A stretch of 64,000 nt of DNA from the NCBI GenBank assembly GCA_029781975.1, contig JAKOVQ010000016.1, positions 434,001 to 498,000 of the forward strand. Direction: 5' to 3'. Both the position numbers and the translations under genes were made by a program. Each line of letters starts with the position of its first letter. Positions within the stretch are counted from its first letter, which is position 1. This DNA is from Acidobacteriota bacterium. GTDB taxonomy: Bacteria; Acidobacteriota; Thermoanaerobaculia; UBA5066. The notes beneath the pieces were generated by a model. That model was given only the letters and a program-made list of their open reading frames with translations. It did no database searches and had not been told where the DNA came from. Of the stretch, positions 1-64,000 are shown in pieces.

Positions 1-142
1 CGAGCGGTCCCTCCGTCAGGTAGGGGAGCGCGGCCAGCTCGGCCTCGCCCCCTCCGCCCCGCCCCTCGAGGGCCCGCAGGCGGGCGTAGGCCTCGCCGAA
101 GCGCGCCGAGGGAGAGGGCGAGGCGTTCCCGATCGCGTTCAC
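1..142 (-). CDS. N-terminal fragment, probable SAM-dependent methyltransferase
   Basis: Only the first 47 or so residues lie in the window; the gene runs off the left edge. The GTG start at 142-140 overlaps the TGA stop of the upstream methyltransferase in a GTGA arrangement, so the two are probably translationally coupled. The visible peptide begins MNAIGNASPSPSARFGEAYA and continues with a short Glu/Gly linker and a Leu-Pro-Tyr-Leu stretch. No catalytic motif is in view. The start resembles the leaders of small methyltransferases that sit beside this family in related genomes, but that is an impression, not a demonstrated match. It could equally be an unrelated partner protein. Existence of a coding region is likely; the function is a guess. 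Confidence 0.45.
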   Translation of the reverse strand, partial: MNAIGNASPSPSARFGEAYARLRALEGRGGGGEAELAALPYLTEGPL

Positions 143-984
143 GCGGGCGCTCCCGTCCTCTCGAGGACGACGAGGACGTGGTCGCCCAGGAGGGCGAGGG
201 GGGCCGAGACGACGCGGTCGACCCGCTCGAGCGCCGCGAGGAGGCGGGGCCACGCCGAGATCGCGGGCTCGGCCGAGCTGGGGGGGACGAAGACCCCGAT
301 CCCGCGCGTCGCCACGAGGCGGAACCAGGGGGAGAAGGAGCGGGCGAGCGCGCGCGGCGACGGGTACGTCACCGTGAACGCGTGGCTGCCGACCCGCGCC
401 GGGACCGGCCGCCGCGAGAGGCGCCGGAAGGCGGACCGCGCCTGGCCGCGGAGGAGGAGCGTCGCCACCTCGCCGGGCGCGAAGGGGCCGAAGACGACGA
501 GGACCGCGCGACCGCCGGAGACGAGCAGCCGGGCCAGGGCGCGCGCCGGCGCGCGGTGGTCCTCGACGCAGTTGAAGGCCGCGAAGTTCGAGTAGCAGCC
601 GTCGAAGGACGGAAGCCCCGCCGAGACGCGCGCCTCGGCGAGCTCCCCGAGCGCCTCGAGCGGCACGCAGTCGAGCGTCACGCTCCCGCCCGCGCCCGCC
701 GCGGCGACCTTCTCGGCCGCGCGCGCGACCATCGCGGGGGACCCGTCGGTCAGGTGGACCCGCCGGCCGCGCGCGGCCAGGAAGAGCGCGTCCTCCCCCG
801 TCCCGCCGCCCAGCTCGAGGAGCGCGGAGCCCTCGGGGAAGGTGGCGAGGAGGTGTCGCCTCACGGCGGCCCGCTGCGCCGCCACGCTCCTCCACCCGCC
901 GAAGCGCTCGTCGAACCGGGGCGCCATCGCGTCGAAGGCCCGCACCGCGGCGGGGAGGGAGAGGGGGTCTGCCGGGGCGTCCAT
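139..984 (-). CDS. Class I SAM-dependent methyltransferase
   Basis: A 281-residue soluble protein with a class I Rossmann methyltransferase fold. The glycine-rich SAM-binding motif I (LLELGGGTGEDALFLA) is at about residues 55-70, followed by an acidic residue after the second strand (HLTDGSPAMV) that would bind the ribose hydroxyls. A post-I/II segment reading YSNFAAFNCVED and a later VSGGRAVLVVFGPF strand fit the family. The C-terminal third is not diagnostic, so the substrate is unknown. The ATG at 984-982 gives a natural N-terminus. The gene is followed with a 3-bp overlap by another probable methyltransferase and preceded by an HprK-like ATPase on the same strand, a context often seen near surface polysaccharide or peptide-modification loci. 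Family assignment is secure; the acceptor is not. Confidence 0.85.
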   Translation of the reverse strand: MDAPADPLSLPAAVRAFDAMAPRFDERFGGWRSVAAQRAAVRRHLLATFPEGSALLELGGGTGEDALFLAARGRRVHLTDGSPAMVARAAEKVAAAGAGGSVTLDCVPLEALGELAEARVSAGLPSFDGCYSNFAAFNCVEDHRAPARALARLLVSGGRAVLVVFGPFAPGEVATLLLRGQARSAFRRLSRRPVPARVGSHAFTVTYPSPRALARSFSPWFRLVATRGIGVFVPPSSAEPAISAWPRLLAALERVDRVVSAPLALLGDHVLVVLERTGAPA

Positions 985-1014
985 CGGAGCTCGGCGCGGA
1001 GCCTAGCAGGGCGG

Positions 1015-1935
1015 TCAGGCGGTCAGGGAGCGAAGGAGCGCGACCGCGCCGGCGAGGTCGACCGCCCCGTCGAGCCGGAACGACCGCCCGTCCGACCACC
1101 GTTCCGCGACCGCGTCGGGCTCTCCGCCCGCGCGCTCCTGCGGGATCTCTCCCGCTCGAAAAGCCGCCAGGAAAGCGGGTTTGGCGAGCGCGACGCACCG
1201 TGCGGGGCCGGGCTCGCGGGCGCCGAGGAGGAGGGTGGCGACGCGGCGCGCGCGGCGCGCTCCCGGCGTCGAGTCGCGGAGGAGATCGACGCGCCGTTTG
1301 ACCTCTCCCCCGGAGAAGGTGACCTCCGTCACCGGAATGATCGAAAGGAGCTCGGCGGCGTCGGGACGGACGGTCAGGTCCCTGACGCACGCCACCAGGT
1401 CGTCGGCGTCGTCCCGCGCCACGAGGAGGCTCTCGTCGGCGAGGACGCCGAGCCCCGACTTCCACGCCGCCGCGGTCAGCGTCGACTTCCCCGCGCCGGC
1501 GGCCCCGCGCAGGACGACGGCGCCGCCCGGGCCGACGACGGCCCCGGCGTGGAGCACGGTGAAGGCGCGGCGCGAGAGGAGGACGGCCGCCGGGGCCTCG
1601 AGGAGGAAGCGGGCGGCGAGCGACGGGGCGTCGCGGAGGAGCCCGTCGGAGACCTCCCCCTCCACCGTCCCGTCGCCCAGGTCGATCCTCGTCCGGAGGA
1701 GCCCCGGGATCGTCGCCGTGTAAACGCGCTCACCGTGCTCCCAGACGAGCTCCCGCTCGGCGACGGGGGGCGGCGACGGGCCGGGACGAACGGCCAGGCG
1801 GAAGCCGATCGGCCGGCCGCGCCACGGTGTCCCCGCCCCTCGTGCCCAGAGCCGGTCCGCGAGCTCGACGAGCCGCTCGTCGTCTGCGTCGAGGACGAGC
1901 CCGTCCCGCGGAGGGGCGTAGGCGACGGGGAGCAC
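1015..1935 (-). CDS. HprK-like P-loop ATPase/kinase
   Basis: A P-loop protein with a Walker A motif GAAGAGKST near residue 150 (counted from the GTG at 1935), followed by LADESLLVARDDADDLVACVRD, a layout typical of the HprK-related kinase/ATPase family rather than true HPr kinase of the PTS. The N-terminal half (FRLAVRPGPSPPP, ERVYTATIPGLLRTRIDLGDG) fits the same group, which is found next to exosortase, lasso-peptide and polysaccharide genes. The start is uncertain. The frame stays open to a TTG at 2061, but that would run into the promoter region of the divergent radical SAM gene and add a low-complexity Arg-rich leader, so the GTG at 1935 is preferred. No PTS genes are visible nearby, so a role in phosphorylating HPr is not supported. 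Confidence 0.7.
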   Translation of the reverse strand: MLPVAYAPPRDGLVLDADDERLVELADRLWARGAGTPWRGRPIGFRLAVRPGPSPPPVAERELVWEHGERVYTATIPGLLRTRIDLGDGTVEGEVSDGLLRDAPSLAARFLLEAPAAVLLSRRAFTVLHAGAVVGPGGAVVLRGAAGAGKSTLTAAAWKSGLGVLADESLLVARDDADDLVACVRDLTVRPDAAELLSIIPVTEVTFSGGEVKRRVDLLRDSTPGARRARRVATLLLGAREPGPARCVALAKPAFLAAFRAGEIPQERAGGEPDAVAERWSDGRSFRLDGAVDLAGAVALLRSLTA

Positions 1936-2090
1936 CCCGTCAAGATGCCACGGGAGACCCGGCCCCGGCCCGGCGCGGCGTCCCGGGGCGGCCTCCGTCC
2001 CGCGTAATCGACCCGAGCCGTGACGCCGGTCACGGCGGAGACGACGCGGCGATTGCCGCAATCCATATACTCCGTCTCAGAATCACGCCG

Positions 2091-3569
2091 ATGTCGAAGC
2101 GCTCCCGGGTCCTCGTGGCCCAGCCCTACTTCCTGGCGCACGACCCCAAGCAGGTCCGGAAGATGCGGCCCTACCCGCCGCTCGCCACCCTCATCACGGC
2201 GGCGGTCCTCCGGGAGGAGGGATGGGAGGTCGACCTCTTCGACGCGATGCTCTCGCCGGGGGAGGAGGAGTTCACCGACCTCGTCCGCCGGACGCGTCCC
2301 CGCGTGGTGGGGATCCTCGAGGACAACTTCAACTTCCTGACGAAGATGTGCACGAACCGCCGGAGGGAAGCGTCCCTGAGGATGATCGCGGACGCCAAGG
2401 CCGCGGGCGCCCTCGTCGCGGTCAACGGGTCGGACGCCGCCGACGCGCCGGACCTCTACATCAATCACGGGGCCGACGCCGTCATCCTCGGCGAGTCGGA
2501 CCGGGCGTTCCCGGAGCTCGTGGCGGCGTGGGAGCGCGATCCGTCGGGCGACCTCGGCGCGATCCGGGGCCTCGCCCTACCGGCGAAGGCGGTCGGCGCC
2601 GCCGCTTCGGCGACCCGGACGCCGCCCCGCCCCTTCGAGAGGGACCTCGACGCCCTCCCGTTCCCCGCGTGGGACCTGGTCGACGCCGGGAGGTACAGGA
2701 AGGCCTGGACGACGGCCCACGGCCGTCTCTCCTGGAACGTCGTGACGACGCGCGGCTGCCCCTACCGCTGCAACTGGTGCGCGAAGCCGCTCTACGGGAC
2801 GCGCTACGCCCAGCGGAGCCCGGCGAACGTGGCCGAGGAGATGCGTCGGCTGAAGGAGTCCGTCGGCCCCGACCACGTCTGGTTCGCGGACGACATCTTC
2901 GGCCTGTCGGACCGCTGGATCGAGAGGTTCGCCGGCGAGCTCGCCTCGCGCGACGCGGTCATCCCCTTCACCATGCAGTCGCGGGTCGACCTGATGACCC
3001 CGTCGGCCGTCGAGGCGCTCCGGCGCGCGGGGGCCGAGGAGGTCTGGATGGGGGTCGAGTCGGGGGCGCAGAAGATCCTCGACGCGATGGACAAGGGGAC
3101 GACCATCGACCAGGTCCGCGCGGCGACCCGGCTCCTCAAGGCCCACGACATCCGCGCCTCCTGGTTCCTCCAGCTCGGCTACCCGGGCGAGGAGTGGCCC
3201 GAGCTCCTCGCCACGCGCGACCTCGTCCGCGAGGAGCGCCCCGACGACGTCGGCGTCTCGGTCGCCTACCCCCTCCCCGGCACCGTCTTCTACGAGCGCG
3301 TGAGGAGCCAGCTCGGCGACCAGACCCACTGGGAGGACAGCGACGACCTGGCGATGCTCTTCCAGGGGACCTACACGGGGTCGTTCTACAAGCTCCTTCG
3401 CGACCTGCTCCACGACGAAGCCCTCGCGGCGCAGACCCCGGGGGACGTCGCCCGGGCCCGGCGCCGCAGGCTCGACGCGCTCTGGCGACAGCTGGAGGCC
3501 GACGAGCCGTCGCAGCGGACGGCGGTCGCGCGCCCCGCCCGCCTCCCGGGGCTGGGCCGCTCCTGCTGA
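2091..3569 (+). CDS. B12-binding-type radical SAM enzyme
   Basis: A 492-residue radical SAM protein of the B12-binding-domain class. The N-terminal 180 residues (YPPLATLITAAVLREEGWEV, DAVILGESDRAFPELV) form the Rossmann-like domain, but the classic cobalamin DxHxxG signature is not evident. The radical SAM core follows with the [4Fe-4S] ligand motif CPYRCNWC near residue 225, a FADDIFG strand, and GVESGAQKILDAMDKG, typical for this class. The last 90 residues are a charged tail. The ATG at 2091 directly precedes MSKRSRVLVAQPYFLA, the usual start of the domain. The gene is transcribed away from the HprK-like gene and is followed 67 bp later by a glycosyltransferase. The reaction (methylation, C-C or C-S bond formation) cannot be inferred. 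Confidence 0.88.
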   Translation: MSKRSRVLVAQPYFLAHDPKQVRKMRPYPPLATLITAAVLREEGWEVDLFDAMLSPGEEEFTDLVRRTRPRVVGILEDNFNFLTKMCTNRRREASLRMIADAKAAGALVAVNGSDAADAPDLYINHGADAVILGESDRAFPELVAAWERDPSGDLGAIRGLALPAKAVGAAASATRTPPRPFERDLDALPFPAWDLVDAGRYRKAWTTAHGRLSWNVVTTRGCPYRCNWCAKPLYGTRYAQRSPANVAEEMRRLKESVGPDHVWFADDIFGLSDRWIERFAGELASRDAVIPFTMQSRVDLMTPSAVEALRRAGAEEVWMGVESGAQKILDAMDKGTTIDQVRAATRLLKAHDIRASWFLQLGYPGEEWPELLATRDLVREERPDDVGVSVAYPLPGTVFYERVRSQLGDQTHWEDSDDLAMLFQGTYTGSFYKLLRDLLHDEALAAQTPGDVARARRRRLDALWRQLEADEPSQRTAVARPARLPGLGRSC

Positions 3570-3636
3570 GGAGCGGGCTGAGGGGCGGACTGGGGGGCGA
3601 AGGAGGCGCCGCCACCGCCGCGGCGGGCCCGTCGCC

Positions 3637-4803
3637 GTGAGGATCGCCCTCGTCGTCCCCGGCGGCGTCGACCGGAGCGGCCGGGAGAGGGTGATCCCGG
3701 CCCTCCTTTGGCTCGTCGAGCGGCTCGCCCGCCGTCACGACGTCGTCGTCTTCGCCCTGGGGCAGGAGCGGGAGCCGGGGAGCTGGCCGCTCCTCGGCGC
3801 GCGGGTCGTCGACCTCGGTGAGCAGGCGCCTGCGGGGATACCGGGGCTCGGGATCCTCCGGCGCCGCCGGCAGCTCGCGCGGGCGATTCGATCCGAGGGA
3901 CCGTTCGACGTGGTCCACGCCTTCTGGGCGACGCCGTGCGGGTTCCTCGCGACGACTTCTGTCCCGCGGGGGACCCCGGTCGTCGTCTCGCTCGGCGGGG
4001 GAGAGCTCGCGGCGGTCCCTCAGATCGGCTATGGCTGCGGCCTCGTCGGGCGCGAGCGGGTGAAGGTCGCCCTCGCCCTCCGCCGGGCGGCGGCGGTGAC
4101 GGCCGCGAGCCGGCCGATGGTGGAGGCGGCGGCCGCCGCGGGAGTCCGGGCCCGTCTCGTCCCGCTGGGCGTCGAGCCGGAGGGGTTCCTCGAGCAGGCA
4201 CCGCGCGTCGCGGGCGAGCCGCTCCGCCTCCTCCACGTCGGGAGCCTCAACCGCGTCAAGGACCAGGCGACGCTCCTCCGCGCGTTCGCACGGGCCCGGG
4301 AGGACGTCCCGGAGCTCGCCCTCGACGTCGTGGGCGAGGACACGCTCGGCGGGGAGGTCCAGGCGCTGGCCACGACCCTCGGCCTGCGGGACGCCGTCGC
4401 GTTCCACGGCTTCCTCCCGACGGACGGGCTCCGGCCGCTCCTCGCCCGGGCGGACCTCCTCGTCGTCTCGTCCCGGCACGAGGCGGGCCCGGTCGCCCTG
4501 GTCGAGGCCGCCGCCTGCGGCGTCCCGACCGTCGGGACCGCGGTGGGGCACGTGAAGGAAGGGGACCCGGAGCGGTCGATCGCGGTGCCGGTCGGTGACG
4601 CGGTGGCGCTCGCCGGGGCGATCGTCGCTCTGGCGCGCGACCCGGGGCGCCGCCTGCGGATGGGCGAGGCGGCGCGGGCGTGGGCCCGCGCGAACGACGC
4701 CGACGCCACGGCAGGGCGGTTCGAGGAGATCTACCGCGAAACGAGGGGAACGCCGAGGGGCAGCGCGGCCTCGGCCGCGCCGCCCCCCGGCCGGACACCC
4801 TAG
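3637..4803 (+). CDS. Glycosyltransferase family 4 (GT-B)
   Basis: A 388-residue GT-B glycosyltransferase. The N-terminal domain opens MRIALVVPGGVDRSGRERVI. The C-terminal nucleotide-sugar domain has LLHVGSLNRVKDQATLLRAF near residue 200 and the EX7E-type donor site within HEAGPVALVEAAACGVPTVG near residue 290. The family transfers sugars from nucleotide donors to lipid-linked or surface acceptors in the cytoplasm. Its start is the GTG at 3637. It is co-directional with the radical SAM gene. Its TAG stop overlaps the TAG stop of the convergent S9 peptidase in a single CTAG tetranucleotide at 4800-4803. The acceptor and sugar are unknown. Confidence 0.9.
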   Translation: MRIALVVPGGVDRSGRERVIPALLWLVERLARRHDVVVFALGQEREPGSWPLLGARVVDLGEQAPAGIPGLGILRRRRQLARAIRSEGPFDVVHAFWATPCGFLATTSVPRGTPVVVSLGGGELAAVPQIGYGCGLVGRERVKVALALRRAAAVTAASRPMVEAAAAAGVRARLVPLGVEPEGFLEQAPRVAGEPLRLLHVGSLNRVKDQATLLRAFARAREDVPELALDVVGEDTLGGEVQALATTLGLRDAVAFHGFLPTDGLRPLLARADLLVVSSRHEAGPVALVEAAACGVPTVGTAVGHVKEGDPERSIAVPVGDAVALAGAIVALARDPGRRLRMGEAARAWARANDADATAGRFEEIYRETRGTPRGSAASAAPPPGRTP

Positions 4804-7544
4804 GGCTGGAGCTCCGACGTGACCGTCGCGCCCCCCATCTGCGGGACGACGGCCATCGTCTTGACCACCTTGCGCGAATCCGTGGCGACCCAGATCGTCG
4901 TCGAGCCGGCCTCCCCTTCGGCGGAGGTGACCTCGGCCTTCCACGCCTGGAACGTCCCGGCGGCCGTCTTCACCTCTTCCTTCCCCAGCACCTTCACCTG
5001 CTTGAGCGACGCCTTCTGCTTCATCAGGTCGAAGTTGCGGAACGTCGTCGCGTACCCTTCGGCCAGCGGGAGGCGCGCGATCGCGTCCCACGCCCCGGCG
5101 CCGTCGGCGAACAGCTCGCCGCCCAGGTCGGCCGAGACGGGCTTGGGCTCGGCGCCCATCGCCATCGTCCCCGTGACCTTCCCGTCCTGGAAGGCGACGT
5201 CGACCGTGACCGGCCCCTGCTTGACGGAGCGCTTGCGGACGACGAGCGACCCCTTCTCGAGCGTCGTCGTGTCGACCGCGTCGCCCATCGGGAGCTTGGC
5301 GGTGTCGGTCACGACCCAGCTTCCCCCCTCCTCCTTCACCACGCGGGTGACGGAGATCGGGATGCTCCGCTCGCCGGCGACGATCGTCCCTGCGTAGGAG
5401 GAGGTCCCGGCGACGAGGTCGGCCACGGGCTTCGGCGCGCCGACGGAGGCGGCGTCGACCTTCTTCGTCAGGACGACGGTCTTCGGGTCGACCGTGATCT
5501 CCGCGAGGCGTGCCACGACCTCGGGCGTCCCCCCCTCCTGGAAGCGCCCGCCGATGTGCTTCGCCAGGAAGGCCTCGGTCGCGTCCATGAGCGCCATGTT
5601 GTTGACGGGGCGGGCGAAGCCGTGCCCCTCGTCGGGGGCGACGATGTACTCGACCGGGAAGCCCCGGTCGCGCAGGGCGATGACGATCTGCTCGGCCTCG
5701 GCCTTCTTGACGCGCGGGTCGTTGGCCCCCTGCGCCACCAGGAGCGGAGTCTTGATCTTCGCGGCCGAGTTGAGCGGCGACTGCCTCTCGAGCTGCTTCT
5801 TCCCCTCGGGGGTGTTCGGGTTCCCCATCCGCTCGTGGAAGATGATCCGGCCCGCCTCCCAGTAGGGGGGGATCGTCTCGAGGAGCGTCAGGAGGTTCGA
5901 CGGGCCGACGATGTCGACGGCTGCCGCGTAGAGGTCCGGGGTGAAGGCGACGCCGGCGAGCGTCGCGTAGCCGCCGTAGGAGCCGCCCATGATCGCGACC
6001 CGCTTCGGGTCGGCGATCCCCTCTGCGACGAGGTGCTTGACGCCCCAGGTCAGGTCGTCCTGCATCAGGTCGCCCCACTGCTTGTTCCCGGCGTTCAGGA
6101 ACTTCTTCCCGTAGCCCGTCGACCCACGGAAGTTGGGCTGGAGGACGGCGTAGCCGCGGTTGGCGAGGAACTGGGCGTAGTTGTCGAAGCCCCACTCGTC
6201 GCGGGCCCACGGTCCGCCGTGCGGGAAGAGGACCATCGGAAGCCCCTTCGCGGGGATTCCCTTCGGTAGCGTGAGGTAGGCGGGGATCTCGAGGCCGTCG
6301 GACGACTTGTAGCGGATGGGCTTCATCGGCGCCATCGCCTCGCGCGGGATCCGCTCCCGCACCTTGTACTCGAGCGACAGCTTCTTCGTCTTCCGGTCGA
6401 AGAGGTACCGCTCGCCCGGGTCGACGTCGCTCGACGCCGTGACGAGCCAGAGCCGGTCGTCGGCCGTGGCCGAGCCGGGCATGACCTCCTTGCCGGGGAG
6501 CTTCTTCTGGAGGAGCCGGTAGTCGGCCTCGAACGCCTTGTCGCGGAAATAGAGGCGCGTCCTGTCGTCCTGGTACGCGGTCGCGACGAGCTCGTCGCTC
6601 TTCTCGGAGAAGAACGCGTTGCCGAAGTCGACGCGTCCCTTCGGGTCGGACTCGACGACCTCCTCCTTGCCGGTGGCGGGGTCGAAGAGGGTCAACCGGG
6701 TCAGGTCGGGCTCGCCCTTGTTCGTCTCCATGTAGACGCGGACGCCGTCCTTGTGGAACCGGACGGGGCCGCAGCTCTCGAAGACGGTGCAGGAGTAGAC
6801 CTTCGTGAAGGCGTCGGGGTCGACGCGGAGGACCTCGGTGTCGCCGTTGTCGGCGACGCGGACCGCGAGGCGGAGCTTCCCGGTGAGGTCGAAGAGCCAG
6901 CCGGCGATCCGCTCCGTGTTCTTCTTCACGAGCGCCCGCGCCCCGGTGGAGATCGTCACCTTGTAGACGTCGTGCCAGGCGGCGTCGCGGTCGTTCAGGC
7001 CGACGTAGATCGTGTCGGGGTCGCCCTTCGGGACCGCGTAGATCATCGCCCGGACGCCCTTGGCGTCCGTCAGGTTGCGGGCCGGCGGAGCCTCTTTCCC
7101 CTCGGCCGCGGCGGCCGCCGGGTCGACGGCCCAGACGTTGTAGTTCTCGTCCCCGTCGTTGTCCTTGACGAAGAGGACGTACCTGCTGTCGCGGCTCCAG
7201 AAGAAGCCCGGGATCGGGCGCTTCGGCTCGGCCGTCACCAGCCTGGCCTTGGTGTACGGGTCGCCCGTCCTCTTCACCCAGACGTTCCGGGTCTCGTGCC
7301 AGGGCTTGAGGAACGCGATCCACTTGCCGTCAGGGGAGAGCTGGGCTCCGGCGATCTCGGGGTTGCCGAAGAAGAGCTCGCGGTCGAGGAGCGGCGGGAC
7401 GGCGGCCTTCGCGGCCTTCGCAGTCTTCGCGGCCGGCGCCTTGGAGGCGGCAGGCGCGCCGGGGGCGAGGATCGCCGCCGAGAGCGCGAGCGCCATGGTG
7501 AGGGAGAGCCGTCGCAGGAACGGCCGGGGGGCCGGATGCGTCAT
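4800..7544 (-). CDS. S9 family prolyl oligopeptidase-like peptidase, C-terminally extended
   Basis: A 914-residue exported serine peptidase. Residues 1-32 form a signal peptide (RLSLTMALALSAAILAPGAPAA). Residues 50-420 are a beta-propeller of DPD/WSRD-type repeats, and 430-690 are the alpha/beta-hydrolase domain. The catalytic triad can be read directly: Ser522 in GGSYGG, Asp609 in ANDPR and His641 in EGHGF. This matches the acylaminoacyl-peptidase/DPP-like S9 group that cleaves oligopeptides in the periplasm. The last 215 or so residues form an extra all-beta region (SYAGTIVAGERSIPISVTRV to TTIWVATDSRKVVKTMAVVP), reminiscent of DUF3108-type lipid-facing domains and unusual for S9 enzymes. 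The ATG at 7544 has an AAGGAGG ribosome-binding site. It ends in the shared CTAG with the convergent glycosyltransferase. Confidence 0.93.
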   Translation of the reverse strand: MTHPAPRPFLRRLSLTMALALSAAILAPGAPAASKAPAAKTAKAAKAAVPPLLDRELFFGNPEIAGAQLSPDGKWIAFLKPWHETRNVWVKRTGDPYTKARLVTAEPKRPIPGFFWSRDSRYVLFVKDNDGDENYNVWAVDPAAAAAEGKEAPPARNLTDAKGVRAMIYAVPKGDPDTIYVGLNDRDAAWHDVYKVTISTGARALVKKNTERIAGWLFDLTGKLRLAVRVADNGDTEVLRVDPDAFTKVYSCTVFESCGPVRFHKDGVRVYMETNKGEPDLTRLTLFDPATGKEEVVESDPKGRVDFGNAFFSEKSDELVATAYQDDRTRLYFRDKAFEADYRLLQKKLPGKEVMPGSATADDRLWLVTASSDVDPGERYLFDRKTKKLSLEYKVRERIPREAMAPMKPIRYKSSDGLEIPAYLTLPKGIPAKGLPMVLFPHGGPWARDEWGFDNYAQFLANRGYAVLQPNFRGSTGYGKKFLNAGNKQWGDLMQDDLTWGVKHLVAEGIADPKRVAIMGGSYGGYATLAGVAFTPDLYAAAVDIVGPSNLLTLLETIPPYWEAGRIIFHERMGNPNTPEGKKQLERQSPLNSAAKIKTPLLVAQGANDPRVKKAEAEQIVIALRDRGFPVEYIVAPDEGHGFARPVNNMALMDATEAFLAKHIGGRFQEGGTPEVVARLAEITVDPKTVVLTKKVDAASVGAPKPVADLVAGTSSYAGTIVAGERSIPISVTRVVKEEGGSWVVTDTAKLPMGDAVDTTTLEKGSLVVRKRSVKQGPVTVDVAFQDGKVTGTMAMGAEPKPVSADLGGELFADGAGAWDAIARLPLAEGYATTFRNFDLMKQKASLKQVKVLGKEEVKTAAGTFQAWKAEVTSAEGEAGSTTIWVATDSRKVVKTMAVVPQMGGATVTSELQP

Positions 7545-7566
7545 TTCGAGGACCTCCTTGCAAGAG

Positions 7567-7580
7567 GGTGTCTGGACACC
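7567..7580. promoter_or_regulatory. Palindrome in the 5' leader of the S9 peptidase gene
   Basis: GGTGTC and GACACC form perfect 6-bp arms around a 2-bp spacer, 23 bp upstream of the peptidase start codon and just upstream of its ribosome-binding site. It could be an operator or a short leader hairpin. No regulator is assigned. Confidence 0.3.
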
Positions 7581-7788
7581 TGCATCACTTTACGGCCGCA
7601 GGCGAAATGTGTTCTCGAATCGAGACCCGGTCCGAACGGCTCCGTCCGAGCGGCCTCCCTCCCGCCGTCCCTACCCTTTCACGCGCCTCCGGAGCCGCTC
7701 CAGCGCCTCCCTGCCCGACAGGCGGGCGAGGAGCGCCAGGCGCGTGCCGTCCCCGGGCGGGGCGAGGACCGGGGGCAGCCCGGGGACC

Positions 7789-8001
7789 CTAGGATCCCTG
7801 GGCGCCGGGGGCGGCGGGGGGCGCGGGCTTGGCGGGGGCGGGCTTCGGGGCCTCGGAGGCCGGCTCCGGCTCGCCCCCGGGGAACGATTCCTTCCCGCAG
7901 AAGGAGCACTTCACCTTCGGGTGCGGGTTCCCTTCGGCGACCCAGTAGGTGAACCGCTTCCCGCAGGAGGGACAGGAGAACCACTCTCGGCCTGAGCTCA
8001 T
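7789..8001 (-). CDS. Small zinc-ribbon protein
   Basis: A 70-residue protein. The first 45 residues are a compact zinc ribbon with two CxxC knuckles (CPSCGKRF and CSFCGKE) separated by an aromatic/charged linker (YWVAEGNPHPKVK). The remainder is a Pro/Ala/Lys-rich tail. Such ribbons bind one structural zinc and usually serve in nucleic-acid or protein binding; there is no evidence of a specific partner. The gene lies between the S9 peptidase leader and the beta-helix gene, all on the minus strand. An adjacent frame stays open with coding-like GC3 for 118 bp past the stop and ends at 7671, so the true protein may be longer if a frameshift or sequencing slip exists. The N-terminal ribbon is clear; the cellular role is not. 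Confidence 0.75.
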   Translation of the reverse strand: MSSGREWFSCPSCGKRFTYWVAEGNPHPKVKCSFCGKESFPGGEPEPASEAPKPAPAKPAPPAAPGAQGS

Positions 8002-8049
8002 GACGCCGGGGAGGATACCGGACGGCGACGCCGGACGGGACCCGCGCCC

Positions 8050-10857
8050 TCAGTCGCTCGTCACCCAGGCCCCGTCGTCGCTCCGGGTGCGGGGCGACCC
8101 TCCGTCGTTCAGGACGGCGTACGCGATGAAGGGGTTCGCGCCCGAGACCCGCGTGACCCGCGCGTAGCCGGTCGCCGTGCCGGGGGCCACCTCGGCGAGG
8201 ACGGCGTTGATCTGCAGCTGCCGGCGGGCTCCGACGGCGACCCTCCTCTCGCCGGCCTTCGCCCCGGTCGCCCCGTCGAAAAGCTCCACCAGGAGCTCGA
8301 CGGCGTTTCCGTCCACCTCCCCGGTGTTGACGAGGGCGAGGTTCGTCCTGGTCGTGGCCGTCTGCTGCAGGCCGTTCAGCCAGGCTGCGCTCGAGGAGGC
8401 CGTGCCGGCCGGGACCCCGGCGCAGAAGAGGGCATACCGCCCGCGAGAGCCGGGGCTCCCCGTCCGGGCGCCGACGAAGAGGCCGCTCGTCGTCCCTCCC
8501 TCGACCGAGACCGCGAGCGGCCCGACGACGGGGCTCGGCACGGAAGCGCCGCTCGAGCGGAGCGCCGCGACGAAGTCGGGGATGGAGAGCTGGGCCCCCG
8601 CCGCGAGGTCCAGGACCGACGTGGCCGGGGAGGCCCCGAGCGCGTCGGCGTGGAGCGCGAGGCGGACCCTCTTCGCCGCGCCGGAGGCGTTCGCGAGGAT
8701 CACCTCCGTCGAGAAGACCGACGTCTCGACGACGACCGGGAGCGTGATCCCGGCCGTCCCGCCGAGCGAGGCGAGCGGCGCGGGCGCGACGAACGACCCG
8801 TCGGAGTTGGCGTTGTCGTTCACGACGCCGTAGGCGTAGAAGGGGGCGCTCCCCGCGGTTCGCTCGACGCGGGCCGAGCCGAAGAAGCCGTCCGGCGCCG
8901 CCACCTGGTGGAAGCCCCCCGGCCCCAGCGTGACCGACTCCGTCGAGACGACGCTTCCCGGCGGGCCGCTCCCGGGGGTCCCGCCGGAGACGAGCGTGAC
9001 GAGGAGCGTCACGTCACCGTCTCCGGCCGCCCCGGCGTTCTGCACCGCCACGTTCGACCGGTCGAGGGCGTCGCTCCGGAGGCCCCCGAGGAGGACGGGG
9101 CCCGACGGGAGCTCCGCCAGGCGGACGCCGGCATAGGAGAGGCCGGCGGCGCCGATCGGCGCGTCGGGCGGGACCGGCGTCGTCGTCCTCACGAGGACCG
9201 CGGCGTCGCGGGCCACGGCGAGCCCCGTGAAGGTGGCGCGAAGCGTCCCGACCGCGTTCCCGGCTGCCGGGATCGGGACTCCGCTCGATCGGAGCCACGC
9301 GACGGCGTCGGGGAGGATCACCTGGCGCCGCGGGCCGAGCGGCACCGTGGCGCTGCCGGTCGGCGACCCGCCGGCGCCGGTGTAGTCGAGGCGGACGGAC
9401 GCCGTCCCGTCGCCGCGGTTGACGAGCGTCAGCTCCGAGGTGAAGAACGACCCGCCGCGCCCCTCGCTCCGGAGGACGACCGGGACGAAGAGGATCGCCG
9501 TAACCGGGACGGGAGCCGCCGGCCGCTCGAAGGCCCCGATGTCGACTCCGGCCCCCTGCGGCCGCGCGACGCCGTCGAAATCGGCGGCGGGAGCGCGGTC
9601 GGGGCTCCCCCGGTCGATCGCGGGGGAGCCGGCCGCGAGGTGGAAGTCGCCCCCGGCGGCATCGACGAAGCCAGGGCTCGCCTCGACGGCGTCCGTGCCC
9701 CGGGTCTCCCCCTCCTCCACGTCGCCCATGTAGGCGTCGATGAGGTTGTGGTCGACGGTCACCGTCCCCGCCGGGAGAGAGAGGCTGACGATGATCCCGA
9801 ACGAGGGATGGTCGCTGACGGCGTTGTTCCGGACGACGACGTTCCGCGCCTCGCGGCTGTCGACGGCGATCCCCCCGCCCCACCCCGAGACGCCGTTCCC
9901 GGCGAAGGTGTTGTTGGCGATCAGGAGGTCGTTCATCGGGTGGGTCTCGACGCCCCCGAAGTCGGCCACGAAGAGCCCCCGCAGGGAGTTGCGGAAGCAG
10001 ACGTTGTTCGTCACCCGGATCCCCTCGAGGAGCCCTCCCATCTCCGAGGCGAGGCCGATGCCGTCGACGCAGTCGTGGACGACGTTGGCGTCGACGACGA
10101 TGTCGTGGGTCCGCTTGTCCCACGCGTCGAGGTAGATCCCGACCTTCTCGGGGACGTTCCAGACGGCGTTCCCCCGCGCCACGCCGTCGCTCGAGCCGTC
10201 CTTCAGGCAGATCCCCTCGCCGCCGATCGCCGTCCCGCCGGCGTCGTGGATCCGGTTCCCGACGACGGAGAAGCCGCGGGTCCCCCCGATCGAGATCTGC
10301 TCCTGGATCCCGCCGTGACAGGCGCGGACGACCTCGTTCCCCTGGAGGGTCACGTCCTCGCACCCCCAGACGCCGATCCCGGAGGAGACCGTGTCGTCGG
10401 TGACGTTCGCCTCGAGGGTGACGTGCTGCGAGTCCTCCACGAGGAACCCGGCGGCCTGGATCCCGGGGCCGGCGTTCCTGACGGTCAGCCCCCGCACCCG
10501 GATCCAGGCGGCGTCGAGGACGTAGAAGACCCCGTTGAGCCACTCGTCGTCGAGGAGGCCCGTCCCGTCGAGGACCGGGCTCTCCCCCGGGTAGGCGGCG
10601 AAGACGATCTCTGCGCCAGCCGCCCCGGAGCGCGTCACGGTCACCCGCTGGTGGTACGTCCCTCCCCGGAGGAGGACGGTGTCCCCGGGGACGACGAGGT
10701 CGGCCGCGTGCTGGACCGTCGCGAACGGCGCCCCGACCGTACCGGGAGACGCGTCGCTCCCCCCGGGCGCGACGTGGTAAGTGGTGGCCCCGAGCAGTCC
10801 GGGACCCGCGCCGAGCAAGGCGCAGAGGAAGGCGGCCGACGTCATGAGACGCCTCAT
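8050..10857 (-). CDS. Exported right-handed parallel beta-helix protein
   Basis: A 935-residue secreted protein. It begins with a signal peptide (residues 1-24, ending LLGATTYHVAPGG), followed by the DUF1565-like opening GGSDASPGTVGAPFATVQHAADLV. A pectate-lyase-type right-handed parallel beta-helix spans about residues 45-420, with repeated NxVxxxxxxGI turns such as IRVRGLTVRNAGPGIQ and ASEMGGLLEGIRVTNNV. It closes with ASPGFVDAAGGDFHLAAGSPAIDRG, typical of the end of these helices. Residues 450-935 contain at least three related beta-sandwich modules of about 130-150 residues with recurring Pro-Asp-Phe-Val-Ala-x-Leu-Arg-Ser-Ser-Gly phrases. These modules probably mediate surface or carbohydrate contact. 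No lyase catalytic site is obvious. A polysaccharide-binding or degrading role outside the cytoplasm is an inference from fold only. Confidence 0.88.
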   Translation of the reverse strand: MRRLMTSAAFLCALLGAGPGLLGATTYHVAPGGSDASPGTVGAPFATVQHAADLVVPGDTVLLRGGTYHQRVTVTRSGAAGAEIVFAAYPGESPVLDGTGLLDDEWLNGVFYVLDAAWIRVRGLTVRNAGPGIQAAGFLVEDSQHVTLEANVTDDTVSSGIGVWGCEDVTLQGNEVVRACHGGIQEQISIGGTRGFSVVGNRIHDAGGTAIGGEGICLKDGSSDGVARGNAVWNVPEKVGIYLDAWDKRTHDIVVDANVVHDCVDGIGLASEMGGLLEGIRVTNNVCFRNSLRGLFVADFGGVETHPMNDLLIANNTFAGNGVSGWGGGIAVDSREARNVVVRNNAVSDHPSFGIIVSLSLPAGTVTVDHNLIDAYMGDVEEGETRGTDAVEASPGFVDAAGGDFHLAAGSPAIDRGSPDRAPAADFDGVARPQGAGVDIGAFERPAAPVPVTAILFVPVVLRSEGRGGSFFTSELTLVNRGDGTASVRLDYTGAGGSPTGSATVPLGPRRQVILPDAVAWLRSSGVPIPAAGNAVGTLRATFTGLAVARDAAVLVRTTTPVPPDAPIGAAGLSYAGVRLAELPSGPVLLGGLRSDALDRSNVAVQNAGAAGDGDVTLLVTLVSGGTPGSGPPGSVVSTESVTLGPGGFHQVAAPDGFFGSARVERTAGSAPFYAYGVVNDNANSDGSFVAPAPLASLGGTAGITLPVVVETSVFSTEVILANASGAAKRVRLALHADALGASPATSVLDLAAGAQLSIPDFVAALRSSGASVPSPVVGPLAVSVEGGTTSGLFVGARTGSPGSRGRYALFCAGVPAGTASSSAAWLNGLQQTATTRTNLALVNTGEVDGNAVELLVELFDGATGAKAGERRVAVGARRQLQINAVLAEVAPGTATGYARVTRVSGANPFIAYAVLNDGGSPRTRSDDGAWVTSD

Positions 10858-11012
10858 CGAATCCTCCCCCGCCGACCCCTCGACAGACCGGGCTCCCGAT
10901 CAATCTGGTGACGGATGGCCCCGCTGTCAATCGAGGCCCCCGCGGCAAGAGCATTCCGGCCGGAGGGCGGCGGACGAGCCAGAGGCCGGCGGCCGGTGGC
11001 CCGGAAGGACCG

Positions 11013-11180
11013 GTCGACCTCCGTCTCCCCCTGCAGCTCCTCGAGGGCCACCCTCACGTCTGCTCTCGACTTGAACCGCCTCTCGGGGTCCCTACGAAGG
11101 CAGCGGAGGACGTCGCGCGGGTCGAGGCGGGTGTCGCTCGAGAGCCCGCCCGGGGCGCGATGTACGATTCGTGACGGTGG
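11013..11180 (-). pseudogene. C-lobe remnant of a Ser/Thr protein kinase
   Basis: Reading the minus strand from 11180 gives PPSRIV and then DVLRCLRRDPERRFKSRADV followed by RVALEELQGETEV. This is the characteristic end of the kinase C-lobe and juxtamembrane start in bacterial PknB-type receptor kinases (usual form: LRCLRKDPxxRFQSMADVxxALEEL). There is no catalytic N-lobe upstream: 11235 onward is the metalloprotease gene. The remnant lacks a plausible start and continues into Arg/Pro-rich noncoding-like sequence until a stop near 10854. It is therefore a decayed 3' end. The whole 377-bp interval 10858-11234 holds nothing else that I recognise. Confidence 0.6.
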
Positions 11181-11234
11181 GTCCCGGCCGCACGTCGCTC
11201 GGAGGGCCCGGTCCGGTCCCGCGCGGAGGATTCC

Positions 11235-11753
11235 TCAGCCGCAGCGGGCCAGCACCCTCTCGGTGATCGAAGCCGACGACGGCCGGTCGTCCCCGAGCCC
11301 GAGGGAGTGGAGGAACTCGTGAATGACGACCGCCGCGGCGAGCCTCCGGTGGGTCGCGATGCGAGAGAACGGCTCCCTGCAAAGGTAGACCACCGGGGTC
11401 CCCGGGACGGTGAAGGCGAAGACCCGCCGGCCCGCGTACCGCGCCAGGCCCGCGCTGCTCTCGAAGCGGAGCGAGAGGACGCCCTCGGCGGCCGTGCGAC
11501 CGGTCGCGGCGAGGGTCTCCGACAGGGGCGCTCCCGTCCGGGAGTCGACGAACTCCCCGAGGATCAGGGCGCAGGGGAAGCTCCCGAGCCGCCGCGCCGC
11601 GTCGGTCACCGCCGCCGCGGCGAGCGGTCCGAGGCGCGGGTCGACCCGGGACGGGCCGTCGGCGGCGCGGAGGGCGGGGGAGGTCGAGAGGGCCGCGAGG
11701 AGGAGCGTGGCGAGGGGGGCGAGCCGGGGGGCGGACGGGCAGCGCGAGGACAT
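11235..11753 (-). CDS. Small exported zinc metalloprotease-like protein
   Basis: A 172-residue protein with a signal peptide (residues 1-30, LAPLATLLLAALSTSPALRAAD). Near residues 145-155 it has HEFLHSLGLGD, an HExxHxxGxxD pattern like that of metzincin-type peptidases, in which two histidines and an aspartate bind zinc and Glu146 acts as general base. The length is close to a minimal single-domain metzincin such as snapalysin. A CALILG and a late CG provide cysteines that could form a disulfide outside the cytoplasm. The ATG at 11753 has a strong GGGAGGAGG ribosome-binding site. It diverges from the winged-helix/FHA regulator gene, with which it shares a 97-bp intergenic region. Protease activity is inferred from the motif alone. 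Confidence 0.75.
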   Translation of the reverse strand: MSSRCPSAPRLAPLATLLLAALSTSPALRAADGPSRVDPRLGPLAAAAVTDAARRLGSFPCALILGEFVDSRTGAPLSETLAATGRTAAEGVLSLRFESSAGLARYAGRRVFAFTVPGTPVVYLCREPFSRIATHRRLAAAVVIHEFLHSLGLGDDRPSSASITERVLARCG

Positions 11754-11850
11754 GGGAACCTCCTCCCTTCGTGGTCAGGTGCCTGCGTCTGTCTGACCCT
11801 CAATCTCGGCCCGGCGGACGCCGGAGTCCCAGCGGAGTTCTGACGTTCCG

Positions 11851-12507
11851 ATGAAGAGCGGCACGACCCTCCGGTTCGGCGACGTCACCTTCGACCCGGC
11901 GCGGCGCGCCGTCTTCCGGGGCCCGCGGCAGGTCCACCTCTCCCCTCGGGCCTACCGGCTCCTCGAGCTGCTCCTGGAGCGCCGCCCCCGGGCGCTCGCG
12001 AAGGACGAGATCCTCGAGGCCGTCTGGCCCTCGACGTTCGTCACGGAGGGGAGCCTCAGCGCCCTCGTGAAGGACCTCCGGAAGGCCCTCGGCGAGGACG
12101 CGCGGGCGCCGGCATACATCCGGACGGTGTTCGGGCACGGCTACGCGTTCGAGGGGGTCGTCCACGAGGTCGCGGAACGGGTCCCGTCCGCGCTCAGCCA
12201 CCGGCTCCTCTGGGGCGGGACGGAGCTGACGCTCGCCGAAGGGGCGAACGTCCTCGGACGCGAGCCCCCGGCCGGCGTCTGGATCTGCCACCCGTCGGTC
12301 TCCCGCGAGCACGCCCGGATCGACGTCTCGGGGGAGCGGGCCGAGCTCGAGGACCTCGGGAGCAAGAACGGGACGTGGCGCGGCGGGACCCGCATCGCCG
12401 CCCGGGTCGTCCTGACGGACGGCGACGAGCTGAGGGTGGGCGCGGTGCGCCTGACGTACCGCGGGCCCGTGGTCCGCTATTCCGGCGACACCAGGACGTA
12501 CGACTGA
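11851..12507 (+). CDS. OmpR-type winged-helix + FHA domain regulator
   Basis: A 218-residue two-domain protein. Residues 8-105 form a Trans_reg_C winged helix of the CadC/OmpR type (VHLSPRAYRLLELLLERRPR, SALVKDLRKALGED, YIRTVFGHGYAF). Residues 122-205 form an FHA domain with the phosphothreonine-binding motifs GRE, SREHARI and SKNGT. There is no receiver domain, so its input is probably binding to a phosphothreonine on a partner, plausibly a Ser/Thr kinase substrate. It stands alone between the metalloprotease gene, which it faces head-to-head, and the GntR regulator. The nearby kinase remnant at 11013-11180 may once have been its partner, but that is conjecture. Domain assignment is firm and the target genes are unknown. 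Confidence 0.9.
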   Translation: MKSGTTLRFGDVTFDPARRAVFRGPRQVHLSPRAYRLLELLLERRPRALAKDEILEAVWPSTFVTEGSLSALVKDLRKALGEDARAPAYIRTVFGHGYAFEGVVHEVAERVPSALSHRLLWGGTELTLAEGANVLGREPPAGVWICHPSVSREHARIDVSGERAELEDLGSKNGTWRGGTRIAARVVLTDGDELRVGAVRLTYRGPVVRYSGDTRTYD

Positions 12508-12524
12508 GGGCGCCGCCCCCTTCC

Positions 12525-12546
12525 GTGATATTTGATCTAATATCAC
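12525..12546. promoter_or_regulatory. Operator palindrome for the GntR/FCD regulator
   Basis: Perfect 8-bp inverted arms GTGATATT and AATATCAC flank a 6-bp centre TGATCT, in a strikingly AT-rich patch of otherwise GC-rich DNA. The site ends 4 bp before the ATG of the GntR gene, so binding would block transcription initiation of that gene and the operon behind it. This is the size and symmetry expected for a FadR-family dimer, implying autoregulation. No Shine-Dalgarno sequence separates it from the ATG. Confidence 0.75.
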
Positions 12547-12550
12547 ACCG

Positions 12551-13336
12551 ATGGCCCCCGCTCCCCCGCCCGCCACGCACCGTCAGCTCCGGCAGGTCGT
12601 CGCCGACCGGCTCCGATCCCGCATCCTCCAGGGCGACTTCCCGGCGGGGACCTGGATCCGGCAGGAGCGGATCGCGCAGGAGATGGGCGTCAGCCAGATG
12701 CCGGTCCGCGAGGCCCTCCGCGAGCTGGCGGCCGAGGGCCTGGTCGAGCACGCCCCGTATCGGGGCGTCCGGGTGACCCGCTTCCACCCCGAGGACGTCG
12801 TCGACCTCTACGCCTGCCGGGCCTTCGTCGAGGGGCTCGCGGCCCGGGCCGCCGCGCGGGAGATCACCGCGCGGGAGCTGGGCGAGCTCCGGGAGATCAC
12901 GGCCCGGATGAGGAAGCGCCTCGCGCCGAGGCACCTGGCCGAGTACCGCGAGCTGAACCGCAGGTTCCACGCGGTCGTCTTCACGGCGAGCCGCCGCCCC
13001 TTCCTCGTGAAGACCCTCGAGCAGCTCTGGTCGGCCTACCCGACCATGCTCCTCGCCCAGTTCGCCGAGACCGCCTCGGCCGCCCTTCCGGACCGCGACG
13101 CGGCGGACCTGGCCGAGCACGAGGCGATCATCGCGGCCCTCGCGCGCGGCGACGCCGACGCCGCGGAACGGGCCGTCCGCGAGCATATCGGCGTCACCGC
13201 GCGGCACCTCGCCTCCGTGGCCCGGAAGGGCGACCCGTCCGCACCGGGCGACGACGCTCCGGCTCCCGTCCCCCCCGCCGCACGTCGCGCCCCCTCCCGT
13301 GGCGCGGCCCGGCCCCGGTCCGCACCGCAACGATGA
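12551..13336 (+). CDS. GntR family regulator, FadR/FCD subfamily
   Basis: A 261-residue transcription factor. Residues 8-78 form the GntR winged helix (LRQVVADRLRSRILQGDFPA, QEMGVSQMPVREALRELAAE, GLVEHAPYRGVRVT). Residues 85-225 form an all-helical FCD ligand-binding domain whose Asp/Glu-His set (EYRELNRRFHAVVF, EHEAIIAAL, REHIGVT) would bind a metal and a small carboxylate. The last 35 residues are a Pro/Ala/Arg tail. Members usually repress catabolic operons and are relieved by a pathway metabolite. The gene is immediately preceded by a perfect palindrome. It is followed 38 bp later by a COG2403 gene and ornithine aminotransferase, so an ornithine/arginine-derived effector is the simplest guess. 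The ATG has no visible ribosome-binding site, so leaderless translation is possible. Confidence 0.88.
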   Translation: MAPAPPPATHRQLRQVVADRLRSRILQGDFPAGTWIRQERIAQEMGVSQMPVREALRELAAEGLVEHAPYRGVRVTRFHPEDVVDLYACRAFVEGLAARAAAREITARELGELREITARMRKRLAPRHLAEYRELNRRFHAVVFTASRRPFLVKTLEQLWSAYPTMLLAQFAETASAALPDRDAADLAEHEAIIAALARGDADAAERAVREHIGVTARHLASVARKGDPSAPGDDAPAPVPPAARRAPSRGAARPRSAPQR

Positions 13337-13374
13337 GCCCCGCTCCCTTTCAACGCCACCTGAAGGAGACCCGC

Positions 13375-14715
13375 ATGCCCCGCCCCACCCGCCTCGTCAT
13401 CCTCGGCGCCGCCGGCCGCGACTTCCACAACTTCAACACCGTCTACCGCGAGGACCCCGCGTTCCGGGTCGTGGCCTTCACGGCGACGCAGATCCCCGAC
13501 ATCGCGGGGCGCCGCTACCCGGCCGCCCTCGCCGGGAGCCTCTACCCGGAGGGGATCCCGATCCTCGACGAGGCCGAGCTGCCGGAGATCCTCCGGCGGG
13601 AGAAGGTCGACGCCGCCGTCTTCTCCTACTCCGACGTCAAGCACGAGACGGTCATGCACCTCGCGAGCCTCTGCGTGGCGGCCGGGGTCGACTTCGTCCT
13701 CCTGGGCGCCGACCGGACGATGGTGAGGTCGACCAAGCCCGTCGTCGCCATCACGGCCGTGAGGACCGGCGCGGGCAAGAGCCAGACGACCCGGTACGTC
13801 AGCAGGATCCTGAAGAAGCTCGGGAAGAGGGTCGTCGCGATCCGCCACCCGATGCCCTACGGCGACCTGGCCGCGCAGGCCTGCCAGCGGTTCGCCGCCT
13901 ACTCCGACCTCGACAAGCACAAGTGCACGATCGAGGAGCGCGAGGAGTACGAGCCGCACATCGACAACGGCTTCGTCGTCTACGCGGGAGTCGACTACGA
14001 GAAGATCGTCCGCGAGGCCGAGAAGGAGGCCGACGTCATCCTCTGGGACGGCGGGAACAACGACCTGCCGTTCTACGTCCCGGCCCTCCACGTCGTCATC
14101 GCCGACCCGCACCGCGCCGGGCACGAGCTCCTCTACCACCCCGGCGAGGCGAACGTCCGCCGCGCCGACGTCGTGGTCGTGAACAAGTGCGACAGCGCGA
14201 AGGAGGAGGACATCCGCCTCGTGGAGGAGAACGTCCGCCGCATCAACCCGCGCGCGACGGTGATCCGGGCGAAGTCCCCGGTGACCGTGGCCGACGCCGC
14301 CCTCCTCCGCGGCAAGAAGGTCCTCGTCATCGAGGACGGCCCCACCCTCACGCACGGCTCGATGTCGTACGGGGCCGGCGTCGTCGCCGCGAAGGCGGCC
14401 GGCGTCGCCGAGATCGTCGACCCGGCTCCCTGGGCGGTCGCCTCGATCGCCGCGACGTACGCCAAGTACCCGAACGCCCGCGGGATCCTGCCGGCGATGG
14501 GGTACGGCGACCAGCAGGTGAAGGACCTCGCGGCCACCATCGAGGCGACCCCCTGCGACGTCGTCCTCTCCGCCACGCCGATCGACATCACCCGCGTCCT
14601 GAAGGTCGGGAAGCCGATCGTCCGCGCCCGGTACGAGCTCGAGGAGATCGAGCCGGGCCGGCTCGAGGCGGCCGTGACCGCCGCCGTCGGCGCCGCGGCC
14701 CACGTGGAGGCGTGA
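13375..14715 (+). CDS. COG2403 GTPase-like protein (cyclic 2,3-diphosphoglycerate synthetase family)
   Basis: A 446-residue protein with an N-terminal Rossmann-like domain (LVILGAAGRDFHNFNTVYRE). A P-loop follows at about 127-136 (RTGAGKSQTTR), then LGKRVVAIRHPMPYGDLA, ILWDGGNNDLPFY, VVVVNKCDSAKEED (an NKxD-like base-recognition element) and HGSMSYGAGVVAAK. This is the layout of the COG2403 family, which includes archaeal cyclic 2,3-diphosphoglycerate synthetase; the bacterial members have no firmly established reaction. The start at 13375 is chosen over an ATG at 13333 because a GAAGGAGA ribosome-binding site sits 5 bp upstream and the shorter protein starts at the conserved strand. It is followed after 1 bp by ornithine aminotransferase, so the two products probably act together. 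Confidence 0.82.
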   Translation: MPRPTRLVILGAAGRDFHNFNTVYREDPAFRVVAFTATQIPDIAGRRYPAALAGSLYPEGIPILDEAELPEILRREKVDAAVFSYSDVKHETVMHLASLCVAAGVDFVLLGADRTMVRSTKPVVAITAVRTGAGKSQTTRYVSRILKKLGKRVVAIRHPMPYGDLAAQACQRFAAYSDLDKHKCTIEEREEYEPHIDNGFVVYAGVDYEKIVREAEKEADVILWDGGNNDLPFYVPALHVVIADPHRAGHELLYHPGEANVRRADVVVVNKCDSAKEEDIRLVEENVRRINPRATVIRAKSPVTVADAALLRGKKVLVIEDGPTLTHGSMSYGAGVVAAKAAGVAEIVDPAPWAVASIAATYAKYPNARGILPAMGYGDQQVKDLAATIEATPCDVVLSATPIDITRVLKVGKPIVRARYELEEIEPGRLEAAVTAAVGAAAHVEA

Positions 14716-14716
14716 C

Positions 14717-15940
14717 GTGCGGGAGGCGACGACCGGGACCGCGACCCTCTCCGAAACCCTGATCGAGCAGGAGGAGCGCTGGGGCGCGCACAACTACCAC
14801 CCCCTCGACGTCGTCTGCACGAAGGGGGAGGGGGTCTGGCTGACCGACGTCGAGGGGCGGCGGTACATGGACTTCCTCGCGGCCTACTCGGCGGTGAACC
14901 AGGGGCACAACCACCCGCGGATCGTCGAGGCGCTGGTCGCCCAGGCGCGCACGCTCGCCCTGACAAGCCGCGCCTTCCGCAACGACGCCTTCCCGCCCCT
15001 CCTCGAGAAGCTCTGCCGCCTCACCGGGTTCGACAAGGCCCTCCTGATGAACAGCGGCGCCGAGGCCGTGGAGACGGCGCTCAAGGCGATGCGGAAGTGG
15101 GCCTACGACGTGAAGGGGGTCCCCTACCCGCAGGCCGAGATCGTCGTGGCGGAAGGGAACTTCCACGGCCGGACGACGACCATCGTCGGCTTCTCGACCG
15201 ACCCCGACTCGACGAGCCGCTTCGGCCCGTTCACCCCCGGCTTCCGGATCGTCCCGTACGGCGACCTGCGCGCGGTGGAGGCGGCGATCGGGCCGAGCAC
15301 GGCCGCGATCTTCGTCGAGCCGATCCAGGGCGAGGCGGGCGTCCTGATCCCGCCCGCCGGGTACCTGCGCGGCCTCCGGGACCTGGCCGACCGCCACCGC
15401 TGCCTCCTGGTCCTCGACGAGGTCCAGTCGGGGCTGGGGCGGACGGGGAAGCTCTTCGCCTTCGAGCACGAGGGGATCCGCCCCGACGGCGTGACGATCG
15501 GCAAGGCCCTCTCCGGCGGCCTCTATCCGGTCAGCGCGTTCCTCGCGTCGAAGGCCGTCATGGACGTCTTCACGCCCGGGATCCACGGCTCGACCTACGG
15601 CGGGAACCCGCTGGCCTGCGCCGTCGCCTCGGCGGCCCTCGACGTCCTGGTCGAGGAGAAGCTCGTCGAGCGCGCCGCGACGCTGGGGGCCCACCTCGAG
15701 GCGCGGCTCAGAGGGATGAAGACCGAAAAGGTGGAGGAGGTCCGCGTCCGCGGGCTCTGGGCCGGAGTCCAGCTCCGCGAGTCCGCCGGCCCGGCCCGCC
15801 CCTACTGCCTCGCGCTGAAGGAGCGCGGGATGCTCTGCAAGGACACCCACGCCCAGACCATCCGCCTCGCCCCGCCCCTCGTCATCGCGCGCGAGGAGCT
15901 GGACTGGGCGGTGGACCAGCTGGAGGCGGTCCTGGCCTGA
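14717..15940 (+). CDS. rocD: Ornithine--oxo-acid transaminase
   Basis: A 407-residue class III PLP aminotransferase. It has ERWGAHNYHPLDVV near the N-terminus, typical of ornithine aminotransferase, and NSGAEAVETALKAMRKW for the cofactor phosphate. EGNFHGRTTT, LVLDEVQSGLGRTGK (with the Asp that contacts the pyridine nitrogen), GKALSGGLYPVSAF (with the Schiff-base Lys) and HGSTYGGNPLACAVA follow. The enzyme converts ornithine and 2-oxoglutarate to glutamate semialdehyde and glutamate in the cytoplasm. A GTG start at 14717 lies 1 bp after the stop of the COG2403 gene, so the genes are probably translationally coupled and share the GntR-controlled promoter. Neither proline nor arginine pathway genes follow, so the fate of the semialdehyde is encoded elsewhere. 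Confidence 0.95.
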   Translation: MREATTGTATLSETLIEQEERWGAHNYHPLDVVCTKGEGVWLTDVEGRRYMDFLAAYSAVNQGHNHPRIVEALVAQARTLALTSRAFRNDAFPPLLEKLCRLTGFDKALLMNSGAEAVETALKAMRKWAYDVKGVPYPQAEIVVAEGNFHGRTTTIVGFSTDPDSTSRFGPFTPGFRIVPYGDLRAVEAAIGPSTAAIFVEPIQGEAGVLIPPAGYLRGLRDLADRHRCLLVLDEVQSGLGRTGKLFAFEHEGIRPDGVTIGKALSGGLYPVSAFLASKAVMDVFTPGIHGSTYGGNPLACAVASAALDVLVEEKLVERAATLGAHLEARLRGMKTEKVEEVRVRGLWAGVQLRESAGPARPYCLALKERGMLCKDTHAQTIRLAPPLVIAREELDWAVDQLEAVLA

Positions 15941-16081
15941 GGCGAGGGGAGGTCCCGGGAGGGGGCAGTCCCCCTCGTGAATCGTGGGCGGATCGCCGGC
16001 GGCTCCGCCTCACCAGGCCAGCAGGCGGAGGGAGCGACGCAGAGCAGACCCTCGTGTAGCCTCCGCGCCCGGAGGCGGCCG

Positions 16082-18571
16082 ATGGCTTCTCGGAAGCGAA
16101 CGGGGGCGGAGAGGAAGGCCGGAGCGGGTCTGGCGGGGGCGCGGCGGAGGAGCAGCGCTCCTCGAACGGGGAGCGGAGCCGCTCCGAAGCGCGCTCCGAA
16201 GTCCGTCCCCAAGGTCTCGCGCCATGCGCGCCCCGAGGGATTGACCCCCGAGGAGTGGCAGCGTGAGCTCCGCCGCCAGTTCGGGGCGGCGCAGCCGTTC
16301 GAGATGAAGAACGCCGGGAAGGGCCGGGTCTTCTCGGACTACGTCGTCACGAACCCGGCGAGCCGGAGGACGTATCGGGTCGCGATCCGGGGCGAGGAGC
16401 CGGGCGTGAGCTACTGCTCCTGCCCCGACTTCGCCACGAACCTCCTCGGGACCTGCAAGCACATCGAGTTCGTCCTGGCGTCGATCCGCGGGCGGCGCGG
16501 GGGCCCCCGGGCCCTGGGGGCCGGATTCCGGCCTCCGTACAGCAGCGTCTCGCTGGTCTACGGGGCTCGGCGAAGCGTGAGGCTCCGGCTGGCGGACGGG
16601 GCGCCGAAGGCGCTCCGGAGGCTCGCGTCCCGCCTCTTCGACCCCGACGGAGGGCTGGGCGAGGAGAGGTTCGGGGAGCTCGAGGCGTTCCTGGAAAAGG
16701 CGGCCCGCCTCCCGCACGAGCTGCGCGTCTACGAGGATGCCTCCCGTTTCGTCGCCGCCGTCGAAGGGGAGGCCCGGCGGCGCGACCTCCTCGACCGGGC
16801 GTTCCCGGAGGGGCCCGCGAGCGCCGCCTTCGAGGGACTCCTCCGGACGCCGCTCCCGCTCTACCAGCGGGAGGGCGCGCTCTTCGCCCTCCGGGCCGGC
16901 CGGGCGATCCTGGCCGACGAGATGGGCCTCGGCAAGACCGTCCAGGCGATCGCCGCCGCCGAGATCGGCGCCCGGTACCTGGGGGTCGAGCGCGTCCTCG
17001 TCGTCTGCCCGGCCTCGCTCAAGCACCAGTGGCAGGACGAAGCGGAGCGTTTCTCGACGCGCTCGGTCCAGGTCGTCACCGGCGGAAGGCCGCAGCGGGC
17101 GGCCGCCTACGCCGCCGGCTCCTTCTTCAAGGTGACGGGCTACGACACCCTCCACGACGACCTCGACCTCGTCGGCGGCTGGGCGCCGCAGCTCGTCATC
17201 CTCGACGAGGCGCAGCGAATCAAGAACTGGAGCACGCGTGTCGCCAGGAGCGTCAAGCAGATCTCCTCGCCGCTCGCCCTCGTCCTCACCGGAACCCCGC
17301 TGGAGAACCGGATCGAGGAGCTGATCTCGATCGTCCAGTTCGTCGACCAGCACCGCCTCGGCCCCACCTGGCGCGTCCTCCACGACCACCAGCTGTACGA
17401 GGAGGGGACGACGCGCGTCGTCGGCTATCGCGACCTGGATCGGCTCGGGGCGACCCTGGCGCCCGTCCTGCTGCGCCGGCGGAAGGCCGAGGTCCTCGCG
17501 CAGCTTCCGGAGCGGACCCGGAAGCGCCTCTTCGTCCCGCTGACCGGGGAGCAGCGGGTTCTCCACGAGGAGAACCGCGAGCAGGTCGCGCGGCTCGTCG
17601 CGAGGTGGCGCCGCTTCAAGTTCCTTTCCGACCCGGACCAGAAGCGGCTGACGATCGCCCTCCAGAACATGAGGATGTCGTGCGACGACGTCCACCTCCT
17701 CGACGAGGGGCGGCGCAGCGGCCGGAAGGCGGACGAGGTGGCCGCGCTCCTCGCCGACCTCCTCGCGACGGAGGGGACCAAGGTGGTCGTCTTCAGCCAG
17801 TGGGTGAAGATGCACGAGCTCCTGGCCGAGAAGGTCGAAGCCGCCGGGTGGGGCCACGTCTTCCTGCACGGCGGGGTTCCGTCCGGCGATCGCGGCCCCC
17901 TCGTGAGGAGGTTCCGCGACGATCCGGCCTGCCGCGTCTTCCTCTCGACGGACGCCGGCGGGACGGGACTCAACCTCCAGGCCGCGTCGGTCGTCGTCAA
18001 CGTCGACCTCCCCTGGAACCCGGCGGTCCTCGAGCAGCGGATCGGGCGCGTCCACCGGCTGGGGCAGAGCCGCCCGGTCCAGGTCTTCGACTTCGTGGCC
18101 GAGGATTCGATCGAGCAGGGGATGCTCGACCTCCTCGGCTTCAAGAAGGGGCTCTTCGCGGGCGTCCTCGACCAGGGCGAGCCGGAGGTGCTCCTTGGGG
18201 GAACGCGCCTCGCGCGGTTCATGGACACGGTGGGCGCGGTGGCGGAGCGGATTCCGGACGCGCCGCGCGCCGAGCCGGCCGAGGCGCCCCGGGCCGCCGC
18301 CGCGCCGGCGGCCGTCGCCGGACCCGCCGGCTCCGAGCCGTCCGCCGGCCTGGCGCTGGCCGGGCTGCTCCGGGCCGGGGCCTCGCTCCTCGGGCAGCTC
18401 GCCGCGGCAGCGGACCCGGCCGCGAACGGCGGGGCCGGCGCTCCGGGGGTCCGCTTCGACCGGGACGCGGCGACCGGGAAGGCGGTGCTCCGCATCGAGG
18501 TGCCCGACTCCGAGGCGCTCCTCGGCGCGTTGCAGGCCCTGGCGCGGGCGGTGGGCGGAGAGGGGCGATGA
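16082..18571 (+). CDS. SWIM zinc-finger SNF2-family helicase
   Basis: An 829-residue DNA-dependent ATPase. The N-terminal 60 residues are basic and low-complexity. A SWIM zinc finger (C-x-C then C-x-H: CSCP and CKH) lies at about residues 112-127. The SNF2 ATPase core follows, with ADEMGLGKTVQAIAAAEIGA near 280, VVCPASLKHQW, LDEAQRIKNW (a DEAQ box) and LTGTPLENRIEEL. The helicase C-terminal half has KVVVFSQWVKMHELL, FLSTDAGGTGLNLQAA and QRIGRVHRLGQSRPVQVFDF. The C-terminal 150 residues are an Ala/Pro-rich linker and a short conserved end. Such proteins remodel protein-DNA or RNA polymerase complexes. The ATG at 16082 is chosen because the longer GTG frame (15977) adds an Arg/Ser-rich leader. 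It forms a pair with the TerB-like gene downstream. Confidence 0.92.
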   Translation: MASRKRTGAERKAGAGLAGARRRSSAPRTGSGAAPKRAPKSVPKVSRHARPEGLTPEEWQRELRRQFGAAQPFEMKNAGKGRVFSDYVVTNPASRRTYRVAIRGEEPGVSYCSCPDFATNLLGTCKHIEFVLASIRGRRGGPRALGAGFRPPYSSVSLVYGARRSVRLRLADGAPKALRRLASRLFDPDGGLGEERFGELEAFLEKAARLPHELRVYEDASRFVAAVEGEARRRDLLDRAFPEGPASAAFEGLLRTPLPLYQREGALFALRAGRAILADEMGLGKTVQAIAAAEIGARYLGVERVLVVCPASLKHQWQDEAERFSTRSVQVVTGGRPQRAAAYAAGSFFKVTGYDTLHDDLDLVGGWAPQLVILDEAQRIKNWSTRVARSVKQISSPLALVLTGTPLENRIEELISIVQFVDQHRLGPTWRVLHDHQLYEEGTTRVVGYRDLDRLGATLAPVLLRRRKAEVLAQLPERTRKRLFVPLTGEQRVLHEENREQVARLVARWRRFKFLSDPDQKRLTIALQNMRMSCDDVHLLDEGRRSGRKADEVAALLADLLATEGTKVVVFSQWVKMHELLAEKVEAAGWGHVFLHGGVPSGDRGPLVRRFRDDPACRVFLSTDAGGTGLNLQAASVVVNVDLPWNPAVLEQRIGRVHRLGQSRPVQVFDFVAEDSIEQGMLDLLGFKKGLFAGVLDQGEPEVLLGGTRLARFMDTVGAVAERIPDAPRAEPAEAPRAAAAPAAVAGPAGSEPSAGLALAGLLRAGASLLGQLAAAADPAANGGAGAPGVRFDRDAATGKAVLRIEVPDSEALLGALQALARAVGGEGR

Positions 18572-18625
18572 CGACGCCAGGCCCATCGTCTGGACGAAGC
18601 CCGCAAGGGACGAGACACTCGCGCC

Positions 18626-19090
18626 ATGCTCGACTCCCTCAAGCGGTTCTTCCAGGAACGTCTCGCCGGCCGCTCGACTGACGAGGCGAGCGACCCGGCG
18701 CAGCGTCTCCACCTCACGGCCGCGGTGCTCCTCGTCGAGGTGATGCGCGCCGACTCCGAGGTCAAGGACGAGGAGCGGACGGTCGTCCGCACAGCGCTCC
18801 AGGGGACGTTCGGCCTGTCGCTCGCTGACACCGAGGAGCTGGTCCGCCTCGCCGAAGCCGAGGCGGACGCCGCGACCTCGCTCTACGAGTTCACGAGCCT
18901 CGTCGACAAGGGGTTCTCCCGCGAGGAGAAGAAGCGACTCGTCGAGCTGATGTGGCTCGTCGCCTTCGCCGACGCCGAGAAAGACCCTCTCGAAGAGCAC
19001 CTCATCCGCCGCGTCGCCGACCTCCTCCACGTCCCCCACCCCGACTTCATCGACGCGAAGATCCGGGCGCGGGGAGAGAGCGGGGTGTAG
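18626..19090 (+). CDS. TerB-like protein
   Basis: A 154-residue all-helical cytoplasmic protein matching the TerB/DjlA-N fold. It has LTAAVLLVEVMRADSEVKDEERTVV near residue 35, where the acidic D-x-E-x-x-x-E-E element binds a divalent metal. A symmetric second half reads LVELMWLVAFADAEKDPLEE, with the same acidic pattern. The family was named for tellurite resistance but is widespread and used in stress signalling and envelope surveillance. No ter operon is nearby. The gene starts 54 bp after the SNF2 helicase stop on the same strand and may be cotranscribed with it. Fold assignment is reliable and function is not. Confidence 0.85.
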   Translation: MLDSLKRFFQERLAGRSTDEASDPAQRLHLTAAVLLVEVMRADSEVKDEERTVVRTALQGTFGLSLADTEELVRLAEAEADAATSLYEFTSLVDKGFSREEKKRLVELMWLVAFADAEKDPLEEHLIRRVADLLHVPHPDFIDAKIRARGESGV

Positions 19091-19464
19091 AGGGGTCGGG
19101 CCGCGGGCCGGCCCGGTTGCCGGCTGCTTGGCGCCACGGAGAAGGCGTCGATGGACGTGGGAGCCATGGCCCGCGCGCTGGGCCGGCGCAACGGACGCGC
19201 CGGCGAGCGCGTCCTTCCTCGCGTCGCTCACCGCGCTCGACGCGGGCGAGGGCGGGTCGTGCTCCCTCTCGCCCTCGTCGTGGAGAGGCTCGTCACGCGG
19301 TGGGCGGGGGCCGGTCCGGCTCTCGCGCACGCGGCCACGCCGCCTGCTGGTCCCCACCCGGAACGCGGGAGCGCGGCCCGGCGCGCCCGGACGGGCGTGG
19401 CGTGCGAGGAACGGGGGGCGGCCCGGCGTAGACTTCGCGTCCGACGAGGACCCGCACAGAGGAG
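19091..19464. other. Gene-free interval before the sigma-54 activator
   Basis: This 374-bp stretch contains no frame with coding-like features on either strand. A GGGCCGCGGGCCGGCCC-type GC-rich self-complementary patch just after the TerB stop may be a terminator without a U-tract. I see no operator or RNA gene. Confidence 0.5.
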
Positions 19465-21246
19465 ATGAACTCTCCAGACTTGGATCTGCGGCTCGTGCTC
19501 GACGGGACGCCGGCTCTCGTCTGCAGCGGGCGTCCCGACAGCGGCCTCGACTACGCCAACCGGCGCTGGCTCGACGAGGTCGGCGCGTCGGCCGACGCGC
19601 TGGAGGGCTGGGGGTGGACGGCCTTCATCCACCCCGACGACCTGCCGGACCTCCTCCGTTGCTGGCGCGCGTCGATGGCCGGCGGGGAGCCGTCGGTCTC
19701 GGAGGCGCGCGTCCGCCGCGCGGCCGGCGGGTACCGCCGGATGCTGCACCGGGTCCAGCCGCTGCGCGACGAGCACGGCACGGTCGTCCGATGGGTCGGC
19801 TCGAGCCTCGACGTCGAGGAGCAGAAGCGGACGGAAGAGGTCCTCCAGAGGACGGAGCGCGAGCTCCGAACGATCCTCGAGACGATCCCCGCCTTCGTCT
19901 GGACCGCCCGGTCGGACGGCGCCCTCGACTTCATCGCGGGCCGCCTCTTCGCGGAGACGGGTCTGCGCAAGAGCGAGACCCTCCTGTGGGAGTGGGCGAA
20001 CGTGCTCCATCCGGAGGACCGCGAACGCGTGGTGAAGGACTGGCTCGACGCCCTCGCCGCGGGGCGTGCCCCCGATCAGGAGATGCGGGTCCGCGGGGCG
20101 GACGGGACGTATCGATGGTTCCTGACCCGGGCCGTCGCGCTTCGGGACGAGGAGGGGGCGATCCTCCGGTGGTACGGGACGTTCACCGACATCGACGCCC
20201 GCAAGCGAGCCGAGGAGGAGCTGCAGAAGCTCAAGGACCAGCTCCAGAAGGAGAACATCGCCCTCCGGGACGAGGTCAGCCAGACCTCGATGTTCGAGGA
20301 GATCGTCGGCTCCTCGACGCCGCTTCGGCGGGTGCTCGTGCTCGTGAGCAAGGTCGCGAGCACCGATTCGACCGTCCTGATCACCGGCGAGACCGGCACC
20401 GGCAAGGAGCTGATCGCCCGGGCCATTCACAGGAAGTCTCCCCGGGCCTCCCGGCCGTTCGTGTCGGTCAACTGTGGTGCGGTTCCGCCGTCCCTGATCA
20501 CGTCGGAGCTGTTCGGCCACGAGAAGGGCGCGTTCACCGGCGCCCTCCAGCGGCACCTCGGCCGCTTCGAGCTGGCCGAAGGAGGGACCGTCTTCCTCGA
20601 CGAGGTGGGCGAGCTCCCTTCCGAGGCCCAGGTCGCCCTCCTCCGGGTCCTGCAGGAACGGACCCTCGACCGCGTCGGCGGCAGCCGTCCCGTCCCGGTC
20701 GACGTCCGCGTCATCGCCGCGACGAATCGCGACCTCGACAAGGCCATCGCCCAGGGCGCGTTCCGGAGCGACCTCTACTACCGCCTCAGCGTCTTCCCGG
20801 TCCACGTGCCTCCGCTCCGGGATCGCGCCGAGGACGTTCCGCTCCTCGTGGAATACCTCACGCAGCGATACGCCGCGAAGGCGGGAAAGAGGATCACGGA
20901 GGTGAGCCGGAGGACCATGGACCTCCTCCGCTCCTACGACTGGCCGGGGAACGTCCGCGAGCTGCAGAACGTCATCCAGCGCGCGGTGATCCTGAGCGAG
21001 GGGACGCTGGCGGTCGACGAGGCATGGCTCAGCCGGCCGGCGGCCCGGGTCACGGCCGGCGCGCACCGCCTGGGCCGGCCGAGCGGCCGCGAGGAGAAGG
21101 AGTGGATCGAAAGCGCCCTCGCGCTCTCGCGCGGCCGCGTCTCCGGCCCGGACGGCGCGGCGGCCGCGCTCGGCATCCCCCGGTCCACGCTCGAATCGAA
21201 GATCCGCGCGCTGCGCATCGACAAGCATCGATTCAGGTCCGGTTAG
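19465..21246 (+). CDS. PAS-domain sigma-54 dependent activator (bEBP)
   Basis: A 593-residue bacterial enhancer-binding protein. Two PAS/PAC modules (about 10-125 and 130-250) end in DVEEQKRTEEVLQRTERELR and DIDARKRAEEELQKLKDQLQ, and a coiled coil leads into the AAA+ domain at 275-510. The AAA+ domain carries Walker A GETGTGKE (308-315), the sigma-54 contact loop GAFTGA (355-360), Walker B VFLDE (376-380), the arginine-finger region FRSDLYYRL and WPGNVREL. A Fis-type HTH lies at about 548-585. No receiver domain is present, so the PAS pair is the sensor, perhaps for redox, a lipid or a small ligand. The gene is directly followed by a -24/-12 promoter, making the six genes behind it the obvious regulon. 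Confidence 0.95.
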   Translation: MNSPDLDLRLVLDGTPALVCSGRPDSGLDYANRRWLDEVGASADALEGWGWTAFIHPDDLPDLLRCWRASMAGGEPSVSEARVRRAAGGYRRMLHRVQPLRDEHGTVVRWVGSSLDVEEQKRTEEVLQRTERELRTILETIPAFVWTARSDGALDFIAGRLFAETGLRKSETLLWEWANVLHPEDRERVVKDWLDALAAGRAPDQEMRVRGADGTYRWFLTRAVALRDEEGAILRWYGTFTDIDARKRAEEELQKLKDQLQKENIALRDEVSQTSMFEEIVGSSTPLRRVLVLVSKVASTDSTVLITGETGTGKELIARAIHRKSPRASRPFVSVNCGAVPPSLITSELFGHEKGAFTGALQRHLGRFELAEGGTVFLDEVGELPSEAQVALLRVLQERTLDRVGGSRPVPVDVRVIAATNRDLDKAIAQGAFRSDLYYRLSVFPVHVPPLRDRAEDVPLLVEYLTQRYAAKAGKRITEVSRRTMDLLRSYDWPGNVRELQNVIQRAVILSEGTLAVDEAWLSRPAARVTAGAHRLGRPSGREEKEWIESALALSRGRVSGPDGAAAALGIPRSTLESKIRALRIDKHRFRSG

Positions 21247-21283
21247 GCCGGCTCGCCCGAATGTCGGTGTCGAAACCCGCCAA

Positions 21284-21321
21284 GTGGCGAGGTTCGCCAC
21301 CGGGCGCCCCGCGCAAGTGGC
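21284..21321. promoter_or_regulatory. Candidate enhancer site for the sigma-54 activator
   Basis: A 7-bp inverted repeat, GTGGCGA and TCGCCAC around a 3-bp spacer, spans 21284-21300. The half-site phrase CAAGTGGC occurs at 21281 and again at 21314-21321. It lies 43-60 bp upstream of the -24 element and could be the binding site of the Fis-type domain of the activator, or a weak terminator for the activator gene, or both. Confidence 0.45.
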
Positions 21322-21342
21322 TTCGCGTCAACGGCTTAGGGG

Positions 21343-21358
21343 TGGCATCCCGGTTGCC
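21343..21358 (+). promoter_or_regulatory. Sigma-54 (RpoN) -24/-12 promoter
   Basis: TGGCATCCCGGTTGCC matches the consensus TGGCAYR-N4-TTGCW. The invariant GG (21344-21345) and GC (21356-21357) are separated by the obligatory 10 bp. The predicted transcription start is close to 21369, only 3 bp before the ATG of the STAS-like gene. A sigma-54 activator gene ends about 100 bp upstream. Confidence 0.85.
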
Positions 21359-21371
21359 ATAAGGGCAATCG

Positions 21372-21647
21372 ATGGTCCTGAGAATCGAGCCCGCCCCGAA
21401 CGACTCGCCGACGCTCCTCAAGCTCGTCGGGAGGATCGCCTCGCCGGACGTCCAGCAGCTGAAGGCCCTGATCGCGGAGATGCCGAACGCCGTATCCCTC
21501 GACCTCCGGGAGGTGGAGCTCGTCGACCTCGACGCGGTCCGCTTCCTCGCGGCGGTCGAGCGGGGAGGCCTCGAGCTCCGCAACCTTCCGCCGTACGTCC
21601 GCGCCTGGGTCCTCCTGGAGAGGGAGAGGCTCGGAGACTCCGAGTGA
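21372..21647 (+). CDS. STAS-like small protein
   Basis: A 91-residue protein with the beta-alpha outline of a STAS/anti-anti-sigma-like fold: LLKLVGRIASPDVQQLKALI, then VSLDLREVELVDLDAVRFLA, then LELRNLPPYVRAWVLLE. In STAS proteins the segment corresponding to VDLDAVRFL normally carries the regulatory serine as D-S-[ST]-G; here it reads D-L-D-A, so phosphorylation switching is not expected. It is the first gene after the sigma-54 promoter. The predicted RNA start is only a few bases upstream, so it may be translated leaderlessly. There is no ribosome-binding site apart from a weak AAGGG. The role may be a small adaptor. It could also be unproductive, with the operon effectively beginning at the DUF1269 gene. 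Confidence 0.7.
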   Translation: MVLRIEPAPNDSPTLLKLVGRIASPDVQQLKALIAEMPNAVSLDLREVELVDLDAVRFLAAVERGGLELRNLPPYVRAWVLLERERLGDSE

Positions 21648-21685
21648 CGCGCTCCCGACGGACGGACCCGAAAGGAGAAACGGAG

Positions 21686-22405
21686 ATGGAACGGATGCTG
21701 GTCGTGGTCTTCGACAACGAGAAGATGGCCTACGAGGGCGAATCGGCCCTCGTGCAGCTGGAGCGCGAGGGCCTCCTGACGATCTACGAGCGAGCGGTGA
21801 TCGTGAAGCACGCGGAGGGCACCGTCAGCCTCAGGCAGGTCGAGCCGGACGGGCCGGTCGGCTCGCTGGCGGGGACGGCCGTCGGGGGCCTCGTCGGGCT
21901 CCTGGGCGGGCCGGTGGGCGCGGCCATCGGCGCGGCGTCGGGCCTCGCGCTCGGCGCGCTCTACGACGTCGACAGCGCCCGCGTCGGCGGGGACTTCCTC
22001 GACGACGTCTCGAGGTCGCTGACGCCGAACAAGGTCGCGGTCGTCGCCGAGGTCGAGGAGGAGTGGACGACCCCCGTCGACACGCGGATGGCGGCGCTCG
22101 GCGGGACCGTGCTCCGCCGCGCGCTCTGGGACGTGCAGAAGTCCGTGCGCGAGGCGGAGATCGCCGCGATGAAGGCGGACCTCAAGCAGCTCAAGAGCGA
22201 GATCTCGCAGGCCGAGGCCGACCGGCGCGCGAAGCTCCAGAAGAGGGTCGATCAGCTCCAGGCGAAGGTGGACGCGCAGCTCGAGAAGGCCAGGCAGCAG
22301 CACGAGGCGCGCGAGCTCCGCCGGAAGGCGAAGAGAGACGCCCTCAAGAAGAACGCCGTCGCCGCCGGCCAGGCCCTCAGGGACCTGGCGCGCACCCCGG
22401 TCTGA
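21686..22405 (+). CDS. DUF1269 glycine-zipper membrane-associated protein
   Basis: A 239-residue protein. Residues 1-60 give the DUF1269 opening MERMLVVVFDNEKMAYEG and LLTIYERAVIVK. Residues 65-95 are a glycine-zipper helix (GTAVGGLVGLLGGPVGAAIG) that would insert in or pack on a membrane. YDVDSARVGGDFLDDVSRSL and KVAVVAEVEEEWTTPVD follow, and the last 90 residues form a highly charged coiled coil (EAEIAAMKADLKQLKSEISQ, KLQKRVDQLQAKVDAQLEKA). The family is common in stress clusters but biochemically uncharacterised. The ATG at 21686 has an AAAGGAGA ribosome-binding site 7 bp away. It sits in the middle of a sigma-54-driven operon with lipid-active enzymes, which supports an envelope function. 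Confidence 0.85.
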   Translation: MERMLVVVFDNEKMAYEGESALVQLEREGLLTIYERAVIVKHAEGTVSLRQVEPDGPVGSLAGTAVGGLVGLLGGPVGAAIGAASGLALGALYDVDSARVGGDFLDDVSRSLTPNKVAVVAEVEEEWTTPVDTRMAALGGTVLRRALWDVQKSVREAEIAAMKADLKQLKSEISQAEADRRAKLQKRVDQLQAKVDAQLEKARQQHEARELRRKAKRDALKKNAVAAGQALRDLARTPV

Positions 22406-22434
22406 GGCCGGGAGACCCGACAGGAGGACTCGTC

Positions 22435-23010
22435 ATGAGCACGGAAACCCTCTCCCGGGACCTCTCCCGACAGGCCGGCTGGAGCATCTTCATGGGAATC
22501 CTGACGGCGGCCGTCGGTGCCGCCATGATCGTCTACCCGCTCGCGGCCGCCGCCGCGTCCACGGTCTTTCTCGGTGCGGCGCTCCTCGTCGCCGCGTTCG
22601 CGCAGCTGGTCTTCGCGTTCACCTCGGACACCGCCGGCCGGTTCCTCCTCAAGCTCCTGCTCGGCGTCCTCTATGGCGTCGCCGGGCTCGGCCTGATCGC
22701 GCTGCCGGGCATGGGCGTCGTGACCCTCACCGCGCTGCTCGGGGCGATGCTGATCGCCGAGGCCGTCGTCGAGGCGGTCCTCGCCTTCTCGGCTCCCGCG
22801 GGGACCGGTCGCGGCTGGTTCCTCCTCAGCGGCCTCTTCAGCCTGCTCCTCGGCGTCCTCATCATCGCGCAATGGCCGGCCAGCTCGATCTGGGCGATCG
22901 GGACGATGGTCGGCACGAGCGTCCTCTTCAACGGAATCGCGCGCATCGTGACCTCGACCTGGGTCCGCAGCGAAGCGCGCCAGGTCCAGCGGTCCGCCGT
23001 GGCCGCCTGA
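22435..23010 (+). CDS. HdeD/DUF308 family membrane protein
   Basis: A 191-residue integral membrane protein with six hydrophobic segments in three hairpin-like pairs. These include GWSIFMGILTAAVGAAMIVY, STVFLGAALLVAAFAQLVFA, LLLGVLYGVAGLGLIALPGM, TALLGAMLIAEAVVEAVLAF, FLLSGLFSLLLGVLIIAQWP and IWAIGTMVGTSVLFNGIARI. This repeated layout is that of the HdeD acid-resistance/DUF308 family of the inner membrane, whose molecular activity is not known. The ATG at 22435 has a CAGGAGG ribosome-binding site. It lies 29 bp after the DUF1269 gene in the same operon. An acid-stress role is known only for the E. coli member and should not be assumed here. Confidence 0.88.
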   Translation: MSTETLSRDLSRQAGWSIFMGILTAAVGAAMIVYPLAAAAASTVFLGAALLVAAFAQLVFAFTSDTAGRFLLKLLLGVLYGVAGLGLIALPGMGVVTLTALLGAMLIAEAVVEAVLAFSAPAGTGRGWFLLSGLFSLLLGVLIIAQWPASSIWAIGTMVGTSVLFNGIARIVTSTWVRSEARQVQRSAVAA

Positions 23011-23086
23011 CGGCTCCGCCCGGGCGTCCGCGAGAGCCGTCGTGTCGCTCTCGCGGACGCGCCCGGCGGGTCGAGGCAGGAGGAAG

Positions 23087-24031
23087 ATGGCCATGGACGT
23101 CTCGAGCGGCACGCTTCGGATCGCCCACGTCTCCGACGTCCACGTCCCGTCCCGCCTCGGCGCCGAGTGGCGCCGCATGCTCTTCAACAAGCGGATCACG
23201 GGATGGGCGAACGTCCTCCTCCGGCGCGGGCGCGTCCACCGGCGCGCGTTCCTGACGGCCGTGCTCGAGGAGGCCGCCGCCCGTTCCGACCACGTGGTCG
23301 TGACGGGGGACGTCACGAACCTGGCGCACGAGAGCGAGTACCGCGAGGCCCGCCGCCTGCTCGACGAGGTCGCGCGCCGGGTCGACGTGACGGTCGTGCC
23401 CGGGAACCACGACATCTACCTGCCGTCGGTCGGACGCACGCGGCGGTTCCCGCACCACTTCGCCCCGTTCGCCGCGAGCGAGCGCCCCGCGCTCGCCGTG
23501 ACGCTGCCGGCCGGCGACTACCCGCTCGTGAAGCTGCGCGGGCCGGTCGCGATCATCGGCCTTTCGAGCGCCGTCCCGCGCCCCCCGTTCGTGGCGGGCG
23601 GCGTGATCGGACACCAGCAGCTCGCCGCGCTCGAGAGGCTGCTCCGGCTCCCCGAGGTCGCGTCGCGCACGCCCGTCCTCCTCGTCCACCATCCCCCGGT
23701 GGACGGGCGGAGCCGCGTCGCCCGCCTGCGTGACGGCCTGCTCGACGCGGACCGGCTCCGGCGCGCCGTCGATCGCCTCCCCCGCGGGCTGCTCCTCTTC
23801 GGCCACGTCCACGCGAGGTCCCACGTCGCGCTCGGGACGTCGACGGGGACGCTCGACGTCGTCTCCGCGAGCGGAGCGGCGCTCGACCACCCCGATCCTC
23901 GCGTCCGCGCCGGCTTCAACCTCTACGAGGTCGCGGGGGACGGGACGGTGGCGCGCGTCGAGTCGTTCGCTCTCGACGCGTCAGGGACGGGGTTCTCCCG
24001 CGTGCCCATGCCCGTGAGGGCCGTGTCGTGA
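23087..24031 (+). CDS. Calcineurin-like metallophosphoesterase
   Basis: A 314-residue soluble dinuclear metallophosphoesterase with the full motif set in order. These are DVHV (D-x-H) near residue 18, GDVTN, GNHD near 108, HHPP near 207 and GHVHAR near 248. These residues bind two metals (Fe/Mn/Zn) and hydrolyse phosphomono- or diesters. The pattern is of the Icc/CpdA-like 3',5'-cyclic nucleotide phosphodiesterase or UDP-diacylglucosamine hydrolase class, and the substrate cannot be told from sequence. The start at 23087 is chosen for its CAGGAGGA ribosome-binding site; an upstream GTG adds a short Arg-rich leader. Its TGA overlaps the GTG of the phospholipase D gene (GTGA), so the two are translationally coupled, hinting at sequential action on phospholipid head groups. 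Confidence 0.92.
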   Translation: MAMDVSSGTLRIAHVSDVHVPSRLGAEWRRMLFNKRITGWANVLLRRGRVHRRAFLTAVLEEAAARSDHVVVTGDVTNLAHESEYREARRLLDEVARRVDVTVVPGNHDIYLPSVGRTRRFPHHFAPFAASERPALAVTLPAGDYPLVKLRGPVAIIGLSSAVPRPPFVAGGVIGHQQLAALERLLRLPEVASRTPVLLVHHPPVDGRSRVARLRDGLLDADRLRRAVDRLPRGLLLFGHVHARSHVALGTSTGTLDVVSASGAALDHPDPRVRAGFNLYEVAGDGTVARVESFALDASGTGFSRVPMPVRAVS

Positions 24032-26685
24032 GCTACCGGCGGGTCCTCCTGGTCGTCGAGCTCGGGGGCGACGCGGCGCCCGCCGCGGCCGCTCTCCGGA
24101 GGCTCGCGCCCGGGGCCGAGCGGCTGATCGTGGTGGCGCACGCCCCCGGCCGCGACATCGAGCTGCTGTCGCAGGGCGCGAGCGGAGCCCGGAACGCGGC
24201 GGCGTCGGTCGAGGCGCTGCGCGCGGCGACGGCGGGGCTCTCGCCCCGCCCGGAGCTGATGCTCGCCGAGGAGCTCGGCGTCGACGCGCTCGCTGCGCTC
24301 GCGGCCGACGTCGGGGTCGACCTCGTCGCCGCCGGAGGGCTCGGTGCGAGCGCGATTCCGCTCCTCGCCGGGGTGCGCACGCGCCTGACGCTCCCGCTCC
24401 TCTGGGTCGGCGACGCGCCTGCCGCCGGGGGACCGATGCGCGAGATCGTCTGCGCCGCGTTCGGCGCGCGGGCGCGGAGCGCGGTCGCCGCCTTCCTCCG
24501 CGATCACGGGAGCCCCGACGTTCGATGCACGATTCTCGGCCCGAGGGTCCCCGAGGAGCGGCTCTCCGCGGCGCTCGCGGTGGCCGGGATCGCGGCCCCG
24601 GTCGCGTTCGCGTCGCCCGGCGCGACCCGCCTCCCCCCGCCCGACCTCCTGGTCACGCCGCGGCTTCCGGCTCCTCTCCTCGCCCTCTCCTCGCGGCGGG
24701 CTCCCGTCCTCGTCCTTCCGCCTCCGCGCGCGCCTCAGCCTCGCCTGCGCCGGATCGACGCCGCGGATGCCGTCGACCTCGGCGGGCGGCTCCTCGTGAG
24801 GGTCACGTACGAGGCGGGCGTGGGACGCCTCGAGCCGATCCCGGATCAGGAGGTCGCCTTCGTGGCGGGCGGCCGGACGGTCGGGAGGGCCGGGAGCCGG
24901 GACGGTTTCGCGGAGCTCCCCTCCGGAGGCGCGGAGTCGTTCGGCCTGTTCCGCGTCGGCGGGTCCGCGGGCGCCGACCCCGTCGCCGCCGTCGAGCAGC
25001 GGGTCGCGGTCATCCGGCCGGCCGGTCGGCCGCACGTCCTCTTCGACGCGGAGCTGCCGGACGACGATCTCGTGCGCCTCGCGCGGTTCCGTGGCCTCGC
25101 CGGGATCGACGTCCTCGCCGTCCGCCTGCGTCCGGTCCGGAGCTGCGCGTCGATCCGCGCGAGGCTCGCCTCGTTCGGCCTGCCCGGGCGCGTGGCCGAC
25201 GCGAGCGCGGTGCTCGCCGAGGGTGCGGCCCTCGACGTCCCCGCGGAAGCGGATCCGGTCCGGCTGGCGCGCGTCGCGGCCCGAATGCGGCGCGCGGGAG
25301 CGCCGGTCGTGGCCGTGGTCCACGGCGGCGCGCACACGCCCCGCGTCATCGGATTCGCCGTCCTCCGGGCGGACGAAGCGGACGAGGCGGCCGCGGCGGC
25401 GGCGTTCCGACCCGACTCGCCCGTTCCTGCGGCGACGCTCCCGGCGCGGCTCGAGGCCGCGACGGGCGCCGTGACGATCCCCGGAAACCGCGTGGAGGTC
25501 GAGCTCGACAACCCGACGGCCCGGGCGTGGCTCCTCGACGCCCTCGCGCGCGCCGAGCGGCGGATCCACTTCCAGGTCTACATGGCGAAGGAAGACGACG
25601 TCGGCTCCGAGGTGGAGTCCGCGCTCGCCTCGGCGGCAGCGCGAGGCGTCACGGTGCGTGTCGTCGTCGACTCTCTGCACGGCCTCCACGGCTCGCTCGG
25701 CCTGACGAACCCCCTCCTCGAACGCCTCGCAGCGCGCCCGAACGTCGACCTCCGTCTCGCGCGCCCCGTCGCGGGCGTTCCGTTGCTCGAGGACCTGAAG
25801 CAGCGCGACCACCGGAAGGTCGTCGTGGTGGACGGCCGCCTCGCGCTCGTCGGCGGGCGGAACCTCTCGCACGAGTACTACACCGGCTTCGACGAGGTGG
25901 CGCTCGGGCCCGCCTCGCCCTGGCGCGACGTTCCGTGGCTCGACGCCGGGGCGCGCGTGGAAGGCCCGGCGGTCGAGGCGCTCGACCGCTCGTTCCTCGA
26001 CGCCTGGACGGCCGCCGGGGGAGCGCCGTTCGAGGTGGTGCCGCAGGAGCCGGCGGGCGGCGCGGCGGCGCGGGTCGTCGTCCACCACGGCCTTCGCGAC
26101 GCGACGACGCTCGAGACCTACGTCGCGCTCATCGACGCCGCGCGCGCGCACGTCTGGGCCGTGAACGGCTTCCCCCTCCTCCTCGAGGTCCAGCACGCGC
26201 TCCTCCGCGCCCTGACGCGGGGCGTCGCGGTGCGCGTGATCGTCGGGCACACGACGCCGACGCACGGCGAGACCCCGTTCGGCGGGCCCTGGAGCACGGC
26301 ACGGCGGGCCGCGAGCGAGCTCGTCGACTCGCGGCTCGACGCCCTCGTGGCGGCCGGGGCCGAGGTGTACAGGCTCGCGGTCCGCGAGCGGCCGGGGTGG
26401 GCCGAGGGCCTCGGCACGGTGCACCCGCACGTCCACGCGAAGGTCGTGAGCGTGGACGGCCGCGTCTGCTCCATCGGGAGCGCCAACCTCGACGTCACGG
26501 CAGCCTACTGGGAGGACGAGCACCTGCTGGTCGTCGAGGACGAGACGGTCGCCGGCGCGCTGGAGGCGCGTCTCGGGGAGATCGCCGCGGGCTCCGAGCG
26601 GCTCGACCCCGGGGATCCGGGGTGGCGCGAGGCGGCGCGTCGGCGGGCGTGGATGGTCCGCTGGCCGGGCACGCTTTCGGTCTGA
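24028..26685 (+). CDS. Usp-like domains fused to phospholipase D/cardiolipin synthase
   Basis: An 885-residue protein. Residues 1-135 (YRRVLLVVELGGDAAPAAAA, ERLIVVAHAPGR, LLWVGDAP) and roughly 140-240 (REIVCAAFGARARSAVAAFL, APVLVLPP) look like two divergent universal-stress-protein domains. A middle region of about 240 residues is unassigned. The C-terminal 380 residues are a PLD domain pair with HKD signatures HRKVVVVD (His595) and HAKVVSVD (His803), each followed by GGRN or IGSANLD. The class catalyses transfer or hydrolysis of phosphatidyl groups, including cardiolipin synthesis; a secretion signal is absent, so a cytoplasmic-face membrane location is likely. It is coupled by GTGA overlap to the metallophosphoesterase and followed after 11 bp by a lipase. 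The Usp-PLD fusion is unusual. Confidence 0.88.
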   Translation: MSYRRVLLVVELGGDAAPAAAALRRLAPGAERLIVVAHAPGRDIELLSQGASGARNAAASVEALRAATAGLSPRPELMLAEELGVDALAALAADVGVDLVAAGGLGASAIPLLAGVRTRLTLPLLWVGDAPAAGGPMREIVCAAFGARARSAVAAFLRDHGSPDVRCTILGPRVPEERLSAALAVAGIAAPVAFASPGATRLPPPDLLVTPRLPAPLLALSSRRAPVLVLPPPRAPQPRLRRIDAADAVDLGGRLLVRVTYEAGVGRLEPIPDQEVAFVAGGRTVGRAGSRDGFAELPSGGAESFGLFRVGGSAGADPVAAVEQRVAVIRPAGRPHVLFDAELPDDDLVRLARFRGLAGIDVLAVRLRPVRSCASIRARLASFGLPGRVADASAVLAEGAALDVPAEADPVRLARVAARMRRAGAPVVAVVHGGAHTPRVIGFAVLRADEADEAAAAAAFRPDSPVPAATLPARLEAATGAVTIPGNRVEVELDNPTARAWLLDALARAERRIHFQVYMAKEDDVGSEVESALASAAARGVTVRVVVDSLHGLHGSLGLTNPLLERLAARPNVDLRLARPVAGVPLLEDLKQRDHRKVVVVDGRLALVGGRNLSHEYYTGFDEVALGPASPWRDVPWLDAGARVEGPAVEALDRSFLDAWTAAGGAPFEVVPQEPAGGAAARVVVHHGLRDATTLETYVALIDAARAHVWAVNGFPLLLEVQHALLRALTRGVAVRVIVGHTTPTHGETPFGGPWSTARRAASELVDSRLDALVAAGAEVYRLAVRERPGWAEGLGTVHPHVHAKVVSVDGRVCSIGSANLDVTAAYWEDEHLLVVEDETVAGALEARLGEIAAGSERLDPGDPGWREAARRRAWMVRWPGTLSV

Positions 26686-26696
26686 GGAGGGAAGAG

Positions 26697-27680
26697 ATGA
26701 AACCCGAGAGAACCCGCGGGCCGGCCCGTCTGGCGCCGTTTCCCGTCCACGAAGCGCTCGTCGAGCGCCTCCTCGTCGCCCACGCCTCGCCGGAGGCGCC
26801 GCGCGACGAGGTCGTCGCCCACGCCCTCGGCTGCTGCGCGGGGTACGCGTACGCGGACCTCGACACGGTCGCGACGATCGCGAGCCGGGTGGGGCTCGAG
26901 GAGTGCGCGGGGGTGCGGCTGACGCAGATCGTCGACGCGATGCTCGTCTTCTCGACCGCGTATCTGCTGCAGAGCCGCTGCGGACGCGTCGTGATCCTCG
27001 GCTACCGCGGCACGGAGCCGTCGAATCTGGGGAACTGGCTCGGCGACGCGGACGTCGGAGTCGCCTCGATGGCGGTCGGGGGCGAGCGCCTCCGCGTCCC
27101 GGCGGGGTTCCACCGCAACGTGCGGGCGACGCGCTGGGCCGTCCTCGAAGAGCTCGGCGCGGCGCTCGCGGGCCGCTCGCTCTTCGACCCCGCCGAGCGG
27201 GTGGACTTCCCGATGGAGGCGCTCTACGTCACGGGCCACAGCCTCGGCGGGGCGATGGCGGTCCTCTTCGCGCTCTCGATCGCGGAGGCCCCGGAGTGCC
27301 GCGCGATCGCGGAGCGGCTCCGCGCCGTCTACACCTTCGGCCAGCCGCTCACGACGGGGGTGCCGGCCCCGGCCGCCGTAGGAGAGCTCGGCCGGCGCCT
27401 CCACCGCCATCTCCTCCCGGGCGACCCGGTTCCCGCGCTTCCGCCCGCGTCGTGGTGTCGCCTCGGCCACTGCGGCCGGGAGTGGCGCTTCGCGGAGGGA
27501 GGCTGGAGCGAGGCCCCGGCGCCGATCGCGCAGCTGAAGAGCGTGCCGCGCGCTCTCCTCTCCCTCGCCGCGAGGAAGCCGCCTCGCGGGCCCTCCTCGA
27601 TCCGGGATCACGCGCCCGATCGCTACATCGCGGCGCTGCGGCCGGAGGACCGCGTCACCGAGCTCGGCGACCACGTCTGA
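26697..27680 (+). CDS. Class 3 (alpha/beta-hydrolase) lipase
   Basis: A 327-residue protein of the class 3 lipase family. It has the GYRGTEPSNLGNWLGDADV oxyanion region near residue 100, then the nucleophile elbow VTGHSLGGAMAV with Ser182, YTFGQPLTT, HLLPGDPVPALPP carrying the acid Asp, and a final RDHAPDRYIAAL carrying the His. The triad is complete. There is no signal peptide, so it probably acts on membrane or cytoplasmic lipid, or on phospholipid as a phospholipase A-like esterase. A GGGAGGGAAGAG ribosome-binding site precedes the ATG at 26697, 11 bp after the PLD gene. It is the last gene of the sigma-54 operon, followed by a possible terminator at 27712. Confidence 0.9.
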   Translation: MKPERTRGPARLAPFPVHEALVERLLVAHASPEAPRDEVVAHALGCCAGYAYADLDTVATIASRVGLEECAGVRLTQIVDAMLVFSTAYLLQSRCGRVVILGYRGTEPSNLGNWLGDADVGVASMAVGGERLRVPAGFHRNVRATRWAVLEELGAALAGRSLFDPAERVDFPMEALYVTGHSLGGAMAVLFALSIAEAPECRAIAERLRAVYTFGQPLTTGVPAPAAVGELGRRLHRHLLPGDPVPALPPASWCRLGHCGREWRFAEGGWSEAPAPIAQLKSVPRALLSLAARKPPRGPSSIRDHAPDRYIAALRPEDRVTELGDHV

Positions 27681-27711
27681 AGCGTCGCGCCCCCGGGGCC
27701 ACGCCGCCCGA

Positions 27712-27729
27712 CCCGTCGCGGGCGACGGG
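27712..27729 (+). terminator. Possible terminator after the lipase gene
   Basis: CCCGTCGC and GCGACGGG form perfect 8-bp arms around a 2-bp centre, 32 bp after the lipase stop, followed by ATTCTCT. There is no clean U-tract, so it may act as a 3' stabilising hairpin instead. The rest of 27681-27890 holds nothing I can identify. Confidence 0.35.
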
Positions 27730-27890
27730 ATTCTCTGGACGAGGTCTTCCGAGGGGCGAGGAGACGGCGCGCCGGGCGCGGGTGGAACCGACGGGCCGTG
27801 TGCCTGCGACGGAGGCCGGTCCCTCCCCGGAATCGCGCGTCTGGAGGAGCGGTCGACCTCGGGATGGCTCGGGAGGCCCCGTCGAACGAA

Positions 27891-27914
27891 AGGCCCGGCG
27901 TCTCCGCCGGGCCT
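27891..27914 (-). terminator. Intrinsic terminator of the ancestral tRNA-fMet locus
   Basis: AGGCCCGGCG and CGCCGGGCCT form 10-bp arms around TCTC. On the minus strand the hairpin is followed by TTTCGTT. It lies just downstream of the truncated tRNA copy and shares its stem core with the terminator at 30987-31012. It is probably the original terminator, displaced by the cassette insertion. Confidence 0.6.
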
Positions 27915-27923
27915 TCGTATCCG

Positions 27924-28002
<79 letters not shown>

Positions 28003-28112
28003 ACCTGAACCAACGTGAATCAAGCGCACCCGAAGCGATTCGAGGACTGCCGCTCCGAAGCGGGGCGCCTCCGCGCCCCGCTCGTCGGGCCAGCCGCTCG
28101 CGACGCGCGTAC

Positions 28113-28141
28113 TTGACATTGCATGATGCGCATCATATGTT
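28113..28141 (+). promoter_or_regulatory. Promoter and operator of the tetR gene
   Basis: TTGACA (28113) and TATGTT (28136) are separated by 17 bp, a good sigma-70-type promoter. The spacer contains the 14-bp perfect palindrome ATGATGCGCATCAT (28123-28136), so bound repressor would occlude the polymerase. The same half-sites recur before the SDR gene. Confidence 0.75.
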
Positions 28142-28151
28142 GGCTGCCGAG

Positions 28152-28733
28152 ATGAGACGATCCGCCCCCAGCCGTAAGGAAGCCACGCACGAGCGCATCG
28201 TCGAGGCTGCCGCGCGCGCTATCCGGCGCAGCGGCTACGGCGGCACCGGCGTCGCCGACATCATGAAAGAAGCCGGCCTCACACACGGCGGCTTCTACGC
28301 CCACTTTCCCTCGCGCGAGGCGATGCTGGCGGAGGCTGCGGATCGCGCCGGCGCCGAAGCAGTCGCCGCATCGGCGCGCATCGCGGCCACCGCTTCGCCG
28401 CAGCAGGCGCTCCGGGTCCTGCTCCAAGCCTACCTGTCCAAGGAGCATGTCCAGAACGCCGAGATGGGCTGCCCGGTCGTCGCCCTTGGCTCGGAGATGC
28501 CGCGCCAGGCCCCCGAGGTGCGCCGCGCCTCCACACGGCGCATCAAGGAGATGATCGACCTTGTTGCGCGCCAATCGCCCGACTGGGGTCAGCCGGGCGC
28601 GCACGAGCGTGCCCTCACGACCGTCGCCACGATGGTTGGCGCCTTGCTCCTGGCACGCGCTGTCGACGACCCAGAGCTCTCCGACGCGCTGCGGAAGGCG
28701 GCGCTCGAACACCTCGCCCCGACCGGCGCCTGA
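28152..28733 (+). CDS. TetR family repressor
   Basis: A 193-residue TetR-type regulator. The HTH is in residues 12-58 (RIVEAAARAIRRSGYGGTGV, ADIMKEAGLTHGGFYAHFPS, REAMLAEAADRAG). The C-terminal ligand domain includes AEMGCPVVALGSEMPRQAPE, a cysteine-containing phrase common to a subgroup of TetR proteins that control oxidoreductases. The ATG at 28152 is preferred over one at 28137 because the latter lies inside the -10 element of its own promoter. ATGAT-N4-ATCAT operators lie at its promoter and in front of the SDR gene downstream, so it probably represses itself and the SDR-MDR pair. The inducer is unknown. Base composition differs from the flanks, fitting the island context. Confidence 0.88.
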   Translation: MRRSAPSRKEATHERIVEAAARAIRRSGYGGTGVADIMKEAGLTHGGFYAHFPSREAMLAEAADRAGAEAVAASARIAATASPQQALRVLLQAYLSKEHVQNAEMGCPVVALGSEMPRQAPEVRRASTRRIKEMIDLVARQSPDWGQPGAHERALTTVATMVGALLLARAVDDPELSDALRKAALEHLAPTGA

Positions 28734-28774
28734 TCCCGCGTTCTCACCTGAAGAGGGTTTCGCTTGAACCACAA

Positions 28775-28790
28775 TATGATGATTATCATA
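28775..28790. promoter_or_regulatory. Second TetR operator, before the SDR gene
   Basis: TATGAT and ATCATA arms around a 4-bp centre, the same ATGAT-N4-ATCAT half-site spacing as the palindrome at 28123-28136. A TTGAAC -35-like element (28764) precedes it. It is very AT-rich against the local background. Confidence 0.65.
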
Positions 28791-28876
28791 AATTCGATAT
28801 CACGACCGCCCCGAACGTGCCGCCGGCACGGGTGGAACTCGATCAACGCAGGACCTGCACGGAAAGGAACGACAGG

Positions 28877-29749
28877 ATGAATACGAAGGGCAAGGTCGCG
28901 ATCGTGACCGGCGCCTCGTCAGGCATCGGCCAAGCCACGGCCGAGCGGCTCACGAAGGCGGGCTACGGGGTCTACGGCACCAGCAGACGGGGCGCGACGG
29001 CGGGACAGCAATCGTTCGAGATGCTGCCCCTCGACGTAACCAGCGATGAGTCGGTCGAAGCCGCAGTCAGGGACGTGATGCGGCGTTCCGGACGCATTGA
29101 CGTCCTCGTGAACAATGCCGGCTTCAGTGTCGCCCCCGCGGGAGCGGAAGAGAGCTCCATCGAACAGGCCCGATCGATCTTCGATACGAACTTCTTCGGG
29201 ATCGTACGGATGACGCGCGCGGTGGTGCCACACATGCGGCACCAGGGGGGCGGTCGCATCCTCAACATCGGCTCGGTGCTCGGCTTCTTGCCCGCGCCGT
29301 ACATGGCGCTCTACGCCGCAACCAAGCACGCCATCGAGGGCTATTCGGAATCGCTGGACCACGAGTTACGGACGCGGGGCATTCGGGTCTCGGTCATCGA
29401 GCCTGCGTACACGAAGACGGCCTTCGACGCGAACGCGCTGGAACCCGACTCGAAGCTCGAAGAATATCGTGCGGCGAGCACGGCCTTGAGCCGTCACATC
29501 AGCGCGATCATGGCGACTGCGGACGAGCCGGGCGTCGTGGCGGACGTCGTGCTTCGAGCTGCCCTCGCTGTAAGCCCGAAGGTCCGATACACGGCCGGTA
29601 GCCTCGCGAACCGGCTGCGATGGCTGCGCAGATTCGCGCCCGCTGGCCTGATGGACGCTGGGATTAGAAGGGACCTGCGCCTCGACACGCTTGTGACGCC
29701 GTTCCGCCGCTCCCCGGTCCCGGAAACTCCGCGAGGGGAGCGCGGATGA
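28877..29749 (+). CDS. Short-chain dehydrogenase/reductase (classical SDR)
   Basis: A 290-residue classical SDR. It has TGASSGIG for the dinucleotide near residue 11, DVT for the adenine pocket and NNAG near 78. The catalytic set is IGSV (Ser near 132), then YAATK (Tyr and Lys near 145-150). TSRRG after the second strand suggests NADP(H) preference. These enzymes reduce or oxidise carbonyl or hydroxyl groups on diverse substrates. The ATG at 28877 follows GGAACGACAGG. Its TGA overlaps the ATG of the MDR reductase gene (ATGA), so the two are coupled and likely act on the same class of substrate, probably reactive aldehydes, quinones or enones given the regulator type. Substrate identity is not shown by sequence. 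Confidence 0.92.
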   Translation: MNTKGKVAIVTGASSGIGQATAERLTKAGYGVYGTSRRGATAGQQSFEMLPLDVTSDESVEAAVRDVMRRSGRIDVLVNNAGFSVAPAGAEESSIEQARSIFDTNFFGIVRMTRAVVPHMRHQGGGRILNIGSVLGFLPAPYMALYAATKHAIEGYSESLDHELRTRGIRVSVIEPAYTKTAFDANALEPDSKLEEYRAASTALSRHISAIMATADEPGVVADVVLRAALAVSPKVRYTAGSLANRLRWLRRFAPAGLMDAGIRRDLRLDTLVTPFRRSPVPETPRGERG

Positions 29750-30744
29750 GAGCGCTCGCGATTCGTCGTTACAGGGCACCGATGGAGATGATGGACCTGC
29801 CGCGACCCGAGCCGGGACCGGGTGATCTCCTCGTGCGGGTACGCGCCGCGGGCGTCAACCCGCTCGATTACAAGATCCGCGACGGCGTCGTGAAGGTGCT
29901 GACGCCCTACACGTTTCCCCTGATCCTCGGCACCGATCTCGCCGGCGACGTGGAAGCGATCGGTCCAGGCGTGACCAGATTCAAAGTGGGCGACGCCATC
30001 TATGCGCGCCTCGGCAAAGAGCGCATCGGCGCCATCGCGGAGTACGCACGCGTGCGCGAAGGGGCCGCGGCGAAGAAGCCCGCGCGCCTCGACTACGTGC
30101 AGGCAGCGTCGCTTCCGCTCGTGGGACTCACCGCCTGGCAGGCCCTGATCGAAGTCGCACGGTTGCAGGCGGGACAGAAGATCCTCATCCACGCCGGCTC
30201 GGGCGGCGTCGGCACGTTCGCCATCCAGCTGGCCAAGTACCTTGGTGCAGAGGTCGCGACCACGGCCGGCGCCCGGAACCACACGTTGGTGAGGTCGCTC
30301 GGAGCGGACCTGGCGATCGACTACAAGACGACCCGCTTCGAAGATGTGGTCAAAGACCAGGACGTGGTCCTCGACTCTCAGGCGGGCGACACACTGCTCC
30401 GCTCGTTCGAGGCAGTCAAGCCGGGCGGCGTCGTCGTAACGATAGGCGGCCGGCCCGACGGCAAATTCGCGCGCGCATGGGGACTGAGCCTGCCGCTCGT
30501 CTGGATCCTCGGGTTCCTGAATCGCAAGGTCGATCGTCTGGCCAGGGAAAGAGGCGTGAGCTTCGAGTACCTGTTCATGCGAGCGAGCGGCGAGCAGCTG
30601 GAAAAGATAGGCGCGCTGGTGGACAAGGGTGTCATCAAGCCGATCCTGGACAGGACATTTCCGCTGGAAGCCGGGGCCGAGGCCATTTCCTACGTGGAAT
30701 CCGGCCACGCCGTGGGAAAGGTTGTCATTCGCGTCGGCGACTAG
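29746..30744 (+). CDS. Zinc-independent MDR NADP(H) oxidoreductase (quinone reductase-like)
   Basis: A 332-residue medium-chain reductase. It has a GroES-like N-terminal domain (VRVRAAGVNPLDYKIRDGVV, LGTDLAGDVEAIGPGV) and a Rossmann domain with HAGSGGVGTFAIQLAKYLGA near residue 150. The structural four-Cys zinc lobe and the catalytic Cys/His zinc set of alcohol dehydrogenases are absent, placing it in the quinone/enone reductase branch. It would reduce alkenals, enones or quinones with NADPH in the cytoplasm. It is translationally coupled to the SDR upstream and is the last gene of the cassette, downstream of the TetR operators. Confidence 0.92.
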   Translation: MRALAIRRYRAPMEMMDLPRPEPGPGDLLVRVRAAGVNPLDYKIRDGVVKVLTPYTFPLILGTDLAGDVEAIGPGVTRFKVGDAIYARLGKERIGAIAEYARVREGAAAKKPARLDYVQAASLPLVGLTAWQALIEVARLQAGQKILIHAGSGGVGTFAIQLAKYLGAEVATTAGARNHTLVRSLGADLAIDYKTTRFEDVVKDQDVVLDSQAGDTLLRSFEAVKPGGVVVTIGGRPDGKFARAWGLSLPLVWILGFLNRKVDRLARERGVSFEYLFMRASGEQLEKIGALVDKGVIKPILDRTFPLEAGAEAISYVESGHAVGKVVIRVGD

Positions 30745-30843
30745 CGGGTGCGCCTTCGGGACGAGTCCAGACGCGTGTGTTCGGCCGGGGGATGAGCTTC
30801 GCGTGGCCGCAGGGTCTGCTTCGCGGCGGCCCCACCTCGCCCT

Positions 30844-30960
30844 CGCCTTCGCGTGTGTGAGGTCCTCTCCGCTCGTGATCGCCTCGGTCTTCATGACCCT
30901 GCCGGTTCCGTGGTCGACGACGATCCCAGAGTAGCCATCGCACCAAGTCCAACCTATCCC
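30844..30960 (-). pseudogene. Possible PepSY-domain gene remnant
   Basis: Minus-strand translation gives GYSGIVVDHGTGRVMKTEAI followed by TSGEDLTHAKA, resembling the end of PepSY-type domains (V-V-D-x-x-T-G-K-V-x-x-x-E, then E-D-L-x-x-A-K-A). The similarity lasts about 39 codons and has no start or continuation. The rest of 30745-30986 shows nothing else. It is a weak call and could be chance in a GC-rich frame. Confidence 0.35.
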
Positions 30961-30986
30961 GAACCTAACCCGAGCTAGAAAATCGA

Positions 30987-31010
30987 AGATCCCGGCGTTG
31001 CCGCCGGGAT

Positions 31011-31012
<2 letters not shown>
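30987..31012 (-). terminator. Intrinsic terminator for tRNA-fMet
   Basis: Perfect 11-bp arms AGATCCCGGCG and CGCCGGGATCT around TTGC. On the minus strand the hairpin is followed by TCGATTTTC. It lies 32 bp beyond the tRNA 3' end in its direction of transcription. Confidence 0.75.
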
Positions 31013-31120
<108 letters not shown>

Positions 31121-31188
31121 TCAGGGGAGCGGCACCTTAGCGGGGTCCCGTTCCGATGTCAAGCGCTGCACTGCGAGAGAGCGCCCGG

Positions 31189-32019
31189 TCAGGGGGCCGG
31201 GGCGATCTCGAACTGCCGGATGATGTTGAAGCCGAGCCTGATGTTCGACTCCGTGACCCCGCCGCCGTAGTCGCCCCCCATGATCTGGTCGACCGTGGAG
31301 GCGGCGGAGTTGCCGATCCAGACCGAGAAGCGGTGGTGCCAGAGGCCCTTCTCGAGGGCGAAGGACCACTGGCCGACGGAGCCGTCGAGGTCCTTGTTCC
31401 GGAAGACGTACTCGCCGGTGGCGAAGAGCCCCTTCCCCAGCTTCAGCTGGACCATCAGCGGGACGTTGAAGACGTCCTTGAACATCGGGGTGTTCGACAC
31501 GTAGGTCGGGGCGGCGGCCAGCGTCACGCGCCCGCCGAACGTGTAGGCGACGAGCCCCTGGGCGAAGCCGCCCACCTTGTCCTCGATGTCGAACTTCGTC
31601 AGCCAGTCCATCCCGCCGCGAAGGCCGAGGGCGAGGGGGAGCTGCGCGGTCGGCTTCAGGAAGGTGTAGCGGGCGGCGAGCTCGTAGTCGCCGCCGACCG
31701 AGGCGCGGTAGGCCTCGACCTCGAGCCGGTCGACGGGGACGTAGCTCAGGCCGATGCCGATGTTGGCGCCCGAGTCGAGGCCGCCGAGGTTGTTTCCCCC
31801 CGCCTCGTTGACGGGCTGGTTGAACCGGTGGGTGAAGATCGCCTGCAGGAGCCCCTTGTCGTTGGCGAGCGGGGAGGCGGTCTGGAGGAACCGGTCGCCG
31901 TAGCCCGGGTCGAAGGGGGCCGGGGCGTCCTGGGCGGCGAGAGGGGAGATGGCGAGGAGGGCTCCGGCGAGGAGGGCGCCTGCGGCGGCGCGGGCGGGGG
32001 TCCGTTCGAGCTTTCTCAT
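31189..32019 (-). CDS. DUF5777-like outer-membrane beta-barrel protein
   Basis: A 276-residue exported protein with a signal peptide (residues 1-30, GALLAGALLAISPLAAQDAP). Amphipathic beta-strands alternate with Gly/Asn turns: GLLQAIFTHRFNQPV, NIGIGLSYVPVDRLEVEAYR, DYELAARYTFLKP, LGLRGGMDWL, FAQGLVAYTFGGRVTLAAAP, KGLFATGEYVFRN. RHRFNQPV-like segments fit the DUF5777 family of uncharacterised barrels. It lies 7 bp downstream of a cytochrome-like lipoprotein on the same strand, suggesting an operon. A role in moving electrons or substrate across the outer membrane next to cytochromes is speculative. Confidence 0.7.
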   Translation of the reverse strand: MRKLERTPARAAAGALLAGALLAISPLAAQDAPAPFDPGYGDRFLQTASPLANDKGLLQAIFTHRFNQPVNEAGGNNLGGLDSGANIGIGLSYVPVDRLEVEAYRASVGGDYELAARYTFLKPTAQLPLALGLRGGMDWLTKFDIEDKVGGFAQGLVAYTFGGRVTLAAAPTYVSNTPMFKDVFNVPLMVQLKLGKGLFATGEYVFRNKDLDGSVGQWSFALEKGLWHHRFSVWIGNSAASTVDQIMGGDYGGGVTESNIRLGFNIIRQFEIAPAP

Positions 32020-32026
32020 GGCGTCC

Positions 32027-32467
32027 TCAGTCGTTCGGGGCCCCGCGCCGAACCCAGTCGACGAGGAGCTGCTCTTTGTCGGCCGACAGGTAGGGGCCGC
32101 CCAGCGGCATCCGGCTGCCGCTGATGGTCGCGTCCCCCTTCACCTTCGACACCATGTAGGAGTCGTCGGGGCTCCCGGGGGCGATCCTCAGCCGGGTCGA
32201 CTCGACCGCCTTCACGCCGACGATCAGGCCGTAGCTCCTGCCGGCGGAGAGGTCCATCCCCTGCTGGGGGGCGGCGCCGGCGTGGCAGCCGGAGCGGGCG
32301 CACGACGGGGTGAAGATCTCGTTCTGGACGCGCGTGAAGGTGGCGGTGGGGTCGGGAGGGGTCCCGGTCGGCTCCGTCGGAGACTTCCGCGTCCCGCAGG
32401 CCGCGAGGCCGACTCCGAGCCCGAGGAGCACCGCGAGGAAGGCGAACGGTCTCGCACGGGATGGCAT
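32027..32467 (-). CDS. CX4CH-type heme lipoprotein
   Basis: A 146-residue lipoprotein with a lipobox (LGVGLAAC) near residue 24. Its core is FTRVQNEIFTPSCARSGCH, a C-A-R-S-G-C-H heme-attachment site with four residues between the cysteines instead of the usual two. A later MPLGG offers a Met axial ligand. Such CX4CH domains are known in cytochrome-like proteins of Planctomycetes/Acidobacteria-type genomes. The protein would be tethered to the outer or inner membrane in the periplasm and carry one heme. It precedes the DUF5777 barrel in a two-gene operon. The start ATG at 32467 follows GGAGAG. Heme attachment via this unusual spacing is not proved here. Confidence 0.8.
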   Translation of the reverse strand: MPSRARPFAFLAVLLGLGVGLAACGTRKSPTEPTGTPPDPTATFTRVQNEIFTPSCARSGCHAGAAPQQGMDLSAGRSYGLIVGVKAVESTRLRIAPGSPDDSYMVSKVKGDATISGSRMPLGGPYLSADKEQLLVDWVRRGAPND

Positions 32468-32614
32468 GGCGACTCTCCTTTGGCCCGTATGCTGCGACCG
32501 TATCTCAGGATTGCCGCGTGACCCGGATCACCGGGACGCGTGGTTCGCCTTTGCAGGGAGACCGAGTCGCACCGGAGGTCGCTAGACTCGGCGGGACCAG
32601 GAGGATCGGACGTG

Positions 32615-32938
32615 ATGAAGCGACTCGGACCGACCGTCGCCGCCCTGCTGCTGGCGGCTCCCCTCGTCGCGGAAGACGCCCCGAAACGGTCCGCGGCCTT
32701 CGAGACCTACTGCATCGTCTGCCACGGAGAGGACGGAAAGGCGAACACCGAGGAAGGGAAGAAGAAGGGGGCGCGCGACCTGACCAACGCGAAGTGGCAG
32801 GCCACGGTCTCCGACTCGCGGCTCGAGGGCTCGATCACGCGAGGCCGCGACAAGATGCCGGCGTTCGGGCGAAAGCTCACCGCCGAGCAGATCAAGGCGC
32901 TCGTGGCCGAGGTCCGCTCGCTCGCGCAGAGCCACTGA
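32615..32938 (+). CDS. Periplasmic class I cytochrome c
   Basis: A 107-residue small cytochrome. It has a signal peptide (residues 1-20, VAALLLAAPLVAEDAP), the heme site CIVCH near residue 33 and an axial Met in KMPAFG near 85. C-terminal helices read LTAEQIKALVAEVRSL. The sequence DGKANTEEGKKKGARDLTNA links the heme segment to the distal helix, typical of mono-heme cytochrome c of the c6/c553 size. The ATG at 32615 has an AGGAGG upstream. It is divergent from the CX4CH lipoprotein operon and convergent with DUF2231. It probably acts as a mobile electron carrier in the periplasm. Confidence 0.9.
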   Translation: MKRLGPTVAALLLAAPLVAEDAPKRSAAFETYCIVCHGEDGKANTEEGKKKGARDLTNAKWQATVSDSRLEGSITRGRDKMPAFGRKLTAEQIKALVAEVRSLAQSH

Positions 32939-32968
32939 GCAGAGGGCCGCCCGGACGGCGGCCGGTCC

Positions 32969-33451
32969 TCAGCTGGCCGGGGCGCCCTCCTCGACGGGGG
33001 GCGGAGGAGCGTGGACCATCGTCCCCCCGACGTGCCCGGCCAGCCCGATGAGCGCGCAGGCGACGAGGGTGGCGACGAACGGCGCGAGCGGGGAGCCCTC
33101 CTTCCTGCGCGCGAGGAGCGTGAGGGCGAGGGCGACGGCCGCCGCCGCGAGGCCCGCGAGAGCGAGGAGGGCGTGCCGGCGCGCGAGCCCCTCGACCGCC
33201 TTCGGCCCGGGGATCGGCCCCCAGCCGCCCGCGAGATAGGCGAGGTCGTCGGCCCAGTCCCACCCGGTCGCGGCGGCGACGAGGCCCCCCAGGACGGTCG
33301 CGCCGAGGAGGAGGGCCCCGCTCGTCATGCAGGCCTTCCTGCCGGCGGGCCGGACCAGGGCGAGGGCGAGGGCGAAGGCCGCGAAGAAGACCCCGGCGAT
33401 CGGGAAGTGGACGACGACGGGGTGGAGCGGGAGGACGGGGGGTGCGGCCAT
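32969..33451 (-). CDS. DUF2231-like multi-spanning membrane protein
   Basis: A 160-residue integral membrane protein with four hydrophobic helices. It begins MAAPPVLPLHPVVVHFPIAG, matching the conserved HPxxVHFPI signature of DUF2231 near residue 10. Later segments include LLLGATVLGGLVAAATGWDW, LLALAGLAAAAVALALTLLA and FVATLVACALIGLAGHVGGT. The paired histidines in HPVVVHF suggest heme or metal binding in the membrane. The ATG at 33451 has GGAGGCGAC just upstream; an open extension to 33619 is Pro-rich and unlikely. It is downstream of the diheme cytochrome on the same strand, so it is probably a membrane electron-transfer partner. Confidence 0.85.
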   Translation of the reverse strand: MAAPPVLPLHPVVVHFPIAGVFFAAFALALALVRPAGRKACMTSGALLLGATVLGGLVAAATGWDWADDLAYLAGGWGPIPGPKAVEGLARRHALLALAGLAAAAVALALTLLARRKEGSPLAPFVATLVACALIGLAGHVGGTMVHAPPPPVEEGAPAS

Positions 33452-33527
33452 GTCGCCTCCTGGCTGGTCGGCCGATGATCGCGCCGGCCGCTCCCCCGGT
33501 TCGTGAGCGGGGTCACCGGCTGGCGCG

Positions 33528-34490
33528 TTAGCGGGAAGGGCGGGGTGCGGCTCCGGCGCCGTCCACGGGGGCCTGCGGCAGGCTGACGAGGTAGTCCGCG
33601 ATGGCGCGGACGTCCGCATCCGGCAGGAGCGAGAGGTTCTCCTGGATCTCGCCCATCCCGCCGCTCGAGAGCCTGTCGTAGCCGAACGTCTCGCCGTTCT
33701 GGAGGGCGAGCGTCAGGTCCGCGGCGTCCTTGTAGCGCTTGCGCGCGACGAGCCCCCGGAGGCTCGGCACCTCCCCCTCTCCGGAGGGGTGCGGGCCGCC
33801 GGCCAGCCAGCGGGAGCGCTCGGGGACCATCAGCAGGTTGCGCGGCGTGTGGCACTCGCCGCAGTGGCCGATCCCGGCGACGAGGTAGGCGCCGCGGTTC
33901 CACGAGGCGTCGCGTGCCGGGTCGGGCGAGAAGCGGGGACCGCGCAGGGCGAGGAGGTCCCAGAGGCCGACGCCGCGCCGCGCGACCCGGGCGAACGGGA
34001 CGTCGGGCGGCCGCTCGGGCGAGACGACCTTCGGGAGGCTTCGAAGGTAGCCGAAGAGGTCGAGGAGGTCCGTGGTCCGGACGTTGCGGTAGGACGGGTA
34101 GGGGAACGCGGGGAAGTAGTGCCGGCCGGAAGGGGAGAGTCCGCGCGTCATCGCGTTGACGAAGTCGACCGGGCGCCACCGTCCGAGGCCGGTCGCGTCG
34201 TCGGGGGTGAGGTTCTGCGGGTAGAAGGTGCCGACGGGAGTCTTGAACGGGGCGCCTCCGGACGGCAGCGCCGGGTCGGCCCCGGGGGTCCCCTTCGCCG
34301 GCCTGTGGCACGAGATGCAGCTGCCGGCGTGGAAGAGGAGCTCGCCGTTCGCGAGGTCGGGCGTGTGCGCCGGGATCGCGGACGGGGCGAGCGGCCGCGG
34401 GGCGGTGAGGAGCCAGAAGGCCGCGGCGCCGGCCGTCGCGACGACGACGGCGGCGACCGCGGCCCGCTTCGCCCGGGAAGGACCGCTCAA
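33528..34490 (-). CDS. Membrane-anchored diheme cytochrome c
   Basis: A 320-residue protein with an N-terminal membrane anchor (residues 9-30, AAVAAVVVATAGAAAFWLLT) and two class I heme domains. Heme 1 is attached at CISCH near residue 59 and heme 2 at CGECH near residue 208. Met ligands are likely in AMTRGLSPSGRHYFPAFPYP and SSGGMGEIQENLSLL. This layout resembles the diheme cytochrome subunits of periplasmic alcohol or aldose dehydrogenases, but no dehydrogenase is nearby. Its ATG overlaps the TGA of the cytochrome c' gene (ATGA), so they are coupled. It likely relays electrons in the periplasm. Confidence 0.92.
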   Translation of the reverse strand: MSGPSRAKRAAVAAVVVATAGAAAFWLLTAPRPLAPSAIPAHTPDLANGELLFHAGSCISCHRPAKGTPGADPALPSGGAPFKTPVGTFYPQNLTPDDATGLGRWRPVDFVNAMTRGLSPSGRHYFPAFPYPSYRNVRTTDLLDLFGYLRSLPKVVSPERPPDVPFARVARRGVGLWDLLALRGPRFSPDPARDASWNRGAYLVAGIGHCGECHTPRNLLMVPERSRWLAGGPHPSGEGEVPSLRGLVARKRYKDAADLTLALQNGETFGYDRLSSGGMGEIQENLSLLPDADVRAIADYLVSLPQAPVDGAGAAPRPSR

Positions 34491-34954
34491 CGCTTCGGGA
34501 GGCGGTAGGTCTCGTGGCAGTGCTTGCAGCTCCCTCCCAGGGCCTTCAGCGCCGGGAGGAACGCGGCTTCCTCCTTCACGCCGGCGAGGGCGGTGGCGGC
34601 CTCGTGCGAGGACTTCAGCGCGGCGGCGAAGCCGGCGCCGTCGCTCCAGATCGTCGGCTTGGCCCAGGTCTGGACGTCGCCCTTCTCGCTCCCGGCGGGG
34701 AAGAGGCCCTGGGCCTCCGTCAGGTGGGACGCGATCGTCTCGCCGGCCTTCTTGACGACGGCCGCGTCGAACGGCGCCTGCTTCTTGGCGATGGCGACGA
34801 GGGACTCCATCGCCCCGTCGATCCCCTTCATCGCCTTCTGGCGCGCCTGGATCGCCTCGGTGGCGGTCTGGGCCGCGAACGAGAGGGGGGCGGCGGCGAG
34901 CGCCGACGCGACGAGGAGGGCCGAGGCCACGGAAAGCCGCTTGATTCTGATCAC
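34487..34954 (-). CDS. Cytochrome c' family protein
   Basis: A 155-residue periplasmic four-helix cytochrome. It has a signal peptide (residues 1-28, SVASALLVASALAAAPLSFAA), an amphipathic helix RQKAMKGIDGAMESLVAIAK and a C-terminal heme site CKHCHETYR. The heme motif near the C-terminus is the hallmark of cytochrome c'/c2-type class II proteins, which bind NO or serve in electron transfer. Helix 1 of classical members supplies a Met ligand; here a Met-Lys-Gly occupies that zone. The start is the GTG at 34954, which has AAGGAGA upstream; the open frame beyond it would lack a signal peptide. First gene of the three-gene minus-strand operon with the diheme cytochrome and DUF2231. Confidence 0.9.
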   Translation of the reverse strand: MIRIKRLSVASALLVASALAAAPLSFAAQTATEAIQARQKAMKGIDGAMESLVAIAKKQAPFDAAVVKKAGETIASHLTEAQGLFPAGSEKGDVQTWAKPTIWSDGAGFAAALKSSHEAATALAGVKEEAAFLPALKALGGSCKHCHETYRLPKR

Positions 34955-35037
34955 CTGTACGTCTCCTTCTTGGTCCGGCCGCGAGGGGCCGAGGACATGG
35001 CGGCGGATTCTAGGGGAGCGTCCCCTGCCGGGGAGAA

Positions 35038-35541
35038 TCAGCGAGCGGGGGGCGTCCCGGCGTCCGGGGCGGGGCCCTGGGCGCTTCCCGGGAGCGGCGT
35101 CGGCGAGACGCGCTTCTCCCACCCCTGCGGCAGGACGAGGACGACGTCCCCCGGGTCGACGAGCTGGAGCTCCTCCCGCGCGATCTTCTCGACCGCCGGG
35201 GGGTCGGTCTTCAGCCGGCCGATCTCGGTCTCGAGCTTCTGGTTCCTCTCGGCCAGGGCCGAGACCTCCGCCTGGAGCGCGCTCACCTGGGCGCGCTGGC
35301 GCCGGACCTGGAGGAAGCCGCGGTCGCCGGCGAGGAAGAGGACGAAGAGGAGGAGGGAGAGGACGAGCGAGATCGAGAGGTACGAGGCGGGGCGGACGTG
35401 CGCCCGGTCGGGGCGGGCCGCCGGGCCCGGAGGGGTCACCGGCTCGCTCGCGCGGCGGACCTCCCGCCGGGGGGGCGACGGGCGCCCCCCCTTGCGCGAG
35501 ACCGTCCGCTCCGGCGGGCCGGGGATCCTCTCGAACCTCAA
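35038..35541 (-). CDS. ftsB: FtsB/DivIC-like septum protein
   Basis: A 167-residue bitopic protein. A 50-residue basic, Pro-rich cytoplasmic tail is followed by one transmembrane helix (YLSISLVLSLLLFVLFLAGD, about 54-73). A coiled coil comes next (QRAQVSALQAEVSALAERNQ, KLETEIGRLK), then IAREELQLVDPGDVVLVLP, the conserved end of the DivIC/FtsB septum initiators. These form a complex with FtsL and FtsQ that activates septal peptidoglycan synthesis. It lies directly downstream of enolase on the same strand, the usual eno-ftsB order in many bacteria, which strengthens the call. The Pro-rich tail after residue 145 is an extension not present in most members. Confidence 0.88.
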   Translation of the reverse strand: MRFERIPGPPERTVSRKGGRPSPPRREVRRASEPVTPPGPAARPDRAHVRPASYLSISLVLSLLLFVLFLAGDRGFLQVRRQRAQVSALQAEVSALAERNQKLETEIGRLKTDPPAVEKIAREELQLVDPGDVVLVLPQGWEKRVSPTPLPGSAQGPAPDAGTPPAR

Positions 35542-35565
35542 CCGTGCGCCCTCGTCAGCTCTCCG

Positions 35566-36843
35566 TCACGCTTTCCGGGCGGCGAGGCCCGGGTAGCGGC
35601 CGGTCTCCTCCAGCTCCTCCTCGATCCTCAGGAGCCGGTTGTACTTGGCGATCCGCTCGGAGCGGCAGAGCGAGCCGCTCTTGATGAACCTCGAGTTCGT
35701 CGCCACGGCCAGGTCGGCGATGGTGGTGTCCTCGGTCTCGCCCGAGCGGTGCGACACGGCGGTGACGTATCGGGCCACCTGGGCCATCCGGACCGCCTCC
35801 AGCGTCTCGGTGATCGTGCCGATCTGGTTCACCTTCACGAGGAGGCCGTTGGCGATGCCGTCGCGGATCGCCTCGGCGACGATCTTCGGGTTGGTGACGA
35901 AGATGTCGTCGCCGATGAGGTGGACCCTGTCGCCCAGCCGGTCGGTCATCAGCTTCCAGCCGACGCGGTCCCCCTCGGCGCAGCCGTCCTCGATGGAGAG
36001 GATCGGGTAGTCGGCGACGATCGCCTCCCAGAAGGCGACCATCTCCTCGGGCGTGAGCGTCTTCCCCTCCCCCTCGAGCACGTACTTGCCGTCCTCGAAG
36101 TACTCGGAGGCCGCGGGATCGAGGGCGATGAAGACGTCGCGCCCCGGCCGGTAGCCGGCCTTCGCGATGGCGTCGCCGATCAGGTCGAGCGCCTCGCGCG
36201 CGGTGGAGATGGCGGGGGCGAATCCCCCCTCGTCGCCGACGCCGGTCGAGAGCCCTTTCTTCTTCAGGATCCCTTTCAGCGCGTGGAACGTCTCGGCGCC
36301 GGCGCGAAGCGCCTCGCGGAAGGTGGAGAAGCCGGCGGGGACGAGCATGAACTCCTGGTGGTCGAGCGGGTTGTCGGCGTGGGCCCCGCCGTTGACGACG
36401 TTCATCGTCGGGACGGGGAGCGTGATGGCGCCCGTGCCGCCGAGGTAACGGTAGAGCGGGAGCTCGCACGCCTCGGCAGCGGCCCGGCAGACCGCCATCG
36501 AGACGCCGAGGATCGCGTTGGCGCCCAGCTTCGACTTGGTGTCGGTCCCGTCGAGCTCGACCATCATCCGGTCGATGCCAGCCTGGTCGCGCGCGTCGAG
36601 GCCGATCAGCTCGGGGGCGATCGTCTTGTTGACGTTCTCGACGGCCTTCAGGACCCCCTTGCCGCCGAAGCGCTTCGGGTCGCCGTCGCGCAGCTCGAGC
36701 GCCTCGCGGGTGCCGGTCGAGGCGCCCGACGGGACGCCGGCGCGCCCGGAGGCCCCGGATTCGAGGACGCACTCCACCTCGACGGTGGGGTTCCCGCGGG
36801 AGTCGAGGATCTCGCGGCCGTGGATCGACTCGATGGCAAACAC
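35566..36843 (-). CDS. eno: Enolase
   Basis: A 425-residue full-length enolase. [20 protein letters not shown] near the N-terminus, [37 protein letters not shown] and [15 protein letters not shown] are all present. The closing [18 protein letters not shown] and [15 protein letters not shown] contain the Mg-binding acids and the catalytic Glu, Lys and His. It converts 2-phosphoglycerate to phosphoenolpyruvate in glycolysis. The GTG at 36843 with AGGAGGAA upstream is the start; the frame remains open far upstream but only as antisense of the mutase gene. It is followed by ftsB. No anomaly is visible. Confidence 0.98.
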
Positions 36844-36878
36844 GTCGGTTCCTCCTGGGTCGGGGGCCGAGGCCCCCC

Positions 36879-38279
36879 TCAGCTTTCGAGGACGTAGCGG
36901 ACGGCGGCGTCGAGGAGGCGGGCGGTCTCGGCGTCGTCCGTCGACTCGGCGTAGATGCGGACGACGGGCTCGGTGCCGGACGGGCGAAAGAGGATCCACC
37001 GCCCGTCGGGGAGGAGGAGCTTCTGGCCGTCGGTCCGGTCGATGCCCGTCACGGGGAGCCCCGCGAAGGACGTGGGGTCCTCGGCGAGCCTCTTCTCGAG
37101 GGAGGCGGCGATGGCCGGGTCGAGGTGGGCGTCGGCGCGGCGGGGGACGAAGCGGCCGACCCGCCCGAAGAGCTCCTCGAGCTGGGCCTTCAGGCTCTTC
37201 CCGGTCGCGGCGACCCGCTCGGCGAGGAGGAGGCAGGCGAGGACGCCGTCCTTCTCCGGGACGTGCCCCTCCATCGTGAAGCCCGCGGACTCCTCGCCTC
37301 CCATCACGATCTCGTCGGCCAGGAGGAGCTCGCCGATGTACTTGAAGCCGACGGGCGTGACGCGGACCGGGGCGCCGTGAAGGCGCGCGACGGCGTCGAG
37401 ACCGTGCGTCGTGGCGACGGAGCGCGCCACCCCGCGGCCGTCCCCTGCGGCGCGGCGCGCGAGGAGCGCATCGGCCAGGAGCATGAGGCAGAGGTTGGGG
37501 TTGACGTAGGTGCCGTCGGCGTCGAGGAGGCCGAACCGGTCCGCGTCCCCGTCGGTGGCGAGGCCGACGTGGCGGTGCCCCGAGGTGACGAGGCGGGAGA
37601 GCTCGCCGAGGTTCGGCTCGTCGCACTGCGGCGAGAGGCCGCCGAAGTAGGGGTCGCGGTGGGTGTTGATGGCCGCGACGTCGACCCCCGCCTCGGCGAG
37701 GAAGGCGTCGAGGTAGCCTCGCGAGGTCCCGAACCGCGGGTCGACGGCGACCTTCAGCCCGGCCTTCCTCATCGCCCCGACGTCGACGCGGCGGCGGACC
37801 TCCTCGAGGTAGGGGCCGCGCGGGTCGATGGTCTCGATCGGGACCTCGGGGGCCGGGGCGGCGTCGGCGTCGGTCGTCTTCGCGATCTCGGCCTCGATGG
37901 CTGCCGTGAGGGCCGGGAGGGCCGGGGCGCCGTCGGCGGTGGAGAACTTGATGCCGTTGTACTCGGGAGGGTTGTGCGAGGCGGTGAAGTTGATCCCGCC
38001 GAGGGCCCCGAGGCGCCGGATGGTGAAGGCGACGACCGGGGTCGGGGCGTCGCGGTCGGCCACGAGGGGCTGGACCCCCTCGCGCTCCAGGACGCGTGCG
38101 GCCTCGCGGACGAACCGCTCGCCGAGGAATCGGGTGTCGGAGGCGACGAGGACGCCCCGGGCGGGGTCTCCGCTGGCCCGCGCCACGCGGGCGATGGCCG
38201 TCACGACCCGCCGCGCGTTGTCGAAGGTGAACTCCTCTCCGAGGACGGCTCTCCAGCCGGACGTGCCGAAGCGGATCAT
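36879..38279 (-). CDS. Phosphohexomutase (phosphoglucomutase/phosphomannomutase family)
   Basis: A 466-residue alpha-D-phosphohexomutase. The four domains are marked by [14 protein letters not shown] at the start, the phosphoserine loop [13 protein letters not shown] near residue 95, the metal loop DGDADRFG near 240 and GGEESAGF for sugar recognition. RPSGTEP near 435 provides phosphate binding. It interconverts sugar 1- and 6-phosphates for glycogen, LPS or exopolysaccharide precursors. Whether glucose or mannose is preferred cannot be read with certainty, but the GEESAGF motif favours a phosphoglucomutase-like enzyme. The ATG at 38279 has AAGGAGC upstream. It precedes enolase by about 35 bp on the same strand. 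Confidence 0.95.
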
Positions 38280-38318
38280 GGGCGGCTCCTTCCGGGGCGC
38301 AAGCCCTAAGATTCTAAG

Positions 38319-39296
38319 GTGTTTCGCCACGCCTGGCCCGTCGGGTCGCTGATCGTCGCCCTCGCCCTGTCTGCCGCGGGCGCCGGATGCGGCCTCGTCC
38401 CCGTCGGAGGGGGTCCGATCCCGGACGTCCCGCTGAAGCGGATCGGCCCCGATCGGGGCGCGGCCGGGTACGAGGAGCGGTTCCCCGAGGCGAAGGCGGC
38501 GCTCCTCGCGGTCATCAACCGCGAGCGGCGCGCCGCCGGCGCCCCTCCTGTGGCGTACGACCTCCTCGGCGCGCAGGTGGGGGACGCCTTCTGCGCCGAC
38601 GCGGCCGCGAGGAATTCCGTGGGGCACTGGGACCTCGACGGCCGCGCCCCGTACCTCCGCTGGGCGCTGGCCGGAGGGATCGACCCGAACGGCGAGAACT
38701 TCGCGGCGGAGACGCGGGTCGGGCTCGGCTACCACGAGCCGATGGCCGACCAGCTCCTCGCCATGCACGCCCGCTTCATGGCGGAGAGGCCGCCCGACGA
38801 CGGCCACCGGCGGACCGTCCTCGACCCGACCTGGACGCACGTCGGGATCGGCGCCGCGGTCGACGGGACCGAGTTCCGGATGACCGAGGAGTTCAGCCGG
38901 CGGGTCGTGGAGTGGGTGGAGGTGCCGGCGTGGCCGGTGCGCGCCGGCTCGGTCGTGGAGGTGACGCTGAAGCTCCGGAAGGGTTGGTCGATCACGGCGG
39001 TCGACGTCTGCCCGGAGAAGCCGCCGAGGCCCATCTCGCGCGCCGAGGCGAAGCGGCGCGGCGCCTACTCCTACCCGCCGCCCGTGGAGACGCTCCGGCC
39101 ATTCGCCCCGCCGGGAGGGACCTGGTCCGACGGGAGCCGCGGGACCTTCGACGCCTCGCCGGGAGGGAAGGTGTCGTTTCGGGTGAAGCTGAGGGACGGC
39201 CCCGGCGCCTACTTCCTCCAGGTCTTCGGCGGCGAAGGGAACGTCTTCGGACGGCCGCTCTCCCCGATCGCGGTGCCGATGGTCCGCGCCGAATAG
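38319..39296 (+). CDS. CAP/SCP-domain lipoprotein
   Basis: A 325-residue exported protein. Its signal peptide ends in a probable lipobox (SAAGAGC near residue 24). A CAP domain follows (LLAVINRERRAAGAPPVAYD, GDAFCADAAARNSVGHWDLD, NGENFAAE, HRRTVLDPTWTHVGIGAAVD), with the conserved His and Glu pairs of bacterial CAP proteins. The last 140 residues are a beta-rich C-terminal region (VEVTLKLRKGWSITAVDVCP, GKVSFRVKLRDGPGAYFLQV). CAP proteins act outside the cytoplasm; function in bacteria is poorly known. The start is a GTG at 38319. It is divergent from the mutase gene and precedes two small co-directional genes. Confidence 0.85.
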   Translation: MFRHAWPVGSLIVALALSAAGAGCGLVPVGGGPIPDVPLKRIGPDRGAAGYEERFPEAKAALLAVINRERRAAGAPPVAYDLLGAQVGDAFCADAAARNSVGHWDLDGRAPYLRWALAGGIDPNGENFAAETRVGLGYHEPMADQLLAMHARFMAERPPDDGHRRTVLDPTWTHVGIGAAVDGTEFRMTEEFSRRVVEWVEVPAWPVRAGSVVEVTLKLRKGWSITAVDVCPEKPPRPISRAEAKRRGAYSYPPPVETLRPFAPPGGTWSDGSRGTFDASPGGKVSFRVKLRDGPGAYFLQVFGGEGNVFGRPLSPIAVPMVRAE

Positions 39297-39319
39297 CGCC
39301 CGACGGGTACCATTCCGGC

Positions 39320-39619
39320 GTGCTCCACCTCCTCGTCTCGTCGGCCGACGCGGAGGCGGTCGAGGGGCTCCGCGCCCTCCTGCCGCCCGGGGCCGCGCTC
39401 GTCTCGGCGCACGGCGTCGACGAGACGCTCGACCTCCTCGGCCGCTCTGCCCGCGTCGACGCCGTCGTGACCGACGACCCGGCCGTCGAGCGCGCGATCC
39501 GCGAGGAGGTGCCGGGGACGCTGCCGGTGGTCGTCGTGGAGCGTGGCGCCCCGGCCGGCGAGGCCTTCGGCGCGCTGAAGGCGTCCGGCGCGCTTCGGGC
39601 GTCGGTCGACGGCGGCTGA
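39320..39619 (+). CDS. Small receiver-like protein of unknown function
   Basis: A 99-residue protein with alternating hydrophobic strands and helices: LHLLVSSADAEAVEGLRALL, VDETLDLLGRSARVDAVVTD, then GTLPVVVVERGAPAGEAFGA. The outline is that of a truncated response-regulator receiver or a similar flavodoxin-like fold. The aspartate cluster expected at the end of strand 1 is missing, so phosphotransfer is unlikely. The start is the GTG at 39320; no strong ribosome-binding site is visible. It sits between the CAP lipoprotein gene and an ankyrin lipoprotein gene, all on the plus strand with short gaps. It may be a conserved local partner, but I recognise no family with confidence. Confidence 0.55.
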   Translation: MLHLLVSSADAEAVEGLRALLPPGAALVSAHGVDETLDLLGRSARVDAVVTDDPAVERAIREEVPGTLPVVVVERGAPAGEAFGALKASGALRASVDGG

Positions 39620-39626
39620 TCGCGCC

Positions 39627-40379
39627 GTGAGTCCGTTCCCGGAGGCGAAGCCGGTCGCCGCCCGGCGCGTCAGCGCCCTCTTCCTCCTCGCGCTCCTGTC
39701 CGTCGGTTGCGCGGCGGCGACGCCCGCCCCGACTCCCGCTTCCGAGCGGCGGGCGCGGGCCGACCTCGCGGACCGGGGGCTCGAGGTCACGCCGCGGGGG
39801 CTCTCCCGTGCCATCCGCGAGGGCGACGCCGCCGCGGTGAGGCTCTACCTCGCCGCCGGGATGCCGGCGACGGCCGGCGAGCCGGACCGGGGCGTCCTCG
39901 CGGACGCGGTGGAGGCAGGGAACGAGGAGGTCGTCAGGATCCTCCTCGCGGCCGGGGCGAGCCCGAACGGCCACGACTACGGGCAGACCCCGCTCCTCGT
40001 CGTCGCGAGCGACGGCGCGGGGGTCGGGGTGGTTCGCGCCCTGGTCGAGGCGGGCGCGAACGTCGACGTGCAAGGACCCGGCGCCGTCACGCCGCTCATC
40101 GCGGCCGCCCGGAGCGGATCGGTCGAGACCGTCGACCTCCTCCTCTGCGCAGGAGCGAAGGTGACGGCGCGGACGACGTACGGGTGGACCGCCCTCCACT
40201 CGGCCGTCCAGAGGGGGGACCTCGCGATGGTCCGGAGGCTCATCGCCGCCGGCGCCGACGTGGCCCGGGACTGGAAGGACCTTCTCGAGAGCGCCCGCAC
40301 CGCGAAGAGCCCGGAGATCGAGAAGGCGATCCGCGAGGCGCCGGACGCACCCCGGAAGGATCGGCGGCCGCCCTCCTAG
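39627..40379 (+). CDS. Ankyrin-repeat lipoprotein
   Basis: A 250-residue exported protein with a lipobox (LLSVGC, near residue 28), then a spacer and four to five ankyrin repeats. These include GLSRAIREGDAAAVRLYLAA, LADAVEAGNEEVVRILLAAG, TPLLVVASDGAGVGVVRALV, TPLIAAARSGSVETVDLLLC and TALHSAVQRGDLAMVRRLIA. Ankyrin arrays bind proteins; a lipid-anchored version would act at the periplasmic or outer surface. The start is the GTG at 39627, 7 bp after the previous gene. Its TAG stop is embedded with that of the convergent thymidylate synthase in CTAG at 40376-40379. Confidence 0.88.
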   Translation: MSPFPEAKPVAARRVSALFLLALLSVGCAAATPAPTPASERRARADLADRGLEVTPRGLSRAIREGDAAAVRLYLAAGMPATAGEPDRGVLADAVEAGNEEVVRILLAAGASPNGHDYGQTPLLVVASDGAGVGVVRALVEAGANVDVQGPGAVTPLIAAARSGSVETVDLLLCAGAKVTARTTYGWTALHSAVQRGDLAMVRRLIAAGADVARDWKDLLESARTAKSPEIEKAIREAPDAPRKDRRPPS

Positions 40380-41980
40380 AACAGGCGCCGGTAGGCGGAG
40401 ACGTCCTGCTTCCAGACGAGGACGCCGCAGAAGCGCTCGCCCTCGGGGCAGATCGGCTTGGCGCCGGCGCGGGCGCGCAGGCCGCAGGGGGGGAGGAGCC
40501 AGCGGCCGATCCGCGGCTCGGCGTCGCGGACCTGGAGCGCCTCCTCGACCGAGGCGCGCCAGATCTCCTCCTGGGCGTTGAAGCAGAGGCGCATGGCGAG
40601 CTTGTGCCGGAGCCCGGCGAGGTCGGCCGACTCGGTGAAGCGGAGGGCGACGGCGTTCGGGAGGAGGTAGGCGCGGTGCTCGTCGGCGACGCCGAGCGCG
40701 CCGAGCCGTCCGATCGCCTCCCAGGTCCGCGCCATCGTCTCGTCGAAGAGGTCGCGGGCGGGACCGGGCTCCGCCAGGAGCATCGGGACCACGACGTCGG
40801 GCTCGTCGGAGAGGTACGCGTGGAGCGACGGGCGGGACGCGGGGGTCGTCCGGTGCCGCTGGTCCTGGCTGTCGGCGGTGTGCGAGAGCTTCTTCCTGAA
40901 GGTGTAGGCGGGGTGGTGGAGCGCGCGGGAGAGCTTGCCGTGCTCGGTGAGGTTGAGCGTCTCGCCGAGGAGGGGATTCGAGGCGGGGTCGAGGGCGAGG
41001 GCGATGGCGTCGTCGTCGGAGAGCGCGGCGCGCGGGAGGCCGAGGACCTCGCGGACGGCGCGGGCGAGCTCCTCCTCGTTGCGGGTCTTCCGGTCGACGA
41101 GGAGCGAGGTGAGGCCGCCGAGCTCGGCGTCGAACTCGGCGCGGAAGGCGGACGCCGGGGAGCCGCCGCTCCGGAACGCTCCGGCGAGCCGGTCGAAGGC
41201 CGCCTGCTCGGGAGTGGCCTCCAGCGGGATCGGCTCCTCGAGGACCTTCGAGAGCTCGGGATCGTGGCGGAGGACCTCCGCCACCATCGCCTCGACGACG
41301 AGGCGCTGCTCCGACGGCGCGTCGAGCGACGCGGCGAGGCGGCGGTAGCGGAAGAGGGTGACGCCCGACACGGTGTGGTAGAGCGTCGTGAAGGTGGCGA
41401 CCGGCAGGACGTAGCGTGCCACCTCCATCGCCCTCCGGACGATCGCCTTCTCCCACCGCTCCGGCTGCGTCCCGCGTCCGCGGAACGTGGCGAAGAAGGC
41501 GCGCGCCGCGACCGGGCGGAGGAGCTCGCCGAGGCGCCGGTACGCGTCCATCTGCATCGCGGCGCAGGTCCGGTAGACGCTCTCGGCCTCGCCGGCGAGC
41601 GGAGGGACGGCGACGGCGCCCGGCTTCACGGTCACGTACCGCTGCGAGGTCTGCTCGGAGTTGTAGTGCGGGTGGGCGTGGAGAAAGCTCCAGACCAGCT
41701 GCCTCGAGACGTTCTCCAGGGCGAACTGGTAGTGCGCGTGCTGCCACGTGGTGTGGTGGCCCGCGAGGTAGATGTCGCGCGCCAGCGCGTCGCGGCGGTC
41801 CCGGCGGCGGTCCCGCTCGGCCGGGTCCGTGACGCCGTCGGCTCCCACCTCCTCCGCGGTGACGATCCCCTTCGCGCTGTAGCAGGTGCGCGCGGCGGCG
41901 ACCGCCCCGTCGTAGGGACGGGCGAAGGCGTTGACGAGCCTCACCCGCGGGGCGGGGGAGAGGAAGGGGATCGCGGTCAC
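40376..41980 (-). CDS. thyX: Tandem-domain FAD-dependent thymidylate synthase-like protein
   Basis: A 534-residue protein, about twice the usual ThyX length. The first half contains HHTTWQHAHYQFALENVSRQ and NSEQTSQRYV, the N-E-x-[ST]-x-R-Y part of the ThyX motif, but with PHY where RHR is expected. The second half contains HTADSQDQRHRTTPASR with an intact RHR, and LPNAVALRFTESADLAGLRH. Thus the canonical RHRxxSxNxxSxR motif appears divided between two degenerate repeats. ThyX enzymes use FAD and NADPH to make dTMP from dUMP. The two halves may pair to form the active sites that homotetramers normally build. Start is GTG at 41980. Catalytic competence is uncertain without modelling. Confidence 0.85.
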   Translation of the reverse strand: MTAIPFLSPAPRVRLVNAFARPYDGAVAAARTCYSAKGIVTAEEVGADGVTDPAERDRRRDRRDALARDIYLAGHHTTWQHAHYQFALENVSRQLVWSFLHAHPHYNSEQTSQRYVTVKPGAVAVPPLAGEAESVYRTCAAMQMDAYRRLGELLRPVAARAFFATFRGRGTQPERWEKAIVRRAMEVARYVLPVATFTTLYHTVSGVTLFRYRRLAASLDAPSEQRLVVEAMVAEVLRHDPELSKVLEEPIPLEATPEQAAFDRLAGAFRSGGSPASAFRAEFDAELGGLTSLLVDRKTRNEEELARAVREVLGLPRAALSDDDAIALALDPASNPLLGETLNLTEHGKLSRALHHPAYTFRKKLSHTADSQDQRHRTTPASRPSLHAYLSDEPDVVVPMLLAEPGPARDLFDETMARTWEAIGRLGALGVADEHRAYLLPNAVALRFTESADLAGLRHKLAMRLCFNAQEEIWRASVEEALQVRDAEPRIGRWLLPPCGLRARAGAKPICPEGERFCGVLVWKQDVSAYRRLF

Positions 41981-42015
41981 GCGGCCCGAGTCTAGTCGGA
42001 GGGGGCTGGACTACG

Positions 42016-43218
42016 ATGGCCCCGGAGGCGGCCGTGTCCCTGGGCGATCCGATCTACCTCGACTGTCACGCGACGACGCCGCTCGACCCGCGCGTCCTCG
42101 AGGCGATGCTCCCCTCCTTCACGCGCGACTTCGGGAACGCCTCCTCGCGCCAGCACGCCTTCGGCTGGAAGGCCGAGGCCGCGGTGAAGGCGGCGCGGGA
42201 GACGGTCGCCGCCGCGATCGGGGCTTCCCCGCGCGAGGTCGTCTTCACGTCGGGGGCGACGGAGTCGAACAACCTCGCCCTCTTCGGCGTCTCGCGCGCC
42301 CTCGCGCCGAAGGGGCGGCACCTGGTGACGACGGCCGTCGAGCACTCCGCCGTCCTCGATCCCTGCCGCCAGCTCGTCCGGGAAGGGTTCGAGGTGGACG
42401 TCGTCGGCGTCGACCGCGACGGGAAGGTGTCCGTCGACTCCGTCGCCGCGGCCCTCCGCCCCGACACCGTCCTCGTCTCGGTGATGGCGGCGAACAACGA
42501 GGTGGGGACGCTCCAGCCCCTCGCCGAGATCGGCGCCCTCTGCAAGGAGCGCGGGGTCCTCCTCCACACCGACGCCGCCCAGGCCTTCGGGAAGGTCCCG
42601 CTCGACGTGGAGGCGCTCGGCGTCGACCTGATGTCCCTCTCCGCGCACAAGCTCTGCGGCCCGAAGGGGGTGGGGGCGCTCTACGTCCGCGCCGCCCGGC
42701 CGCGCGTGACGCTCGAGCCGCTCCTCTTCGGCGGGGGGCACGAGCGAGGGCTCCGCTCCGGGACGCTGGACGTTCCGGGCATCGTCGGCCTCGGCGCGGC
42801 GGCGCGGATCGCGGTCGAGGAGAGGGAGGCCGAGGCGGGGCGGGTCGCCCGCCTGCGCGACCGGCTTCACGAGCTCCTGGCCGCCGCCGTCCCGGGAGTC
42901 GAGCTGAACGGCCCGGCCGAGGGGCGCCTCCCGGGGAACCTGAACCTCCGCTTCCCCGGGGTGGACGGCGAGGCGCTGACGCTGGAGGTCCGCGACGTCG
43001 CCTTCTCGACCGGGGCGGCCTGCTCCTCCGCCTCGCGCGAGCCGAGCCACGTCCTCCTGGCGCTCGGACTGTCGGAGGCCCAGGCCCGCTCGTCGGTGAG
43101 GTTCGGGCTCGGGCGCTTCACGACGGAGGGGGAGGTGGAGGAGGCCGCCCGGCGCGTGGCCGAAGGTGTCGCGCGGCTCGCCGCCGCGCGAGCCGTTTCG
43201 CCGGGGCCCCTCCGCTAG
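42016..43218 (+). CDS. iscS: Cysteine desulfurase (NifS/IscS type)
   Basis: A 400-residue class V PLP enzyme. It starts with YLDCHATTPLDPRVLEAMLP. It has SGATESNNLALFG, EHSAVLDPCRQL, VMAANNEVGTLQPLAEIG, DAAQAFGK and SAHKLCGPKG with the Schiff-base Lys212. The flexible loop is GAACSSASREPSHVLLALGL with catalytic Cys336. It strips sulfur from cysteine for Fe-S clusters and thiolated tRNA. Loop length and the SSxxxxPSHVL phrase match group I. No isc or suf scaffold genes follow, so the symbol denotes the family only. ATG at 42016 has GGAGGG upstream. It is divergent from thyX. Confidence 0.94.
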   Translation: MAPEAAVSLGDPIYLDCHATTPLDPRVLEAMLPSFTRDFGNASSRQHAFGWKAEAAVKAARETVAAAIGASPREVVFTSGATESNNLALFGVSRALAPKGRHLVTTAVEHSAVLDPCRQLVREGFEVDVVGVDRDGKVSVDSVAAALRPDTVLVSVMAANNEVGTLQPLAEIGALCKERGVLLHTDAAQAFGKVPLDVEALGVDLMSLSAHKLCGPKGVGALYVRAARPRVTLEPLLFGGGHERGLRSGTLDVPGIVGLGAAARIAVEEREAEAGRVARLRDRLHELLAAAVPGVELNGPAEGRLPGNLNLRFPGVDGEALTLEVRDVAFSTGAACSSASREPSHVLLALGLSEAQARSSVRFGLGRFTTEGEVEEAARRVAEGVARLAAARAVSPGPLR

Positions 43219-43234
43219 AATCGCCCGCGCCTCC

Positions 43235-44023
43235 GTGATCCGCCGTCAGTCCCTTCTTGCCGTCGGCCTCGGCCTGCTCTCCGCGGGCGGCTTCGTCGCG
43301 GCGCGCGCCGGGGGGAGCCCCGCTCCGCCCGGCCCCACGCCGGCCGCTGCCGTGGTCCCGGCCCGGGGCGCCGTTCCGCCCACCCCGACCCCCGTCCCGA
43401 CGGCCGACGTGAAGGTCACGGTCCTGGTCAAGGGGTCGGGCGGCGCGGCGGCGCCGGCCGACGAGGCGGTGGCGTGGATCCCGGGCCTCTACGTCCCCCG
43501 CCCGGGCCCGCTGGCCCCCCCGAAGCCGCCGACGATGGCCTCGCGGGCCAAGAGGTTCGAGCCGCGGGTCCTCGCGATCCCGGCCGGGACGACCGTCACC
43601 TTCCCGAACTACGACGGGATCTACCACAACGTCTTCAGCCTCTCGGAGGCGGCCCGTTTCGACCTGGGCCTCTACCGGAACGGCGCGTCGCGGACGATGA
43701 CCTTCGACAAGCCCGGCCTCGTCCGGATCTACTGCAACATCCACCCGCAGATGGCGGCCTACCTCCTCGTCGCCGACGGGAGCTTCGTCGCCAGGACCGG
43801 CAAGGACGGCGTCGCCCTCCTCTCGGGCGTGCCGCTCGGCCGCCATCCCCTCAGGGTCTGGGACGAGAAGGGGGGCGACTGGACCGGCACGGTCGACGTC
43901 GTCGGCGGCGCCCTGAACCTCGCGAGCGTCGTCCTCGACGGCTCGGCCTGGCGCGCCGTCCCCCACAAGAACAAGTACGGGAAGGACTACCCCCCGCCGG
44001 ACGACGATGAGAACCGCTACTGA
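43235..44023 (+). CDS. Exported cupredoxin-like protein
   Basis: A 262-residue protein with a twin-Arg-like/hydrophobic leader (VIRRQSLLAVGLGLLSAGGF), a Pro/Ala spacer and a cupredoxin domain. Type-1 copper ligands are visible as YHNVFS (His near 130), then RIYCNIHPQM giving Cys, His and Met near 168-174. A carboxypeptidase-regulatory-like tail follows (GVALLSGVPLGRHPLRVWDE). This arrangement fits plastocyanin/methylamine-utilisation-type proteins that carry electrons in the periplasm. The GTG at 43235 is favoured over an upstream GTG that overlaps the desulfurase. Its last 17 bp overlap the start of a receptor-type Ser/Thr kinase, suggesting coupled expression. Confidence 0.82.
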   Translation: MIRRQSLLAVGLGLLSAGGFVAARAGGSPAPPGPTPAAAVVPARGAVPPTPTPVPTADVKVTVLVKGSGGAAAPADEAVAWIPGLYVPRPGPLAPPKPPTMASRAKRFEPRVLAIPAGTTVTFPNYDGIYHNVFSLSEAARFDLGLYRNGASRTMTFDKPGLVRIYCNIHPQMAAYLLVADGSFVARTGKDGVALLSGVPLGRHPLRVWDEKGGDWTGTVDVVGGALNLASVVLDGSAWRAVPHKNKYGKDYPPPDDDENRY

Positions 44024-46169
44024 CCCCACCGACATCGACTCGGCCCCGACGGTCGTGAGCCCCCAGGGCCGGCAGGGGGCGACGCCCGGCTCCGGCCGCC
44101 CCCTGGCCGGGGGGCCCGGCCCCCTCGCCCCGCGCGGCATGGGCCTCTCGACCCAGTTCTTCCTCGCGGCGGCGCTCCTCCTCGTCGCCACGCTCGGCGC
44201 GGCCCTCTCCATCGCCACGTGGCGCGCGAACCAGATCGCCGAGCGGAGCATCAGCGAGGCGCTCCGCGAGATCCCGCGCGCCGTCGCCGCCGCCCGCAGC
44301 GGCCTCGACGTCCAGCTCCGGGCGACGCTCCGGTCGATCGCCGAGGAGCCCGGGACGAAGGCCCTCTTCTCCTCCAACGCGGTTACGGCTCACGAATGGG
44401 CGGTGACGAAGGCGGGGATCCTCGGCGCGAGGACCGTCTTCCTCTTCGACCCCGAGGGGGCGCTGATCTGCCGGAGCGACAAGCCGGCGGGGACGGACCA
44501 GGGGAAGTCGTTCCGGGGCGCGCGCTGGGTGGCGGAGCCGATCGAGACGCTCCGCGAGGCGTCGGCCTCGATCCGGGAGGGGGACGTCCTCGCCGCCGTG
44601 GCCGCCGTCCCCGTCGTCTCCGGCGACCCGGCCCGGGGCGAGGCGCGCCTCACCGGGATCGTCGCGGCGTCGATCCCTCTCGACGCCAGGCAGGCGCAGG
44701 CCCTCCGGGGGCTCACCGGCGGCCAGGTCACCTACGTCGCCGACGTCGGCAAGCGGGGCGACCCGCCCACCCTCGCGCTTTCGGCCACGACCGACCCCGT
44801 CGGCGGGAGAGGGCTCGTCGCCGCCCTCGCCGCGAACCAGCCGGCCGTCGCCGCCCTCTTCGGCGGGGCCAGGGAGATCGGCCCGCTCGACCTCGACGTC
44901 GACGGGGACCGGCGGATCGTCAAGGCGTTCCCGGTCGCGAGCGCCTCGGGCGAGGTCCTCGGGGCCGTGGTCGTCTCCCGGTCGCGCGAGGAGGAGACGG
45001 CGGCCTTCCGGAGGATCCGGGACACCCTCCTCCTCATCGGCCTCCTCGCCCTCGTCGTCTCGGTCCCGGTCTCGTTCGCCCTCGGCCGGCGGATCGCGCG
45101 GCCGCTCGAGCAGCTCGCCTCGGGCGCGATCGCGATCCGCGACGGGAACCTCGACGTCCGCCTCCCCGAAGGGGGCGCCGGCGAGGTGGGGACGCTCGCG
45201 CGGGCCTTCGTCGCGATGGTCGAGGACCTCCGCGAGAAGGCGCAGCTCGAGGAGATGATCGGCGAGATGCGGCGACGCCGGGGAGGCGACGAGACGGTCG
45301 CCACCGTCGTCCCGCCGTCGGCCGAGCCGGCGGCCTCGACGGAGGCGCCGGTCGTCGGGCAGACCTTCGCCGGCCGGTACCAGGTGCTCGACGTCCTCGG
45401 GAAGGGGGGGATGGGGGCCGTCTACCGCGTCCTCGACCGGGAGCTCGACGAGGAGGTGGCGCTCAAGGTCCTCACGTCGGCCGCGGCGGGCGGGGGCCAG
45501 GAGGTCCAGACGATCAAGCAGGAGATCCGCCTCGCCCGCAAGATCACGCACTCGAACGTCGTCAGGACTCACGACCTCGGCGAGGCCCAGGGACTCCGCT
45601 TCCTGACGATGGAGTACGTCCCCGGGACGACCCTCCGCGAGGTGATGGACCGGCGCCGCTACGTCGCGCTCGCCCCCGGCCTGCAGATCGCCAAGCAGCT
45701 CTGCCGTGGCCTCGGGGCCGTCCACGAGGCGGGGATCATCCACCGCGACATCAAGCCGCAGAACATCATGGTCCTCCCGAGCGGCGTCGTGAAGCTGATG
45801 GACTTCGGGATCGCCCGGGCGGCCGAGGGGGTCGACCTCGCGGCGATCGCAGGGCTGACGGTGGGGACCCCCTTCTACATGAGCCCCGAGCAGGCGCTCG
45901 GAAAGCAGCTCGACGCCCGGAGCGACCTCTACTCGGTCGGCGTCGTCCTCTTCGAGCTCTTCTGCGGGATGCGCCCCTTCGAGGCGCGCGACCCGGTGGA
46001 GGCGATGAAGAAGCACATCTCCGCCGAGCCCCCGCGCCCGACGGACCTCCGTCCCGACCTCCCCGAGCTCCTGGAGCGGATCCTCCTCGCCTGCCTCGCC
46101 AAGCCGCCGGCAAGCAGGCCGGCCACCGCCAGCGACCTCCTCGCGGCGCTCCAGCGCGTCGCGGCCTGA
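44007..46169 (+). CDS. Receptor-type Ser/Thr protein kinase
   Basis: A 720-residue transmembrane kinase. A first membrane helix lies near residues 50-72 (FFLAAALLLVATLGAALSIA). A periplasmic sensor of the single-Cache type (VFLFDPEGALICRS, VAAVPVVSGDPARGEARLTG) runs to about 330. A second helix (LLLIGLLALVVSVPVSFALG) and a HAMP linker come next. The Hanks kinase follows with GKGGMGAVYR, VALKVL, HRDIKPQNIMV and MDFGIA. Activation-segment TVGTPFYMSPEQ and SDLYSVGVVLFEL complete it. It phosphorylates Ser/Thr on unknown targets after sensing a periplasmic signal. It overlaps the cupredoxin by 17 bp and is followed 6 bp later by a nucleotidyltransferase. Confidence 0.93.
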   Translation: MRTATDPTDIDSAPTVVSPQGRQGATPGSGRPLAGGPGPLAPRGMGLSTQFFLAAALLLVATLGAALSIATWRANQIAERSISEALREIPRAVAAARSGLDVQLRATLRSIAEEPGTKALFSSNAVTAHEWAVTKAGILGARTVFLFDPEGALICRSDKPAGTDQGKSFRGARWVAEPIETLREASASIREGDVLAAVAAVPVVSGDPARGEARLTGIVAASIPLDARQAQALRGLTGGQVTYVADVGKRGDPPTLALSATTDPVGGRGLVAALAANQPAVAALFGGAREIGPLDLDVDGDRRIVKAFPVASASGEVLGAVVVSRSREEETAAFRRIRDTLLLIGLLALVVSVPVSFALGRRIARPLEQLASGAIAIRDGNLDVRLPEGGAGEVGTLARAFVAMVEDLREKAQLEEMIGEMRRRRGGDETVATVVPPSAEPAASTEAPVVGQTFAGRYQVLDVLGKGGMGAVYRVLDRELDEEVALKVLTSAAAGGGQEVQTIKQEIRLARKITHSNVVRTHDLGEAQGLRFLTMEYVPGTTLREVMDRRRYVALAPGLQIAKQLCRGLGAVHEAGIIHRDIKPQNIMVLPSGVVKLMDFGIARAAEGVDLAAIAGLTVGTPFYMSPEQALGKQLDARSDLYSVGVVLFELFCGMRPFEARDPVEAMKKHISAEPPRPTDLRPDLPELLERILLACLAKPPASRPATASDLLAALQRVAA

Positions 46170-46175
46170 GGCGCG

Positions 46176-47381
46176 GTGCCCGAGCCCGGCCCGTTCGACG
46201 TCGAGCGGCTCTTCGCCGACCCGGGCTACGCGCCCCTCGCCGTGGCCGCGGTCGCGGCCGCCTCCCTCGGGATCGCGGCTCCCTTCGTCGCGGCGGTCCG
46301 GGAGCGCCCCGACGAGTCGCTCGCGGCCTTCGTCGCCTCCACCCAGGGGATCGCGGGACTCCTGTCGCGCCTTCCAGGCTCCGGGGAGCTCCCTCCGGGG
46401 CTCCTCTCTTTCCTCCGGGCCGACGGCGAGCGGACGCGGGCGCGGTGGGACGCGCTCGCGGCGCGCCTCGGCGAGGTCCTCTCGGCCCTCCGGCCCGGCG
46501 GGATCGACCCCGTCGTCCTGAAGGGGGCCGCGCTCGTCCTCGGGGGCGACGTCCCGCCGGGGGAACGGCCGATGGGTGACCTCGACCTCCTCCTCGACAG
46601 CCCGCGCGACCTCGAGCGCGCGACCGAGCTCCTTCTGGCCGCGACACCGTTCCGGCCGCTCCTCGACACGCCCCGCCACCGCGTCTTCGTCCTCGCCGAC
46701 GAGCGCGTCGTCCTCCCCGCCGCCGACCACCCGGGAAACCCGATCCGCGTCGAGCTCCACACCCGCTTCCGCCTCCCGGTCCTGGGGACCCGCCTCGACG
46801 CGACCCGCGAGCTCGTCTCGACGGCGCGGGAGGTCGAGCGCGACGGCCTGAGAGCGCGCGTTCCCTCGCCCGCGGCGCGGGTGCGGCACCTCCTCCACCA
46901 CGCGGCCGAGGACTTCGGGGCCCGCGGGATCAAGGGGGTGCAGGCGCTCGACCTCGCGCTCCTCGCGCGGCGGGACGGCCCGCTCGCGCCGGCGCTCCCC
47001 CCGGCCGACCTGCGCGCGGCGGCGCCCCTCCTCTACGCGGCCGACGCGATCGAGAGGCTCTTCCCGGGGACGTTCGCGCCCGCGTTCTGCGAGGAGCTGG
47101 CGGCGCGCGTCCCGCCGCGGGCACGGGAGCGCGCGGCCTCGCTGCCGCCGCTCCGGCACACGCGTCCGCCGCACGGGTTCACGCGGGTGGCGCTGGGGCT
47201 CTGCGCCGGCGGGAGGGCGAAGGGGCGGTTCCTCCTGAGGACGCTCTTCCCGGCTCCGGGGGAGGTCCGCGTCAACGTGGCCCCGGACGCCTCCGGCGCG
47301 GCGCTGGCAGCCGCCTACGCGAAGGTCCTCGTCTCGCGCGTCCGCGCCGTCCGGCGCGGGGCGGGCCCGCGCTCCGGCTAG
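46176..47381 (+). CDS. NTP_transf_5-type nucleotidyltransferase-like protein
   Basis: A 401-residue protein. Near residue 112 it carries VVLKGAALVLGG followed by RPMGDLDLLLDSP, the K-G-x-x-L and G-D-[LI]-D-[LI] phrases of the polbeta-fold NTP_transf_5 family. The two aspartates would bind metal. VRVELHTRFRLP and VRHLLHHAAEDFGARGIKGV are also typical. Members occur near lasso-peptide, polysaccharide and kinase genes; their substrates are unknown. GTG start at 46176. It is 6 bp behind the kinase gene and ends in the shared CTAG with the convergent PhaR-like gene. Family fit is good and function is open. Confidence 0.85.
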   Translation: MPEPGPFDVERLFADPGYAPLAVAAVAAASLGIAAPFVAAVRERPDESLAAFVASTQGIAGLLSRLPGSGELPPGLLSFLRADGERTRARWDALAARLGEVLSALRPGGIDPVVLKGAALVLGGDVPPGERPMGDLDLLLDSPRDLERATELLLAATPFRPLLDTPRHRVFVLADERVVLPAADHPGNPIRVELHTRFRLPVLGTRLDATRELVSTAREVERDGLRARVPSPAARVRHLLHHAAEDFGARGIKGVQALDLALLARRDGPLAPALPPADLRAAAPLLYAADAIERLFPGTFAPAFCEELAARVPPRARERAASLPPLRHTRPPHGFTRVALGLCAGGRAKGRFLLRTLFPAPGEVRVNVAPDASGAALAAAYAKVLVSRVRAVRRGAGPRSG

Positions 47382-47971
47382 CGCTCCTCCTCGGCCGGCG
47401 CCTCGCGCTTGCGCGCGGGAGCCCGCCGGGGCGAGGCCGCGGGGCGGGAGGCGGCCTTCCTCCTCTTCCCCTGGCGGCGGAGCTTCCTCTCGAGCTCCTC
47501 GATCCGGCTCCTCAGCGCCACGACCGTCTCCGTCTCGGAGCTGGCCTCGGCCGGCCGGCGCGGGGCCTCCCGCCGGGCTTCCTTCGCCCGGATCCCCTCG
47601 AGGAGCTTCTCGATGAACGGGAGCGCGGGCGCGAGGGGGCCCTCGCCGAGGGCCTCCTGCGCCCCCTTCTGGGCGCGCTGCGCCGCCTGCGCGTACCAGG
47701 AGACGAAGTCTCGCAGCGCCCGGTCCGACGTGACGATCAGCTCGCGCAGGAAGTCGAGCGGCAGGTCCCCTTTCTTCTTCCGCGCGTCCTCGAAGATGAT
47801 CTGGGTCAGGATCACGCGCGTCAGGTCGTCGCCGCTCCTGGCGTCGAGCACTTGCACCTCGGCCCCGTCGCGGATCATCTGGGCGATCTCGGGGAGGTTG
47901 ACGTAGCGGCTCCCCGAGGTGTCGTAGAGGCGCCGGTTCTCGTACTTCTTGATCACGACGGGGTTTGGCAT
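47378..47971 (-). CDS. phaR: PHA synthesis regulator (PhaR/PHB_acc-like)
   Basis: A 197-residue protein. The first 65 residues, VIKKYENRRLYDTSGSRYVN through LPEIAQMIRDGAEVQVLDA, are the DNA-binding PHB_acc_N domain. DLTRVILTQIIFEDARKKKG follows. The second part has a helical PHA-granule-associating pattern (SWYAQAAQRAQKGAQEALGE) and a basic coiled coil and Lys/Arg tail. In PHA producers the protein represses phasin genes and binds the polymer. No pha synthase is nearby. The start at 47971 is chosen for a GGAGGGGAG ribosome-binding site; the ORF extends upstream by 9 residues. A perfect palindrome at 48054 may be its or its neighbour's operator. Confidence 0.85.
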   Translation of the reverse strand: MPNPVVIKKYENRRLYDTSGSRYVNLPEIAQMIRDGAEVQVLDARSGDDLTRVILTQIIFEDARKKKGDLPLDFLRELIVTSDRALRDFVSWYAQAAQRAQKGAQEALGEGPLAPALPFIEKLLEGIRAKEARREAPRRPAEASSETETVVALRSRIEELERKLRRQGKRRKAASRPAASPRRAPARKREAPAEEER

Positions 47972-48053
47972 CTCCCCTCCTCGGACGGGATGCGGCATCG
48001 CAGCACGGAGCGGTCGGATTGTAGCGGCCCCCGTGTCCGGGGCGCAGGTCCCG

Positions 48054-48077
48054 ATCTCGGGAACCGGTTCCCGAGAT
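48054..48077. promoter_or_regulatory. Perfect 24-bp palindrome in a divergent promoter region
   Basis: ATCTCGGGAACC and its exact reverse complement GGTTCCCGAGAT are joined without a spacer. It lies 83 bp upstream of the PhaR-like gene and 140 bp upstream of the 1405-residue repeat-protein gene, which are divergently transcribed. It is a candidate operator for one or both, or a cruciform-forming site. The rest of 47972-48216 shows no recognised element. Confidence 0.55.
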
Positions 48078-48216
48078 GGGGAAGGCGGCGGCCGCCGAGC
48101 GGCGGAAGCGGGCGGCGCGACGCGGCCCGGACCTTGCTCCAGAATCGCCCGACGCGGGACGTGAACCGCCGGCGCCGCCGGCGCGTCCTTAGTCGAGATC
48201 TCTGACGGAGGCCCCC

Positions 48217-51200
48217 GTGATCCGACTCTCCAGGAACGTCCTTCCCCTCGCCGTCACGCTCCTCCTCTCGACGCCCCTCGCCGCCGGGACGATCCGGGGC
48301 CGCCTCCGCTCCGACGAGAGGCCGGCCGCCGGCGCGACCGTGAGCGCCGTCCCGTTCGAGGAGCCGCTCGACGCGGCCCGGCGCGAGGCCCGACGAGGCA
48401 CCGCTCCGCAGCCGGTCGCCTCGGCGACTGCGGGAGCGGACGGGGCCTTTACCCTCGTTCTTCCCTCCGCTCTTCCCTCCGCGGCGCAGAAGGGGAGCGG
48501 TCTCGTCGTCCTGCGCGTCGGGGGGGACGGGCTCGTCCCGGTGGAGCTCCCCGGCGTCTGGGACGTCTCGGAGAGCGACGACCTGGGCGACGTGGCGCTC
48601 CCTCGCTCGGCGCCTCTCGCGGGGAAGGTCGTCGGTCCCGGAGGGAAGCCCGTCGCCGGGGCCCGGGTGACCCTCGTCCCCGCCCTCGGCGGCCCGGGAT
48701 CGCGCTTCTCGGACCTCCTCGCGGTGCCCGAGGAGGCGGCGAGCGGGGCGGACGGGACCTTCCGGATCCCGGCCGCTGCGGACCGGAACGCCCTGAGGGT
48801 GGAGGCTGCTGGCCTCGCGACCGCGGAGCTCAAGGTGGTCCGGAGCGGCGCGCTCGCGCGTCCCGTCTCCCTCGCGCCGGGGGTCGTCCTCGCCGGGAAG
48901 GTCGTGGCGAAGGACGGGAAGGCCCCCGCCGCCGGGACCCTCGTTCGCTGGGAGGGGCGCGACGTCACCTCCCGCTGGGTCGAGGCGGGGGCGGACGGCG
49001 CCTTCCGGCTCGCGGACCTGCCGCGGGGTGCCGGCGCCGTCGTGGCGGACGCGGGCGAGGCCGGCTCGGCCGTCCTCCAGCGGGCGGCGGACGCCGCCGG
49101 GGCGCTCCGGGTCGTCCTCGGCCCCCCGGCGGGGCTCGACGTCCGCTCTCTGGACGTGCGGAGCGGGCGGGCGGTCCCGCGCGTGAAGCTGACGCTGAGG
49201 CTCGGCGACGCCCAGCGCGTGGCGCGGACGGGACCCGACGGCCGCGCGACGCTGCGCGGCCTCCTCCCCGGCACGTACCGCGTCCAGGCCGACGAGCCCC
49301 GCTACGTCCCGTGGCACCGCGACGCAGCGCTCGCGAGGGGCGAGACGCGGCCGCTCGACGTCCTCCTGACCCTCGGCGCAACGATCGCGGGGCGCGTCGT
49401 CGACGAGGAGGGGCGCCCCGTCGGCGGGGCGAAGGGCCACCTCGACGCGGAGAAGGGGAACGCGCTCGGCGCCTTCTTCCGCGCCCTGCGCGAGGGGACG
49501 AAGGTCGCCTTCCTCACCCGTGCCGACGGGACCTTCCGTGCCGCCCGCCTCGCTCCGGGAGACGGCCAGCGGCTGACGGTGACGCACGCGGACTTCGAGC
49601 GGAAGACGCTCGGGGGGGTCTCGCTCCCAGCGGGGGGCGTCAAGGCGAACGTCGTCGTCACCCTCCAGCGCGGGGCCCTCCTCTCGGGCGTCGTGAAGGA
49701 CGAGGGCGAGAAGCCGGTCGCCGGGGCGGACGTGACCCTCATGCAGAACCGGACCTTCTTCGGCCGCGGCGGGCGCGGGGGCGCGATGCAGATGGGGATT
49801 ACCGGGGCGGGCGCCGAGCCTCCCCGGGCCCGGAGCGGGGCCGACGGCCGGTTCGAGCTCCGGGGCCTCTCCCCCGGCGACTACACGCTCCAGGTCCGCG
49901 CCGCGGGCTACGCGACGGAGCGGGTCGACCCCGTGAAGGTGAGCGGCAAGGGCGCCCCCGAGCCGGTGACCGTCGTCCTCGCCCCCGGCGTCGCCATCAG
50001 CGGCACCGTGGTGAAGCGGGCCGGCGGCCCGGCCGAAGGGTGGATGGTCCTCGCGCGCCCCTCCGCCGGGAGCGGCGGGGCCGGGCCGGGACCCGGGACC
50101 GACCCGACCGGGCCGGACGGCTTCTTCCTCCTCGACGGTCTGAAGGCGGGGCAGAGCTACGACCTGCAGCTCATCGGGAGCGCGCCGGGCCTCGGCCCGG
50201 TCCGCAAGGGGGTCGTTGCCCCGGCCGAGGGGGTGGAGCTGACGGTGACCGGGACGGGGCGGATCGAGGGAGTCGCCCTCGACGCGAAGAGCGGCGAGCC
50301 GCTTCCGTCGTTCACCGTGAGCTACGAGCCCGACCGCGGCATGGGCGGGATGGTCCGCGTGATGCGGGTGGGGGGACGGACCTTCGGGACCGGCCAGAAG
50401 CAGCTCGTCGAGTCGCCCGACGGGCGGTTCGTCCTCGACGACGTCCCGGCGGGGACCTGGCGCGTCGTCGTCGACGCGAAGGGGTACCAGGAGGCGAAGG
50501 TCGGAGGGGTCGTGGTCGAGGAGGGGACGACGCTCGACGGGGTCGAGGTCCGCGCCTCCCTCGGGACGACGCTGAAGGGGCGGGTCGTCGACGCCACGTC
50601 TGGGCGCGCGGTCCCCGAGGCGACCGTCTCGGTCTCCGCCGTCACCGGAGGGCGTGGCATCGCCCTTCCCCCCGGGCTCGACGGCGGCGGCGACGCGGAC
50701 CACACCACCGACGCCGACGGCCGGTTCGAGGTGGAGGGGCTCGCCCCCGGAAAGGCCGAGGTCCGGGTCAGCCACTCCGACTACAGCGACGCGACCCGGA
50801 CGGTCGACGTGAAGGAAGGGGGCGCGACGGCCGAGATCCAGCTGACGCGCGGCGGGACCGTCGGGGGCGCGGTCGTCTCCGACTCGCGCCGTCCGGTCGC
50901 GGGGGCCGACGTGAGCCTCGTGGCCGCGGGGGAGGGGGGGCCCGGCCGGATGCTCGTCGCGGGCGGCCAGGCGTCTGTGACCGACGAGTCGGGGAGGTTC
51001 CGGTTCGAGCACCTCGGCCCGGGGCGGTACACGGTGACCGCGCGGCTGGGGACCGCCAGCAGCGACCCGGCCGAGGCGGTCCTGACGGGGGGCGAGACGA
51101 AGGACGACCTCCTCCTGACCCTCTCGGCCGGCGCGACGGTCCACGGGACGGTGACCGGGCTCCCGGGCGACCAGCTCGGCGGCGTCTCGATCAACGCGAG

Positions 51201-52434
51201 CGGCCCGGACGGCTTCTTCACGTCCGGGAGGACGGGGGCCGACGGGAGCTTCGAGATCGCCGGGCTGCCGGTCGGTTCCACGACCCTCCGCGCCACGGCG
51301 GGCGACTTCACCTCGGGGACGCGGACGGCGTCGGCGACGGTGGCGATCGCCGACGGGCAGGTCGACGCCCAGGCCGAGATCCGCTTCGATCCGGGCGCGA
51401 CGCTGACCGGACGGGTGTCGCGCGGCGGGAGCCCGGTCTCCGGGGCTCTCGTCTTCGCGAGCGCCCGGAGCGGGGGCGGCGTCGTGACGATCGGGGGCGG
51501 CAGCGCGAGCGGCCGCTCCGACGACTCGGGGGCCTACCGGATCGAGGGGCTCGCCAAGGGGAGCTACTCGGTGACCGTCCAGCCGGGGACCGACGGCCGG
51601 CCGCAGACGCAGGAGGTCGCGGTCGACGGCGACGCCACGCTCGACTTCGACCTGCCGCTGGCGCGGCTCGAGGGACGTGTCGTGGAGTCGGGGAGCGGAC
51701 AGCCGCTCTCCGACGCGACCGTCTCGGCGACGAAGAGCGGCGGCGGGACGACGGCCGGGCCGCGCGGCTTCGGCGGGGGGACGACCGACAGCGACGGACA
51801 CTTCGCCCTCGAGGACCTCGACCCGGGGAGCTACCAGCTGCAGGTGAGGCGCGCGGGGTACGAGCCGGAGACGCGGAGCGTGACCGCGGCCGAGAGCGGC
51901 GGGGACGTCGTGACCGTGGAGCTCAAGCGGGGCGACGGCCTCGCGCTCCAGGTGACCGACGGCGTCTACGGCGTCCCGCTCCGGGGGGTGACGGTGAGGG
52001 TCCGCGACGGCTCGGGCGCCACGGTCGCCGGGAGCTTCGTCACCCTCGATTCCGACGGACGCGGGGAAGTCCCGTCGATCAAGCCGGGCGTCTACACCGT
52101 CGTCCTCGACACGGGCGGCTACGCGGCGCGCCGCCTCGACGGGATCTCGGTGCCGGGGCCGACCCTGCCGGTCTCCCTCACGCCGGGAGGGAGCGTCGAG
52201 ATCCACGTCGGCCCCGAGACCCAGGCCAAGGCGCAGGCGGCGACGCTCCTCGACGCCTCGGGGCTCCCGGCCGTCGTGTCGGCGTTCGGCGCCGACGGGC
52301 GCGTCCCCTTGACGGGCGCGGTCCGGACGCTCGACCACCTCGCCCCCGGGAACTACTCCCTCACGGTGGAAGGGGGCGCGTCGAAGACCTTCTCGGTGAC
52401 GGAAGGAGGGAAGACGGTCGTCCAGCTCCCCTGA
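48217..52434 (+). CDS. Giant exported carboxypeptidase-regulatory-like repeat protein
   Basis: A 1405-residue secreted protein with a signal peptide (residues 1-24, VLPLAVTLLLSTPLAAGT). It carries about a dozen tandem carboxypeptidase-D regulatory-like/Ig-like beta-sandwich modules of about 90-110 residues. Each contains the phrases [LI]-x-G-x-V-x-x-x-x-G-x-P-[VL]-x-G-A-x-V and D-x-x-G-x-F-x-[LIV]-x-x-L-x-P-G-x-Y-x-[LV]. Examples are KVVGPGGKPVAGARVTLV, RVVDEEGRPVGGAKGHLD and VVSDSRRPVAGADVSLV. No catalytic domain is present, so it is an extended adhesive or structural surface protein. A GTG start at 48217 and the preceding 24-bp palindrome suggest regulated expression. It precedes the OprO/P-like porin by 109 bp. 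Confidence 0.9.
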   Translation: MIRLSRNVLPLAVTLLLSTPLAAGTIRGRLRSDERPAAGATVSAVPFEEPLDAARREARRGTAPQPVASATAGADGAFTLVLPSALPSAAQKGSGLVVLRVGGDGLVPVELPGVWDVSESDDLGDVALPRSAPLAGKVVGPGGKPVAGARVTLVPALGGPGSRFSDLLAVPEEAASGADGTFRIPAAADRNALRVEAAGLATAELKVVRSGALARPVSLAPGVVLAGKVVAKDGKAPAAGTLVRWEGRDVTSRWVEAGADGAFRLADLPRGAGAVVADAGEAGSAVLQRAADAAGALRVVLGPPAGLDVRSLDVRSGRAVPRVKLTLRLGDAQRVARTGPDGRATLRGLLPGTYRVQADEPRYVPWHRDAALARGETRPLDVLLTLGATIAGRVVDEEGRPVGGAKGHLDAEKGNALGAFFRALREGTKVAFLTRADGTFRAARLAPGDGQRLTVTHADFERKTLGGVSLPAGGVKANVVVTLQRGALLSGVVKDEGEKPVAGADVTLMQNRTFFGRGGRGGAMQMGITGAGAEPPRARSGADGRFELRGLSPGDYTLQVRAAGYATERVDPVKVSGKGAPEPVTVVLAPGVAISGTVVKRAGGPAEGWMVLARPSAGSGGAGPGPGTDPTGPDGFFLLDGLKAGQSYDLQLIGSAPGLGPVRKGVVAPAEGVELTVTGTGRIEGVALDAKSGEPLPSFTVSYEPDRGMGGMVRVMRVGGRTFGTGQKQLVESPDGRFVLDDVPAGTWRVVVDAKGYQEAKVGGVVVEEGTTLDGVEVRASLGTTLKGRVVDATSGRAVPEATVSVSAVTGGRGIALPPGLDGGGDADHTTDADGRFEVEGLAPGKAEVRVSHSDYSDATRTVDVKEGGATAEIQLTRGGTVGGAVVSDSRRPVAGADVSLVAAGEGGPGRMLVAGGQASVTDESGRFRFEHLGPGRYTVTARLGTASSDPAEAVLTGGETKDDLLLTLSAGATVHGTVTGLPGDQLGGVSINASGPDGFFTSGRTGADGSFEIAGLPVGSTTLRATAGDFTSGTRTASATVAIADGQVDAQAEIRFDPGATLTGRVSRGGSPVSGALVFASARSGGGVVTIGGGSASGRSDDSGAYRIEGLAKGSYSVTVQPGTDGRPQTQEVAVDGDATLDFDLPLARLEGRVVESGSGQPLSDATVSATKSGGGTTAGPRGFGGGTTDSDGHFALEDLDPGSYQLQVRRAGYEPETRSVTAAESGGDVVTVELKRGDGLALQVTDGVYGVPLRGVTVRVRDGSGATVAGSFVTLDSDGRGEVPSIKPGVYTVVLDTGGYAARRLDGISVPGPTLPVSLTPGGSVEIHVGPETQAKAQAATLLDASGLPAVVSAFGADGRVPLTGAVRTLDHLAPGNYSLTVEGGASKTFSVTEGGKTVVQLP

Positions 52435-52543
52435 CGGGGCGGCTGCCACGCCACCACGCCACCACGCCACCGCGCCGTTACGCCGCCGGGCGCCGGTCTC
52501 CACGGCTTGCGCTAGCATCCGCCGCGAGCCAGGTGGAGGTCCG

Positions 52544-53935
52544 ATGAGCCGATCGCCGCGCGGCGGCTGGTGCCGCCTCTCCGTCGTCCCGACCCTCGCC
52601 CTCGCCCTCTTCGCAGGGTCCCTCTCCGCTCGCGCGCAGGAGGCCCCGCCTCCGCCGCAGCCCTTCCCGGAGCCGGCGGCTCCACCGGACTCCGGCGGCC
52701 TCCCGCTCGGCGTCGCGGGCCTGAAGCTGAAGGCCGAGATCAAGGCGCACTTCCGCGACTCGAAGGCGCTCGACTTCCCGATCTCCCTCCCCTCGGGCGG
52801 CACGATCGTCGCGTCGACGGTCGCCCCGTACGCCTCGTTCGAGGTCTCGGACGTGGAGCTCGCGGTCGAGGGGACCCTCTCGTCACAGGTCTTCGCCCGC
52901 GCCGTCGTCCACGTCCTCGACCTCTACAACAGGAACCCCACCTCCTCCGACGACCGGATCGCCCTGCGCGAGGCGTGGATCCGCTTCGGGAAGAGGTACG
53001 ACGGCTTCCGCCTCCCGCCCGGCACCACGCTCTACGTCCAGGCCGGCAAGGCGCCCCGGTTCAGCAAGCAGCTGACGCGGCGGCTCGAGAGCTACGGCAT
53101 CTGGACGACGGCGGTGAACCGGTTCGAGGAGCTCGGCGTCGAGGCGGGCGGGAGCTTCGGCCGGCACGTCTACTGGCGCGGCGCCCTCGCGAACGGCAAC
53201 CCCCTCTTCATGCGCGACCTCAACTCCCTCGCCGGCGACAACGGGACGCCGGAGCGGACGCCCGACAGCACCGAGCCGTCGGTCTATGGCTCGGGCTTCC
53301 CGATCCTCTACGACGCCAAGGCGCAGGAGCTGGGGACGACCGGGAAGATGCAGTGGGGTGGAGGGCTCGGCGTCCGCTTCGCGAGCGAGGACGGCCGGAA
53401 GGGGGTCGACCTCCTCGCCTGGGCGTTCGGGCGGCAGCTGGCCGACCACGCGTCGATCCGCGGGAGCTACTACGGCGGGGACCTCGACCTCCTCGACGGC
53501 ATCGGCCCCGGGCTCCCCGTGACGAGCCGGACGAAGACCGACCTCGGCGCGAACCTCGAGGCGCGCCTCGAGAGGTTCTCGCTCTTCGGGCAGGTCGTGA
53601 GGCAGGACATCGCCGGCCTCGTTCGCTGGGGCTTCGACGTCGAGGCCTCCTACCGCTTCCCCCTCCCCGGCCTCTTCGCGCTCGGGGACGCGCCGTTCCT
53701 CAACTGGGTCCAGCCGGCGGTGAGGTACTCGTTCCTCGAGAACGACTTCACGGGGCCGAAGGGGTTCGTCGCCCCGTCGTTCTTCTGGGACTGGCGGAAG
53801 CTCGACTTCGGCCTCAGGACGGGTCTCGTCCGGGGGGTCGACCTGACGGTCGAGTACGCGCGGCACGACATGATCACGGCCCGCGGGACCCTTCACCCCG
53901 ACGAGCTCCTCGTCACCCTCCGGGCCGGGTACTGA
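52544..53935 (+). CDS. OprO/OprP-like outer-membrane porin
   Basis: A 463-residue exported protein. Signal peptide at residues 1-31 (VVPTLALALFAGSLSARAQE) and a Pro-rich linker precede a barrel. Porin strand features include YASFEVSDVELAVEGTLSSQ, LREAWIRFGKRY, LYVQAGKAPRFSKQLTRRLE, DLGANLEARLERFSLFGQVV and FGLRTGLVRGVDLTVEYARH. It ends LLVTLRAGY, an aromatic C-terminus suitable for BAM recognition. Members of this family form anion- or phosphate-selective trimers. The arginine ladder that defines phosphate selectivity cannot be confirmed here. Its ATG is at 52544. It is followed without a gap by a membrane protein gene. Confidence 0.8.
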   Translation: MSRSPRGGWCRLSVVPTLALALFAGSLSARAQEAPPPPQPFPEPAAPPDSGGLPLGVAGLKLKAEIKAHFRDSKALDFPISLPSGGTIVASTVAPYASFEVSDVELAVEGTLSSQVFARAVVHVLDLYNRNPTSSDDRIALREAWIRFGKRYDGFRLPPGTTLYVQAGKAPRFSKQLTRRLESYGIWTTAVNRFEELGVEAGGSFGRHVYWRGALANGNPLFMRDLNSLAGDNGTPERTPDSTEPSVYGSGFPILYDAKAQELGTTGKMQWGGGLGVRFASEDGRKGVDLLAWAFGRQLADHASIRGSYYGGDLDLLDGIGPGLPVTSRTKTDLGANLEARLERFSLFGQVVRQDIAGLVRWGFDVEASYRFPLPGLFALGDAPFLNWVQPAVRYSFLENDFTGPKGFVAPSFFWDWRKLDFGLRTGLVRGVDLTVEYARHDMITARGTLHPDELLVTLRAGY

Positions 53936-56206
53936 TTGAAACTGTCTATCAGGGAAGTCCTCGACGGATGCTCGGTTCGACTGGTAGCCGCCGGACCACC
54001 TGATCGAGCCGGATCCGCCCCCCCCCGCGAATCCCCTAGCGCAGCACGGACCTGCTCGTACTCCGGTCGGGAGAGCTGCGGTCGGTCGCGCGAGATCGGC
54101 TTCGGCGTCCTCTTCGCGCTCTTGACGGTCGCGATGACGTTTCCCTGGGTTCTCCACCTGGGGACCTGGGTACCCGACCGCGGCGACCCCTACCTGAATG
54201 CCTTCATTCTCCACTGGGACTTCGTCCAGGGGCTCCACGACCCGCTGCACCTCTTCGATGCGCCCCTTTTCTTCCCGTTGGCGAAGAGCCTGGCGTTCAG
54301 CGAGCACAACTTCGGCCTCGCCTTGCCGCTCTTTCCTCTCTTCGCCGCGGGTGCGAGCCCCTTGCTGGCGCACAACGTGGCGGTTCTCCTGGGAATCGCG
54401 CTCTCGGGCTACGGGACCTTCCGGCTCGCCCGGACGCTGACGGGGAGCGAGGGGGCAGGCCTCGTCGCCGGTGTCCTCTTCGCGTTCTCGCCGTATCGCT
54501 TCAGCCAGCTCTCCCACGTCAACTACCTCTCGGCGGGCTGGATGGCGCTGGCCGCCGAGGCCGTCGTCCTCTTCGCCCGGAAGCCCAGCCGGCGGCGCGC
54601 CGTCTGGCTCGGAGCCGCCCTCGCGATGCACGGCCTCTCCTGCACGCACTGGCTGATTCTCGGCGCCCTCCCGATGGCTGCGACCGCCGTGGTCGTGGCA
54701 CTTCGTCACGGGACGCTGGTCGATCGGCGGTTCTGGTGGCGGGGGCTGGCCGCGTCCGCCTTCGCGGCCGCCGTGGTCATCCCGTTCCTCCTCCCCTACA
54801 GGGAGGCCGCGCGGCTCTACGGCTTCACGAGAACCGAGACCGAGGCGCGGCACGGTTCGGCCAGGCCGATTCACTGGCTGACGGCGGATCCGGCGAACAA
54901 GCTCTGGAAAGGGCTCGGCGACACCGGCGCGTGGCAGGAGCTCCACCTCTTCCCTGGCCTCCTCGCGCTCGTCCTCGCCGGCGTGCGCCTGGCCGGGGCA
55001 CGGAGCTCGATGCGCGATTCCGCGGCGAAGGAGAAACCGGCGGGCCGGTCCGACGCGGTCCTCGTCGGGGCCATCTGGGCCGGACTGGGGTTCGTGGGCT
55101 CGCTCGGGATGAACACCCCGTTCCATGCGGCGCTCTTCCGCACTCTCGAGCCGTTCCGGAGCATCCGGGTTCCGGCGCGCTGGGCGATGCCGGGACATCT
55201 CGGGCTGGCGGTCCTGGCGGCGGTTGGCGTGACTCTGCTCGGAACGCGCCTCGAGGGGCGACGCGGTCGCGCCGCCCTCGTCGGCGCGCTCCTGATCCTC
55301 GCCTTCGTCGATCTGCGAGCCGCACCGCTCGAGCTCGTCGTCGGCGAGCCCGAGCCGGACGAGCTGTCCCGGGTCCTCGCCGTCACCCCGATGCGGGGCG
55401 GCATCGTCGAGCTGCCGAGCGGCGGCGCGCTCGGGAACTACCTCTACGTCCTTCGAGCCGCCGATCACGGGAAGCCGATCGTGACCGCCGTCTCGGGATT
55501 CCGGCCACCGCTCGTCGCCCGGATCGAGGAGCTCGAAGCGCTCCGGCCGGTCCCCTCCGGTCTGCTGGACGTCCTGGAGGGGATACCGGCGTCCTACCTC
55601 GTCGTCCACGGCTCCCGGCTGACGCCGGAGGAACGGCGCGCCGTCGACGGCTTCGTCGCCCGGTCGGTCGCGTCGGGGCGGCTCGGCTTCGTCGGACGGT
55701 TCGACGGGCGGAGGGAGAACGACCTTTATGCCCTGACGCGCGTCGAGCCGGCCGCGGTGACCCACAGTCCGCCGGCCTTCGAGGACGACGCAGGCGAGGC
55801 TGCGCAGCCGCCGGCCGGGAAGTCCGACGACCGGCTGACGGGTTCCCTCGACGACCCGCCAGAGGGGACTGTCGTCCAGGGCGACCTCAGGATTCGCGGC
55901 TGGGCGCGCATCCCCGGCGAGGATCTCGACGTCACGGTCCTCCTGGATGGCCGGTCCCTCCGGCCCGACACGCTGAAGCGAGTGCCTCGTCCCGACGTCG
56001 GCGCCGCGCTGCCGAGGCTCGGGTCGTGCCTCGCCGCAGGGTACGAGGCAGTCCTCCCCTCGAGCGAGTGCCCGGACGGGCTGGTCGAGATCCGCGTCCT
56101 GTTCCGGGCGCGGGACGGCCGTACCCGCTCCTACCCGGTCCGGACGGTCACGTGGAGGCGGGGCTCGACGGGCTCCTCCGCGGCCGGGAGGGCGGAGGGG
56201 CGGTGA
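53936..56206 (+). CDS. Multi-spanning membrane protein (GT-C/YfhO-like) with C-terminal Ig-like domain
   Basis: A 756-residue protein that begins TTG immediately after the porin stop. About eleven hydrophobic segments lie between residues 55 and 460, including IGFGVLFALLTVAMTFPWVL and ALVGALLILAFVDLRAAPLE. The first loop has DPYLNAFILHWDFVQGL, and later HGLSCTHWLILGALP. This resembles GT-C glycosyltransferases or YfhO-like proteins that use polyprenyl-phosphate sugars. Residues 600-740 are an Ig-like, soluble beta domain (GTVVQGDLRIRGWARIPGED, VEIRVLFRARDG). The DxD/ExD-type acidic site of the first loop is at WVPDRGDPYLN. A later start is possible. The substrate is not known. Confidence 0.75.
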   Translation: MKLSIREVLDGCSVRLVAAGPPDRAGSAPPRESPSAARTCSYSGRESCGRSREIGFGVLFALLTVAMTFPWVLHLGTWVPDRGDPYLNAFILHWDFVQGLHDPLHLFDAPLFFPLAKSLAFSEHNFGLALPLFPLFAAGASPLLAHNVAVLLGIALSGYGTFRLARTLTGSEGAGLVAGVLFAFSPYRFSQLSHVNYLSAGWMALAAEAVVLFARKPSRRRAVWLGAALAMHGLSCTHWLILGALPMAATAVVVALRHGTLVDRRFWWRGLAASAFAAAVVIPFLLPYREAARLYGFTRTETEARHGSARPIHWLTADPANKLWKGLGDTGAWQELHLFPGLLALVLAGVRLAGARSSMRDSAAKEKPAGRSDAVLVGAIWAGLGFVGSLGMNTPFHAALFRTLEPFRSIRVPARWAMPGHLGLAVLAAVGVTLLGTRLEGRRGRAALVGALLILAFVDLRAAPLELVVGEPEPDELSRVLAVTPMRGGIVELPSGGALGNYLYVLRAADHGKPIVTAVSGFRPPLVARIEELEALRPVPSGLLDVLEGIPASYLVVHGSRLTPEERRAVDGFVARSVASGRLGFVGRFDGRRENDLYALTRVEPAAVTHSPPAFEDDAGEAAQPPAGKSDDRLTGSLDDPPEGTVVQGDLRIRGWARIPGEDLDVTVLLDGRSLRPDTLKRVPRPDVGAALPRLGSCLAAGYEAVLPSSECPDGLVEIRVLFRARDGRTRSYPVRTVTWRRGSTGSSAAGRAEGR

Positions 56207-56234
56207 GGGCTCCCGTCCCCGCATAATCCGGCCC

Positions 56235-59758
<3,524 letters not shown>

Positions 59759-59762
<4 letters not shown>

Positions 59763-60682
59763 CCGGGCCCGGCGGCGGAAGGGGACGGGGCAGGGGCGGG
59801 GCCCTCGCCCGATCTCGCGCCCTGGCTTGCACCCTCGTCCTCGCCCTCGCCGTCGCGTCGCTCCTCGTCCCCGGCTGCCGGCGGCGGGGGCCGGCGGGCG
59901 TCGACCGTCCGTCGGTCATCGCGATGGTCGGCGACGAGCCGGTCGAGGACTCGGCCTTCGCCGCCTACGTCCGCGCCTCGGCGGGGCAGTCGCTGAAGGA
60001 CGTCTCCCCGCAGGTCGCCTCCAGCCTCCTCGACCAGTACCTCGACGAGCGGCTCCTCGAGCGCGCGGTGGAGGCGGCCGTCCCGAAGCCGACCGGCGCC
60101 ACGAAGGCCGAGAGGCGACGCGAGGTCCTGGCGCGGCGCGCGGCGCTCGACGCCGTGACGGACGCCGACCTCCACGCGGAGTACGACGCCCACCCGGACC
60201 GCTACCGGAGCCCGGCCGCGATGAGGCTGAGCCAGCTCCTCCTCCCGACCCGCGACGCCGCGGAGAAGGCCCGGAAGATGCTGCACGACGGGGTCGCCTG
60301 GGACGAGGTCTCGCGGACGCTGAGCCAGGCGCCGAACGCCGCCTCGGGCGGGGGGCTCGGGCTCCTGACCGAGGCCGACCTCCCGTCGGAGTTCGCCCGG
60401 GCGGTCCACGCCGTTCCGGCGGGCGGCCTCACCGGCGTCATCGCGACGGGGAACGCGTTCCACATCCTGAGGGTGGAGGAGAGGACCGACGGGCGGACCA
60501 TCCCGTTCGAGGAGGCGCGTCCGTCGCTCCGGCTCCTCGTCGCCCAGGAGCGGAGCAGCGCCGCGCTCGCCTCCCTCCTGTCCGAGGCGCGGCGGCGCTG
60601 GCCCCCGGCGGTCGTCGAGGAACGGCTCCCCTTCGCCTACGTCGGTCCGGCGGCACGCATTTCGCTACACTCGCGGCCGTGA
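59759..60682 (+). CDS. Parvulin-type peptidyl-prolyl isomerase lipoprotein
   Basis: A 307-residue lipoprotein. Its signal peptide ends with the lipobox LLVPGC near residue 40. A SurA/PrsA-like N-terminal helical part (VIAMVGDEPVEDSAFAAYVR, VASSLLDQYLDERLLERAVE) precedes one parvulin domain. The parvulin domain shows RLSQLLLPTRDAAEKARKML, NAASGGGLGLLTEADLPSEF and NAFHILRVEERTDG. It would assist folding of exported or outer-membrane proteins, anchored in the periplasm. GTG start at 59759 overlaps the mfd stop, and its own stop overlaps the next gene (GTGA), so all three are likely translated together. Confidence 0.9.
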
Positions 60683-62370
60683 CGACCCTCCGACGCGCCC
60701 CGGCGCTTCTCCGCTCCTCCCTCGTCCTCCTGGCGACCGCCCTGGCGGCCTCCCCGGCGCGTGGCGAGGTCATCGACAAGATCCTGATCCACGTCAACTC
60801 CCGGATCATCACGCAGAGCCAGCTCGACGCGCGGCTGGCGACCGCCCTCCGCGAGGCCCCGACGGCGCCCGACCTCGCCCAGATCGAGCAGATGAAGAAG
60901 GGGCTCGTGGAGGAGCTGGTGAACGAGGCCCTCCTGGAGGACCGGGCGCGCGAGCTCGACGTCGTCGCGACCGACGCCGAGGTCGAGGAGCAGATCAAGC
61001 ACCTCAAGGAGCAGAACAACGTCACGACCGACGAGGACTTCCAGAAGGCCCTCGCCGCGTCGGGCCTCACCCCCGACAAGCTCCGCGACCAGCTCAAGAA
61101 GTCGCTCACCGTCCAGAGGGTCGTCGGGCGCGAGGTCCACAGCAAGGTCGACCTCTCCGACGACGCCCTGCGGCTGGTCTACGAGCGCGAGAAGGACCAG
61201 AAGTGGAAGGTCCCGGAGAAGGCCCGGCTCTCCGAGGTCTTCATCGCCGCGGGGGGCACCGCGGCCGCGCAGGCCGACGCGGAGCGCCGCGTGCGGGAGG
61301 CGTCGCTGGCGATCAAGGGGGGGACGAAGTTCGAGGACGTCGTCGCCCGCTTCTCGGAGGGGCCCTCCGCGAGCCGGGGAGGCGACCTCGGGACCTTCTC
61401 GCCGGGCGAGCTCGCCCCCGAGCTCGACAAGGCCGTCTTCTCGCTCCCGCTCAACGGCGTCTCCGACCCGATCCTGACGAAGAACGGGTGGCACATCGTG
61501 AAGGTGACGGAGAAGGCGCCGGTCTCCTACAAGCCGTTCGCCGAGGTCAAGGCCGACATCTTCAAGCGCGAGCAGGACACCCAGTTCCAGAAGAAGCTGG
61601 CGGAGTACCTGGAGAAGCTCAAGAGGGACGCGGTGATCCGCGTCGCGCCCGAGGCCGAGGGGTATTACACGCCGCCGACGCCCGACCCGCTGGCCGAGGG
61701 GATGACGTCGGGTCCGGCCCCGGCGGGCGACGAGGGGGCGGGTGACGCCCCGCCGACGGAGAAGGCCAGCCCGTCCTCGGGGGGCGCCGAGAGGAAGATC
61801 GAGATCACCCCGACGGTCGGGTGGCGCCTCGGCGGCACCGCCTCGACCTTCTCCAGCGCCCGGATCGAGAGCCTCAAGGTGGCCAACGCCCTCAGCTTCG
61901 GGCTGACCGCCGAATACGCCCTGAGCCGGAGCGCCACCCTCGAGCTCCTCTTCAGCCACCAGGACACCGAGCTGAAGCTGGGCTACCGCGAGACCCCCCC
62001 CGCCGGCTACACCGAGCGGCTGACGCACCTGAACGTCGACACCTTCCAGATCGGCGGGCTCTGGCAGTCCGGGCGCCCCGGCGACTCCCTCCGCGGCTAC
62101 CTCGACCTCCTCCTCGGGGTGAGCCTCCTCACGCCGTCCCCGCAGCTCTCCGCCCTCACCCGCCTCTCGGCCAGCGTCGGCGGCGGGGCGAAGGTCCGCC
62201 TCACGGACGCCCTGGGAGCCCGCGTGGGCCTGCGCTTCATGCCCATCTACGTCAACGCGACGAGCAGCGGCTACTCCACCTGCGACGCCTGGTACGGGTG
62301 CTACACCTACTACGACTCGAACTACCTGTACCAGTGGGACTTCCACACCGGGATGACGTTCCGGTTCTGA
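60679..62370 (+). CDS. SurA-like parvulin chaperone fused to an outer-membrane beta-barrel
   Basis: A 563-residue protein in one frame. After a signal peptide (residues 1-26, LVLLATALAASPARGE) come a SurA N domain (KILIHVNSRIITQSQLDARL, KGLVEELVNEALLEDRAREL), a parvulin domain (ARLSEVFIAAGGTAAAQADA, RGGDLGTFSPGELAPELDKA, NGWHIVKVTEKAP) and a Pro/Glu/Gly/Ser linker. Residues about 374-563 are an amphipathic eight-strand-type barrel (KIEITPTVGWRLGG, LSFGLTAEYALSRSATLELL, VGGGAKVRLTDALGARVGLR), ending HTGMTFRF with terminal Phe typical of BAM substrates. SurA normally has no barrel. The barrel could anchor the chaperone to the outer membrane. It is coupled to the lipoprotein parvulin by GTGA overlap. 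Confidence 0.9.
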   Translation: MTTLRRAPALLRSSLVLLATALAASPARGEVIDKILIHVNSRIITQSQLDARLATALREAPTAPDLAQIEQMKKGLVEELVNEALLEDRARELDVVATDAEVEEQIKHLKEQNNVTTDEDFQKALAASGLTPDKLRDQLKKSLTVQRVVGREVHSKVDLSDDALRLVYEREKDQKWKVPEKARLSEVFIAAGGTAAAQADAERRVREASLAIKGGTKFEDVVARFSEGPSASRGGDLGTFSPGELAPELDKAVFSLPLNGVSDPILTKNGWHIVKVTEKAPVSYKPFAEVKADIFKREQDTQFQKKLAEYLEKLKRDAVIRVAPEAEGYYTPPTPDPLAEGMTSGPAPAGDEGAGDAPPTEKASPSSGGAERKIEITPTVGWRLGGTASTFSSARIESLKVANALSFGLTAEYALSRSATLELLFSHQDTELKLGYRETPPAGYTERLTHLNVDTFQIGGLWQSGRPGDSLRGYLDLLLGVSLLTPSPQLSALTRLSASVGGGAKVRLTDALGARVGLRFMPIYVNATSSGYSTCDAWYGCYTYYDSNYLYQWDFHTGMTFRF

Positions 62371-62385
62371 CGGGGCCGGGGACCC

Positions 62386-63825
62386 CTACCGGGCCCCGCG
62401 GCCGCTGAGGACCGTCGGGATCGTCCGGAGGAGGATCTTCAGGTCCAGCGTGAAGCTCCAGTTGTCGATGTAGGCGAGGTCGAGCTCCATCCACTGGTCG
62501 AAGTCGGGGAGATCGTTCCTCCCGGAGACCTGCCAGAGGCCGGTCAGCCCCGGCTTCATCGAGAGGCGGCGGCGCTGCCACTTCTCGTAGCGGGCCACCT
62601 CCTCGGGCAGGGGCGGGCGGGGCCCCACGAGCGACATCTCCCCCTTGAGGACGTTCCAGAGCTGCGGGATCTCGTCGAGGGAGAACCTCCGGAGGAAGCG
62701 CCCGACGGCGGTGACGCGCGGGTCCCGGGCGGACTTGAAGACGGGGCCCTCGTGCTCGTTGAGGTGCGCGATCCCGGGGAGGAGCTCCTCGGCGTGGTCC
62801 ACCATCGTCCGGAGCTTGTAGAAGGTGAACGGCCTGCCGTTGAGCCCGCACCGGACCTGGCGGAAGAGGACGGGGCCCTGGGAGGAGACCTTGATGACCG
62901 CTGCGAGGAGCGCCGCCACCGGGAGGCAGACCAGCCCGACGACGGAGGCGAGGCTCACGTCGAGCGCCCGCTTCAGGAAGAGCCCGACCGGGTCGTCCGG
63001 CGTCGTGGAGAAGGTCAGGAGCGGCGTCCCGTCGAGCTCCTCGAGCTCCACCCGGGCGAAGACGTGGGGGAAGAAGTCGAGGATGAGCCGCGTCCTCACC
63101 CCCATCTCCTCGCAGAGGAGGAAGACGTCCTCGAGCTGGTCGATGTCCCCCCGGTCGACCGCGAGGATCACCTCGTCGACCGCCAGGCTCGTCAGGATCG
63201 TGGGGAACTCCGCCACCGTCCCGAGCACCGGCAGGCCGCCGGCGGTCGTCCCCGCCTCCGTGGCGGCCGGGCGCTCCCGCACCAGGCCGAGGAGCCGGAG
63301 GCCCCACCACGGGTGCGAGCGGATGAGGCTCGCCATGGAGCGGGCCCGGGGGGTGTCGCCGACGAGGACGACGGTCCGGAAGTTGAAGCCCCGCGCCCGC
63401 ACCTTGCGGGCGACGATCCTCACCGTCAGCCGCTCGATCACGATGAAGAGCGTGTTCGTCACGGCGAAGAGCGGCAGGAACGGGCGGGAGATGAAGTCGA
63501 GCCTGAGGCCGTAGACGAGGATCGTCAGGAGGGCGGTGCCGCCGAGGGCGATCTTCCCGATCAGGAGGACCTCGTCCTTCAGGCCCGAGGTCCGACGGCT
63601 CCGGTAGCCCCCGGTCGCGTAGAGGAGGCCGCTCCAGATGACGACGATCGGCCCGACGAGGACCAGGTAGTAGCTGATCGGGTAGAGCTCGGTGAGCCGG
63701 TCCGGGAAGAACCGCGACAGGACGCTCGACCTCAGCCAGTACGCCGCGGCCACGGCGGCGAGCGTCGAGGCGAGGTCCGCCGCGTAGAGCGACGCGGCGA
63801 CCGAGCGGGCCTGTTCCTTCAGCAT
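62386..63825 (-). CDS. Polyprenyl-phosphate sugar-1-phosphate transferase (WbaP/WcaJ-like)
   Basis: A 479-residue membrane protein. Four N-terminal helices ([40 protein letters not shown]) and a CoA-binding-like Rossmann domain ([20 protein letters not shown]) precede a fifth helix and the catalytic domain. The latter has [40 protein letters not shown] and [20 protein letters not shown]. These are the conserved phrases of bacterial sugar transferases that start exopolysaccharide or O-antigen units on undecaprenyl phosphate. The ATG at 63825 is preferred because it overlaps the upstream glycosyltransferase stop. The initiating sugar (glucose, galactose or GlcNAc) is unknown. Confidence 0.93.
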
Positions 63826-64000
63826 CCCCCGGGCCGATCGTAGCAAGCCGGGGGGCGGCCGCCCGCGAGGAGGGCCTCGTAGGCGTCCGTGACGGCGTCC
63901 CAGCGGTAGAGCGAGGCGGCCCGGCGGCGCGCCGCCTCCCCCAGCCGCTCCGCCAGGCCCGGCTCGGCGTCGAGCCGCCCGAAGAGGCGGGTCAGGGTGG
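63819..64000 (-). CDS. C-terminal fragment of a glycosyltransferase
   Basis: Only the last 60 residues are in the window; the gene enters from the right edge. It reads LTRLFGRLDAEPGLAERLGE, AARRRAASLYRWDAVTDAYE and ALLAGGRPP, the usual C-terminal helix of GT4-type glycosyltransferases. The TGA at 63821-63819 overlaps the sugar-transferase ATG by 7 bp (ATGCTGA), so the two are probably coupled in a polysaccharide operon. Confidence 0.8.
   Translation of the reverse strand, partial: TLTRLFGRLDAEPGLAERLGEAARRRAASLYRWDAVTDAYEALLAGGRPPACYDRPGGC

Follow-up and report, generated by a model that had tools for sequence, protein, structure and literature searches.

A fusion of tandem Usp-like domains and a lipin-like domain with a phospholipase D pair in a candidate sigma-54-controlled operon

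The protein encoded at 24028-26685 of the window (the whole 64 kb stretch of DNA that was analysed) carries in one chain a tandem of Usp-like domains, a middle domain with the fold of lipin and LNS2 domains, and a phospholipase D (PLD) pair. We observed its domain anatomy by fold, the status of its motifs, its conserved linkage to neighbouring genes, a translational overlap and a promoter match, and we give about an even chance to the reading that it is a cytosolic enzyme of PLD/cardiolipin-synthase type, induced through sigma-54, which combines a non-ATP scaffold of tandem Usp folds with a regulatory, lipin-like domain that probably binds lipid. Little is understood of how bacteria link the composition of their phospholipids to stress signals. 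Since this family appears to unite a Usp scaffold, a lipid domain of lipin-like shape and an enzyme acting on phospholipid in a single chain, together with a coupled phosphodiesterase and a lipase, it would make the link directly testable in culturable hosts (Anaeromyxobacter, Luteimonas).

Domain architecture of the fusion protein and its family

The open reading frame at 24028-26685 was confirmed at its exact coordinates on the forward strand, with a GTG start and a GC content of 93% at third codon positions. The features of the encoded protein are:

24028..26685, forward strand: Usp-Usp / lipin-LNS2-like / PLD-PLD fusion protein, 885 aa (domain searches, homologue and fold models; no evident TM helix or signal peptide by hydropathy)
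24028..24417, forward strand: Usp-like domain A, residues 1-130 (model compared with tandem Usp structures over 1-236; Usp Pfam family in homologues)
24436..24723, forward strand: Usp-like domain B, residues 137-232 (model match; weaker sequence support than domain A)
24334..24372, forward strand: vestigial and degenerate Usp ATP loop, GGLGASAIPLLAG, residues 103-115 (spacing of 8, not 9; last G without S/T after it)
24742..25413, forward strand: middle domain, residues 239-462, an Ig-like beta-sandwich plus a capless HAD-like Rossmannoid with the Nir2 LNS2 / lipin/Pah fold (fold models; without sequence match)
25480..26667, forward strand: PLD pair, residues 485-880, cardiolipin-synthase/phosphatidylserine-synthase/PLD-like (Pfam PLDc_2, 9.7e-27; NCBIfam bac_cardiolipin, 7.5e-27, below cut-off; fold)
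25810..25833, forward strand: HKD motif 1, HRKVVVVD, residues 595-602 (near-invariant in the family)
26434..26457, forward strand: HKD motif 2, HAKVVSVD, residues 803-810 (invariant in the family)

The succession of Usp, middle and PLD regions is common to 26 aligned members from Acidobacteriota-labelled, Myxococcota and Pseudomonadota genomes, which argues that the fusion is no assembly accident; the covalent joining of a Usp pair to a PLD, to which an earlier note on this DNA had drawn attention, is thus conserved as a family. A full-length homologue with 80% identity to the 885-aa protein is encoded in locus L003. A plasmid search for full-length relatives returned matches to the PLD half only, and in the open-access papers searched neither a Usp-PLD nor a Usp-cardiolipin-synthase fusion was described. 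Across the 26-sequence alignment, the PLD and middle domains retain invariant residues and the Usp regions retain almost none (L99, L207, P226 and L228).

The Usp tandem and the middle domain

In line with the earlier proposal of two Usp folds in the first 240 residues, residues 1-236 of an AlphaFold model that covers 1-478 (mean pLDDT 76) aligned with tandem Usp structures at Z scores of 13-15 (3loq, Z 15.2; Rv2623, Z 13.8; UspE, Z 13.0), and a tandem Usp fold is confirmed for residues 1-234 at the level of the predicted model. A Pfam search with the window protein itself gave no Usp match; among homologous N-termini, Usp (PF00582) was found in 13 of 24 (best E 3.1e-8), and universal stress proteins led the PDB profile search of the N-terminal region (best E 0.0013). 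The arrangement of the two folds is that of UspE, Rv2623 and TTHA0350, but the fusion family differs from these tandem Usps in that it is without the ATP motif, covalently joined to an enzyme and very fast-evolving. A Usp-like tandem is also combined with a membrane-related effector in the cation-chloride cotransporter C-terminal domains of KCC1 and KCC3 (Z 12.8), where the effector is a transporter and a lipin-like domain is lacking.

The ATP-binding motif G-2x-G-9x-G-[ST], whose survival was to be checked, was found in none of the 26 family members. The near miss GGLGASAIPLLAG is one residue short, is followed by V, and occurs in the window protein and not in its 80% identical relative L003. 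The suggestion that the Usp pair binds nucleotide and senses the energy state is therefore unsupported, and we consider it highly unlikely that the pair senses energy by binding ATP and switches the PLD in a direct manner: the tandem Usp fold is real and a tandem UspE with a variant of the ATP motif is reported to act as an ATPase (PMC4750201), but the motif is missing from every member and the Usp regions are nearly without invariant residues. Judged from sequence, the pair may bind nucleotide in a non-canonical way; its fast evolution and few invariant residues are more easily reconciled with a role in scaffolding or docking than with a conserved site for nucleotide. Another reading, in which the Usp pair would bind a lipid or acyl ligand in the manner of UspE and the middle domain would give it structural support only, is also unlikely, though to a lesser degree. 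The Usp region of the model does resemble Proteus UspE 4wy2, which was solved with a UDP-acyl-GlcNAc ligand (Z 12.4), and in E. coli UspE a hydrophobic ligand is bound that is related to precursors of lipid A (PMC4750201), whereas conserved pocket residues are absent from the Usp region and the conserved polar residues lie in the middle domain.

The earlier note had overlooked two features, the missing ATP motif and the middle domain (residues 239-462). In the predicted model, the pLDDT across the middle-domain stretch is mostly 80-90. The best agreement was with the C-terminal LNS2 domain of Nir2, solved with phosphatidic acid (PA), at Z 10.8-12.1 over 186-202 residues in two models of the same sequence (top match Z 12.1, 198 residues, rmsd 3.4), followed by lipin/Pah phosphatases at Z 9.6-10.1, again in two models of the same sequence (Pah2, Z 9.9). 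Published lipin structures have an Ig-like domain and then a capless HAD domain (PMC7066176), which is the order seen here, and the same order is found in Pah and the bacterial APP1 proteins (DUF2183). Profile comparisons were negative: neither LNS2 (PF08235) nor APP1_cat (PF09949) was matched in Pfam by the middle-domain profile, a PDB profile search gave nothing significant and no lipin/LNS2 sequence, and hhalign of the middle domain against eight bacterial APP1 phosphatases gave a probability below 1% with a thin or a deep alignment, the Usp part used as a control showing no signal either. A search of the relatives' genomes for LNS2 was without a match and is uninformative, as control genomes were equally without one. 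A by-eye alignment with APP1 was appealing, had no statistical support and was not counted as evidence.

Invariant in the middle domain of the 26 aligned sequences are D340, R366, D391, D403, R412 and R415. Asp340 stands at the expected place of the HAD nucleophile, the second Asp of DxD is replaced across the family by E, Q, H, L, R and others, and the acid/Asn of motif IV (placed by model topology) varies; unlike in lipin/Pah and APP1 phosphatases, DxDxT and the Mg-binding motif IV are not conserved. Given these degraded catalytic motifs and the negative APP1, Pfam and PDB profile comparisons, we describe the domain as having the same fold as lipin/LNS2, with homology unproven, and as probably not a phosphatase. 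A live phosphatidate phosphatase, which would turn the protein into a PA-to-diacylglycerol fusion enzyme feeding the lipase, would accord with the lipin/Pah fold, with the invariant Asp340 and with the adjoining lipase gene; we regard it as quite improbable, because lipin depends on its DxDxT site and, for Mg, on an Asn (PMC7066176) and the corresponding positions vary here.

The LNS2 domains of Nir proteins bind PA, having lost catalytic residues, and in Nir1 DxDxT has been degraded to SIDGS (PMC12419160). The Ig+HAD fold and a degraded DxDxT are thus common to Nir2/Nir1 LNS2 and residues 239-462, but Nir LNS2 retains the second Asp and loses the first and the middle domain does the reverse; moreover, the latter is bacterial and without detected sequence similarity to the former. 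The middle domain would most probably bind an anionic lipid, for instance PA, the product of PLD chemistry, and this Ig+HAD domain is a better candidate than the Usp pair for coupling to membrane lipid. More tentatively, and with doubt outweighing confidence, the PLD could possess in it a built-in lipin-like PA sensor that responds to what the enzyme itself makes and, via the non-ATP Usp tandem, sets phospholipid composition in a sigma-54 stress response. If true, such a PA-sensing PLD would be a bacterial equivalent of the LNS2 sensor of eukaryotes, reached via a different loss of catalytic residues.

The PLD half

As had been noted from the sequence, both HKD motifs of the C-terminal half (residues 595-602 and 803-810) are intact, and they are near-invariant in the 26-sequence alignment, with HWK at the first site in L003. 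Two HxKx4D motifs, the criterion for the PLD superfamily, are thus present and are intact in divergent members as well. Residues 473-858 belong, by Pfam and NCBIfam, to the PLD/cardiolipin synthase group, with scores far short of the curated cut-offs of TIGR04265 (bac_cardiolipin; 94 bits, cut-off 290) and of the ClsB family NF008427 (88 bits, cut-off 281). The PLD part of the full-length model is predicted with low confidence (mean pLDDT 62); the best Foldseek matches of this part were phospholipid-acting PLDs and phosphatidylserine synthases. Two HKD half-sites are shared with ClsA/ClsB-type cardiolipin synthases and the bacterial PLD 7e0m, and ClsB is, like the fusion protein, cytosolic and without TM helices. 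In contrast to ClsA/ClsB, the fusion reaches one third of the curated cut-off score, has an extra 462-residue Usp+lipin-like front half and is about 33% identical to PLD-family proteins of its own relatives. Since the genome contains a second PLD-family open reading frame (514 aa, 33% identity over the PLD region), the fusion PLD is probably accessory. The proposed assignment of this half as a phosphatidyl transferase is plausible, with the caveat of the low scores against cardiolipin-synthase models.

Operon context, proposed function and distribution

The fusion gene lies in a series of genes on the forward strand, preceded by a promoter match and an activator gene:

19465..21246, forward strand: PAS-PAS-AAA+-Fis sigma-54 activator (domain search; kept in L003)
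21343..21357, forward strand: sigma-54 -24/-12 promoter TGGCATCCCGGTTGC (kept in L003)
21372..21647, forward strand: STAS-domain protein, first gene of the operon (domain search)
21686..22405, forward strand: DUF1269 glycine-zipper protein with coiled-coil tail (domain searches; also in L096, upstream of the phosphodiesterase)
22435..23010, forward strand: HdeD-like membrane protein, DUF308 (domain searches; kept in L003)
23042..24031, forward strand: class III calcineurin-like phosphodiesterase, GpdQ/Rv0805-like (DVH, GD, GNHD, HH and GHVH metal motifs intact; 4-base overlap, GTGA, with the PLD start)
26697..27680, forward strand: class-3 lipase, nucleophile elbow GHSLG (separated from the PLD gene by 11 bases)

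The sigma-54 site, the sole perfect match in 64 kb (0.03 expected), is located between the activator gene and the STAS-DUF1269-HdeD-phosphodiesterase-PLD-lipase series, and the PAS-PAS-AAA+-Fis activator likely regulates this operon. L003 contains the conserved site at 4788 and another at 2466. Among the other family loci none showed the strict pattern, so that sigma-54 control may not extend to the whole family. The STAS start codon lies 15 bases downstream of the site, which leaves the message nearly leaderless and is a loose end.

The 4-base overlap between the phosphodiesterase and PLD genes (ATGA/GTGA) was present in all nine loci with an adjacent pair (the window, L003, L004, L008 and L092-L096); in L006 the phosphodiesterase gene is present and has moved away from the PLD gene. 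The closest solved relatives of the phosphodiesterase are GpdQ (2zo9 and 2dxl) and Rv0805, in a weak and short match (E 1.4e-4); the metal-binding motifs of these enzymes are shared intact, but the neighbour gene differs in being translationally coupled to a PLD. A class-3 lipase gene adjoins the PLD gene in six loci (the window, L003, L004, L006, L007 and L009) and is missing from some lineages of the family, and in four loci of the divergent myxobacterial clade (L097, L098, L100 and L104) mlaD is found near the PLD gene, with an mlaE or ABC ATPase gene close by. The phosphodiesterase, PLD and lipase of the window are without obvious signal peptide or TM helix. This gene context points to phospholipid turnover.

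The PLD half was also matched by the profile of DrmC, a DISARM component (2e-12; 66 bits, below the cut-off of 133), and these matches imply that the substrate is not fixed by sequence alone. A nuclease in an anti-phage or nucleic-acid-processing locus, with which a partial PDC-S10 match in the phosphodiesterase would also agree, nevertheless seems to us rather improbable, as the nearest folds are phospholipid PLDs, the lipase and mla neighbours indicate lipids, the defence profile matches are at superfamily level only and no DrmA/B partners were present among the genes scanned. DISARM itself, considered on account of the DrmC matches and an SNF2 gene at 15977-18571, was rejected, given that TerB and activator genes intervene and the scanned neighbours include no DrmA/B.

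The phospholipid reading, drawn from the fold neighbours of the PLD and the lipase, phosphodiesterase and mla context, would make the fusion a soluble cytosolic PLD-superfamily phospholipid headgroup enzyme, either a cardiolipin-synthase-like phosphatidyltransferase or a phospholipase D, with a 462-residue regulatory front half in which a Usp scaffold (ATP site lost) is followed by a lipin/LNS2-like Ig+HAD domain (canonical phosphatase motifs lost). Stress would switch on the PAS-AAA+ activator, sigma-54 would then direct transcription of the STAS-DUF1269-HdeD-phosphodiesterase-PLD-lipase genes, and the front half would dock the PLD pair on the inner membrane leaflet, tuning its activity to lipid content, while the coupled phosphodiesterase and lipase would process released glycerophospho-headgroups and acyl chains; as a net result, membrane phospholipid would be remodelled or turned over. 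We infer the substrate, lipid binding, regulation and flux direction of this system. The translational lock to the phosphodiesterase gene and the domain anatomy give it the appearance of an integrated control unit through which phospholipid would be remodelled in stress.

Searched with a front-half profile, the window's class gave matches in 3 of 149 genomes, including a truncated copy at a contig edge (a fourth match was marginal), and the class of Anaeromyxobacter gave clear matches in 22 of 147 (a 23rd was borderline). In the order of Thiobacillus (399 genomes) and the family of Luteimonas (297 genomes) there was a single strong match each, in the genome from which the search had started. 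A tree of the PLD half resolved into two clades with support: the class of Anaeromyxobacter alone makes up one, and the members of the other are spread across genomes labelled Acidobacteriota and those of Pseudomonadota and Myxococcota; a myxobacterial origin of the family followed by lateral transfer is likely.

Sigma-54 elements and the STAS start codon

Perfect matches to the sigma-54 promoter, found in the window and in L003 (the locus of the 80% identical full-length relative), adjoin PAS-type sigma-54 activator and sensor-kinase genes:

window 21343-21357, sigma-54 promoter, perfect match
L003 4788-4802, sigma-54 promoter, perfect match
L003 2466-2480, sigma-54 promoter, perfect match

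The first of these is the sole perfect match within the window, and the start codon of the STAS gene (window 21372), which opens the proposed operon, is located only 15 bases downstream of it, so that the STAS message would be nearly leaderless. Upstream of the sigma-54 activator gene lie a SNF2 helicase gene and then a TerB-family gene (window 15977-19090).

Homologues of the fusion gene in other genomes

In four myxobacterial loci (L097, L098, L100 and L104), mla phospholipid-transport genes were found close to the homologue, with mlaD immediately upstream of it in L100. The homologue in a Deltaproteobacteria-labelled MAG (L009 639-3405) is broken across several reading frames, reflecting either an assembly error or a decaying gene. 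A Thiobacillus MAG carries a second, more ordinary PLD-family gene (L006 2759-5503, minus strand), 2.4 kb from the fusion gene.
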